From positions 1 through 43,794 of the forward strand of contig JAPPKS010000019.1 in the NCBI GenBank assembly GCA_028819845.1: 43,794 bases of DNA, in the 5' to 3' direction. Below, piece after piece: positions 1-43,794 of the stretch. Each line of letters begins with the position of its first letter. Positions within the stretch are counted from its first letter, which is position 1. The notes beneath the pieces were generated by a model. The model made no database searches, had not been told where the DNA came from, and was given only the letters and a program-made list of their open reading frames with translations. Position numbers and translations under genes: made by a program. The DNA is from Candidatus Poribacteria bacterium. Lineage in GTDB: Bacteria; Poribacteria; WGA-4E; PCPOR2b.

Positions 1-57
1 CGAGCGACATTTAGCCCCAAAACCGGGGTGCGTGCCAGCTTGAAGTTTGAACAGTAT

Positions 58-535
58 AATTACCCCCAAAAACTAGACAGAGTCTTAAGGTGGATTTGTT
101 GCTGGCAAAACGGTCATGTTTTGAGCCATAATAAGGCTCAGCAATGCCAATAACTGCGAAAGGTGTTTGTTTAACATGGCTCGTAGAAAGCAGTACGATA
201 ACCGATTCAAAGCGCAGGTGGCGATTGAAGCCATTAAAAATGAACGCACCATGGCGCAGATTGCCAGTGACTACGAAGTCCACCCGAATCAGGTCAGGCA
301 GTGGAAAAGACAGATTCTGGAACAATCACCCCAGCTATTTGCGAACGGACACACGCAATCGACTTCCGACAACGACCGCCTTATAGCTGAACTCTACCGG
401 CAAATCGGTCAGTTGAAGGTAGAACTAGACTGGCTTCAAAAAAAAACTCGAATGCTGCATTAGAACAGAAGCGGCAGCATGTCAAGCAAGAGTGAAATTA
501 CCCCCAAATTCTAGACAATACCTTAAGGAGCATTT
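58..535 (+). mobile_element. Truncated IS3-family insertion element
   Basis: The segment holds an IS3-type orfA, a run of nine A residues where such elements shift into orfB, and only the first codons of orfB. The left-end-like sequence at 58-96 (AATTACCCCCAAAAACTAGA) recurs in the same orientation at 496-535 with several mismatches, and the similarity runs on into GGCAAAACG/GGAAAAACG. The second copy directly follows the point where orfB breaks off. This looks like one element truncated by the left end of a related copy, so the remnant cannot move by itself. Confidence 0.7.
176..463 (+). CDS. IS3-family transposase OrfA (helix-turn-helix subunit)
   Basis: A 95-residue protein of the IS3/IS911 OrfA class. 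These proteins bind the element ends through an N-terminal helix-turn-helix and fuse to the OrfB integrase by a -1 frameshift. Visible features are the basic start MARRKQYDNRFKAQVAIEAI, the HTH core around IASDYEVHPNQVRQWKRQIL, and a C-terminal leucine-zipper-like helix (IAELYRQIGQLKVELDWLQK). The ATG at 176 is preferred over an upstream TTG because GAAAGGTG lies about 10 bases before it. Reading the -1 frame from the A9 run at 438-446 gives LEQKRQHVKQE, which resembles the start of OrfB, then a stop. The catalytic subunit is missing. Confidence 0.8.
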   Translation: MARRKQYDNRFKAQVAIEAIKNERTMAQIASDYEVHPNQVRQWKRQILEQSPQLFANGHTQSTSDNDRLIAELYRQIGQLKVELDWLQKKTRMLH

Positions 536-957
536 GGGGCAGGAAAAACGCGCGTTCACGAGGCGGTTTGGCGTGTGTGTTGTTGCGATTTGCCGCGGGG
601 TTTCCATAGATTAAAAAGCGTTGGGTTACGCTTTGTGTTTTTTTACCAAGCACGTCGTTGTATGTTCGGAAGGTTTAATGTTTTCGAGTGCATTCGGCGT
701 AATTCGCTTAACCCAACCTACAAAAGCAGTGATTTGTGTGATTGAATGATGGGCTATTATTAAAAGAGCTCGTGTCGGTTAGGTCGTGTCGGGAATCAAG
801 ACAAGATGAAACTATAACTGGAGAAAAATTAGGAAAGACTATCGCCTTCGCTATTCGCTCAGTTGATCGCTTAACCCACCCCGGAAAAAACTTACACAGG
901 GTTTAGCTCGGTTACGCCCATAAGGCGACGAAACCCTGATTGTCTTTCGACAGGATT
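536..957. other. Non-coding region with repeat fragments
   Basis: No credible gene is visible. It contains an inverted pair around GTTGGGTTA (near 621) and TAACCCAAC (near 709), a 57-base stretch at 708-764 shared with 3361-3426, and one copy of the 30-bp dispersed repeat at 838-870. It appears to be an accumulation of decayed small repeats. Confidence 0.6.
838..870 (+). repeat. Dispersed 30-bp repeat, copy 1
   Basis: Core CTATCGCCTTCGCTATTCGC followed by TCAGTTGATC. Near-identical copies lie at 13634-13666, 16095-16126 and 16259-16290, all in the same orientation and all outside genes. The function is unknown. Confidence 0.8.
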
Positions 958-1024
958 CGGCGGGCGTGTCATCATAATTACACCATGCCGATGCGTTTCT
1001 TTAGTATCTGTGACACGCCCGCCG
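958..1024. repeat. Perfect 14-bp inverted repeat just after the solute-binding protein gene
   Basis: The arms CGGCGGGCGTGTCA (958-971) and TGACACGCCCGCCG (1011-1024) are exact reverse complements around a 39-base spacer. The element starts about 20 bases beyond the stop codon of the minus-strand gene ending at 1043. It could be an unusually long transcript-end hairpin or a tiny mobile-element relic. No T-run follows the stem on the minus strand, so it is not a standard intrinsic terminator. Confidence 0.75.
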
Positions 1025-1042
1025 CTGCTGCCACCAGACTTT

Positions 1043-2260
1043 TTACGGCGACACGGCTTCGGACTCGCCGAACGGTGTCAGGCTGCCGTTCTTTACTATC
1101 AGCACAACCGGATTGTAAAGCGCATCGCCGACCGCGTCAAAAGAGAAGTCACCTAGGTTGGTGGAAAAGTCGCGCACTTCAGCCAAAGCGTCACGAATCG
1201 CCATAGCATCCGGTATAGCAATCGCCGTAGAATCCATAGAAAATGCGGCTTCGGTTATCGCATGATAAAGAATATGAAGCGTCGCATATGACTGAGCCGC
1301 CCATTTGTCGGGATCGATGCCGTACGCGGCTTGATAGCTGTCAACAAAATCGTGACTTATCGGATTGTCCAACGCGCGGTCCCAACTGGTGAAAGCGATA
1401 ACGCCGTCCGCGGCGCCGCCAGTGAGTTGTATTTCGTTCATGCCAAATTGCGGAACAATATACGGCGCCTCAATTCCAATCGCCCGTGCTTGCAGCGTCA
1501 CGCGCACCATTTCCGGAGATAAACCTGAAATAAAGAGCGCGTCCGGGTTGGATTCCATTATCGCGGTTAATTGCGCGGTGAAGTCGGTTTCGCCCTTTTG
1601 GAAGGTCTCGGTCAACAACACATTCACGCCGCGATCTAAAAGCGCCGCCGTCAATTGCTCGTTGCTGCTCGTGGAGTAGAGATCGGTTACGTCATATATC
1701 ATAGCTGCGCTTTCATATCCGAGCGCGTCATGCGTAATGTTCACACCGGCCGGATTTATCTTATCCGCGGCGAGTGCGGCTCGGAAAATGTAGTCCCCGA
1801 TGCTGCTCAGACCTGCAGCGGATGACACAGAACTGAAAACCACAACCTGATTCTCTTGCGCGATTGGGAAAGCGTGCTGTGCTTGATCGGAGATGGCGAT
1901 TCCCACAATTGCGGGGACGCCCGCGTGTATCAGTCGTTCAAAGGCGGATACCATGCCGTCTCGAGCGCTCAAATCATCCTCTACAAGGAGGTTAATTGTA
2001 AGCAGTGTGTTCGGCAGTCCGTTGATTTCGTCGCGTGCAAGATTAAAACCGCGCTCCATTGATATTCCATACGCCGCGGCATACTCCCCCGTCAACGGCG
2101 CTACCAAACCGATGTCAATCGAAACAGGGGCTTCACTCTCGTCTGGCCCTTCGTCGGTTTGGGTCAATATGTCAGCTACTATATCGCAACCGCAAAGCCC
2201 CGCAATGAGACCGATGACCACAGTTGCAAATGTGAATTGGGTGATGCCCGTTCTAATCAT
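1043..2260 (-). CDS. ABC-transporter substrate-binding lipoprotein, branched-chain amino acid (LivK) type
   Basis: A 405-residue periplasmic-binding-protein fold of the Leu/Ile/Val-binding (Peripla_BP_6) family, which captures a small solute outside the membrane for an ABC importer. A hydrophobic signal with lipobox GLCG-C (Cys around residue 25) predicts lipid anchoring. The mature part opens with IGLVAPLTGEYAAAYGISME, followed by the family pattern of GVPAIVGIAISDQAQ and a central ALFISGLSPE strand. The ATG start has a GGAGAG site about 10 bases upstream. No permease or ATPase genes are next to it, so its partners must be elsewhere. The ligand cannot be told from sequence; amino acids, amides or urea are all used by this family. 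Confidence 0.85.
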   Translation of the reverse strand: MIRTGITQFTFATVVIGLIAGLCGCDIVADILTQTDEGPDESEAPVSIDIGLVAPLTGEYAAAYGISMERGFNLARDEINGLPNTLLTINLLVEDDLSARDGMVSAFERLIHAGVPAIVGIAISDQAQHAFPIAQENQVVVFSSVSSAAGLSSIGDYIFRAALAADKINPAGVNITHDALGYESAAMIYDVTDLYSTSSNEQLTAALLDRGVNVLLTETFQKGETDFTAQLTAIMESNPDALFISGLSPEMVRVTLQARAIGIEAPYIVPQFGMNEIQLTGGAADGVIAFTSWDRALDNPISHDFVDSYQAAYGIDPDKWAAQSYATLHILYHAITEAAFSMDSTAIAIPDAMAIRDALAEVRDFSTNLGDFSFDAVGDALYNPVVLIVKNGSLTPFGESEAVSP

Positions 2261-2393
2261 TGAGTAACTCTCCTTTATTTAGTTATTAGTTTAGGTTTTT
2301 GTCCCGCCTATACGTTTCAGGAAATTCTGAAGGTCCTGGTGGGTTAGACGGCGTCCGCAACGAATTGCTTTGATGGACACCGAACTCCAGCGT

Positions 2394-2418
2394 TGGGCGG
2401 GGCAAGATGCCCCGCCTA
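2394..2418. repeat. Orphan REP-like palindrome
   Basis: GGCGGGGCA-AGA-TGCCCCGCC is a perfect 9-bp hairpin followed by TACAAGG. Read on the minus strand it is GTAGGCGGGGC...GCCCCGCCCAA, closely matching the first hairpin of the REP units at 12323-12682. It is therefore probably a solitary member of the same family, about 10 kb from the RAYT gene. Confidence 0.65.
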
Positions 2419-3014
2419 CAAGGTGTGTTGGGGTAACTCGTCTACCTCGTATGCGCACCGGCAATCAGTCAGAAGCTTTAGCGCGGCGGCCCCGATTTAA
2501 TCCGGATGTTGGCGATACGTCAGCGTCTTGCAAACCGAGACGCGTCCTATCGAAGCACAAACCCCAACGAAAAACGGGAGTTGGCGCACGGCGAGTCGCA
2601 CCGATTCAACTCTATGGGACGACCCCACTTTCCGATAAAAAAGACTTTCAATGCGTTACCAGTGCGAAATTTAGGCGTTTAATTCTGATTCTATGCAATT
2701 TTGGTTTCACGGCATAATTCCTTTTTGTGCGGACGCAAGGTAACGGGGGCAGGACTTTTCCACGGTTGCGCGAACAACCGTTAGAATTCCCTACGCTCCG
2801 TCAAATTAAGTTTTGGCGGTGACAAACAGCACCAAGGAAATTGCATTGCCCAGCGAATCGTACAAACCCGGAGCAACCCAATAAAAAAACTGTTTGCCAC
2901 CATACGATCAATCTATCATTTCAACACAGAATTGATGCAATATAACAGCAGCATCGGAGGCTTCATTAAAAGTCGGCATATAATAAGCGTTCCTTATTAT
3001 TTACGACAATTGGG

Positions 3015-3080
3015 TGACGGGGGCTGGAGTGGTGGTTCTTTGCGTAAACCGTTGACTCGGTTATCCCCCGCTCCCCGTCA
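3015..3080. other. Nested inverted repeat, possible structured RNA
   Basis: The outer arms TGACGGGG (3015-3022) and CCCCGTCA (3073-3080) enclose an inner hairpin AACCG-TTGACT-CGGTT (3047-3062). The arrangement would fold as a closed two-helix structure in RNA or single-stranded DNA. No match to a known RNA family is recognised and no promoter or terminator is clear. Confidence 0.35.
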
Positions 3081-3360
3081 TAAGAGGGTAGTCTGACGCA
3101 ACGACAATTTACTTTTTTCATCAGGAGACTCAGTGCAGCATTGCGGCAGTTTCAGATTTGTTATGTCCGTACCTAGCTCGTTAGGATTTATATCGGGTTG
3201 GGATATTAGTTTAGGTTGGATGCTGGCCAAAACCGGTTAAGCAAAAAACCAGCTGTCCACTTGCGGCACATGCAGGATGCACCTAAACCTTTATCCCGCA
3301 AGGTTTTATGATGAATTTTAATTTTTAACTGGTGCAGGGTGCACATTCGGTGTTACGCGA

Positions 3361-3426
3361 TTAAGCCAACCTACAAGAATTGTCTGAACTGTGATTTGTG
3401 TGATTAAATGATGGGCAATGATTAAG
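3361..3426 (+). repeat. Second copy of the 708-764 repeat
   Basis: Shares CCAACCTACAA and then TGATTTGTGTGATT(A/G)AATGA and TGGGC with the copy at 708-764, with a small insertion between the blocks. Both copies are in the same orientation and in gene-free DNA. Confidence 0.6.
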
Positions 3427-3498
3427 CGAGTAATGTTTCGCGATTGGGAAATCGCTCCTACCCAACCCGCAAAAACTGCAAGCCGTGTTACTTTATAA

Positions 3499-4122
3499 TT
3501 ACAAGCCGACGCGTCTGATGGTGCGACGGGGTTTTAACCGGTAAATACACGTACCGCTCGCCACGCGCTCCCCGAAGTCATTACGTCCGTCCCAATAAGC
3601 AGCGCGGACTCGCCTCTTATAAAAACCAGCGGATTTAAACCCTATCGAAAGCGTACGCACTAAATTTCCGGTTAAATCATAGATTGATATAGATACGGGA
3701 CTGTCGTCCGAGAGTTGATACGGAATCTAGGTTTCAGGGTTGAACGGGTTCGCGTAATTTGCCAATAGTTCGGTTTCCGACGGAATCTCAAAGAGTTCCA
3801 AGTCGGGCAGCTTAATTCGGCTCGTCAACACGTCTTCCGCGTTCACGACAATCGGCGGTACCGGCCGCACGCCGACGTAAGCGTTGGGTGAATGCGCGAC
3901 AATCTCTAGCACATCGCCAATCTTTGCAAAATGGCGGTTAAAATCAACAAATGTGCCGCTGTAGGCGTTCTCGGGCAGTTCGGTACCGAGAACAGCGTCG
4001 AGCGAAGCGCCCGTGGACAGGTTTTTCACAGTGACACGGATTTTCAGAATACATGACAACATGCCGCCCTAAACATACATCACGGGCGTGTGTGTGATGT
4101 CGAACGTTACTGCCGGCAAAGC
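3499..4122 (-). pseudogene. Detached C-terminal part of the LRR protein, with FlgD-like sorting domain and in-frame stops
   Basis: This stretch continues the LRR gene in exactly the same reading frame past its TGA (4123-4125). Two further in-frame stops follow, TAG at 4069-4071 and TAG at 3727-3729, before TAA at 3499-3501. The encoded text remains protein-like throughout: AVTFDITHTPVMYV, then KIRVTVKNLSTGASLDAVLG, then a linker ending LFEIPSETELLANYANPFNP. After the last TAG come IPYQLSDDSPVSISIYDLTG and RAAYWDGRNDFGERVASG. The usual family text reads NPET-W-IPYQL, so the last TAG replaces a Trp codon by one transition. No indel is needed to read the 208 codons. It is a young pseudogenised tail, unless stop readthrough occurs; the last residues look degenerate, which favours decay. 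Confidence 0.8.
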
Positions 4123-7100
4123 TCATTCGTCCTTCCAGGCGGAACCGATTATTGAGATGATGGTTGGTTCCGATTCAAGGTAAACGACGAGGTAACCTAC
4201 GCCGCCTACGATAGGACCGTCGCCTTCTGCGCCCGGTTCTCTAATTGTGTGGAATCCTTTGCCATCGGCTTTGGAGACCGTGATTGCGCCGACACCGTCA
4301 ACCAGGAGATCGCTAATCATGTTGAATCCCTCTGCTGGTTGAAGCGGCACACCGACGAGGTTGTTCCCAGAGAGCAAGGTAATCTGCGCGGTGCCGGCGG
4401 TACCGAGAGAGTCGCCCATGAGTTCAAGCGTCTTAGTTTCCTTCATTGCCGCTATAAGACCCATGTCGTCTTTGATGGGAGCGTCCGCCATGCTGCCCGC
4501 GTTTTCCTCACCGAAGTAACTCGTCCAGTTCCCGTCTACTCCGATTGAGATGATGAAGCGAACCGCGTCGCCGAGCGCGTTGAATAGGTCGCCGACGGTC
4601 TCAATCGTGCGGTCTTCTCCGTTAATTTGGTTTACAGCCAACGGGATATGGACGATATGCATACCTTTCGGGATTGACAGTGTAAACGTCGGGATCCGCG
4701 CAGATTCGATGGTCAGTACAGCGACAGTCTGGGTATTACCTTCGACACTCACGCGCACCGTATTTGAGCCGGGCGTGCTGCTGAGGGTGAGTGTGCTCTC
4801 CGCCCTGCCGTTTGCATCTGTCGCGGTGCTAGTGGTGCTGAGCGTGCCATCACCGCCCGTAACGGCAAATGTAACCGGAACCCCTTGGAATGCAACACCG
4901 TTTTGATCCTCCACTTCCACGACGAACGGTTTTTCAAGCGCGGCGCCGGGCAATCCTTGTTGGTCATCGCCCGAAACGATGCGGATCCGTTGGGGCGTAC
5001 GGTTGTCAAAACCTACTTCAATTCCTCGTTCTTGCAAGGCAGGAATGTGGGTGTATATCGACTGGTAGCTTAGGGGATTCGTATACAATGATATGTTGTC
5101 TCCATCTCCCAAGCCCGTATTTGCTACTAGAGATGAAATGTCGGCTATGTCGTTGTTGTTGAGCCGCAGGATTGTCAAGTTGGTTGCATGTTCTAGACCG
5201 GTTAAATCGGCAATATTGGACTCTTCGGCGTCAAGTCTGGACAAAGTCAGCATATCCGCCGTAGAGATGGTTTGACCTGACGTTTTGCCAAGGGCGGTCT
5301 CAATTTTCGCACGGAGTTTGGGGTCGGGGATATTGACTGTTTGCGCGGTGTCCTCCGTTTTTACTACCCTGTTATCAAATAGTATTTCAACTCCTCTGTT
5401 TTGGAGGGCGGGAATATGGGTGATGATGGCAGCGTCGTTCAGGGGGTTTCCCCGCACATCAACCACGTCATTCTGCCCCAAGCCAGTATTTGATACTAGG
5501 GATGATATGTCGGAAATGTCGTTGTTGTTGAGCGACAGGCTCGTCAGATAAGTCAGACCGGCTAGCGCCGAAATGTCGGATACGGCGTTTTTGTCGAGCG
5601 ACAGGTCATTGAGATCGGTTAAGCGGGCTACGGCCGAAATATCGGATATGGTGTTGTTGTCGAGCGAAAGTTTTCTCAGAGACAGCAAACTGACTAGCCC
5701 CGATATGTCCGAGATATTGTTATCCTTAAGCGACAGGTTTTTCAGAAGAGGCAAATGGGCTACGGCCGAAATGTCGGATATGGTGTTGTTGTCAAGCGAC
5801 AGTGTTGTCATATAAGTCAAACTGGCTACGGCAGATATGTCAGATATGGGGTTGTCGTTAAGCGACAGGTTTGTCAGTTTAGTCAATTTTGCGACCGGTG
5901 ATATGTCGGATATGGAGTTGTTGTTAAACCACAGGTGTGTCAGGTTGGATGCATGTTCTAGACCGGTTAAATCGGTGATATTGGCATCCTGGGCGTTAAA
6001 TCTGGGCAAATCCGCCATATCCTGCCTAGTGATGGCTTCGCCTGACGTTTTGCCGAGGGCGTTCTCAATTTTCGCACGGAAGTTTAGGTCGGGGATGTTG
6101 ACCGTGTCATCAAATTGTACTGCAACGGCTCTGTTTTCTAGTTCAGGAATGTGGGTGATGAAGGCTGCGTCATTCAGGGGGTTTCCCCACACATCAACGT
6201 CGTCCAATCCTGTATTTTCTACTAGGGGTGATATGTCTGAGATGCTGTTATCCCTAAGTGCCAGTTCTGTCAGATTAGTCAATTTTGCGACTGGTGATAT
6301 GTCGGATATGTTGTTTTTGTTAAGCCATAGGCGTGTCAGATTAGTCAATCTCGAGACTGGCGATATATCGGATATGGAGTTGTCGTTAAGAAACAGGTGT
6401 GTCAGTTTATTCAAGTTTGCGACCGGCGCAATGTCGGATATTGAGTTGTCGTTAAGAAACAGGTGTGTCAATTTATTCAAGTTTGCGACCGGCGCAATGT
6501 CGGATATTGAGTTGTCGTTAAGCGACAGGATTGTCAGATTAGTCAAGTTTGCGACTGGTGATATGTCGGATATAGAGTTGGTGTCAAGCCACAGTTCTGT
6601 GAGATTAGTCAAGTTTGCAACCGGTGATATGCTGGTTATAGAGTTTTGGTTAAGCGATAGTTCTGTCAGGTTGGATGCATATTCTAGACCGGTTAAATCG
6701 GTAATATTAGCCTCTTGGGCGTTAAGTTCCGTCAAAGTCAGCAGTATCTCCTGCTTAGTAATGGCTTCGCCTGACGATTTGCCGAGGGCGTTCTCAATTT
6801 TCGCGCGGAGGTTTGGGTCGGGGATATTGACCGTTTTATCAAATAGTACTGTAACACCTCTGTTTTCTAGTGCTGGAATGTGGGTGATGATAGCTGCGTC
6901 GTTCAGGGGGTTTCCCCGCACAGCAACCGTGTCATTCTGCCCCAATCCTGTATTTTCTACTAGGGGCGATATGTCGGATATCGAGTTTTTGTTAAGCCAT
7001 AGGCGTGTCAGATTAGTCAATCCCACGACCGGTGATATGTCGGATATCGAGTTGTTGTTAAGAAACAGGTCTATCAGATTAGTCAATTTTGCGATTGGTG

Positions 7101-7710
7101 ATATGTCTGAGATACTGTTATCCCTAAGTGCCAGGTCTGTCAGATTAGTCAACTTTGCGACTGGTGATATGTCGGATACGGAGTTGAAGTCAAGCCACAG
7201 GAGTGTCAGATTAGTCAATTTTGCGACTGGTGATATGTCGGATATGAAGTTGTTGTCAAGCCACAGGAGTCTCAGATTAGTCAATTTTGCGATTGGTGAT
7301 ATGTCGGATATAGAGTTTTGGCTAAGCTGTAGGATTACCAACTCAGTCAATTTTGCGATTGGTGATATGTCGGATATAGAGTTTTGGCTAAGCCGTAGGA
7401 TTACCAACTCAGTCAATTTTGCGACTGGTGATATGTCAGATATAGAGTTTTGGTTAAGAAACAGGATTGTCAGGTTGGTTGCATGTTCGAGACCGGTTAA
7501 ATCGGTAATGTTGGCCTCTTGGGCGTTAAAATCGGTCAAAGTCTCCATATCCGCCGTAGTGATGGCTTCGCCTGACGTTTTGCCGAGGGCGTCCCTAATT
7601 TTCGCACGGAGGTTCGGGTCGGGGATGTTTACGGTTTGTGCGGTTGCTGTCACCGGAAGCGAAAAGCAAATCAGCAGGAAAAGCGTAAAGCAGAAACGCC
7701 GTTTCGTCAT
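4123..7710 (-). CDS. Secreted leucine-rich-repeat protein with Ig-like domain (C-terminally truncated)
   Basis: A 1195-residue exported protein. A signal peptide (MTKRRFCFTLFLLICFSLPV, cleavage near TATAQ) precedes four modules that start at about residues 26, 290, 533 and 787 with TVNIPDPNLRAKI-type caps and continue as internalin-like 22-residue LRRs of the form LTNLTxLxLxxNSISDISPV. From about residue 903 there is a bacterial Ig-like (Big_1 type) domain, seen as VEVEDQNGVAFQGVPVTFAV and TDANGRAESTLTL. A further domain, LSIPKGMHIVHIPLAVNQI onward, follows. LRRs of this kind usually bind proteins or sugars at the cell surface. The start has AAGGAAA about 7 bases upstream. The frame goes on after the stop as the region ending at 3499, so this protein has lost its sorting domain and may not be properly anchored or secreted. 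Confidence 0.85.
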   Translation of the reverse strand: MTKRRFCFTLFLLICFSLPVTATAQTVNIPDPNLRAKIRDALGKTSGEAITTADMETLTDFNAQEANITDLTGLEHATNLTILFLNQNSISDISPVAKLTELVILRLSQNSISDISPIAKLTELVILQLSQNSISDISPIAKLTNLRLLWLDNNFISDISPVAKLTNLTLLWLDFNSVSDISPVAKLTNLTDLALRDNSISDISPIAKLTNLIDLFLNNNSISDISPVVGLTNLTRLWLNKNSISDISPLVENTGLGQNDTVAVRGNPLNDAAIITHIPALENRGVTVLFDKTVNIPDPNLRAKIENALGKSSGEAITKQEILLTLTELNAQEANITDLTGLEYASNLTELSLNQNSITSISPVANLTNLTELWLDTNSISDISPVANLTNLTILSLNDNSISDIAPVANLNKLTHLFLNDNSISDIAPVANLNKLTHLFLNDNSISDISPVSRLTNLTRLWLNKNNISDISPVAKLTNLTELALRDNSISDISPLVENTGLDDVDVWGNPLNDAAFITHIPELENRAVAVQFDDTVNIPDLNFRAKIENALGKTSGEAITRQDMADLPRFNAQDANITDLTGLEHASNLTHLWFNNNSISDISPVAKLTKLTNLSLNDNPISDISAVASLTYMTTLSLDNNTISDISAVAHLPLLKNLSLKDNNISDISGLVSLLSLRKLSLDNNTISDISAVARLTDLNDLSLDKNAVSDISALAGLTYLTSLSLNNNDISDISSLVSNTGLGQNDVVDVRGNPLNDAAIITHIPALQNRGVEILFDNRVVKTEDTAQTVNIPDPKLRAKIETALGKTSGQTISTADMLTLSRLDAEESNIADLTGLEHATNLTILRLNNNDIADISSLVANTGLGDGDNISLYTNPLSYQSIYTHIPALQERGIEVGFDNRTPQRIRIVSGDDQQGLPGAALEKPFVVEVEDQNGVAFQGVPVTFAVTGGDGTLSTTSTATDANGRAESTLTLSSTPGSNTVRVSVEGNTQTVAVLTIESARIPTFTLSIPKGMHIVHIPLAVNQINGEDRTIETVGDLFNALGDAVRFIISIGVDGNWTSYFGEENAGSMADAPIKDDMGLIAAMKETKTLELMGDSLGTAGTAQITLLSGNNLVGVPLQPAEGFNMISDLLVDGVGAITVSKADGKGFHTIREPGAEGDGPIVGGVGYLVVYLESEPTIISIIGSAWKDE

Positions 7711-8257
7711 CGGTTTATTTCCTTCGTGGTTGGGAAACGAATCTGAAATATGTGTGAGGAACGAATTGTGATATTGATAGTGTAGGCGACCTTGCCCGGT
7801 CTTTTTTTGGCGCTTAACGCATCTTCAAATAGATAACTGTAGTAAGCTCTATCTGTATTGACGGATTCTTAGGACTGTTCGTTGTTTCCGATCAGTTTAA
7901 TCGCATCGTTATGCTAAATCGGCGCGTCTGTGATTTTAGACAACTCCACTCAAACAGCTCGCCGATCGTTTCTTCCAAGCCCAGTAAGATGGCATTATAC
8001 GCAGCAATCCGCATGATAAAGAAGATAAGCAGATTGCGCTCAAGACGGTTGGATTGGTATTCTGATGTATCTTTCTCAATCGTTGCGGAACTTCACTTGA
8101 ACAAGCGTATAGCGTTTGCGAAACGAGGCACGGTTTCTTCCTATTGGCATTTAAGGAGTTGATGATCGGCAATTCTTACGAGTAGATTAAGAATCTCTCT
8201 ATAGTTATGGAGTAACGTCCACGTATACGTATTAGGGAATTACGCCATGCTGCTAAG
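7711..8257. other. Gap without recognisable gene
   Basis: Contains the leader of the LRR gene and a stretch at about 7910-8170 where small overlapping frames exist on both strands. One plus-strand frame reads as broken protein-like text (DKEDKQIALKTVGLVF, then a stop, then CGTSLEQAYSVCETRHGFF). It might be a decayed gene, but no family could be assigned. Confidence 0.4.
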
Positions 8258-9814
8258 CTACTGTGATTCTTGCGCTTCCTCACGAAGTCCCATAAAGACG
8301 CAGACTGCCATTCCAACGAGGACAATGGCAAACGGGAAGCCAGTCGCAAGCGAGGCGGCTTGTAAGGATCGGAGTCCACCGCCAAGCAGCAGCGCGATGG
8401 CAACCAACCCCTCAAGACTGCACCAGAACACGCGTTGAGGGGCGGGCGCGTCAACCTTGCCGCCGGCTGCAATGATATCAATGATGAGGGATCCGGAGTC
8501 CGACGAGGTAACGAAGAAGATGATTGTGAGCATCATCGCGACGGAAGAAAGCAGTGTTGTCCACGGCAGTTCATCGAACATTTTGAACAGTGCGAGTTCC
8601 AGTTTCCAATCCGCAACGCTCTCGGATACACCGGTATATCCATCAACCGTGTGTTGATGGATTGCGGCGCCACCGAATGCACCAAACCACAGCAAACATA
8701 ACAGCGTCGGCAGAAGTAACACAAAGATCACGAACTGACGGACTGTCCGTCCCTTTGAAATACGGGCGATGAATGTCCCGATGAATGGCGCCCAAGCTAT
8801 CCACCATGCCCAGTAGAACGTGGTCCAGTCGTGAAAAAAGCCGGTATCCTGGCGCCCGATCCAGTTGCTGAGCGGCACAATCCTCATGGCATAGTCAGCA
8901 AGCCCGGCGAACATGGTACGGAGAATATAGAGGGTGGGGCCCAGTATAATTACCGCTAACAGCAACAAAGAGGCGAGAATTACGTTGAACTGGCTTAGTC
9001 GTTTGATGCCGACATTGATACCGGTCAGCACGGATGTCATGGCGATGGCGGTAATCACCATAATCAACACCACCATGGTGGTGCTATTCGCTGGAATTTC
9101 GAACAGATAGTTAAGCCCCGACGTGACTTGTTGTACCCCCAAGCCGAGCGAGGTTGCGAGTCCAAACATACCTGCGAATATAGCGAATGTATCAATGATG
9201 TGTCCGGGCCAGCCCCAGACACGATTGCCGAGCAGCGGATAGAATGCCGAGCGCATGGTTAAGGGAAGTCCCTTGTTGTAGGCGAAAAACCCGAGGGCGA
9301 GTCCGACAACACCGAAAACCGCCCAACCTTGTATTCCCCAGTGGAAAACCGTCGCCGCAATGCCTGCGGTAGCAGCCTCCGGCGTTCCGGCGGCAATACC
9401 GAGCGGGGGATTCTGCAAGTAGTGCATCGGCTCCGAGACCCCGAAAAACAGTAGACCAATCCCAATGCCCGCTGCGAAGAGCATCGCAAGCCAGGTGATA
9501 TCGGAGTATTCGGGTTCCGCATCTGTGCCCCCGAGGCGTATCTTGCCGAGCGGCGAGAATGCTACAATCAGGCAAAATAGGCAGACGAGATTGACGGCGA
9601 TCATGAACAACCAATCAAGGTTCGTCGTGAGCCACACACGCACCTCTCCAAACAGTTTCGTCGCGCCTTCCTGAAACACGAGCGCCCCGACGACAAAGAT
9701 AACAATGGAAATTGCGGAAATCACGAAGACTGGAGTCAAGTAGATATCTAATCCGAATAACTTCCGGTACTCTATCTCATTCGGCAGTCGTGGTGGCATT
9801 CCTTCTTCGCGCAT
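8258..9814 (-). CDS. BCCT-family betaine/carnitine/choline transporter
   Basis: A 518-residue integral inner-membrane protein of the betaine-carnitine-choline transporter family, which takes up quaternary-ammonium osmolytes, often with Na+ or H+. About 12 membrane segments are seen. The glycine-rich motif AAGIGIGLLFFGVSEP and the BCCT signature TTFYWAWWIAWAPFIG with FIARISKGRTVR are intact, as is FFVTSSDSGS in a late helix. The ATG at 9814 is chosen over one 16 codons upstream because AGAAGGAGC stands 10 bases before it. Length fits the family (about 500-680), with only a short C-terminal tail, so osmosensing extensions such as that of BetP are absent. It stands alone; substrate specificity is unresolved. 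Confidence 0.92.
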   Translation of the reverse strand: MREEGMPPRLPNEIEYRKLFGLDIYLTPVFVISAISIVIFVVGALVFQEGATKLFGEVRVWLTTNLDWLFMIAVNLVCLFCLIVAFSPLGKIRLGGTDAEPEYSDITWLAMLFAAGIGIGLLFFGVSEPMHYLQNPPLGIAAGTPEAATAGIAATVFHWGIQGWAVFGVVGLALGFFAYNKGLPLTMRSAFYPLLGNRVWGWPGHIIDTFAIFAGMFGLATSLGLGVQQVTSGLNYLFEIPANSTTMVVLIMVITAIAMTSVLTGINVGIKRLSQFNVILASLLLLAVIILGPTLYILRTMFAGLADYAMRIVPLSNWIGRQDTGFFHDWTTFYWAWWIAWAPFIGTFIARISKGRTVRQFVIFVLLLPTLLCLLWFGAFGGAAIHQHTVDGYTGVSESVADWKLELALFKMFDELPWTTLLSSVAMMLTIIFFVTSSDSGSLIIDIIAAGGKVDAPAPQRVFWCSLEGLVAIALLLGGGLRSLQAASLATGFPFAIVLVGMAVCVFMGLREEAQESQ

Positions 9815-10332
9815 ATTCAAAATGCTCCTTCTAGTTGTTTTTTGGTGATGTAGAAAAGGCAACGCACTTTAAGACAGCTTTAAGACGGTAGGAGTAAACC
9901 AAGAATCGGTGTTTCATGCAAATTCTTGCTTCTTGCTTTTATTTGCGACTTGATATGGTGAGAATCGATAATCATCTGCGCCAACCGCACAAAAGACATA
10001 TAATACGCATAAACTGTGCCAATGCTTCATGAAACGGGTTGCGACCTGAGAAATCCTTTGGTAGGCTTGATTTAAAAGGATGCGGGGGCAGATAGCGCGT
10101 GAGTGCGCGGGTTGAAAAAGTGGGAGAATGCGATACGTAAGACGGATATTGAATTGAAGAAAATTTGAGGAAAGACTGTAATGGTGCGGGATACGGGGGA
10201 GTTTGTCGCAGAATACCTAAAAATTCGCAGAATGCGACAATGAGAGGGTTAACCGGTGTGGTAACGAGTAACGAGTAACGAGTAAAGCGTAAAGGGTTAA
10301 GATTTGTGTAAGGTGGGGTGGGGAAACCGTGC
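9815..10332. other. Gap with heptamer repeats
   Basis: No supported gene. It holds the leader of the BCCT gene, an AT-rich stretch and the heptamer tandem repeat at 10261-10295. An open frame crossing 9972-10394 on the minus strand has unlikely composition and overlaps the regulator gene out of frame. Confidence 0.6.
10261..10295 (+). repeat. Heptamer tandem repeat, five units
   Basis: Three exact GTAACGA units followed by GTAAAGC and GTAAAGG. A related array (GTAATGC/GTAATGA) sits at 15939-15966. The two lie beyond the outer ends of the two-component locus. Similar short heptamer arrays are known in cyanobacteria (STRR sequences); the role is unknown. Confidence 0.75.
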
Positions 10333-12267
10333 CTATCGGGATGGACCGCGTAGTTTATACAACTTCGCTTTTCGATAAAGGGTCGAACGGTCAATCTTTA
10401 AGGCTTGGGCTGCCTTCGTAACATTGTAGTCCATAATCTCTAGAGCGTGGGCAAGTGTGTGACGTTCAACCTCTTCAAAAGGCAGGATTCCCGTTGAGTC
10501 AAGGGAAGATAAGAGAGATTGGGAAGTCATCATTGACAGAATGTGCGGCGACAGATTGCTCAGTTGTAACAGTTCTGTGGTCTCAAGCAAAACCGCGCGG
10601 CGAATCAGGTTTTCCAACTCGCGCACGTTACCGGGGAAGTCATACTGCATCAATAAGTGTAAAGCATCAGCGGTAATCGCCTTAATGGATTTGTTCGCAC
10701 TCGCTACGTATTTTTTCAGAAAATGGTCCGCCAGGAGGGGAATATCTTCACGCCGGTTTCTCAGGGGAGGAATCGCAATTGGGAACGCGGCGATCCGATA
10801 GAAAAGATCCTTTCGGAACGTGCCCGCTACCACCCCAGCTTCTAAATCCTGATTTGTCGCTGTCAGCACTCGAATGTCAACCGGGATATCGCCTGCGCCG
10901 CCGACGCGCTGGATCTGCTGTTCTTGGAGCACACGCAACAACTTTGCCTGCAACACCCACGGCATATCGCCAATTTCATCAAAAAAGATAGTTCCTCGAT
11001 TTGCTTGTTCAAATTTGCCGATTCGTGCCGTTGTAGCACCGGTGAAAGCCCCCCGTTCATGGCCAAACAATTCGCTTTCAACGAGGGACTCCGGAATGGC
11101 AGCAGAATTTACGGTAATAAAGGGACCGGCTTTGCGAGTACCATTATAGTGGATTGCACGTGCAACCAATTCTTTACCGGTTCCACTTTCTCCGGATATT
11201 AGCACGTTGATGTCACTTTCAGCCGCGCGTTGCATCAACGCGAACATCTGCCGCATGTGTTGGTTCTCACCTACAATTTCGCTAAACGATGGAATAGCTA
11301 CAAGTTCGCCATGTAAGCGGAGCATATCAACGTCCGTCGGTGGGAGGTCAAGCTCTTTGGACATATCACGGTAGCTGACAACACTGCCAGTAGATTCGCC
11401 TTGATCATTCCGCAGCGGGGTAATCGAGCGATAAAGCAACCTCGGTTCAGACTGGGTGCCTTTTCCAAACGCTTCCACCACGTCTTTTACATTTTCGGAG
11501 AGCAACTTTTGCCCCGGTTGCGATGCCTCCGGCGTTTGGAAACGCGCCCTCATACACGCCTTGAGTTCGGCGGGTGACATCTGTCTCAGTTGTTCTTCTG
11601 TTAAATCGAACAGTTGTTGATAGTGTTGATTTGCAAACACTAGGTTTCCCTCGCTATCGAACAATGCGATGGCATCGCCCGCAGCATCGACCACCGTTTC
11701 GAGCTTCTGATGCTTGACTTCCAGCCTACGATGATCGGTTACGATTTGCTGTTGTTTTATGGATAATTCCTGTTGGATGTTCCACCTTTCGACCAGGGAA
11801 AGCGTAAGCTGCTGAACCTCCTCCGGTGCAAAGGGTTTTCGGATATATAACAGTTTGTTAAGCAGTTTCATATCCCGGACAATTTCAGGCAGCGGTTTAT
11901 CTGTGTACGCAGTCATGATGACCATCTCGACATCCGTCTCGATCTGCCTGATGCGGCGGATTGCTTCCACCCCGTCAATGCCCGGGGGCATTCTGACATC
12001 AATGTACGCAACGGCAATTGGACGGTTTGATGCCTTCGCCGTGCATATAATGTCCTGCGCCTCCTCTCCACTTGTCGCATGCAAAAGTTCAAAGTTAGGT
12101 AGAAAGTCGGTTTTATGCTTTGGAACCTTGTCGTGAAAATTCTCTGCTAGCGCAGCCGTTAATGTCCGCCGCCGGTTGGGATTCAACATATATTTAAAGT
12201 CGGTGTGGATTCCGGCTTCATCGTCGACGATTAGGACACGATAATTCCAATGTTGTTTTGATTCCAT
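10333..12267 (-). CDS. Sigma-54-dependent response regulator (REC-PAS-AAA+-Fis HTH)
   Basis: A 644-residue NtrC-class transcription activator. The N-terminal receiver domain begins VLIVDDEAGIHTDFKYML and carries the phospho-acceptor Asp in VAYIDVRMPPGIDG; it has about 30 extra residues after the first helix, as in the 'IHxDF' receiver subgroup. A coiled linker and a PAS domain (from about VVDAAGDAIALFDSEGNLVF) follow. The AAA+ domain has Walker A GESGTGKE near residue 360, the sigma-54 loop GAFTGA near 405 and Walker B GTIFFDEIGD. The C-terminus is a Fis-type HTH (VTKAAQALKIDRSTLYRKAK). GAGGTGG precedes the ATG. The sensor kinase at 13668 is its likely partner, transcribed in the same direction but separated by the RAYT/REP island. 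Targets unknown; expect sigma-54 promoters. Confidence 0.93.
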   Translation of the reverse strand: MESKQHWNYRVLIVDDEAGIHTDFKYMLNPNRRRTLTAALAENFHDKVPKHKTDFLPNFELLHATSGEEAQDIICTAKASNRPIAVAYIDVRMPPGIDGVEAIRRIRQIETDVEMVIMTAYTDKPLPEIVRDMKLLNKLLYIRKPFAPEEVQQLTLSLVERWNIQQELSIKQQQIVTDHRRLEVKHQKLETVVDAAGDAIALFDSEGNLVFANQHYQQLFDLTEEQLRQMSPAELKACMRARFQTPEASQPGQKLLSENVKDVVEAFGKGTQSEPRLLYRSITPLRNDQGESTGSVVSYRDMSKELDLPPTDVDMLRLHGELVAIPSFSEIVGENQHMRQMFALMQRAAESDINVLISGESGTGKELVARAIHYNGTRKAGPFITVNSAAIPESLVESELFGHERGAFTGATTARIGKFEQANRGTIFFDEIGDMPWVLQAKLLRVLQEQQIQRVGGAGDIPVDIRVLTATNQDLEAGVVAGTFRKDLFYRIAAFPIAIPPLRNRREDIPLLADHFLKKYVASANKSIKAITADALHLLMQYDFPGNVRELENLIRRAVLLETTELLQLSNLSPHILSMMTSQSLLSSLDSTGILPFEEVERHTLAHALEIMDYNVTKAAQALKIDRSTLYRKAKLYKLRGPSR

Positions 12268-12322
12268 TGAACCACCTCAGTGCGTAGGTTGTGTTGACGT
12301 TAATTTGAGGCGTTTCCCTGTT

Positions 12323-12682
12323 CGTAGGGGCGAGGTTCCCTCGCCCAAATGGTTGGGGAACCCAACCCCTACGAGGAATACGGGCTGGGGGCCCCCAGCC
12401 CCTACGAAGATTCATCCGTTTCCAATCGTAGGGGCGGGGTTTCCCCGCCCAAATGGTTGGGTTCCCAACCCCTACGAGAAATTCGGGCTGGGGGACCCAG
12501 CCCCTACGAAGATTCATTCGTCTCCAATCGTAGGGGCGGGGTTTCCTCGCCCAAATGGTTGGGTTCCCAACCCCTACGAGAAATTCGGGCTGGGGGACCC
12601 CGCCCCTACGGAGATTTATCCGTTTCCAATCGTAGGGGCGGGGTTTCCCCGCCCAAATGGTTGGGGGAACAGCCTCTACGAA
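12323..12682. repeat. REP-like palindrome array downstream of the RAYT gene
   Basis: Four units start at 12323, 12427, 12529 and 12631, a period of about 102-104 bases. Each unit has hairpin H1 (GGGCGGGGTTTCCCCGCCC), AAAT, hairpin H2 (GGTTGGGTTCCCAACC) and CCTACG, then hairpin H3 (GGGCTGGGGGACCCAGCCC) and CTACG, with spacer AAGATTCATCCGTTTCCAAT. CGTAGG and CCTACG can close H1 and H2 into a cloverleaf. Compensating changes between units (GGCGAGG with CCTCGCC, GGCGGGG with CCCCGCC) support the stem being selected. Confidence 0.9.
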
Positions 12683-13272
12683 GATTTTTTGGTGAAATTG
12701 TTGGGATGCAATCGATCTAATTGCCATTGCATCGGATTATCAGTAATGTATTGGCGAATGCGCTGTAAATCTATGTCGCCTCTGATTACATGGTCGTAAT
12801 AATTCCTTTGCCAAATTCGTGTTCCCGGCATATCACGATGTTGATTGATACACTTAGTGGATTGATACTTGAAATATGCCACCACCTGCCCTAACGTGGG
12901 CAAGTGAATCTTAGTCCTACGGTTGGGTAAAACGGGCGAGGGTACCGCGCTCGTACGGTTTGGTTGTGAATGGGGGTACGGGCGAGGGGCCCTCGCCCCT
13001 ACGGTTTTCAATAAGATAATCCCGTGTACGTGATTGGGCATTACAACGCATAAGTCTAATTCAGCAGAAAGGAAATGTTGTGGAATACTGTCCCAACATT
13101 CGATGACAATTTTCCCTATTTCATTCAATTGCATCTGTCCGTCGATTATCTTCCCGAATAAGCATTTTTGCTCTTGCACACAAATAGTTACAAAGTACCC
13201 ACCGGTTTGACCGTAATCATAGTTGCGCAAGCGTATCGAACGGCGACGGGATTGGCTTGGTTTCAGGTACAT
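12676..13272 (-). CDS. REP-associated tyrosine transposase (RAYT, IS200-like Y1 family)
   Basis: A 198-residue single-domain Y1 transposase. It opens with the family's RLRNYDYGQTGGYFVTICVQ, carries the HUH metal-binding motif in VVMPNHVHGIILL, and has the candidate catalytic Tyr in QRNYYDHVIR near the C-terminus. RAYTs cut and join single-stranded REP palindromes, and this gene is flanked on both sides by such arrays. Its middle section (GARAPRPYPH to SAVPSPVLP) is translated REP sequence inserted in frame, and its stop codon TAG lies inside the CGTAG of a REP unit. The start ATG has only a weak AGAG site, suggesting low expression. The gene appears intact and possibly active. Confidence 0.9.
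   Translation of the reverse strand: MYLKPSQSRRRSIRLRNYDYGQTGGYFVTICVQEQKCLFGKIIDGQMQLNEIGKIVIECWDSIPQHFLSAELDLCVVMPNHVHGIILLKTVGARAPRPYPHSQPNRTSAVPSPVLPNRRTKIHLPTLGQVVAYFKYQSTKCINQHRDMPGTRIWQRNYYDHVIRGDIDLQRIRQYITDNPMQWQLDRLHPNNFTKKSS
12930..12998. repeat. REP palindromes inside the RAYT coding sequence
   Basis: GGGCGAGGGGCCCTCGCCC at 12980-12998 is a perfect palindrome followed by CTACGG, equal to hairpin H1 of the flanking arrays. A second, degenerate copy (GGGCGAGGGTACCGCGCTCG) covers about 12934-12957. Both keep the RAYT frame open. Confidence 0.8.
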
Positions 13273-13319
13273 CAGTAAAATCTCTTTTGGAGAATTGTTT
13301 GTGTATCCTTAAGGTTGAA

Positions 13320-13606
13320 ACACGGGCTGGGGGACCCCAGCCCCTACGAAGATTCATCCGTCTCCAATCGTAGGGGCGAGGTTGCCTCGCCCAAATGGTT
13401 GGGGCCCCAACCCCTACGAGGAATACGGGCTGGGGGACCCATCCCCTACGAAGATTCATCCGTTTCCAATCGTAGGGGCGGGGTTTCCCCGCCCAAATGG
13501 TTGGGGCTCCAATCCCTTCTAAGGATTGGCATACCACACGTTGCCGTAGGGGCGAGGTTTCCTCGCCCATGTGAGATACGGGCTGGGGGACCCAGCCCCT
13601 ACGAAG
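13320..13606. repeat. REP-like palindrome array upstream of the RAYT gene
   Basis: Begins with an H3 hairpin (GGGCTGGGGGACCCCAGCCC), then full units at 13369 and 13471 with the same H1-H2-H3 order and about 102-base period as the downstream array. A shorter unit at 13545 lacks H2. The second unit ends in a degenerate H2 (GGTTGGGGCTCCAATCCC). Confidence 0.9.
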
Positions 13607-13633
13607 GACGGATGGGTTGTGGGACAAGATAAA

Positions 13634-13666
13634 GACTATTGCCTTCGCTATTCGCTCGGTTGATCC
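13634..13666 (+). repeat. Dispersed 30-bp repeat, copy 2
   Basis: ACTATTGCCTTCGCTATTCG then CTCGGTTGATCC, one of four copies. It abuts the stop codon of the sensor kinase (13668-13670). Confidence 0.75.
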
Positions 13667-13667
13667 C

Positions 13668-15785
13668 CTACGGTATAACGGAGGAGTAACGCAGCATGAT
13701 TCGCATGGTTGTGCCATTGCCAATACCCTCGCTGAGGGGATAAATTTTCCCGCCAGACCCGATCACAAAATTAGCACTTGAATGGAGACCCAGCCCGGTC
13801 CCCGATTCCTTGGTTGTATAACCAGCACTGAAAATCAGCTTCAAATTTTCCGGGGCAATACCGATGCCATTATCAATAACATCAAGACAAAGAAAATCCT
13901 CGCTGGTATACGCTTGGACCGCGATAGCCGGGGTTTCATTGAATCCACCCGATCGAGCGAGTTCATCAATGGCTTCAATCGAATTTTTGACCAGATTCAC
14001 CAACATCTGATGAAATTGACTTTCGTGAATTCGAATTTTTTCGGGGGCGTTTTTGCAGTTGATGTCTACTTGGATGCCTCTTTTATCGATCGAATCTTGC
14101 TGTAATTTCACTGCGCTCAGAATCGCTTCCTGAAGGTTGATATTTTTACGCATCACATTGGGTTGACTAGCGGACTTCTGTGTACGGATGATGTCGGTGA
14201 TGTGCGAAACTTTTTCACTGACACGCTCAAGCGTCTCAACCACCTCTTTATTCTGGTCGGTAAAATCTGCCGCGACCGCGATTATAAATGGGAGCACCTG
14301 TTGTCCTTGCGGGTCATTTTTGATGTATTCAACCCAATCCTCTTGATGTGCTTTAACCGCATCAGCAAATGCGAAGAAATGGTCCAGAAGATCGTTATCG
14401 GCTAAATTTTCTTGTAGGACGTTAATTCCTACCGTTACGCTGTTGATGGCGTTGCCAATATTATGGAGGATGGTCTCGACAATTTCCAGGCGTCCGTACG
14501 CGAACGCTTGCTTCAACGCTTCTTCGGCAATCGCGCGATGCGTCACATCGCGGAAAACAATAACGCCTCCCTTTTTGGTACTGTCTTCATCATGCAGCGG
14601 CCTTCCACTAACGTTGATAAAAACGCCTTCCGGCACTTTCGGGTTGCGCACAAACATCTCTACGTTGTCTGAGGCTTCGCCTTTAAGGGCACGGGCAAGC
14701 GGCAGTTCATCTGCCGGAAAGAGTGTAACTCTATCGGGGAAAAAGAAACCGAAGACCTCACTCCATTTTTCAGGAGTTGTATCTATCGGACCGATTCCGA
14801 GAATCTTTTCCGCGCTTGGATTAAAAATTGTGAATGCGCCGCTTGCATCGGCTGCGATTACCCCGTCACCCATACTGCCAAAAATGGTATCCGTCAGTTG
14901 AACCTGATTTTGCAGTTCCTGCATTGCTTTTTCCAGCTGTATGGCTGCTATTTTGTCCTTTGTAATGTCATGCACAACATACACGTAGGCTACCACTTCC
15001 TGATTCTCATCAAATAAAGGGAGGGCACTAGCCTTTAAGTGAATTCCTTCCGCCTGATTCTTATTGCGTACAAAAACTTCTTGCTCTATTATTGCTCCAC
15101 CCTGGGCAGTCAGTGCGGATATGATCTGATGGAATGGCACGGGTGTTTTTTCGTCAGAATAGAAAACGCCGTGTGTTTCAGTCCATTTGCTGGGGGGCGT
15201 GACATTCAGAGGTTCGGGACCGAAGATTTGTTGTATGCTTGGATTGAGGAACAAAATGTCATTTGTTAAGCTGAGGACAGCGATACCATCATACATACTA
15301 TTGAAAACAGTTTCCATCAGTTGGGTTTGATGGCGTAACTCGCTGATGGTACGGTTTGAACCGTCCTCCCTCGTTTTATACTTAGTGATATCGCGGAGAG
15401 TAATAACGATGCCGGCGTGGTTTTCTTCATCATCTTTGATGGGAGTAATGTTATAGTCAATAGGGATTTCTCGACCAGATTTTGCAATAAGGCAGGTATT
15501 ATAGTCCACCTCGGAAGCAGAAGACAATCCCTCGGCGGAAATTGATCCACCTTGGAGCGCTTTTATCAAATACGTATTTTCAATTGGATTCGCGCTGTCT
15601 CCAACATTAACATTGAGTATGTCAGCGATTTGCTTGCCAGCCCCTTCTTCCTTTTCCCAACCGGTCAATGTTTCTGCAACCGGATTCATGAATGTTATCA
15701 GTCCATTTCGGTCCGTGGCAATTACGGCGTCACCGACACCGTTGAGAATACTAGATAGCTGCTCATGGCTTGCTGTGTTTGCCAT
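13668..15785 (-). CDS. Cytoplasmic sensor histidine kinase with three PAS domains
   Basis: A 705-residue kinase without membrane segments. Three PAS domains can be followed: ILNGVGDAVIATDRNGLITF, VFNSMYDGIAVLSLTNDILF and IFGSMGDGVIAADASGAFTI, each ending in a DIT/DVT-type strand. The phospho-acceptor helix is ETILHNIGNAINSVTVGINV with His near residue 441, an HNIGN variant rather than the common HELRTP. The ATPase part has N-box MLVNLVKNSIEAI, G1 DVIDNGIGI and G2 GTGLGLHSSA. AAGGAG precedes the ATG. It likely senses an intracellular cue such as redox or a small ligand and phosphorylates the sigma-54 regulator ending at 10333, which follows in the same direction beyond the RAYT island. The signal is unknown. 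Confidence 0.92.
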   Translation of the reverse strand: MANTASHEQLSSILNGVGDAVIATDRNGLITFMNPVAETLTGWEKEEGAGKQIADILNVNVGDSANPIENTYLIKALQGGSISAEGLSSASEVDYNTCLIAKSGREIPIDYNITPIKDDEENHAGIVITLRDITKYKTREDGSNRTISELRHQTQLMETVFNSMYDGIAVLSLTNDILFLNPSIQQIFGPEPLNVTPPSKWTETHGVFYSDEKTPVPFHQIISALTAQGGAIIEQEVFVRNKNQAEGIHLKASALPLFDENQEVVAYVYVVHDITKDKIAAIQLEKAMQELQNQVQLTDTIFGSMGDGVIAADASGAFTIFNPSAEKILGIGPIDTTPEKWSEVFGFFFPDRVTLFPADELPLARALKGEASDNVEMFVRNPKVPEGVFINVSGRPLHDEDSTKKGGVIVFRDVTHRAIAEEALKQAFAYGRLEIVETILHNIGNAINSVTVGINVLQENLADNDLLDHFFAFADAVKAHQEDWVEYIKNDPQGQQVLPFIIAVAADFTDQNKEVVETLERVSEKVSHITDIIRTQKSASQPNVMRKNINLQEAILSAVKLQQDSIDKRGIQVDINCKNAPEKIRIHESQFHQMLVNLVKNSIEAIDELARSGGFNETPAIAVQAYTSEDFLCLDVIDNGIGIAPENLKLIFSAGYTTKESGTGLGLHSSANFVIGSGGKIYPLSEGIGNGTTMRIMLRYSSVIP

Positions 15786-15938
15786 TGTTTCTCCTTAGCG
15801 GTTCACGATTAGAAATCAATTAAGTTCATGGGTTTACTTGTACATTTCGGACTTAGCTGCAGCGTTGCTGCTGGGCACGATTGTGCGATACAAGTATGGG
15901 TAAATGGGTTTATTCCTGTGGGCGGGAAATCCTTATGT

Positions 15939-15966
15939 GTAATGCGTAATGAGTAATGCGTAAACG
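15939..15966 (+). repeat. Heptamer tandem repeat, four units
   Basis: GTAATGC-GTAATGA-GTAATGC-GTAAACG. Same seven-base periodicity and GTAA core as the array at 10261-10295. Confidence 0.7.
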
Positions 15967-16094
15967 GATAAGAGTTTGTAGATCGGGTTGAGCGGATTAC
16001 ACGAATTAATGTACAATTTAGCGAGGCGCTACGGAAGACTAACGACTTGCAAAGAGTCGATGCGCGGAGAGCCCGAAGACTGGAGAGGAAAAGG

Positions 16095-16126
16095 CTATCG
16101 CCTTCGCTATTCGCTCAATTGATCGC
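16095..16126 (+). repeat. Dispersed 30-bp repeat, copy 3
   Basis: CTATCGCCTTCGCTATTCGC then TCAATTGATCGC; one mismatch from copy 1 over the core. Confidence 0.8.
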
Positions 16127-16258
16127 TCCCTATTCGGTCGGTTGATCCTTCGCTGTTCACTCAGTTGTTCGTTGGGTTACGCTGCGCGGCGCGAATTTTG
16201 GAGTCAAACAAAAATACAATCACACGCGCTAAACTAAAAGGATTTGATTGACGGAAAA

Positions 16259-16290
16259 ACTATCGCCTTCGCTATCCGCTCGCTTGATCC
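16259..16290 (+). repeat. Dispersed 30-bp repeat, copy 4
   Basis: ACTATCGCCTTCGCTATCCG then CTCGCTTGATCC; about 130 bases from copy 3 and in the same orientation. Confidence 0.75.
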
Positions 16291-16339
16291 TACAAGAGCT
16301 ACAAGGGCTGAGATGGATTTGCGTTTCGTTCTCTATATT

Positions 16340-17875
16340 TCAGCCTTCATAGCGAAGGTGGACAATTTTGTTGATTGCGTCAATGTAGGCTTTTGCGCTT
16401 GCTACGATGATGTCAATACTGGCGCCGTGACCAACAATCATTCGCCCGTTGTCCTGTACTTTAATCGTGACTTCACCGATGGCATCCTTGCCCTCGGTTA
16501 CGGAGCGGATGCGGTAGTCCGTGAGGGTGAGCGGCATCTTGACAATGCGGTCGATTGCTTTGTAGGCGGCGTCCACGGGGCCATTACCGGTGGAGGCTTC
16601 CTCAAAAACCCCTTCTTCCGTTCGGACGGCTACAGTGGTCGTCGGGGAAATTTTCGTGCCACTGACAATCTGAATGTGCTCAATCTGGTAGGCTTCTGGG
16701 ATGGAGCGAACCTCGTCTCTCATGATAGCCTCAAGGTCCGCATCGTGGACGGCTTTCTTCTTATCCGCAACGACGAGAAAGCGTTCGTAGATTTTGTCGA
16801 GCTGATCGGGTGTAGTCTCATAGCCGAGTTCATGGAGGCGGTGCCTGAGTGCGTTGCGTCCGGATCTCGGGCTAAGGATAATTTGGCTCTCCTGCCAGCC
16901 GACGTCTGACGGATCAATAATCTCGAAGGTATCTCGCTGCTTAATTACGCCATCCTGATGAATGCCAGAACTGTGCGCGAAGGCATTGGCGCCAACGATG
17001 GCTTTGTTCGGTTGAACAGGTATTCCCATAGTCCGGCTAACACGGCGGCTGATTGGAACGATCTCTTTCGTATTGATGTTGGTGTGGTAGGCTCCAAAAT
17101 AGTCTCTGCGTGTGCGGATAGCCATCACAATCTCCTCCAGCGATGTGTTGCCGGCGCGTTCTCCAAGTCCGTTCATTGTGCATTCCACCTGCCTTGCCCC
17201 TCTTTCAATGGCTTCTAGACTATTGGCAACGGCGAGCCCGAGGTCGTTATGGCAGTGTACGCTGATGATTGCTTCATCAATGTTCGGCACATTCGCTTTG
17301 ATGTTCGAGATTAGCTGTCCAAATTCAGCGGGGACGGTCCAACCCACCGTTTCGGGGATGTTCACGATTGTTGCGCCTGCCGCAATTGTCGCCTCGACCA
17401 CTTCATACAGATAGCTTAACTCTGTACGTCCGGCGTCCATCGGCGAAAATTCCACGACTGCATCGGCGTGTCCATCAGATAGACTCTTCGCGTAGATGAC
17501 GGCATCAACTGCCATTTTTAGCGTTTCTTCGGGTGATGTCCGCGTAATACGTTCTCTATGAATTGGCGAGGTGCCAACAAAGGTGTGAATGCGGGGTTTC
17601 GATGCGTCCTTAATTGCACCCCAGGCAGCGGTGATATCCTTTTCTATCACTCGTGAAAGCCCACAAATTTCGGGCCCTTCAACCTCGTTGGCAATTCGCT
17701 TGACCGCATCAAAATCGCCGGGTGATGAGACAGGGAAACCCGCTTCAATGATATCGACATTCAGTTTCGCTAGGTGTTTGGCAATTTCTAACTTTTCCTC
17801 AAAATTCAGTGCGGCGCCGGGGGTCTGCTCGGCATCTCGAAGGGTTGTATCAAAAATGTAAACTTTTTCAGACAC
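16340..17875 (-). CDS. leuA: 2-isopropylmalate synthase
   Basis: The first committed enzyme of leucine synthesis, joining acetyl-CoA and 2-oxoisovalerate. The TIM-barrel start VYIFDTTLRDAEQTPG (usually DGEQ, here Ala), the metal-binding HCHNDLGLAVANS and the NAFAHSSGIHQDG loop are intact, and the C-terminal LeuA regulatory domain (from about IEHIQIVSGTKISP) is present, so leucine feedback is expected. The GTG at 17875 gives 511 residues, the normal length, with GGAG nine bases upstream. A second in-frame start, GTG at 17986, has an exceptionally strong AGGAGGTGA site five bases upstream and would add 37 residues, so two isoforms are possible. It follows the DAHP synthase gene by about 200 bases and may share its transcript. 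Confidence 0.93.
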   Translation of the reverse strand: MSEKVYIFDTTLRDAEQTPGAALNFEEKLEIAKHLAKLNVDIIEAGFPVSSPGDFDAVKRIANEVEGPEICGLSRVIEKDITAAWGAIKDASKPRIHTFVGTSPIHRERITRTSPEETLKMAVDAVIYAKSLSDGHADAVVEFSPMDAGRTELSYLYEVVEATIAAGATIVNIPETVGWTVPAEFGQLISNIKANVPNIDEAIISVHCHNDLGLAVANSLEAIERGARQVECTMNGLGERAGNTSLEEIVMAIRTRRDYFGAYHTNINTKEIVPISRRVSRTMGIPVQPNKAIVGANAFAHSSGIHQDGVIKQRDTFEIIDPSDVGWQESQIILSPRSGRNALRHRLHELGYETTPDQLDKIYERFLVVADKKKAVHDADLEAIMRDEVRSIPEAYQIEHIQIVSGTKISPTTTVAVRTEEGVFEEASTGNGPVDAAYKAIDRIVKMPLTLTDYRIRSVTEGKDAIGEVTIKVQDNGRMIVGHGASIDIIVASAKAYIDAINKIVHLRYEG

Positions 17876-17983
17876 TGTGTGACTCTCCTGTTTTGTGATT
17901 GTTCTATGTTCAGTACGATGTTCTAACGATATGAGATTGTCTTCAGCGTTACGTAAATCCGGTTCTTCGGAAGTTTTCAACCC

Positions 17984-18000
17984 CACCTTCTTCACCTCCT
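17984..18000 (-). promoter_or_regulatory. Strong ribosome-binding site and alternative leuA start
   Basis: AGGAGGTGA (complement of 17992-18000) is a nine-base match to the anti-Shine-Dalgarno sequence, followed after AGAAG by GTG (17984-17986). This GTG is in frame with leuA. The 37 codons between it and the conserved start show no known domain (MGLKTSEEPDLRNAEDNLIS onward). Confidence 0.6.
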
Positions 18001-18082
18001 CCCGTGATGCGTGATAGGCAGTGCCGGTGGCTCGTGTCCAGTTGCGAGTAGAAGCGTTTTTGCTGACCAACGGTCACTGATT

Positions 18083-19156
18083 TTAAACTCTAGCCAAGTT
18101 TTTATGTGCTTCCTTAAGCAAAGATGCGGTTGTTTGGAAATCGATGCAACTGTCAGTGACAGAAACGCCGTACTCAAGCTCGGATGGATCAAAACCAGTT
18201 AAGTCCGAAGGTATTTTCTGACTTCCGGCATTGATGTTTGATTCTAGCATGAATCCCACAATCCCATCATTGCCGTCGCGAACCTGCCTCAACACTTCCT
18301 GAAAAACAATTGGCTGATTTCTGTAGTCTTTCTCTGAATTTCCGTGGCTGCAATCAATAACGACGTTTGGCGGTAGATTTGCCTGTGTCAGCATCTGTTG
18401 AACATGCTCAATGCTTTCCGCATCATAATTTGAGTTGTTACTGCCGCCTCTCATCACGATATGTGTATATCGATTACCCTTTGTCCGTACAATAGATGCA
18501 TCGCCGATTTCATCGATTCCCAAGAAAGTGTGTTCATGTTTCGTGGATAGAATCGCATTAACAGCAACAGCGATGTCGCCGTGAGTGCTATTTTTGAAAC
18601 CAACCGGCATTGAAAGGCCAGAAGCAAGTTGCCTATGTTGCGGCGACTCGGTTGTTCGCGCACCAATCGCCGCCCACGAAATTAAATCCGAGTTGTATTG
18701 AGGTGTGAACGCCTCCAAATATTCAGTGGCACATGGCAAACCAATTTCAAGAACATCCATTAGAATCCTTCTTGAGAGATGCAACCCGTCTTTTATATGT
18801 CCGCCTTCGTTTAGATAAGGGTCGTAGATTAAGCCTTTCCAGCCTAAACTCGTACGAGGTTTTTCAAAATAGCATCTCATGGTAATCACTAAATGGTCTG
18901 AAACAGCATCGGCAATTTCTTTTAAGCCTGCGGCATAGTCACGTGCAGCCTTAGGGTCATGGATCGAACACGGCCCCACAATGACGACCTTTCTAGGGTC
19001 AGCCCTGTCCAAGATATTTTTTATGCTTTTTCTTCCATATTCCATTGCCGAGGTCATTGTGTCTGTTCTTGGAAGATCAGTTAGCAATTGCTTCGGACTC
19101 ATTAATGCATCATAGCTCTTGATGTTTTGGTCAATAGCACCATTCTTTTCTACCAC
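18083..19156 (-). CDS. aroG: 3-deoxy-7-phosphoheptulonate (DAHP) synthase, class I AroFGH type
   Basis: The entry enzyme of the shikimate pathway, condensing phosphoenolpyruvate with erythrose-4-phosphate. Family motifs are intact: VVIVGPCSIHDP, MRCYFEKPRTSLGWKGLIYD, GARTTESPQHRQ, GIDEIGDASIVRTKGN and DCSHGNSEKD. The GTG at 19156 is chosen because CGGAGGAAG lies directly upstream and it gives 357 residues, matching the roughly 350 of E. coli AroF/G/H. The longer open frame would run through the terminator hairpin at 19219-19253. The symbol is a class label; which amino acid inhibits it (Phe, Tyr or Trp) cannot be read. Expression is probably controlled by the attenuator immediately upstream. 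Confidence 0.93.
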   Translation of the reverse strand: MVEKNGAIDQNIKSYDALMSPKQLLTDLPRTDTMTSAMEYGRKSIKNILDRADPRKVVIVGPCSIHDPKAARDYAAGLKEIADAVSDHLVITMRCYFEKPRTSLGWKGLIYDPYLNEGGHIKDGLHLSRRILMDVLEIGLPCATEYLEAFTPQYNSDLISWAAIGARTTESPQHRQLASGLSMPVGFKNSTHGDIAVAVNAILSTKHEHTFLGIDEIGDASIVRTKGNRYTHIVMRGGSNNSNYDAESIEHVQQMLTQANLPPNVVIDCSHGNSEKDYRNQPIVFQEVLRQVRDGNDGIVGFMLESNINAGSQKIPSDLTGFDPSELEYGVSVTDSCIDFQTTASLLKEAHKNLARV

Positions 19157-19210
19157 CGCTGCTTCCTCCGAGTTTCCATGTAGTAGTCTTCGATACCGAT
19201 ATGTCTTGAA

Positions 19211-19253
19211 AATAAAAACGCCCACCACCGAGTTTTTGTTTCGATGATGGGCG
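19211..19253 (-). terminator. Intrinsic terminator/attenuator in the DAHP synthase leader
   Basis: On the minus strand CGCCCAUCAUCGA and UCGGUGGUGGGCG pair over 13 bp (two G-U) around a nine- to ten-base loop, followed at once by UUUUUAUUUU. It lies about 60 bases before the DAHP synthase start, so read-through is required to express the gene. The 5' arm can pair equally well with CGGUGGUGGGC inside the upstream leader ORF (19307-19317), the hallmark of an attenuator. Confidence 0.85.
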
Positions 19254-19280
19254 ATTATCATTCATTGAATGCCGGATTTT

Positions 19281-19433
19281 CTATGGCTCCTCCATTATCT
19301 CAGCCAGCCCACCACCGCAGCGTAAGTACAACAAAAACGTGAAAAGAACGAAGGAATAAAGATAAACCGTGTACGAGGCACCACTACTGTTGATTTGGTT
19401 TTCCAGGGCGGTAAGCGGTTGCATATTGAGCAT
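19281..19433 (-). CDS. Tyr/Phe-rich 50-codon leader peptide or small membrane protein
   Basis: This ORF is short but has a good ribosome site (AGGAAGACAAGAAC before ATG). The product begins MLNMQPLTALENQINSSGAS and then has a hydrophobic run YTVYLYSFVLFTFLLYL with four Tyr and three Phe in 16 residues, then RCGGGLAEIMEEP and a stop. The RCGGG codons contain the RNA arm that competes with the downstream terminator. Placed between a promoter and the DAHP synthase gene, it fits a leader peptide whose translation senses charged tRNA-Tyr or tRNA-Phe. Eight Leu codons make leucine a second possibility, given leuA downstream. Alternatively it is a true single-span membrane protein. The function is inferred, not shown. 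Confidence 0.55.
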   Translation of the reverse strand: MLNMQPLTALENQINSSGASYTVYLYSFVLFTFLLYLRCGGGLAEIMEEP

Positions 19434-19576
19434 GTTCTTGTCTTCCTATGTTCACGCCGGGTTAGTCTTCAGACCGTGCTACCCCAACATTTTGCGCTAT
19501 CAATTGGTTCAATAAAATTGTAAACGCCGCAATGGGCGAACTCTTTCCACGAACCTAATACTCTTGAGTAAACCAT

Positions 19577-19606
19577 ATCTTAACAAACGTATTCGCAAGA
19601 TGTCAA
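19577..19606 (-). promoter_or_regulatory. Sigma-70-type promoter for the leader and DAHP synthase
   Basis: On the minus strand TTGACA (19601-19606), an 18-base spacer, then TAAGAT (19577-19582). The -35 is perfect and the -10 matches at four of six bases. Transcription would start near 19570, giving a leader of about 415 bases before the DAHP synthase start. It is back-to-back with the serA promoter; the two -35 boxes are 12 bases apart. Confidence 0.65.
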
Positions 19607-19618
19607 GGGAATTTTCGG

Positions 19619-19648
19619 TTGACAACCTTTTTTTCTAGGTGTTATAGT
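19619..19648 (+). promoter_or_regulatory. Sigma-70-type promoter for serA
   Basis: TTGACA (19619-19624), an 18-base spacer, and TATAGT (19643-19648), about 38 bases before the serA start codon. GGAGG at 19673-19677 is the ribosome site. Confidence 0.75.
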
Positions 19649-19686
19649 TACTTCACACCATCTATCTGATTTGGAGGCACTGTAAT

Positions 19687-21270
19687 TTGAGAATTCTAGT
19701 CAGCGATTCGCTGTCGCAGCAGGGTTTGGACCTGCTATCAAAAGAAGAGGATTTTGAAGTAGATTTCAAAACGAACCTTATTCCGGACGAATTGGTCGAA
19801 CGCATCGGAGATTATGATGCACTGATTATTCGAAGCGCTACTAGGGTGACGGATAAGGTTATCGAAGCAGCGAATCGTTTAAAAGTTATCGGGCGCGCTG
19901 GCGTCGGTGTAGACAATATCGAGTTGGACGCGGCAACACGGCGCGGCGTCCTCGTCGTCAATACGCCCGCAGGAAATACGATTTCCGCAGCGGAGCACAC
20001 GCTTACGCTAATGCTTGCCCTTTCGCGTAGGATTCTTTCCGCAGGTATTTCCCTCAGAAACGGCGAATGGATGCGCAGCAGATTTACCGGTGTTGAACTG
20101 TATGGTAAAGTTCTTGGCGTGATGGGATTAGGCCGAATCGGTTCAGAAGTAATTCGCCGCGCTCAGGCATTCGGCATGGAAACTATAGCATTTGACCCGT
20201 ATATAACGTCTGCAGCCGCGGAGAAACAAGGTGTACGCTTGGTGAAACGTGATAATCTGTTCAAGGAGGCGGATTATATCTCAGTCCATATCCCGCTTAC
20301 CCCGGAGACATACCATAGTATTGGCGAACGCGAATTGTCGTTGATGAAGTCGGAATGCAGTCTAATTAACACAGCACGCGGCGGTATTATTGACGAAGAT
20401 GAACTTTATAAGGCATTAAAGGCCGGACTCATTGCGGGTGCCGCACTTGATGTGTTTGAGGAAGAACCGCCTACTCGCAATCCGTTGCTAGCGTTAGACA
20501 ATGTGTTAATGACGCCCCATCTCGGCGCATCAACTGCCGAAGCACAGGTTCATGTTTCCGTTGAGGTTGCTCAGCAGGTGATTAATGCTTTGCGCGGGCT
20601 CCCTGTGGCAGGGGCAGTTAATCTCCCGAAAATGGATTGGCAGACAATAGAAGTTTTTGACCCTTATCTAACACTTGTGGAGAAGATTGGCAGCTTCCAC
20701 GCGCAAATTGTCGACGGCCAAATTTCCGAAATAAATATTCATTACACCGGTAGTCTCTTTGATGAAACGGACGTTTCACTCATCACCGTGTCCCTTCAAA
20801 AGGGATTGCTAACACCTGTACTACAAACGAACGTTAACTATGTGAACGCGCCATTCTTCATCAAACAACGCGGCATTCGGATTATCGAAACGAAAAGCAG
20901 AACGGATGGGAGTTTTGCAAACGCGATTTCGGTCACTGTCGTGACTGACCAGGGCGAGCGCGTTATCGAAGGTACTTCATTCGGACATCAGGAGGCGCGA
21001 ATTGTACGTATAGATCAACATCATGTAAATGTAAAGCCCGGCGGTTACATGGTTTTGCTCTACAATCAAGACCAACCGGGGATGATTGGATTAGTGGGCA
21101 CAATTTTGGGTGAAAATAACATCAATATTGCAGATATGACCGTTGGACGTTCAGAGGTTGGAGAACTTGCAGTTACAATTATAAACGTAGATAGCCCGGT
21201 TCCTCGTGATGTGCTTCAACACATTGAAAACCGTGATGAAATCTCATTCGTCAAACAGGTAAAGCTTTAA
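19687..21270 (+). CDS. serA: D-3-phosphoglycerate dehydrogenase
   Basis: The first step of serine synthesis, oxidising 3-phosphoglycerate with NAD+. It has 527 residues, the long form with an extra ASB domain and C-terminal ACT domain as in Bacillus and Mycobacterium. Visible motifs are GRAGVGVDNIELDAATRRGV, the NAD-binding GVMGLGRIGSEVIRRAQAFG, the catalytic Arg in NTARGGIIDED, Glu in DVFEEEPP and His in TPHLGAS. The ACT domain (MVLLYNQDQPGMIGLVGTIL) usually binds serine for feedback. The start is TTG, supported by GGAGG nine bases upstream and the promoter at 19619. It is divergent from the DAHP synthase/leuA operon. Confidence 0.96.
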   Translation: MRILVSDSLSQQGLDLLSKEEDFEVDFKTNLIPDELVERIGDYDALIIRSATRVTDKVIEAANRLKVIGRAGVGVDNIELDAATRRGVLVVNTPAGNTISAAEHTLTLMLALSRRILSAGISLRNGEWMRSRFTGVELYGKVLGVMGLGRIGSEVIRRAQAFGMETIAFDPYITSAAAEKQGVRLVKRDNLFKEADYISVHIPLTPETYHSIGERELSLMKSECSLINTARGGIIDEDELYKALKAGLIAGAALDVFEEEPPTRNPLLALDNVLMTPHLGASTAEAQVHVSVEVAQQVINALRGLPVAGAVNLPKMDWQTIEVFDPYLTLVEKIGSFHAQIVDGQISEINIHYTGSLFDETDVSLITVSLQKGLLTPVLQTNVNYVNAPFFIKQRGIRIIETKSRTDGSFANAISVTVVTDQGERVIEGTSFGHQEARIVRIDQHHVNVKPGGYMVLLYNQDQPGMIGLVGTILGENNINIADMTVGRSEVGELAVTIINVDSPVPRDVLQHIENRDEISFVKQVKL

Positions 21271-21350
21271 ATTAAACCGTGGGACAATTCATGACTTTGG
21301 GAGAGATTTGCCGACAGCCAAAACTTTGTCAAATAGACTCAGAATAGGAA

Positions 21351-22817
21351 ATGAACCGTTGGGGCGCGTACTGCGGTGAAGGGCGCAAAGCAAGGAGTGT
21401 GAGTTTGGATTCCGACGAAAAGTGTTTATTTATCAATAGTCAGATACCAAAGGGGGGTTTATTTACTGGCGAAAAAAACGTAATTCATACGGATAGTAAC
21501 ATTCCATGGCGGCTGTCGCCGGAACCTTTCTGGCTTTCATCGGTGGAATTGGAGTGGTTCGAGAAGCTGGGCGATCATTTGTTGGAATTCTATCGAGTTT
21601 GTAATTTGCTATACTCGCAAAGTGTGCGGGGTATTCAGCCAGAATGGGTTGCGGCGTACCTCGATCAAGGGAAACCGGAACCGGTAGTCAATTATGGCAA
21701 AATGAACCGCATTAAGAGCCAAATCCCACAAGTCATCCGACCTGATGTGTTATCCACGGAAAATGGCATGATTATCGCTGAACTCGATTCCGTACCCGGC
21801 GGCATGGGATTCACAGGTAACTTGGCAATGCAGTACGCCAAACTCGACTACGAAATTGTCGGCGGAAGCAATGGGATGGTTCTCGGTTTTGCGGAAATGA
21901 TTAAATCTCTTACGAAGCACGAACGTCCAACGCTGGCAATCGTCGTCTCAGAAGAGTCCAAAGATTATTGGGACGAAATGAAGTGGTTTGAGTCGGCACT
22001 TCGCAAAATTCCATTGGACGTTTACACGGTCAAACCTAACGATGTCCTCTTCACGGAACATGGACTGTTTCTGGAATCCTGTAATAGCAAGGTACAGATT
22101 GATGTGCTCTACCGCTTCTTTGAACTATTCGACCTGAGGAACATCCCGAAAGCCGAGTTGATGCTCTACGGGGCAAAGAAAAGAACGGTTGTCATGACGC
22201 CCCCGCCGAAAGCGTACCTTGAAGAAAAGTTACTTTTTGCTCTGTTCCACCATCCTACATTGCAGCCGTTCTGGTGTCGAGAACTTGGTAAAGAATCTTA
22301 CGAATTGCTAACGAACCTCATTCCACAAACATGGGTGCTTGATCCCCGCGAATTGCCGCCCCATGCGATTATTCCGAATCTGGAAATTGATGGGATGCCC
22401 GTTACGAATTGGCGGCAGATTACCCCCGTGACACAGCGTCAACGCCGGCTTGTGATTAAACCGTCAGGATTCTCGGAGTTGGCGTGGGGCAGCCGCGGCG
22501 TTGTCATTGGACACGATCTGTCGACCGAAGATTGGGAGAAAGCTGTGGAGAACAGCTTAGCGAGTTTCCATCGAACGCCCTACATACTTCAACAGTTCCA
22601 TAAAGCTAAACGTGTTCGTATGGAATACTACGATTTTAATACGGGTGAAGTGCGTTCTATGGCAGGCAGAGCATTGCTTCGGCCCTACTATTTCATAACA
22701 GGGGAAAAGGTCCGCCTTGGTGGGATCCAGGCGAACATTTGCCCCGCGGACAAAAAGTTGCTGCACGGCATGGTCGATTCAATCATTGTGCCTTGTGCGC
22801 TAAAGCCTGCCGCGTAG
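21351..22817 (+). CDS. Conserved protein with ATP-grasp-like C-terminal half
   Basis: A 488-residue soluble protein that I do not recognise with certainty. The C-terminal half resembles ATP-grasp enzymes: a Lys-bearing strand RLVIKPSGFSELAWGSRGVV with a glycine-rich turn, then PYILQQFHKAKRVRMEYYD as the hinge strand. The N-terminal half (IRPDVLSTENGMIIAELDSV, GGMGFTGNLAM) is reminiscent of circularly permuted ATP-grasp or glutathionylspermidine-synthase-like folds. These enzymes make amide or peptide bonds on small molecules. It follows serA by 80 bases on the same strand without a terminator, so co-transcription is possible. The start is unsure: the first ATG has only a close GGAA, and a TTG about 18 codons later has AAGGAG upstream. 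Confidence 0.5.
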   Translation: MNRWGAYCGEGRKARSVSLDSDEKCLFINSQIPKGGLFTGEKNVIHTDSNIPWRLSPEPFWLSSVELEWFEKLGDHLLEFYRVCNLLYSQSVRGIQPEWVAAYLDQGKPEPVVNYGKMNRIKSQIPQVIRPDVLSTENGMIIAELDSVPGGMGFTGNLAMQYAKLDYEIVGGSNGMVLGFAEMIKSLTKHERPTLAIVVSEESKDYWDEMKWFESALRKIPLDVYTVKPNDVLFTEHGLFLESCNSKVQIDVLYRFFELFDLRNIPKAELMLYGAKKRTVVMTPPPKAYLEEKLLFALFHHPTLQPFWCRELGKESYELLTNLIPQTWVLDPRELPPHAIIPNLEIDGMPVTNWRQITPVTQRQRRLVIKPSGFSELAWGSRGVVIGHDLSTEDWEKAVENSLASFHRTPYILQQFHKAKRVRMEYYDFNTGEVRSMAGRALLRPYYFITGEKVRLGGIQANICPADKKLLHGMVDSIIVPCALKPAA

Positions 22818-22984
22818 CTCGTTAGGACTAATGCCGCCCACCGTGAATCCCAATTGGAAAAACCATGTAATGAGTTTACAAGTGTAGATGTGGTCGCGTA
22901 TTATGCGAAGGGTGCGGGTGTCAGACGTTAATTCCTGCATCCGTCAATTATTCCACTGTTTCACTTTACCTCTAAAACATGAGG

Positions 22985-24655
22985 TTATTTGAAAAACAAA
23001 TCGAAATGCGCAAAGCATGCCGTATCCGGGCGCTCTACGCCATATGCCGCCGCTGTGATTCCGAGTTCTAGATTCGGGTGCTCCTTATGCAAATAATCAG
23101 CGAGCGCAAAAATCCAGTGATACATTCCGCCGATGGATTCCTTGCGGCTGTAATGCGCATGGTGGAATGCGCCACAGCCTTTTAAAGTACTGTCTTCGGT
23201 GCCAATAATCGGCCGATCGAAAATGAGGACATCCGCCCGGGATTCTTTGAGCAGCGCCTTAACAGCCTGCATCAGGTAGTTGCCGTACTCGCTTAAAACA
23301 CAATAAGTAGCGGTATGGTTTTCGGGAATTGCCGATGTTGTTGCTTGCATCCTTTCATTCAGATGTCCCACTTCCGCTGGGCGTCGACTTGCCTTAATCT
23401 GTCCTTCGTTACTTCTTCCTATTTTCTCCTGCCAATCTAATGACGACAGATTTATTTCTGGCGTTGGCTTAAGTTGCCACGCGGGTTCATTTAGAAACGC
23501 TTTGTTAATTTCAGCAAGCGGGATCCGAATCCCAAACTTTCCGCCATGGTCATGCACATGTTTTCCCATCTGCTTCAATCTGGGTAGACTATTGATGTTC
23601 CAGTCATAATCGACCATGATCAGATTTCCGTTAGATTTCTGTGTTGGCACGCGATAGTGAGGACTGATTTGCGCCCATGTGATTTGGGCGGGTTGGGCAG
23701 GCATTTCTTTTGCCGGGAGGAGAGGCGCCGCTATAAAACCGTTAAGTTTTTCACTCACGGCGGTATGTGCATTGTCCTGAAAGAGCATCGTCCAAACCTT
23801 GGGTGTATTGAGCGTCTCTTTAGGGCGCACACGTATTTCGGCACCGTTCGCATGCGATGTTGGCTTTAGTGCGATTGATATCGTATTCGTTTCTGAGTAG
23901 ACATAATAATGTTTGAGGAGGCCTGGACTTTCATTTGCCAGCACGATACCGCCATTGAAGTTACTATTTTGGACAATTGCAAACGGCTCCGTTGAACCGC
24001 CTGCCCAAGATTCCGGATGTGCTTGTGTTAAACCGTTCCTCCAGATTTGGGGATTATCCACTCTCCCCCCGGCGAATGAAAGGGATTCAATTTCTATGTC
24101 CTCAACAAAAAACGCCGAATCCGTAAGATTCTGGATCGACAACCACTTACGAATAACCGGTGAGTTTGGTGAAATTTCATAGTGGATTTTCAGGTGTAAA
24201 TCCGGAGATTCTGAAATGTGAGCGAGTTGAATTGTGATCCGTCTCACTCCAAATCGTTGCTCAATCCGATGTGAATTATAGGTAAGTTCCTTATTATTTC
24301 CGGAAAAGACCGTCTCTCCAACCCGAAAGCGAAATTCCTCGTTCGGCAATTCGACGTAATTTTTACCCGACGGTTTGTAAATGTAGCGGACGGTCTGACA
24401 TGAGTTCAAGCCAATCCATCGCTCCATCCAGCGGTTCCCCATGTACAGCACGTTGTTTTTGGCGTCGAAACCGGCATAATGTCCAACTGTCGTCAGAGGC
24501 TGGAGGTAGCTTCTCAGTTCAGCAGTCGAGATTGAAGTCTGTTGTGTGCTGCACGCCGGCAATCCGATAACACTTAAGATTAGCAGAACATTGGTTAGCC
24601 GGGATTGAAGTTCTTGATTCAACTGGATATGCCTGATAAATTGTGCGGCAATCAT
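22985..24655 (-). CDS. Alpha-galactosidase-like (GH36/clan GH-D) lipoprotein
   Basis: A 556-residue exported protein with signal and lipobox LPA-C near residue 35. The N-terminal part is beta-rich (HYEISPNSPVIRKWLSIQNL), as in the supersandwich domain of GH36. From about residue 340 a TIM-barrel-like section appears: MVDYDWNINSLPRLKQMGKH, VHDHGGKFGIRIPLAEI, and ADVLIFDRPII at the place of the nucleophile strand. The chain ends at LGITAAAYGVERPDTACFAH, near where the acid/base strand should be, with no trailing C-terminal domain. Activity is therefore doubtful and the assignment is moderate. The neighbours on the other strand are also sugar-related secreted proteins. Confidence 0.55.
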   Translation of the reverse strand: MIAAQFIRHIQLNQELQSRLTNVLLILSVIGLPACSTQQTSISTAELRSYLQPLTTVGHYAGFDAKNNVLYMGNRWMERWIGLNSCQTVRYIYKPSGKNYVELPNEEFRFRVGETVFSGNNKELTYNSHRIEQRFGVRRITIQLAHISESPDLHLKIHYEISPNSPVIRKWLSIQNLTDSAFFVEDIEIESLSFAGGRVDNPQIWRNGLTQAHPESWAGGSTEPFAIVQNSNFNGGIVLANESPGLLKHYYVYSETNTISIALKPTSHANGAEIRVRPKETLNTPKVWTMLFQDNAHTAVSEKLNGFIAAPLLPAKEMPAQPAQITWAQISPHYRVPTQKSNGNLIMVDYDWNINSLPRLKQMGKHVHDHGGKFGIRIPLAEINKAFLNEPAWQLKPTPEINLSSLDWQEKIGRSNEGQIKASRRPAEVGHLNERMQATTSAIPENHTATYCVLSEYGNYLMQAVKALLKESRADVLIFDRPIIGTEDSTLKGCGAFHHAHYSRKESIGGMYHWIFALADYLHKEHPNLELGITAAAYGVERPDTACFAHFDLFFK

Positions 24656-24905
24656 ACACCTAGATTATCAGAGAGGAGGTAGGGTAGCGGCATGGCAAAT
24701 CATAGCACAATTTGAGGCTTTACACCAGTAACTTCAAAGCGATTATCCCGTTTTACGGATGACGGCAATCCATGTAGTGAATTTTGCAGAAAATTATTTG
24801 ATTGAGAGACGGCGAATATTTTATGGCTGTGCGCAGGCCAAGTTCGTGCTGAAAAATATATGTGTTTTGATGTTTCGTTAGATTTTTCGTGTTGCCCTAA
24901 GCGTC
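24656..24905. other. Divergent intergenic region
   Basis: Space between the GH36-like gene (minus) and the next plus-strand gene. AT-rich, with no gene seen. It carries the promoter of the downstream gene at its right edge. Confidence 0.6.
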
Positions 24906-24935
24906 TTGACTATCGCCGAGGGGTACGAGTATAAT
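24906..24935 (+). promoter_or_regulatory. Sigma-70-type promoter
   Basis: TTGACT (24906-24911), an 18-base spacer and a perfect TATAAT (24930-24935), about 75 bases upstream of the ATG at 25012. Confidence 0.75.
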
Positions 24936-25011
24936 ACGGAGAGGTTTACAACGTTAAATGCTATGGCCGCGACAATTCAAATTCTCAATACCTCTACATT
25001 GGGAGACAGCG

Positions 25012-25695
25012 ATGATGAAGAAAACCGTTGGTATGATTTCGGCGCTCTTATTGTTTTGCGCTGCTGCGCCGTCAAGTCGTGCGTTGATTGATGATTTCGA
25101 CGATGGCAATTTTGATGGTTGGAAGGTGCAATCAGGAATTTGGAAGGTCAAAAACGGGGAACTCAATTATAAGGGCGGAAGTGGAATTTGTGGGGCTTCA
25201 TTGTATTATGAAGAAGGTTTAGAATGGACGGACTACGAGTTTGAAGTTGATATGAAGTTTACTACCCGCAATGATTGGCCGGGCGGCATTCGTGTGCGGC
25301 TGAATCCCGATACCGGCGGGAGTTACTTCACGTGGGTATATCCTACGCAGACCGCAATTATGGTCTACATTGCAGATGCCTGGGACTGCAATAATAACAG
25401 AGGTATAGCACAAAGACGTGCTTGGGAACCGCCCGAATTAGGCGAATGGGGTCAATTGAAAATGGTGGTCGAAGGGAGGGAGATTCAGTCGTGGTGGAAT
25501 GGCGAGGAGATCCTTTCCATCAAAGACAAGGCTTGGGAGAGGGGCACTATTTCTTTCACCACATTCACTGAAGACGTATTCTTCGATAATGTCCGTGTCG
25601 CTGGACCGGGAATCCCGCTGGATCCGGGTGAAGCTGTTGAGCCAGAAGGGAAGCTGACAACCACTTGGGGCAAGCTCAAAAGCAGTTATAGTTGA
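25012..25695 (+). CDS. Secreted concanavalin A-like (LamG/DUF1080-like) protein
   Basis: A 227-residue exported protein. The signal peptide MMKKTVGMISALLLFCAAAP ends near SSRA. The mature part is one jelly-roll domain typical of LamG or 3-keto-disaccharide-hydrolase-like folds: DDFDDGNFDGWKVQSGIWKV, WTDYEFEVDMKFTTRNDWPG, GQLKMVVEGREIQSWWNGEE and ending FFDNVRVAGPG. Such domains bind or cleave glycans. The C-terminus carries a short tail, KLTTTWGKLKSSY, whose meaning is unknown. The ATG at 25012 has GGGAGA five bases upstream, and an upstream in-frame start is not needed. The substrate cannot be read. Confidence 0.7.
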   Translation: MMKKTVGMISALLLFCAAAPSSRALIDDFDDGNFDGWKVQSGIWKVKNGELNYKGGSGICGASLYYEEGLEWTDYEFEVDMKFTTRNDWPGGIRVRLNPDTGGSYFTWVYPTQTAIMVYIADAWDCNNNRGIAQRRAWEPPELGEWGQLKMVVEGREIQSWWNGEEILSIKDKAWERGTISFTTFTEDVFFDNVRVAGPGIPLDPGEAVEPEGKLTTTWGKLKSSYS

Positions 25696-25961
25696 AGAGC
25701 AGCGATTTAGCTCCGAAATTTCCTGGCGTGTTCAGTATCCCTTTTATCTAATTCACCAGCGGGCGCGATTCTTTTGTGGGCAAGACGGCGATATTGAACG
25801 GAGAGGTAAAGAGTCTTTCGACGATCGGCTTTTTAGGCGTTTTCCGCAACCATAGACTCCCGTGTAGTGTCCCGCCGGTGAGACGTGTGCCTTACCTTTC
25901 ACGGCTTGCCGGACAGAAGCCGGCCCAAAATGCCGAATGTCCCGTACAAGGAGTATCGGCC

Positions 25962-28379
25962 GTGAGGAACAAGTACCAAGACCAAGTGTTTGGATTTTCA
26001 GCGGACGGCAGTCCGGGGGATAGAGCAACCGTCGAGCCCAACGCCGATATCGCCTGTAACTGGTGGCCGGACATCACAAATGTTTGGACGCCTATTGGGT
26101 GGCCTGATCATCTGTTCCGGTTCAATGTTGTCTATGACGGTGCAATCGTCGCCCATCCGATAGTGAGCCCTGTGGGCCAGTTGAAACCGCATGTCAAACC
26201 GTATGCCGGTCAGGGGGTGCAACTCACCTTTATACCATCACCCTCTCCATATTTGGGATTGGGAGCGATAAATCTCTCCACACATGGATATGCAGAAACG
26301 ACGTTCCCCTATGCCGGCAGAGCGCCCCGAATCGGCAACCAGGGCTGGAACGAAACGCTAGCTCCGATTCTGTGGAGCGAATGGAGGCGTGAAGGGCTGG
26401 TGCTGCGCAAAGAAATCTTTGGCCACGTTGCCGGTGGTGGAGAGGTGAAGACAGGGATTGAACCGCTCTTCGGTTGGATTCGCTTGTCGATTCACGATGT
26501 GGTAGATAGGTGCTCGTTTGACACATACGGTTTTCAGATTATCATCAATGCTTGCCATACCTTTTCCGGAGAAGGAGGTGGGGTGCTCCACGTTAATCCG
26601 CAACAGCTAGCTTATCCTCGAGAACTGAGGATGGAGCTGTCCGGCGATGAGGAAGAGCGAGGTATCAGGCTGGTTGAGCCCGACGGGAGAATCCGCCTGG
26701 CTGTAGCCAGTGGGCAGAATTGTAATATCCGCTTTCTACCGAAGGATGAGAGTGACGCATCCAATTTACTCTTTGTGAGCATGCCGGCGCAGAAAGGCGC
26801 ACATCTGGATTTGCTCTTGCCTTTCCTGCCCGCCGATCCGATCGATTTTGCCGCTGAAATAAACCTCGGTTACGATAGCGCCCTTAAGCAGAGCAATGGG
26901 TACTGGTCTAACGTTCCTGCTACTGCGGCAGAAATCGCAACTCCTGAGAAGCTCGTGAACGGCGCCATTGAGCACAGTGTGAAGTTTGTGAAGCTATGTA
27001 CGGAGACGAATCCCACGACCGGGCGACGTACCTTCCTCACCGGTACGCTGAACTACGAGCAGCTCTGGCCCACGTCGACATCACTCTACGTCCACATGCT
27101 GCTCGACATGATGGGCTATCACGAGTTTGTGGCAGAACATCTAGAGATTCTCAAGGAATCGCAGGGGGCGCGCATGCCGCCGGGCACCGGAAGAGCTGAT
27201 GCGGAGGATGCCGTCAACTACTACGATTCCCATCCGGGCTACTTGTGCGCTCCGGAAAGTGTTGCCGTCATTGACTGGCTGTCCGACCATGGAGCAATCC
27301 TCTATACGGTCTGCAATCATGGACTCCTGACATCCGACCAGGAATTCATCAATTGCTGGCTTCAGGCAATTCTGAAGGCATGCGAGTTCATTCTTGATGC
27401 CCGTAAGATTACCGGACACGGCGGCGTGGCAGGACTTTTGCCCATGGGCGTCGACTCGGATAGTCAGCGCCAGATGCAATCTGTATGGGCAGACGGTTGG
27501 TGTTATCTGGGCCTCGTTACTGCCGTGCGCTTACTACGAAGGATTGGGCATCGCCGCACAGAGGAATTCTTCGAAGAAGCGGAGTATTACAAAGATGTTT
27601 TTGTCAAAGCGATAAGCGAGCACACAGAGAGAAACCCGGTTTGGACCGACAGCACGGGTCAAGCACACCACTACGTTCCGGGCGCATTTGCCGGCGCCGT
27701 GCCCCGTTTCGACGAGATGATCTATCTTGATACCGGCCCGCTTTTTGCGGTCTTTGCAGGGCTGATGGAGGCAGACGATCCGCTCATGCAGTCTACGTGC
27801 CAGTTCTTTCGTGAGCGACACGGGGTCGATCTGTACCGTGGATACTATACCAAGCACCCTTGCCTAATTCACGAAATCTCTACATGCGAGCCTTGTTACA
27901 GTTGGAATATATTCCATTCGCATCGACTAAATGATCGGTACAGGTATTTGGAGGGCATGTACAGTCTGTTTGCCGGCGGCCTATCGCGCCAGACCTATAT
28001 CTCCTGCGAAATGCGCGGCGGAGTCACTGGCAACGTATTCTCAGCGGCGCCTGCGGCATATTTAGCAAGGCTGGCTGTGATTGACGATCTTCTGAAACCT
28101 GATGAGGAGTTACATCTTCTGCGATTGTGTCCTTTGGCTTGGCTGAAAGAAGGCGAGCAAACTCGGTTCGTGAATATGCCAACGACGTTTGGCCCCCTGA
28201 CGCTGATATTCCAGTTGTTGGAGAATGGCACAAGTCTAGAGGTGTCGTTTGTTCCGCGCTTCAGATATAAACCTAAGCGCGTCATTCTCCATGTTCCGCC
28301 GAAGGCAGGGATTTCCAATGTCATCCTCAACGGTCAGATATTCGAAACAAGGACGGACGAGACGCTGAAGATTTCATGA
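25962..28379 (+). CDS. Six-hairpin (alpha/alpha-toroid) glycosidase-like protein
   Basis: An 805-residue protein, apparently cytoplasmic since no signal peptide is seen. The N-terminal half is beta-rich, and the C-terminal half shows the helical pairs of an (alpha/alpha)6 barrel: NYEQLWPTSTSLYVHMLLDM, DWLSDHGAILYTVCNHGLLT, FINCWLQAILKACEFILDA, SVWADGWCYLGLVTAVRLLR and GMYSLFAGGLSRQTYISCE. Glycosidases and glycan phosphorylases use this fold; acid residues such as the Asp in DWLSDHG are candidates for catalysis. The GTG at 25962 is chosen because AAGGAG stands eight bases before it. The in-frame sequence upstream (25776-25961) is not protein-like and contains hairpins. The enzyme class and substrate are unknown. 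Confidence 0.6.
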   Translation: MRNKYQDQVFGFSADGSPGDRATVEPNADIACNWWPDITNVWTPIGWPDHLFRFNVVYDGAIVAHPIVSPVGQLKPHVKPYAGQGVQLTFIPSPSPYLGLGAINLSTHGYAETTFPYAGRAPRIGNQGWNETLAPILWSEWRREGLVLRKEIFGHVAGGGEVKTGIEPLFGWIRLSIHDVVDRCSFDTYGFQIIINACHTFSGEGGGVLHVNPQQLAYPRELRMELSGDEEERGIRLVEPDGRIRLAVASGQNCNIRFLPKDESDASNLLFVSMPAQKGAHLDLLLPFLPADPIDFAAEINLGYDSALKQSNGYWSNVPATAAEIATPEKLVNGAIEHSVKFVKLCTETNPTTGRRTFLTGTLNYEQLWPTSTSLYVHMLLDMMGYHEFVAEHLEILKESQGARMPPGTGRADAEDAVNYYDSHPGYLCAPESVAVIDWLSDHGAILYTVCNHGLLTSDQEFINCWLQAILKACEFILDARKITGHGGVAGLLPMGVDSDSQRQMQSVWADGWCYLGLVTAVRLLRRIGHRRTEEFFEEAEYYKDVFVKAISEHTERNPVWTDSTGQAHHYVPGAFAGAVPRFDEMIYLDTGPLFAVFAGLMEADDPLMQSTCQFFRERHGVDLYRGYYTKHPCLIHEISTCEPCYSWNIFHSHRLNDRYRYLEGMYSLFAGGLSRQTYISCEMRGGVTGNVFSAAPAAYLARLAVIDDLLKPDEELHLLRLCPLAWLKEGEQTRFVNMPTTFGPLTLIFQLLENGTSLEVSFVPRFRYKPKRVILHVPPKAGISNVILNGQIFETRTDETLKIS

Positions 28380-28520
28380 AGGTCAATCGGCGTTTTGGTG
28401 TAGAGTTTGGCTCCGGCTAATTCTGTGTAAAGAGAGAGCAAATTCAGTCATTGCGCACGGTCGTTTGAAGCAATTGGAATAGGACAAATAGACTAAATAG
28501 GCAACACATTCATCTCCCCA

Positions 28521-29948
28521 ATGTTCAATTTATCAGCCCCCCATCCATACATTCCATCCAAACTAAATAAATTGCATTTGTTGCTGATTCCAATCCTCCT
28601 GGTAGGAATCCTTCTGCGTTTCTACCATTTAGGTACTTGGAGTTTCTGGGTTGATGAGGTGCTCACGGTACTTGATGCGAAACGAATTTCAATGGAACAA
28701 TTCCGAATCAACGCGATTCCTTATCTAGCTGTTAAATTCTCAATGTCGATTGCAGGTGAAAACGAATGGGGGGCGCGTCTCATCCCTTGCATCGTGGGAA
28801 TCGTTTCAATCCTGCTTGTTTTCATGATTGGCAGGTCCCTATTTAATCAGCGAGTTGGAATCTTTGCTTCGACATTCGTGGCATTTTCAAGTTGGCACCT
28901 ATTATGGTCCCAGAATGCCCGCCATTATATTTTCACTTTTTTTTTCGGTGCATTGGCTGCGTGGACATTTTTTCTCGCTTTGGAAAGGAATCGACTCCGT
29001 CTATTAGTCGTCTCACTCGGCGCTACCATTCTACTTATCCTGTGTCACATGCCTTCGGGGTTGATTGTACCCGCATTTGCGGGATACGTGGTCGGGTTTT
29101 GGCGAGGCAAAATATTTCCAGAACAACCTGCTGGCTTACGACTTCGAAACCTAGTAATTTTCTTCCTCCCACTTGGGGCACCCCTACTCTTACTCGCTCT
29201 CCCTAGCTTTCGTGACGCTTTATTCTCAGGTTGGGGGTTGAACGAATGGGCTCGGAGTCCGTTTTATATCCTTTTTACGGTCGTCCACGGATTAAGTGTA
29301 CCGGTGGCGGTTGCAGCATTCTTCACCGCGTTAACTCGTCCCATGAATCGCGGCATGTGGTTCCTGATTTGCTACGCGGGCATACCATTCATTCTGCTGT
29401 TAATTGCTTCACAACTGTTAAATGTTGCGGGTTACTACATTTTTTTCACCGCCCCTGCTTACTTTCTCCTAGCGGCAATCGGGTGTGACCGAATCTGGGC
29501 GGCAAAGCATAATCCGATAATGCTCCGTTGTATCTTGCCTGGTGTGATTATCATTACAATGCTGTCTCAGGTCTATATTTACTTCCATGTTGAGAATGGA
29601 GGACGTGCGAAATGGCGTGAGGCATTCTCAACAATCCAGTTGGACTTGCGTGCAGGCGATCTTGTTGTGGCTTCGATTCCGCAGGTAGGCGAACACTATC
29701 TTCGTGAAGGGGAGACAATCGCGTTAGAGGGAGTGATGGATGACATTGACAGGTTTGAGCAGATGTGGAAATCGAAGGGGCAGCGGGTGTGGTTCGTGCT
29801 TGATGCGGTCACTTTGAATGTGTTGGATGCGGACGAGCAATTTCAGAGGCGGGTACGCCGGCAATCAAGGCTAATTCGCACGCATCCAGTCTCTGCCAGA
29901 GCCAAGAACCGCACGATTAACGTATACTTAGCCGATTTTCAAAAATAA
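28521..29948 (+). CDS. GT-C fold glycosyltransferase (PMT/ArnT-like, family 39 type)
   Basis: A 475-residue membrane protein with about ten hydrophobic segments. The first periplasmic loop has the catalytic acid pair in TWSFWVDEVLTVLDA, and the second loop has WSQNARHYIFTFFFGALAA, both typical of PMT_2/ArnT-like enzymes that transfer a sugar from a polyprenyl-phosphate donor on the periplasmic face. A soluble C-terminal domain (LDLRAGDLVVASIPQVGEHY onward) follows the last membrane segment. No strong ribosome site precedes the ATG. It ends convergently with the formyltransferase-like gene. The acceptor could be lipid, polysaccharide or protein. Confidence 0.8.
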   Translation: MFNLSAPHPYIPSKLNKLHLLLIPILLVGILLRFYHLGTWSFWVDEVLTVLDAKRISMEQFRINAIPYLAVKFSMSIAGENEWGARLIPCIVGIVSILLVFMIGRSLFNQRVGIFASTFVAFSSWHLLWSQNARHYIFTFFFGALAAWTFFLALERNRLRLLVVSLGATILLILCHMPSGLIVPAFAGYVVGFWRGKIFPEQPAGLRLRNLVIFFLPLGAPLLLLALPSFRDALFSGWGLNEWARSPFYILFTVVHGLSVPVAVAAFFTALTRPMNRGMWFLICYAGIPFILLLIASQLLNVAGYYIFFTAPAYFLLAAIGCDRIWAAKHNPIMLRCILPGVIIITMLSQVYIYFHVENGGRAKWREAFSTIQLDLRAGDLVVASIPQVGEHYLREGETIALEGVMDDIDRFEQMWKSKGQRVWFVLDAVTLNVLDADEQFQRRVRRQSRLIRTHPVSARAKNRTINVYLADFQK

Positions 29949-30030
29949 AATCCATGATTCAGTTTGTAGGCGAAGCAAGAACAGGTATTTCGAAACAACT
30001 CGGTTTTGTATGGCCGCACCACCGTACATT

Positions 30031-30879
30031 TCAAGCACGTCGCGTTGTTTCCCGGTTTGAGAGGCGATGCAACAACGCCCGCCACCGAATTAGGAGATAA
30101 GAGGAGAAGCGAATCCAACTATAATTCTTGGAAATTCTTCCTACTTGAGGTACCTCGTCGAAAGCGCCGTTATGACGATATAAGGCGTCCAGAGCTTGTT
30201 TCATGTCTGGCAAACCGTGCACAAGCGCCAGATGCCCCACAAACCGCCAATAAAACCCGAATTTATCAGCGTCAGGGAAGCTGCCTTGACATAGAATTGG
30301 CCCCGAATCAATTCCTTCATCAATCTTGAGCAAGGTATAACCTACGTATTCAGGTTTTCCATGTAGAAGTGCCCAGCCGACTGTGTAAAGCCCCCTATAT
30401 TCGGGCGTTATCCCTTCATGTATCACAAACATACCGAACTTCGGAATGTTGAACAATTTTGGCTTAAAGATTGTGCGCGTACATGTCCCTAATATTATGT
30501 CGGGCGCGATTTCTTTAATCTTCTTCAACCAAGAAACTTTATGAATGTTATCGCAGGAGTAGCAAGGTTTATCAAAGGTAGAATTCGTGCCGAACTGTTC
30601 TGTCAGTTGCCTTGTCCATAGCCGATTTTCCTCCTTCCCATACCGTAGCGTATAAAAACCAAAAAACAACAACTCGTCAAGCGTGCGGAGTAAACCAAGG
30701 CGCCTTATTCTTTTTTTCACTTCCTTCATACGCGCTTTGCGAGACGACCATTCCTCTTCTATGAAGAATGCGGCGCAGAACGTATAGTTCTCGTCCAGCC
30801 AATCGATAATCCCCATGTTAACACCGGTTCTGCGCCCCACAAAGACTACCTTCATTCCCTTTGGATCTAGTTTATTCAT
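30031..30879 (-). CDS. Formyltransferase-like protein
   Basis: A 282-residue protein related to the 10-formyltetrahydrofolate-dependent transferases (Fmt, PurN, sugar N-formyltransferases). The core block is VIHEGITPEYRGLYTVGWAL with the catalytic His, followed by TLLKIDEGIDSGPILCQG with the Asp. The Asn that normally precedes the His by two residues (N-x-H) is Val here, so chemistry may differ or be lost. The N-terminus VVFVGRRTGVNMGIIDWLDE looks like a Rossmann start, and about 90 residues of basic helix (SSRKARMKEVKKRIRRLG) follow. The ATG at 30879 has GAGG seven bases upstream. It lies just downstream of the C25 peptidase gene and opposite the glycosyltransferase, so a role in modified surface sugars is possible. 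Confidence 0.65.
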   Translation of the reverse strand: MNKLDPKGMKVVFVGRRTGVNMGIIDWLDENYTFCAAFFIEEEWSSRKARMKEVKKRIRRLGLLRTLDELLFFGFYTLRYGKEENRLWTRQLTEQFGTNSTFDKPCYSCDNIHKVSWLKKIKEIAPDIILGTCTRTIFKPKLFNIPKFGMFVIHEGITPEYRGLYTVGWALLHGKPEYVGYTLLKIDEGIDSGPILCQGSFPDADKFGFYWRFVGHLALVHGLPDMKQALDALYRHNGAFDEVPQVGRISKNYSWIRFSSYLLIRWRALLHRLSNRETTRRA

Positions 30880-30947
30880 AATCACGCCTCAATCGTCACA
30901 CCTACAGTTTTTGCTGCCGAAAATCGGGCATTTTTCTCACGATACCG

Positions 30948-33900
30948 TTAACGCAGGATTGCTAGTTTTCCAATTTTCTCAATCTTCCGATCGTCTGTAT
31001 CAACAATCACTTTGTAAAAATATGTGCCGTTTGCAAGACGCACTCCATTTTCATCGCGCACATCCCAATGGGTTTCATTATAGTGTCGTCTGGAAGATGC
31101 GTCCTCAAGTGTGCGCACAAGTCTGCCATTAACTGTATAAATTTTGATTGTCACCTGATTTGGAGGTTGTACGAGATTATAGGTGAATGCGGTGTTTGTC
31201 CGCACTGGATTCGGCGCGTTCAACACGTCTGAGATTTCCACCGGTTCGTCGAGTCGGAACCGGTAAGACGGTGACGCGGCAGAATTTTCACTCTCGTCCG
31301 CAGCGAGAGCTTGAATTTGGTAATCACCGTTGACCAAATCTGGTTCAAAGGAGATTCGGGCGTAGGCTGGCTGGTTCGCATCGAATTCAAAGTCGTAACT
31401 TTCTACTGCCAATGGGATGGGCAGGCTTTCCCATTCGCTAAAAAGAAGTTGGACCGTCCCCGGGTCAATTTTGTCGTTATCGGCAATCTGCACCTCAAAC
31501 TGCGGCTGTTCTCGCAAGACGACGCCATCCGTTAATATCGCGCCGTTGACCAAAATATCAATTGTTGGGGAATTCAAATCCGGATCCTTCTCGACGAAGA
31601 ACAAAAATTCGCGAAGTCCGCCTTTGCCGCCAAGCTCATTTCCGTTCAGGTCATTGAACCAGATTCTGAATAGATAGCGGCCGATAAAGAGGATAGGTTT
31701 GTAATAAATGCCAACCGTAGTCACTGGCCCTTCACTGGTAATATTGAAGTCCTTAATTTTCTTAAACGTCTTAAAATCTTTACTCACCGCGAATACGAAG
31801 CTATCCATATCAACGCCATTTTCATCCTCCAAAAACAGTGAAATCTCAGGACGGGGCGAAATTACGCTCTCGGGCTTGGGTATTTCGCCATTTACCCAAA
31901 GTTGAAGTCTTGGAGCAGTTTGATCGGAATTCAATATAAGTGCGACCGTAGTGAGCTCCTTTATCTCCGCTGATATGACTCCCACCGTCGAAGTGCTGAA
32001 CTTGATTTTATCTCCATATTCATAAGGCTTATCACCTGTATTGACAAGCAATTCAATGCCTAAATCACTGAGGATTAGCGGCCTATTGACCTCACCTCGA
32101 ACGGGTGCACCGCTCGGATATCGAACCAGTTCGTTAAATCTGTTGCGAATCTCAAATTGCCTGCTGTTGCTGAAAAAGAGGAGCCAATTGCCGATCTCAA
32201 ATAGATTCTCCGGGCCGCCGTACACACTGACATGCGCGGTTCCATTGCCGGCATTAACATTTCGGGGGGAAGTAAAGCGCGCTGCACCTTCCACGGTCTG
32301 TGTTTCAAACGTCAGAATGTCTCCAAATTCAAAGATTTGATTTCTGCCCAAGGCGTCCGTTTTTCCACGGGGAATATTGAACTCAATTCCGAGGATTTCA
32401 TCTCTAAATGATTTATCCAAATGGCCAGTTTGACCCAACTTTTCGATTTCACTTTTTCCATTTCTCCGCAGCAGCACCTCATATCGGTCCGCGTCGAGGA
32501 AAAAAACTACCCATTTCCCTTCAGGCGTAAGGTTAGGGTCAACACGGACATCAGATGCCCGCAACTGTTGAACACTTGCATTTTCAACTACCGGAGGTGT
32601 TACAAACCTTTCTTGAATAAAACCGCCGTCGCTATCGCGTGGAATTTCAGAGGGGAGTCTTTCCCATGCTTTAATTTTATCCTGCCAGGCGTAGATTGCG
32701 AGTCCGCTTGCCTCCCTATCCAAGAGGCGATTGAATCCGTCATCATCGAGAGCAAGGTTATATTTTTTTTGTACGTGGTTTTCCAACGTATTCAGGTCAA
32801 ATCGCAGTTTGATTTCTGCCGGTTTGACTAGTTGGTTTGTGTCCGAGTGCAGTTCAATTTTGTAGGCTCGCGCACCGGTCTGGACATCTTGGCTTTGCGA
32901 TGACACCGCACTTGGAATGGGAAGTTGTATTAGAGACAGATCGGGCTGGAATGAGACCGGCGGCTCAACGGTATCAATTGAGAGCGTTGTTGGTTCTGAT
33001 GCGCCAATTGGAAAAAAGGCGTCAAAAATCCGATCTAGGCTAAATGCAGTCAGCGTTTCATTGGCTTTCAAACTGAATTCGTTGACGACAAATGAGTTAA
33101 AACCCTTGTTGTCGAAAGATCTTGGTTCATCGAGTTTTCCGACGATTTCATCCGTATGATCGTCGTCTTCGTCCTCTGGGTCGGCAAAAACATAAACCTT
33201 GTGGAATCCTGTCGAGAGCGGTTCCTCCAAAATTAAAGTTGCAGTGACTACTTGAAGGTCAATCGCTCCAGGTTTCCATTGTTCTGGTCGAATTATAGTA
33301 TGTCCGAAAACCATTACGTCCGCATCAATCTCGTGGTCATTGTTCCAATCCGGATTCCCTTCCGTAAACCAGACCTCTATATCTGTGTCGACCGGTTGGC
33401 CGCCATTATTGACAAGGTCCGCGCTCAACGTGAATGCTTTGAGTTCCTTTGAGAAACCGTATCGAATAGCTGTGACTTTAGATGCCATTGATGCGATAGC
33501 GATGTTTGCGCCTTCGGGTACTTTAATTGATGTCCTTTCGCTTCGACTGACGTTGTTAGTGCTGTCCGTTACTACTATCTGATAACGCACCACTTTTCCT
33601 CTTTTCGGTAGAGGAATTGGCGTCTGGAGTTCATACCACACGCCGCTTGGCACAGTAGATTCCGGAGGTGTCGGATCGGGTACCATCGGAGCAGTCTGTT
33701 CTTTGAAATCGACCGTATTACTCCAGATGACCTTGACGGATTTGATGCCAGCAATCCCTTCATTATCCACAATCTGTGCAGAGAGGTTTAGGGTTTGCGT
33801 TACTTTATCATCCATGACTTCGCGCACATCATGGATAATCGGTTGATACATCCAAAACTTCGTGCCGCCAATAGCCGCGTGCTGATTGTCGAAAGCAAAG

Positions 33901-36900
33901 AGCCGTACAATCCCTTGCCCGGATTTAGCATCCTGAGGTATGGGGATTTGAATTTCCCCAAACTCACCCTGCCAGACTTGAATTCGACTACGTTGTCTTG
34001 GATTGTCGTTGGCAGTGTCAGCATCCAAATCATTTGCAAATAGTGCCAGTGCAGACATGGAGCCGGTACTAAAATCGGTTGCTGTGGTAAATTCGATTTT
34101 CCCGGTCGCCGTGGAAGATTGACGGCGCCCTACGCGGTTGGGAAGAATCACTATTTTCTTGTCCGGATCAAGCGCAATTTCCTCCAATTCAACTGCAATC
34201 TCTAAATCCGGTACGGCAAGCCGAGTCGCCGGATCGCCAAAAAGGGTGTATTGTTCTGCCCCCGGGATCCAGAGTTCGAAAGATTTCATTATAAATTGTG
34301 TTTTCGCATCGGCAATAATTGCGCCAAGTGTCGGCGGTTTAATCTCGAACATTGAAGTGAAGAGATCTTTATCGAAAACAGCATTGGCAGATCCGAATGT
34401 CTTTCGAGTTGCACTCAAGGTGGCAACCGCGCCGTACCTTCCCATCATGAATTGCTCGCTCAAGCTGCGATGTCCGAACGGCTCGGGTCTATCAAAAAGG
34501 CCGTTGTTGCATGTCGTCGTAACTATGAATGGAAGACGACGGTTTTGCAACTGCTGTGCATTCACAATTCGGAAAATTCCTTCATCCGCCCAAGTGTGAG
34601 CCCCGCCATGCCCCGCATATTCGGCGATTAGGACGCCATCATCGAATGTATTGAGAATGGTGCGTTTCGTGACTTCCGGACTCACAATTTGTCCTAAATA
34701 GACCTTCCGTGTATCGAATGCAACGGGAATAGTCTCCTGAATAAGCTCTTCACGGCTGCGCTCGAATATGTCATCCGTCGCATGATCGACATTATTATCA
34801 GCGATCTGCATCAGTCGTCCCTGCCAGGGCCCTGCTTCAAGTTTTTCTTCATAGTCAATAATTTTTCGTATCATGGTACTCAATTCATGAGGACGCTGAA
34901 CGGATAAACGCCCAATGAACATGTCCGGCAGCGTATCGTCGCCACTGATTGTGACAAAACGATGATCCATGGCGGTTTCACCGCCCTCCGGCGACCATCC
35001 ATGAAGTGTCGGCACAAAGATTGGGTAGAGATCGAAACTTCTCCCATCCAACTTCCTCGCCTCGACCGTTGCGCTCTTGTGGTCCCAATGGGCATCCCCA
35101 ACCAAGAGTACATAGGTAGGCGCAGGCTTTTGCCAACTCGTGTAGGCGTACCGCAGGAATTTCTGAATTGCTAAGGGGTTAAAAATCCCGTTACTAAACT
35201 GGTCGTAAATTGTCTCAACATCAACGACCATTAACGACAATCCTTGCGATTGGCGAAACTCAACTAAAGGTTTGACGGTCTCAATAAAGTCTTTGTGCGA
35301 AATTATAATATAATCGGCTTGATTAGCGGGATTTCTCAAGGCAGAGGGCTGGGCTGGCAGGATTTGAGTTGGCCGCGAATAGCGGTTGTTTTCAACTAAA
35401 AAGTAACTTGACGGCTGGGTGAGGTTGTCTTCGAAAATCAATTCATGACTTGCGCCAATCTGGTCTACTTGTCCATTCACAAGCTTTGAGACGATGCTTC
35501 CGCCGATAATCTTATACACGTCAACCGCTGCACGACGCAGATTCTTCACTCGGTATTGCACGGTTCCATGTACTCGCGGTACTGTGTCCGAATTGAACTC
35601 AAGTCTTCCTCCCGATGCCTCAAACGCATGCCAGTAGTCTAATTCAAACCAGTCCAAGTAAAAATCAAAATTATTTTCCCGGGGAGGTCTGGGTGGTTTG
35701 TCTTCAGCAATAATAGTTAGAAAATTGGGTGAATCTCGATGAATAAACTCGTGCTGCTTAATGTCGCGGACAATGACTGGAGCGGCTTGTTTTCTCCATT
35801 CAGCCACACGTCCTTGTTGTACATTGTTGAACATGATGCGAGCACGGTGTTCAGCGTTATTTTTTCTTTCGCCGCCTTGAAGCCTAATGCGCAGTTCTGC
35901 ATCCCGTTCAATGAGACCGCGTGGAATTGCGCGGGGAACATCAATTCGGAAAGTTTTCTCTCTGAGATTTCTATTTTGACTCTCGTTAATCAACCCTTGC
36001 CAAAAATAGTGATCAGCAAACTCGGATTTAACCTCAATGAGCGCATCATGCAGGTAATCTTTTTCAAAATGTTCTGTCTTCTTGAATGCGATGGGTATGG
36101 GTGAATCCGGCGTTTTGGGAACTGCATCCTGTTCACTTACTCTCAAGCCGCCGGTGCTTCCCCAATAGAGCCAGTAGATGTTTTCATTCGTAAACTTATT
36201 GCCAATCAGTGCTTGTCCGTAAAAAACAATCGAATCACCTAAATCAAATTCCCCATTGTCGTCTTTGTCGAAAATATAGATACCAACTTGTCTTCCGCCA
36301 TTCTCCATAGTAACTGAATCGAGATCGATTGATGCAGGATTCACTCCAAATCGCTTGAGTGTATTAAAAGTCACTTGGTAGAGGTCTGACCGAGTAATTG
36401 GGATTTTGTATCGCTGTTGATGACTACTTTGAGCAGCCGGGGCTGCCAATACACTATGCTCTAAACTGTTGGAATCCTGCCGCCATTGCTTTGCTTGGTT
36501 ATAATTTAGCAAATTTTTCTGAAAGAGCTGCTCAAAGGGTTGGGAGGTAGAAGTGGTGAATTGATTCGCGGCGGGCGCCATTGGCGCAACCGGTGTCCCG
36601 TGGGGGGAATGGAAATTAATCCGGACTTGTAGCTCGTTATGGATTTTGAGTTGCCCGCTAACAGGATTATACTGAACTGGTTGAATCTGCAGTCGAGCAA
36701 CGCGCTGTTCCCGGATAAATCCGAGTGGGACGACTTCGACGAGTTTGACCGGATGAAAGGCATTTCTTCGCTGATAAAAGCTAGTATCCATCGCCATTGC
36801 CGTATTTCGGTGGTTAAGCGCCGGGCGTTGGGTTGGGGCAATAGGCTTCGATTGGCGTATCTCGGATTGAGAACTCACAACACTTGCATAAGCTGAGCCG

Positions 36901-37238
36901 CCGTGAGGAATACCAATCAGTTGCATGTAGACGGGTAAACGGGGACGTCCAATCTCCATGCTGGGCACGGCGCCGTCAAAAGTGATTTCCGCGAAAGGGC
37001 GTCCTTTAACTTCCGTTTCATTAAATTGCAGGGACAGCAGGTGGAATTTGAGGATTAGGCTATCGGCGTTTGCATGAACGATTTCCAGCGGTGACGCCTC
37101 GACGTATGGCACCAGAATAAGGAAATAGACTAGTGAAATCGTCAGGAGAAGCCAACTAGACGTAACAGAGCGGGCGGGGTCTTGTAGAATGGGGGTTGCC
37201 CTACAATACTCATCAGGAAATTGGCGGGATTTCCGCAT
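30948..37238 (-). CDS. Giant gingipain-like C25 cysteine peptidase with FlgD-like C-terminal domain
   Basis: About 2096 residues. An N-terminal hydrophobic signal (SSWLLLTISLVYFLILVPYV) leads into a beta-rich propeptide region, then the C25 catalytic domain: PTYVLLVGDAHWDH, catalytic His in LIAEYAGHGGAHTW (near residue 877) and Cys in VTTTCNNGLFDRP (near 910). Long Ig-like and beta-sandwich repeats follow. The last 90 residues (LNAPNPVRTNTAFTYNLVQP, IKIYTVNGRLVRTL, NGTYFYKVIV, KIGKLAILR) match the FlgD/Por-type C-terminal domain. PorU-like C25 proteins process type IX secretion cargo, but this one is nearly twice PorU's length, so an adhesin-protease is equally possible. The ATG at 37238 (GGGGA upstream) is preferred; a TTG at 37298 would also work. 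Confidence 0.82.
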   Translation of the reverse strand: MRKSRQFPDEYCRATPILQDPARSVTSSWLLLTISLVYFLILVPYVEASPLEIVHANADSLILKFHLLSLQFNETEVKGRPFAEITFDGAVPSMEIGRPRLPVYMQLIGIPHGGSAYASVVSSQSEIRQSKPIAPTQRPALNHRNTAMAMDTSFYQRRNAFHPVKLVEVVPLGFIREQRVARLQIQPVQYNPVSGQLKIHNELQVRINFHSPHGTPVAPMAPAANQFTTSTSQPFEQLFQKNLLNYNQAKQWRQDSNSLEHSVLAAPAAQSSHQQRYKIPITRSDLYQVTFNTLKRFGVNPASIDLDSVTMENGGRQVGIYIFDKDDNGEFDLGDSIVFYGQALIGNKFTNENIYWLYWGSTGGLRVSEQDAVPKTPDSPIPIAFKKTEHFEKDYLHDALIEVKSEFADHYFWQGLINESQNRNLREKTFRIDVPRAIPRGLIERDAELRIRLQGGERKNNAEHRARIMFNNVQQGRVAEWRKQAAPVIVRDIKQHEFIHRDSPNFLTIIAEDKPPRPPRENNFDFYLDWFELDYWHAFEASGGRLEFNSDTVPRVHGTVQYRVKNLRRAAVDVYKIIGGSIVSKLVNGQVDQIGASHELIFEDNLTQPSSYFLVENNRYSRPTQILPAQPSALRNPANQADYIIISHKDFIETVKPLVEFRQSQGLSLMVVDVETIYDQFSNGIFNPLAIQKFLRYAYTSWQKPAPTYVLLVGDAHWDHKSATVEARKLDGRSFDLYPIFVPTLHGWSPEGGETAMDHRFVTISGDDTLPDMFIGRLSVQRPHELSTMIRKIIDYEEKLEAGPWQGRLMQIADNNVDHATDDIFERSREELIQETIPVAFDTRKVYLGQIVSPEVTKRTILNTFDDGVLIAEYAGHGGAHTWADEGIFRIVNAQQLQNRRLPFIVTTTCNNGLFDRPEPFGHRSLSEQFMMGRYGAVATLSATRKTFGSANAVFDKDLFTSMFEIKPPTLGAIIADAKTQFIMKSFELWIPGAEQYTLFGDPATRLAVPDLEIAVELEEIALDPDKKIVILPNRVGRRQSSTATGKIEFTTATDFSTGSMSALALFANDLDADTANDNPRQRSRIQVWQGEFGEIQIPIPQDAKSGQGIVRLFAFDNQHAAIGGTKFWMYQPIIHDVREVMDDKVTQTLNLSAQIVDNEGIAGIKSVKVIWSNTVDFKEQTAPMVPDPTPPESTVPSGVWYELQTPIPLPKRGKVVRYQIVVTDSTNNVSRSERTSIKVPEGANIAIASMASKVTAIRYGFSKELKAFTLSADLVNNGGQPVDTDIEVWFTEGNPDWNNDHEIDADVMVFGHTIIRPEQWKPGAIDLQVVTATLILEEPLSTGFHKVYVFADPEDEDDDHTDEIVGKLDEPRSFDNKGFNSFVVNEFSLKANETLTAFSLDRIFDAFFPIGASEPTTLSIDTVEPPVSFQPDLSLIQLPIPSAVSSQSQDVQTGARAYKIELHSDTNQLVKPAEIKLRFDLNTLENHVQKKYNLALDDDGFNRLLDREASGLAIYAWQDKIKAWERLPSEIPRDSDGGFIQERFVTPPVVENASVQQLRASDVRVDPNLTPEGKWVVFFLDADRYEVLLRRNGKSEIEKLGQTGHLDKSFRDEILGIEFNIPRGKTDALGRNQIFEFGDILTFETQTVEGAARFTSPRNVNAGNGTAHVSVYGGPENLFEIGNWLLFFSNSRQFEIRNRFNELVRYPSGAPVRGEVNRPLILSDLGIELLVNTGDKPYEYGDKIKFSTSTVGVISAEIKELTTVALILNSDQTAPRLQLWVNGEIPKPESVISPRPEISLFLEDENGVDMDSFVFAVSKDFKTFKKIKDFNITSEGPVTTVGIYYKPILFIGRYLFRIWFNDLNGNELGGKGGLREFLFFVEKDPDLNSPTIDILVNGAILTDGVVLREQPQFEVQIADNDKIDPGTVQLLFSEWESLPIPLAVESYDFEFDANQPAYARISFEPDLVNGDYQIQALAADESENSAASPSYRFRLDEPVEISDVLNAPNPVRTNTAFTYNLVQPPNQVTIKIYTVNGRLVRTLEDASSRRHYNETHWDVRDENGVRLANGTYFYKVIVDTDDRKIEKIGKLAILR

Positions 37239-37413
37239 TTCTCGATTTCCCCACTTACACATTTGATTTCGAATTTGGTACATAACAATCAATTTCAACC
37301 GAGATATGGTGGGGAATCTCGGCGCAGAATAAGGGGACAGTCAAGAAGGCAGGTGGTTTGCGTAGATGTGCAACGCCTGAAAAACTAAAGAACTGAAGCG
37401 CAATATTAGAAAT

Positions 37414-37683
37414 TTAAACTATTGCTCGTGGTGGTGCAGTGATATTCTGATAAAGGGTCAGAGTTTTCTCTTTGGATACAGCGCCAGAAGGCAACTTTAG
37501 CACTTCATATAAAGACGGTTCTTGTTCGCCTATCCTAATCGATAGAATATCACCTACAACGAGAGTTTTTCCGGCTTTGGCTTTATGACCATTCACATGA
37601 ACCCGACCATGCTGACAAAGTGTTGCCGCAACTGTACGGCGTTTAATGATGCGGCTCACCTGTAGGAATTTGTCTAGACGCAT
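37414..37683 (-). CDS. rqcP: RqcP/YabO-type S4-domain RNA-binding protein
   Basis: An 89-residue protein made almost wholly of an S4 RNA-binding domain: MRLDKFLQVSRIIKRRTVAA, LCQHGRVHVNGHKAKAGKTL and VGDILSIRIGEQE. The opening closely matches B. subtilis YabO (RqcP), which binds 23S RNA on obstructed 50S subunits and helps RqcH add alanine tails to stalled chains. Hsp15 is the other relative. AGGA precedes the ATG, which lies inside the 3' end of lon; the two genes overlap by 41 bases in different frames, so translation is likely coupled. The position in a protease/chaperone operon fits a ribosome-quality-control role. Confidence 0.88.
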   Translation of the reverse strand: MRLDKFLQVSRIIKRRTVAATLCQHGRVHVNGHKAKAGKTLVVGDILSIRIGEQEPSLYEVLKLPSGAVSKEKTLTLYQNITAPPRAIV

Positions 37684-40093
37684 CGGTTTTCCTCAAAGCC
37701 AAATCCAGGGGTGCCGTTTGTTCATGCGCATCGGTGTGCTTCAAAGCAACATCTAATACATCCATCATGCCGTCAACCTTGTAAAAATGGACGCTGTCCC
37801 TAATTTCATCGGGAATTTCAGGAAGATCTTTGTCATTATCCTCAGGGATAATGATACTCGTTATGCTATTTCTGTGGGCTGCCAGAACTTTTTCCTTCAA
37901 TCCCCCGATTGGCAGGACACGTCCGCGCAACGTAATCTCACCGGTCATCGCAACATCTTTCCGCACCTCTTTACCGGTCAGTGCAGAAATCATCGCAGTG
38001 GCAAGGGTAATTCCCGCCGAAGGCCCCTCTTTAGGAACTGCCCCTTCAGGAACGTGGATATGGATGTCATTTTTCTCGAAATCAAAATCCGGCGGCACAT
38101 CGAGTGTTTCTGCGAAGGATCGAATAAAAGCCAGCGCGGTCTGCGCTGACTCGCGCATAACGTCCCCAAGTTGGCCGGTCAATGCCAATTCACCATCTCC
38201 TCGCATGGTAGTAACTTCAATGCCAATGATATCCCCGCCTACAGGTGTGTAGACCATCCCGGTTGCAACGCCAACTTCGTCGCGTTCTTCTGCTTTTCCA
38301 CGCGTGAATTTTGGTGGCCCCAAATACTCACCGAGATTTTCAACGTCAATTTGGACATTCGCGTTCTTATTTCCATTTTTTACAATTTGCTTAGCAACTT
38401 TTCGGCAGATGCTCGTGATTTCCCGTTCCAAATTTCGAACGCCAGCCTCGCGTGTATATTTATTTATAGTGCCCAATATGGATTCATCTGAGAATTGAAT
38501 GGATTTTTCCTGCAAACCGTGGGCTTTGAGCTGTTTCGGAATGAGGAACAGACTGGCAATTTTGTGTTTTTCATATTCGGTGTATCCAGGCAACTCAATA
38601 ATTTCCATACGGTCCTGCAAAGGCGCTGGAATGGTCACTCGCGTGTTAGCCGTCGTGATAAACATCACATCGGACAGGTCAAATTGAACATCAAGATAGT
38701 GATCACGGAAGGTGTCGTTCTGTTCGGGGTCAAGTACTTCCAAAAGTGCAGAAGCCGGATCGCCTCGAAAGTCCATGCTCATTTTGTCGATTTCATCCAA
38801 AAGAAAAAGCGGATTTCTTGATTTGGCATCCCGCAGACCCTGAACAACTCTACCGGGTAAAGCGCCGATATATGTCCGGCGGTGTCCACGAATTTCGGCT
38901 TCGTCACGTACCCCGCCTAAGGACATACGGATAAAATTCCGGTCTGTTGCGCGGGCGATTGATTTCCCTAACGACGTTTTGCCGACACCGGGCGGCCCGA
39001 CAAAACAGAGGATTGGTCCTTTGAGTTTATCGACTAGTTTGAGAACTGCGAGATATTCAAGGATTCGTTCTTTGGGCTTTTCAAGGCCGTAATGATCTTC
39101 CTCCAATATCTGCTCTGCTGCATCAATACCGATTTTACCTTCCGTTCGTATACTCCAAGGCATTGCCAGAAGCCAGTCAATATAAGTTCGGATGACACCA
39201 GCTTCTGCGGACATCGGCGGCACTTGTTGAAGCCGATCGACCTCTTTCATCGCTTTCTCCTCGGCCTCTTCGTTCATGCCAGCTTCCTTTATTTGTTCAC
39301 GCAGTTCTTCGATTTCGGCAAGATCGTCCCCGCCTCTGCCAAGTTCTTTTTGGATTGCCTTCATTTTCTCGTGCAGGTAAAACTCTCGATGGGTTTTTTC
39401 AACTGATTTCCGCACTTGATGATTGAGTTTTTCTTCCAGTTCAATTAAATCTAATTCTTCGTCAAGAAGTTCGATGACCACCTGTAAGCGTTTAATTGGA
39501 TTAGTCTCGTCCAAGATTCGTTGTAATTTCTCTGACTCCACGTTGGTGCTAACGTACATAGCAATTGAATCTGCAAGATTTCCGGGTTCCTCTTCTTTTC
39601 GAATTACAATCAAAGATTCAGATGAAATTTGCTGCCGGTTTGCCTTGATGTATTTTTCGAACGTCTTAATCGCTATTTGCATCAGCGACTTTGCCTCTTT
39701 CGACTTATCCGACGCCTCAGGTATAATTTTGACTTCCGCCTGGAGAAATCCATCATTTTCAAAGCACTTAAGAACAATTGCGCGACACTCTCCGACGATG
39801 GTAAGCCGAATTGTTCCATCATTGGGGTCGTAAGATTCGGCGATGCTTACCACAGTTCCGACGCGATAAAAATCTTCTGGCTTAGGTTCTTCTTTTTCCT
39901 TGTCCTTCTGATTGAGCAAAAGTACCAACGAACCCGTATGCAAAGCATAGGTAGCCGCCAAGACTCCCACTTTGCGAATCACAACGAGCGGTTGATTATG
40001 TCGTGGAAAAATCACACCTTTACCGGGTAAAGGAATAACCGGTAGGACTCCACCTTCATCAATCTGACGGTTTGCGCTTGGATTCGGATCCAT
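37643..40093 (-). CDS. lon: ATP-dependent protease Lon
   Basis: An 816-residue LonA with all parts: N-terminal substrate domain (PVIPLPGKGVIFPRHNQPLV), coiled linker (REFYLHEKMKAIQKELGRGG), AAA+ module with Walker A GPPGVGKTSLGKS and Walker B FLLDEIDKM, and the protease domain with Ser in PKEGPSAGIT and Lys in GGLKEKVLAAHR. It degrades misfolded and regulatory proteins in the cytoplasm. AAGGAG lies nine bases before the ATG. It starts 39 bases after clpX, so the two are probably co-transcribed. The last 40 residues carry a small duplication (DVALKHTDA and DLALRKTDA) that overlaps rqcP. Confidence 0.97.
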   Translation of the reverse strand: MDPNPSANRQIDEGGVLPVIPLPGKGVIFPRHNQPLVVIRKVGVLAATYALHTGSLVLLLNQKDKEKEEPKPEDFYRVGTVVSIAESYDPNDGTIRLTIVGECRAIVLKCFENDGFLQAEVKIIPEASDKSKEAKSLMQIAIKTFEKYIKANRQQISSESLIVIRKEEEPGNLADSIAMYVSTNVESEKLQRILDETNPIKRLQVVIELLDEELDLIELEEKLNHQVRKSVEKTHREFYLHEKMKAIQKELGRGGDDLAEIEELREQIKEAGMNEEAEEKAMKEVDRLQQVPPMSAEAGVIRTYIDWLLAMPWSIRTEGKIGIDAAEQILEEDHYGLEKPKERILEYLAVLKLVDKLKGPILCFVGPPGVGKTSLGKSIARATDRNFIRMSLGGVRDEAEIRGHRRTYIGALPGRVVQGLRDAKSRNPLFLLDEIDKMSMDFRGDPASALLEVLDPEQNDTFRDHYLDVQFDLSDVMFITTANTRVTIPAPLQDRMEIIELPGYTEYEKHKIASLFLIPKQLKAHGLQEKSIQFSDESILGTINKYTREAGVRNLEREITSICRKVAKQIVKNGNKNANVQIDVENLGEYLGPPKFTRGKAEERDEVGVATGMVYTPVGGDIIGIEVTTMRGDGELALTGQLGDVMRESAQTALAFIRSFAETLDVPPDFDFEKNDIHIHVPEGAVPKEGPSAGITLATAMISALTGKEVRKDVAMTGEITLRGRVLPIGGLKEKVLAAHRNSITSIIIPEDNDKDLPEIPDEIRDSVHFYKVDGMMDVLDVALKHTDAHEQTAPLDLALRKTDASRQIPTGEPHH

Positions 40094-40132
40094 ACTTTAT
40101 GACTCCTTGTCAATTATCGATTTTTCGTAACA

Positions 40133-41401
40133 TCATGCACTCAAAACCTTCCGCTCATCCTCATAAACCAACAAAGGCGGTTCGCCCTTCAAGACCGAAT
40201 CTGCTGTGATGATACATTCTCGAACACCTTTTAAGGCTGGAATTTCATACATCGTATCTAACATTATATTTTCCATGATGGCCCTCAATCCTCTTGCGCC
40301 CGTCTCCCGCCTAATTACTTCTTGAGCGATGGCCGCAAGTCCTTCCTCGGTTACCTGAAGGTTTACGTCTTCATAACTAAATAGATGGCTGTACTGTTTT
40401 ACGACAGCGTTTTGGGGTTCAGTTAAGATTTGAATCAATGCAGTTTCGTCTAACTCGTGAAGTGTTGCAGTTATAGGCAGACGTCCGATGAACTCTGGAA
40501 TAAAACCAAATTTTATCAGATCCTTGGAGTTCGCTTGCTCAAGCAACACATGGATTTTGCAGTCGTTCGTCGCTTGGACTTCTGACCCAAAGCCCATCAT
40601 TTGCTTTCCGATGCGCTCTTGGACGATTTTGTCGAGTCCAATAAACGTGCCGCCGCATATAAATAGAATTTTCGAAGTATCCACTTCAATATATTCTTGA
40701 TGCGGATGTTTTCGCCCTCCTTGTGGAGGCACATTGGCTGTTTTGCCTTCCAAAATCTTCAATAATGCTTGTTGGACACCTTCGCCCGAAACATCTCGCG
40801 TAATGGAAGGATTTTCGAATTTTCGACTTATCTTATCAATCTCGTCAACGTAAATTATTCCGGTTTCCGCTCGCTCAACATCACCGTCGGCTGCCTGAAG
40901 CAGCTTCAAGATAATGTTCTCAACATCCTCACCGACGTAGCCCGCCTCAGTCAGGGTTGTTGCGTCAGTAATAGCGAAAGGCACATTCAAAATTCGAGCT
41001 AACGTTTGAGCTAGGAGAGTCTTTCCCGTTCCGGTAGGTCCCATCAGCAAAATATTGCTTTTGTCTAAATCAACGCCAACTGGATTTTTTTCAAATTTTA
41101 ATCTTTTGTAGTGATTATAAACAGCAACTGCTAAGATTTTTTTTGCCGTTTCTTGACCGATTACATATTCGTCAAGTTTTGATTTAATTTCAGACGGGTG
41201 AGGGAGCGAAAAACCATCCGAAAGCGCTGAAAATTCATCGGTATGTTCTTCGTCACCGTCATCTCTGATAATATCATGACATACCTCAACACATTCGTCA
41301 CAAATGTACACTGTGTTTAAGCCTACAATCAGCCGCCTTACCTCATCTTTACTTTTGTTGCAAAAAGAACACCGTAAATTGTCTTCACGATTGCCGGACA
41401 T
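40133..41401 (-). CDS. clpX: ATP-dependent Clp protease ATP-binding subunit ClpX
   Basis: A 422-residue AAA+ unfoldase that feeds substrates to ClpP. The N-terminal zinc-binding domain has four Cys (CSFCNKS and ICDECVEVC). Walker A is [15 protein letters not shown], the pore loop [11 protein letters not shown], Walker [11 protein letters not shown], and the ClpP-contacting IGF-type loop is seen as [10 protein letters not shown]. The C-terminal sensor-2 region ([17 protein letters not shown]) is intact. The ATG at 41401 is chosen because GGAG is six bases upstream; the TTG twelve bases earlier overlaps that site. About 240 bases separate it from clpP, including an 8-bp inverted repeat near 41469-41509. 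Confidence 0.97.
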
Positions 41402-41468
41402 TAGTTTCTCCAAGAGGTGGTAACTTGTACAAAAGGGGACGACTCACGTCAAACATTAAAAATAGGAG

Positions 41469-41509
41469 AGGTTTGGTGCGGTTGAGCACGTGAGGTTCCT
41501 GCCAAACCT
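41469..41509. repeat. Inverted repeat between clpP and clpX
   Basis: AGGTTTGG (41469-41476) and CCAAACCT (41502-41509) are exact inverted arms around CACGTG. The CCAAACCTACAAAAATT flank resembles the CCAACCTACAA of the repeats at 708 and 3361, so it may be another decayed member. Confidence 0.5.
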
Positions 41510-41644
41510 ACAAAAATTCTGCCAGCCGTAAATCCTCAATCCTTCACTGAAATAACACGCGGTTTTAACATGAACCAAAAGATTGTAGAAAATAATTTCA
41601 GCAACCAACAGAGACAGGTCAAGCAGCGGAACCGCTGTCACATC

Positions 41645-42256
41645 TCACGCTTCACCTTTCTGTACCTCAGGTATTCGGCGAGAAACGACGTTGTCTACGA
41701 TGCCGTATTTTAACGCATATTCTGCGGTCATGAAAAAATCACGGTCCGCATCTGCTTGAATTTTGTCGTCGGATTGCCCCGTATGTTCCGCTAAAATAGC
41801 GTACAACTCTTTCCGAATGCGCAGTATTTCTTTCGCGTGAATATCAATATCGGAAGCTTGTCCACCGACGCCGCTTATAATGGGTTGGTGAATTAAAACT
41901 GTGGAATGAGGAAGCGCATACCGTTTACCTGCCGCGCCGCCAGCTAGGAGAATAGCTCCCATGCTGTAGGCTTGACCCACGCACCATGTCTGAATATCAG
42001 GTTTGATATATTGCATGGTGTCATAAATAGCTAATCCCGATGAAACAGAGCCCCCTATCGTATTCACATAAAGTACGATGTCCGCATCCGGATTGTCACT
42101 CTCCAAAAATAGCATCTGGGCAATGATGCTATTTGCAACGGCGTCGTCAATCGCCGATCCAACCATAATAATGCGGTCTTTAAGCAACCGTGAGTAAATA
42201 TCATAGGATCGTTCACCACGACTGGTTTGTTCCACCACAATCGGGACAAGGTTCAT
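41645..42256 (-). CDS. clpP: ATP-dependent Clp protease proteolytic subunit ClpP
   Basis: A 203-residue self-compartmentalised serine protease. The catalytic triad is present: Ser in [11 protein letters not shown] (the residue before Ser is Tyr rather than the usual Ala), His in HSTVLIHQP and Asp in [13 protein letters not shown]. The head ([20 protein letters not shown]) and handle helices are normal. The ATG at 42256, with GGAG seven bases upstream, is preferred to one 13 codons earlier, because [20 protein letters not shown] is the standard start. It follows the trigger-factor gene by 45 bases, the classical tig-clpP-clpX order. Confidence 0.96.
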
Positions 42257-42301
42257 CAAAACTCTCCATAATACAGGATAAGGAAAAGCGCTCAAATAAT
42301 A

Positions 42302-43609
42302 CTATGAAGGGATGATCAAGGACTTCTTCTCGGAAGCCTTCTGAATAAGGAATGTATATATTTTTTCATTCCGGAGATGTTCTCTGAATTCTTCCAATCG
42401 ATTGCTCGCCTTCAGCAAGCTAGCGTATTTTTGAGGGTCGCGGTTTTGGCTTTCCGCAATACGCCGTATTTCTATGTCTAATTCATCGTCCGTGACACTG
42501 ATATTTTCTTCTTCAGCAATAGTGTCAAAAATCCACGCCTGTTTTATTTGCCGAATCGCATCTGCACGAAGCTCCGATGGCAGTTTTTCCAAATCTACGC
42601 CCGCCTGCTCTGGGGTTTTACCTTGGGTTTGCAATTGCCCCTGAATGTTCTGAGTCATCTGCTGTACGTGCCGATCAATTAATGATTCAGGGGGATTAAT
42701 CTCAGTTTTCTCAATTAACTGCTGAAGTACCTCCTCCCGTTGGCTTTGGTTTATGATACCTTTCTGTTCTTCTACAAGGTTGTTCCATATTGCGCCATAG
42801 AGTTGGTCATAATTTTCATACTCCAAATCTTTCGCGAATTCGTCATCAAGCGCGGGAAGCTGCTTTTCCGTAAGTGCATGCAACGTCAGATGAAACACGG
42901 CTCGTTTGCCAGCAAGTTCCGAATTTGCCGCAGATTGCTCAAAGTCAACCTCGATTTTCTTGGAACTTCCAATAGGCATGCCGATAAGCGCTTCTTCTAT
43001 TTTCGGCAAAAGGGTTCCCTGTCCTATTTCAACATCCACATCTTGCTTGCTACCATCTTTAATAGGTTGATTGTCAACAAAACATTCCCAGTCAATCCTG
43101 ACAGAATCCCCTTGCTGCGCGGGCCGGTTTTCCTCTAGCGGCACAAAGGTAGCGTGCTGCGCTTGTAATTTTTGGATATACTCCTCAACTTCATCACGCG
43201 GAACATTCGCGGGAGTTTTATCTATCGCTATCTCTTCGTATTTAGGAAGGGCGAGATCGGGTTGAATGTCAATCGTGGCTTCAAAAACAATCGGCTTACC
43301 CTCCTCAATCTCTATTTGATCTAGCGGCGGCGAAATTTCGGGGTTGTTAAGAGGGACAAGCTTCTCAGTGTCTAACGCATGTTCGTAGGCGGGCGGGACA
43401 AGATTTTGAAGGGATTCAGATTTTATATACTCAGCAAAACGCGCTTTAAGGATGCTAGAAGGAACTCGTCCTTTCCGAAAACCGGGAACAGAAACTTTCG
43501 TCCGTAACGCTCGATAAGTGCGCTCAAGTTCTTCATTGACCTCTTCAGCGGAAATTTCTATCCGCAGGCACATTTGATTATTTCCCAGCTTTTCTGCGGC
43601 AACCTTCAA
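42302..43609 (-). CDS. tig: Trigger factor, ribosome-associated chaperone
   Basis: A 435-residue three-domain protein. The N-terminal ribosome-binding domain has the signature loop SVPGFRKGRVP. An FKBP-like peptidyl-prolyl isomerase domain follows (QQGDSVRIDWECFVDNQPI, DVEIGQGTLLPKIEEALIGM), then a helical C-terminal chaperone domain. It shelters nascent chains at the exit tunnel. The start is TTG with TGGAG six bases upstream. The gene is the first protein gene after tRNA-Leu and tRNA-Lys on the same strand and heads the proteostasis cluster. Confidence 0.96.
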   Translation of the reverse strand: MKVAAEKLGNNQMCLRIEISAEEVNEELERTYRALRTKVSVPGFRKGRVPSSILKARFAEYIKSESLQNLVPPAYEHALDTEKLVPLNNPEISPPLDQIEIEEGKPIVFEATIDIQPDLALPKYEEIAIDKTPANVPRDEVEEYIQKLQAQHATFVPLEENRPAQQGDSVRIDWECFVDNQPIKDGSKQDVDVEIGQGTLLPKIEEALIGMPIGSSKKIEVDFEQSAANSELAGKRAVFHLTLHALTEKQLPALDDEFAKDLEYENYDQLYGAIWNNLVEEQKGIINQSQREEVLQQLIEKTEINPPESLIDRHVQQMTQNIQGQLQTQGKTPEQAGVDLEKLPSELRADAIRQIKQAWIFDTIAEEENISVTDDELDIEIRRIAESQNRDPQKYASLLKASNRLEEFREHLRNEKIYTFLIQKASEKKSLIIPS

Positions 43610-43646
43610 CTAAATCTCCAGCCTATTTCCTTAAAGATGTGAGCGA

Positions 43647-43730
43647 TGGGCGAGGAGGGACTCGAACCCTCACGGGAAAAATCCCAATAGATCCTAAGTC
43701 TATCTTGTCTGCCAATTTCAACACCCGCCC
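43647..43730 (-). tRNA. tRNA-Leu (anticodon UAG)
   Basis: Read on the minus strand, the acceptor stem GGGCGGG pairs with CTCGCCC, the D-loop contains TGGCAG, and the anticodon stem ATAGA/TCTAT encloses CTTAGGA with anticodon TAG. There is a long variable arm (GGGATTTTTCCC), as expected for class II tRNA, and the T-arm is GAGGGTTCGAGTCCCTC. The discriminator is A and no CCA is encoded. Confidence 0.95.
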
Positions 43731-43740
43731 ATACTCGTGG

Positions 43741-43794
43741 TGCGCCGTGAAGGAATCGAACCTTCAACCGCCTGATTAAGAGTCAGATGCTCTG
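43741..43794 (-). tRNA. tRNA-Lys (anticodon CUU), cut by the window edge
   Basis: The 3' 54 bases are visible. The anticodon stem TCTGA/TCAGG encloses CTCTTAA with anticodon CTT, the T-arm is GAAGGTTCGATTCCTTC, and the 3' end is GGCGCA without CCA. The 5' acceptor and D-arm lie outside the window. Ten bases separate it from tRNA-Leu. Confidence 0.9.

Follow-up and report, generated by a model that had tools for sequence, protein, structure and literature searches.

The window analysed here is a 43,794-nucleotide stretch of DNA (GenBank assembly GCA_028819845.1, contig JAPPKS010000019.1) from a genome whose closest named relatives are Candidatus Poribacteria MAGs. A putative regulatory leader occupies the gap between a DAHP synthase gene, with which it shares the minus strand, and serA on the plus strand (19687). 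The leader is composed of a promoter, a 50-codon open reading frame (ORF), four arms capable of alternative pairing, and an intrinsic terminator (Table 1). Inspection of the sequence placed the promoter, ORF, and arms at the coordinates given in a preliminary description of this DNA, which had read the leader as an attenuator responding to tyrosine and phenylalanine. The DAHP synthase gene is followed by leuA, with which it is possibly co-transcribed.

Table 1. Features of the leader and of the downstream genes, in window coordinates.
Feature	Sequence	Position	Strand	Basis or remark
-35 hexamer	TTGACA	19601..19606	-	sequence of leader promoter
-10 hexamer	TAAGAT	19577..19582	-	sequence; spacer to -35 of 18
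Leader peptide ORF	MLNMQPLTALENQINSSGASYTVYLYSFVLFTFLLYLRCGGGLAEIMEEP	19281..19433	-	ATG, 50 codons and TAG; counterparts in five relatives
Arm 1, anti-antiterminator 5' strand	GCTTACCGCC	19407..19416	-	10 bp with arm 2, -15.9 kcal/mol
Regulatory Tyr/Phe codons	YTVYLYSFVLFTFLLY	19326..19373	-	residues 21-36: 4 Tyr and 3 Phe
Arm 2, antiterminator 5' strand	CGGTGGTGGGC	19307..19317	-	within leader ORF
Arm 3, strand common to antiterminator and terminator	GCCCATCATCG	19242..19252	-	
Arm 4, terminator 3' strand	CGGTGGTGGGC	19220..19230	-	
Intrinsic terminator U-tract	TTTTTATTTT	19209..19218	-	sequence
DAHP synthase, type I-alpha (aroFGH family)		18083..19156	-	GTG start; TIGR00034 E 6.5e-132
2-isopropylmalate synthase leuA		16340..17950 (start provisional)	-	TIGR00973 E 1.4e-210

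Leader ORF, arms, and terminator

Promoters formed like that of the leader are also present at loci L004, L085, L087, L095, and L097. The ribosome site of the leader ORF, AGGA about 11 nt upstream, is moderate rather than strong as had been claimed. The density of Tyr and Phe codons that drew attention to the ORF, seven in 16, is as described. A 35-aa ORF at 19469-19576 is an unlikely leader because its start sits at the -10 box.

Arm 2, inside the ORF, and arm 4 are one and the same 11-mer, and either can pair with arm 3. The antiterminator of arms 2 and 3 is an 11-bp helix of -18.3 kcal/mol, and the terminator is a 13-bp stem of -21.3 kcal/mol followed by the U-tract, both in agreement with the pairings first proposed. 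That arm 3 finds an 11-bp partner within the ORF exceeds chance expectation: matches as long arose in 75 of 5000 synonymous recodings of the window ORF and in 11 of 5000 codon-order shuffles. The pairing of arm 1 with arm 2, originally given as 9 bp with wobbles, also exists; its core CTTACCGCC (19415-19407) is extended by a neighboring G to 10 bp, and it is favored only before arm 3 has been transcribed. The terminator loop has 9 nt, and the automated terminator search missed the hairpin because it was limited to loops of 8.

The U-tract is about 62 nt from the likely GTG start of the DAHP synthase gene at 19156, close to the 60 bases first estimated. An in-frame ATG at 19261, which opens a 392-aa ORF, was considered as the start of this gene; that ORF reads through the terminator, and the start in relatives favors the GTG. 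The leader promoter has an oppositely oriented neighbor on the plus strand (19619-19648): the promoter-like site TTGACA-18-TATAGT is strong and could serve the divergent phosphoglycerate dehydrogenase gene.

Orthologous leaders and paralogous cassettes

Conservation in relatives had been set beforehand as a test of the attenuator reading. Type I-alpha DAHP synthase loci of six other genomes of family f1 were compared, and five of them retain a Tyr/Phe-rich leader ORF (TTLYFFYLYLFLLYLRCDGGRV) together with the terminator, and the five share a conserved leader run, e.g. MKSVYLQPYIANQTTLYFFYLYLFLLYLRCDGGRVDPASKM. At the sixth locus, in genome G003, the leader is absent from the type I-alpha gene and present before a type I-beta DAHP synthase gene just upstream. 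The duplicated arm is kept less completely: arm 2 is found in four of the five leader-bearing relatives and has been lost through a deletion in G007. It is otherwise preserved in related and paralogous leaders. In two relatives (L003 and L085), an ORF of 93-94 residues separates the leader from the promoter region. A decayed cassette copy (L099 1500-1640, G001:C58:108714) lies some 5 kb from the DAHP synthase gene, on its upstream side, ahead of a gene resembling that for ureidoglycolate lyase.

Paralogous loci were first found by searching with the leader of a relative. A covariance model spanning arm 2 to the terminator (R1, 15 sequences) then replaced a stricter three-arm DNA pattern that was too narrow for aro leaders, and it matches in 68 of the 85 genomes of the phylum at E<=0.01. 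Since the model contains arm 2, the arm 2:3 matches of the paralogous loci are partly selected. The 93 loci that were read precede genes of DAHP synthases (37), IleRS (37), LeuRS (6), TyrRS (4), citramalate synthase (3), and six others, namely ThrC (2), DUF5916 proteins (2), HisRS, and one unrelated gene. LeuRS at L161 and TyrRS at L163 were assigned from reading the protein. The leader thus appears, from these sequences, to belong to a phylum-wide set of attenuators, which the preliminary description had overlooked.

The paralogous loci supply the decisive evidence for attenuation, as the codons of the leader run change with the gene that follows. Tyr and Phe codons precede DAHP synthases of types I-alpha and I-beta (e.g. 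YLYTFLLYLRGDGG for type I-beta) and TyrRS (YLYYYTSVLFVPALYLHGDGGL), Ile codons precede IleRS (SIGIISIIIIIPSCDGGL) and the citramalate synthase CimA (AVIAIIIIIRIAAPCVVGGG), and Leu codons precede LeuRS (LSALALRLRLLGLLRLKSVVGSG). When each genus contributed a single value per class (28 in all), the observed match of codons to gene class was reached in none of 100,000 label permutations (genus-level p about 1e-5). The clearest break of the rule is formed by two IleRS leaders of family f5 (L136 and L139), which are Tyr/Phe-rich, not Ile-rich. A cognate run is not clear at the covariance-model matches before ThrC (L191, L207), HisRS (L165), and the DUF5916 genes, and we do not claim the HisRS and ThrC loci as members of the cassette family. 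Two ileS-like cassettes (L199 in G063 and L209 in G050) precede genes of DUF5916/CBM9 proteins, which are not known to act in amino-acid metabolism.

Close relatives conserve the C-terminal half of the hydrophobic leader peptide, as would be expected if the ORF were a genuine gene for a small, membrane-like protein with its own terminator, followed by a gene with its own promoter. However, the peptide turns Ile- or Leu-rich at other loci, suiting the downstream gene, while arms 2-4 remain; it is not a conserved protein found away from aro genes, an outcome that had been named as contrary to the attenuator reading. In most cassettes the ORF spans arm 2 and has its stop about 24 nt beyond it, and in the ileS leaders of family f2 the conserved arm 2 is noncoding because the stop codon precedes it. 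We consider a small-protein gene very improbable.

The spacing of arm 2 to arm 3 is mostly 49-57 nt across the cassettes, and the tyrS and DAHP synthase cassettes of f2 genomes lie at most 1.6 kb apart. The tyrS and type I-beta DAHP synthase leaders of G003 (MQTFQLPTITYLYYYTSVLFVPALYLHGDGGLAKLVK and MQKFQLQTIAYLYFYTLGLFMRLLYLHNDGGLAKIAR) share 24 of 37 residues, counted by eye, and look like products of a duplication. On balance, we favor a history in which one ancestral Poribacteria cassette was copied among genes and re-specified by swaps of leader codons. It would have given rise to a coordinated regulon sensing charged tRNA, which would comprise DAHP synthases of both type I subclasses, TyrRS, IleRS, LeuRS, and citramalate synthase, alongside the T-boxes of acetolactate synthase.

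Near-identical hairpins before several genes, some of them without a leader (ileS of the same genome, L002; leuS, L102, L113), could instead reflect an ordinary or mobile terminator copied to several intergenic sites, with the match to the leader ORF as a by-product; mobile terminators are known (PMC2965389). The leaderless ileS copy is, however, explained by an element inserted between its leader and its terminator, and the position, spacing, covariation, and cognate codons of the cassettes require a functional account. There is little to recommend a mobile terminator as the explanation.

The inserted element (L222 759-8227, G000:C21) is 7.45 kb long and is flanked on either side by a copy of GCCCATYATCGAAAC, an arrangement with a chance expectation of 0. 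The insertion point falls within the terminator of the ileS attenuator. The genes of the element specify a tyrosine recombinase, a primase-like protein, and two phage capsid proteins of the HK97 type. Judging from these genes, it is probably a phage satellite or prophage remnant that uses the attenuator hairpin as its attachment site.

Covariation, folding, and proposed mechanism

In 21 ileS leaders, pairing of arms 2 and 3 holds in 95.7% of cells and includes 13 both-side changes; arms 3 and 4 contain six covarying pairs. In percentage paired, in both-side changes, and in score, none of 500 shuffles came up to the values observed. In 15 mixed leaders, the 3:4 helix has two covarying pairs, and the 2:3 helix is uninformative because arm 2 is almost invariant. 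The type I-beta DAHP synthase leaders of family f3 have different arm sequences (GCGGCGGTAGGTGGTGATA with TATCACTACCCAGCGTCG) and keep both 2:3 and 3:4 pairing. Covariation of 2:3 within this family is no higher than in column shuffles, since variation inside the family is too small.

Folding of the leader RNA, suggested as a check, is uninformative for the molecule as a whole (minimum free energy z -0.29), as expected of a switch. When the window transcript ends at arm 2, arms 1 and 2 pair with a probability of 0.98, above shuffles. In most other leaders, arm 2 likewise has a partner early in the ORF, within its initial ~50 nt, and this pairing is above shuffles in about half. The cimA leaders, whose arm 2 is different, have a correspondingly different arm 1. 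The terminator is always the favored structure at equilibrium, and antitermination must therefore be kinetic. Kinetic antitermination is part of the classical attenuation model.

The effect of a stalled ribosome was modeled in ten leaders by a footprint whose downstream edge was set 16 nt from the first base in the P site. For the window leader, the probability of 2:3 pairing is near 1 with the ribosome at any codon of the run and falls to 0 two to three codons past the last Tyr. The pattern is alike in aro and tyrS leaders (last Tyr) and ileS leaders (last Ile), and is weakest at L095. In this model, the last cognate codon is at about the last position that would leave arm 2 free.

The leader combines a cognate codon run, an intrinsic terminator, an antiterminator whose counterparts covary in the ileS cassettes, and suitable stall geometry. 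From its parts, their conservation, the covariation of the arms, and the codon-to-gene match across the paralogous cassettes, all evident at the sequence level, we estimate a probability of about 0.9 that it is a ribosome-mediated transcription attenuator of the trp/phe type. The comparative data thus support the reading as a Tyr/Phe attenuator. We infer use of the promoter, translation of the leader, stalling, kinetic folding, and readthrough, as follows. RNA polymerase would start at ~19570 and transcribe a leader in whose ORF the Tyr/Phe run comes after arm 1 and before arm 2. A shortage of charged tRNA-Tyr or tRNA-Phe would stall the ribosome in the run, beyond arm 1 and short of arm 2. 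Arm 2 could then pair with arm 3 as the latter emerges, before arm 4, and transcription would proceed into the DAHP synthase gene. When charged tRNAs are plentiful, the ribosome would cross arm 2, leaving arm 3 to pair with arm 4, and transcription would terminate. Termination would also be expected from an untranslated leader, in which arm 1 can occupy arm 2.

Relation to known systems

Isoleucine genes elsewhere are common T-box targets, and T-boxes exist in the phylum: family RF00230 has matches in 79 of the 85 genomes, and the four loci read (L212-L215) precede acetolactate synthase. The leader could accordingly be imagined as a T-box riboswitch that senses uncharged tRNA directly, with an incidental short ORF. 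However, RF00230, like every other Rfam family, has no match at gathering score in the window leader or at E 1 in seven cassette loci, while T-boxes elsewhere in the genome were detected; moreover, it is a codon run, not one specifier triplet, that varies with the gene. We regard a T-box as the least probable reading of the leader, with hardly any weight. Because T-boxes and cassettes coexist in the phylum, both sensing systems would be in use.

The E. coli attenuators of pheL-pheA, trpL-trpEDCBA, and pheST rely on cognate codons in a leader peptide, on alternative 1:2, 2:3, and 3:4 pairing, and on an intrinsic terminator. The Poribacteria leaders share this cognate-codon, alternative-arm, and terminator design; however, the arms of the E. 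coli systems are gene-specific, whereas arms 2-4 in Poribacteria are common to genes for different amino acids. To judge from the sequences compared, one arm set serving genes for different amino acids is unusual. The E. coli attenuators are also cited in PMC11802643.

The nearest precedent is the aroR-aroF attenuator of Corynebacterium glutamicum (Neshat et al. 2014, as cited in PMC11802643), which the preliminary description had overlooked. As summarized in that article, the aroR leader contains a Phe-Tyr-Phe sequence before a DAHP synthase gene, and ribosome stalling raises transcription. By this description the two systems are alike in placing a Phe/Tyr leader peptide before a DAHP synthase gene, and neither the mechanism nor the target in Poribacteria is therefore new. 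They differ in that C. glutamicum is an actinobacterium whose leader has a short FYF run and, according to the same summary, responds to Phe, not Tyr (PMC11802643). The Poribacteria run is long and ends in Tyr, and the same cassette also serves ileS, tyrS, leuS, and cimA.

Leader-peptide attenuation of aminoacyl-tRNA synthetase genes has likewise been predicted for leuS and trpS in Streptomyces (Seliverstov et al. 2005, PMC1262725), though in another phylum and for one or two genes, and Streptomyces ileS uses T-boxes. Bacillus hisS paralogues have histidine leader peptides, similarly a cognate codon run in a leader ORF before an aminoacyl-tRNA synthetase gene (Naville and Gautheret 2010, PMC2965389). 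As described in 2010, leader-peptide systems were known from no groups other than Proteobacteria, Actinobacteria, and, by the result of that paper itself, Firmicutes (PMC2965389).

The Rfam leader families for Phe, Trp, Leu, His, and Thr have no match in the window or at seven cassette loci, and the literature searched holds nothing relevant on Poribacteria with attenuation or riboswitches, in keeping with the earlier statement that no case had been described for this lineage. A phylum-wide, codon-reprogrammed cassette family with such a range of targets appears to be undescribed, as there was no Rfam match and no paper was found.

Tyr/Phe-rich leaders with terminators also precede DAHP synthase genes in Latescibacterota (L023), Chloroflexi (L006 and L008), and Desulfobacteraceae (L034). 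Runs in these leaders of other phyla include RYFYFYFYYAF, GYYRPFYFYAYR, and DRLFYFWFYYFYAP, and the end of the Desulfobacteraceae ORF, GCCCGTGGT, pairs with the terminator arm. This control point may therefore be common and overlooked.

In Poribacteria, leader-peptide attenuation would be phylum-wide in an uncultured lineage and naturally re-specified, with the same RNA arms read through Ile, Leu, or Tyr/Phe codons. As a natural experiment, the cassettes would bear on the origin and duplication of attenuators, on changes in their amino-acid specificity, and on how they divide work with T-boxes.
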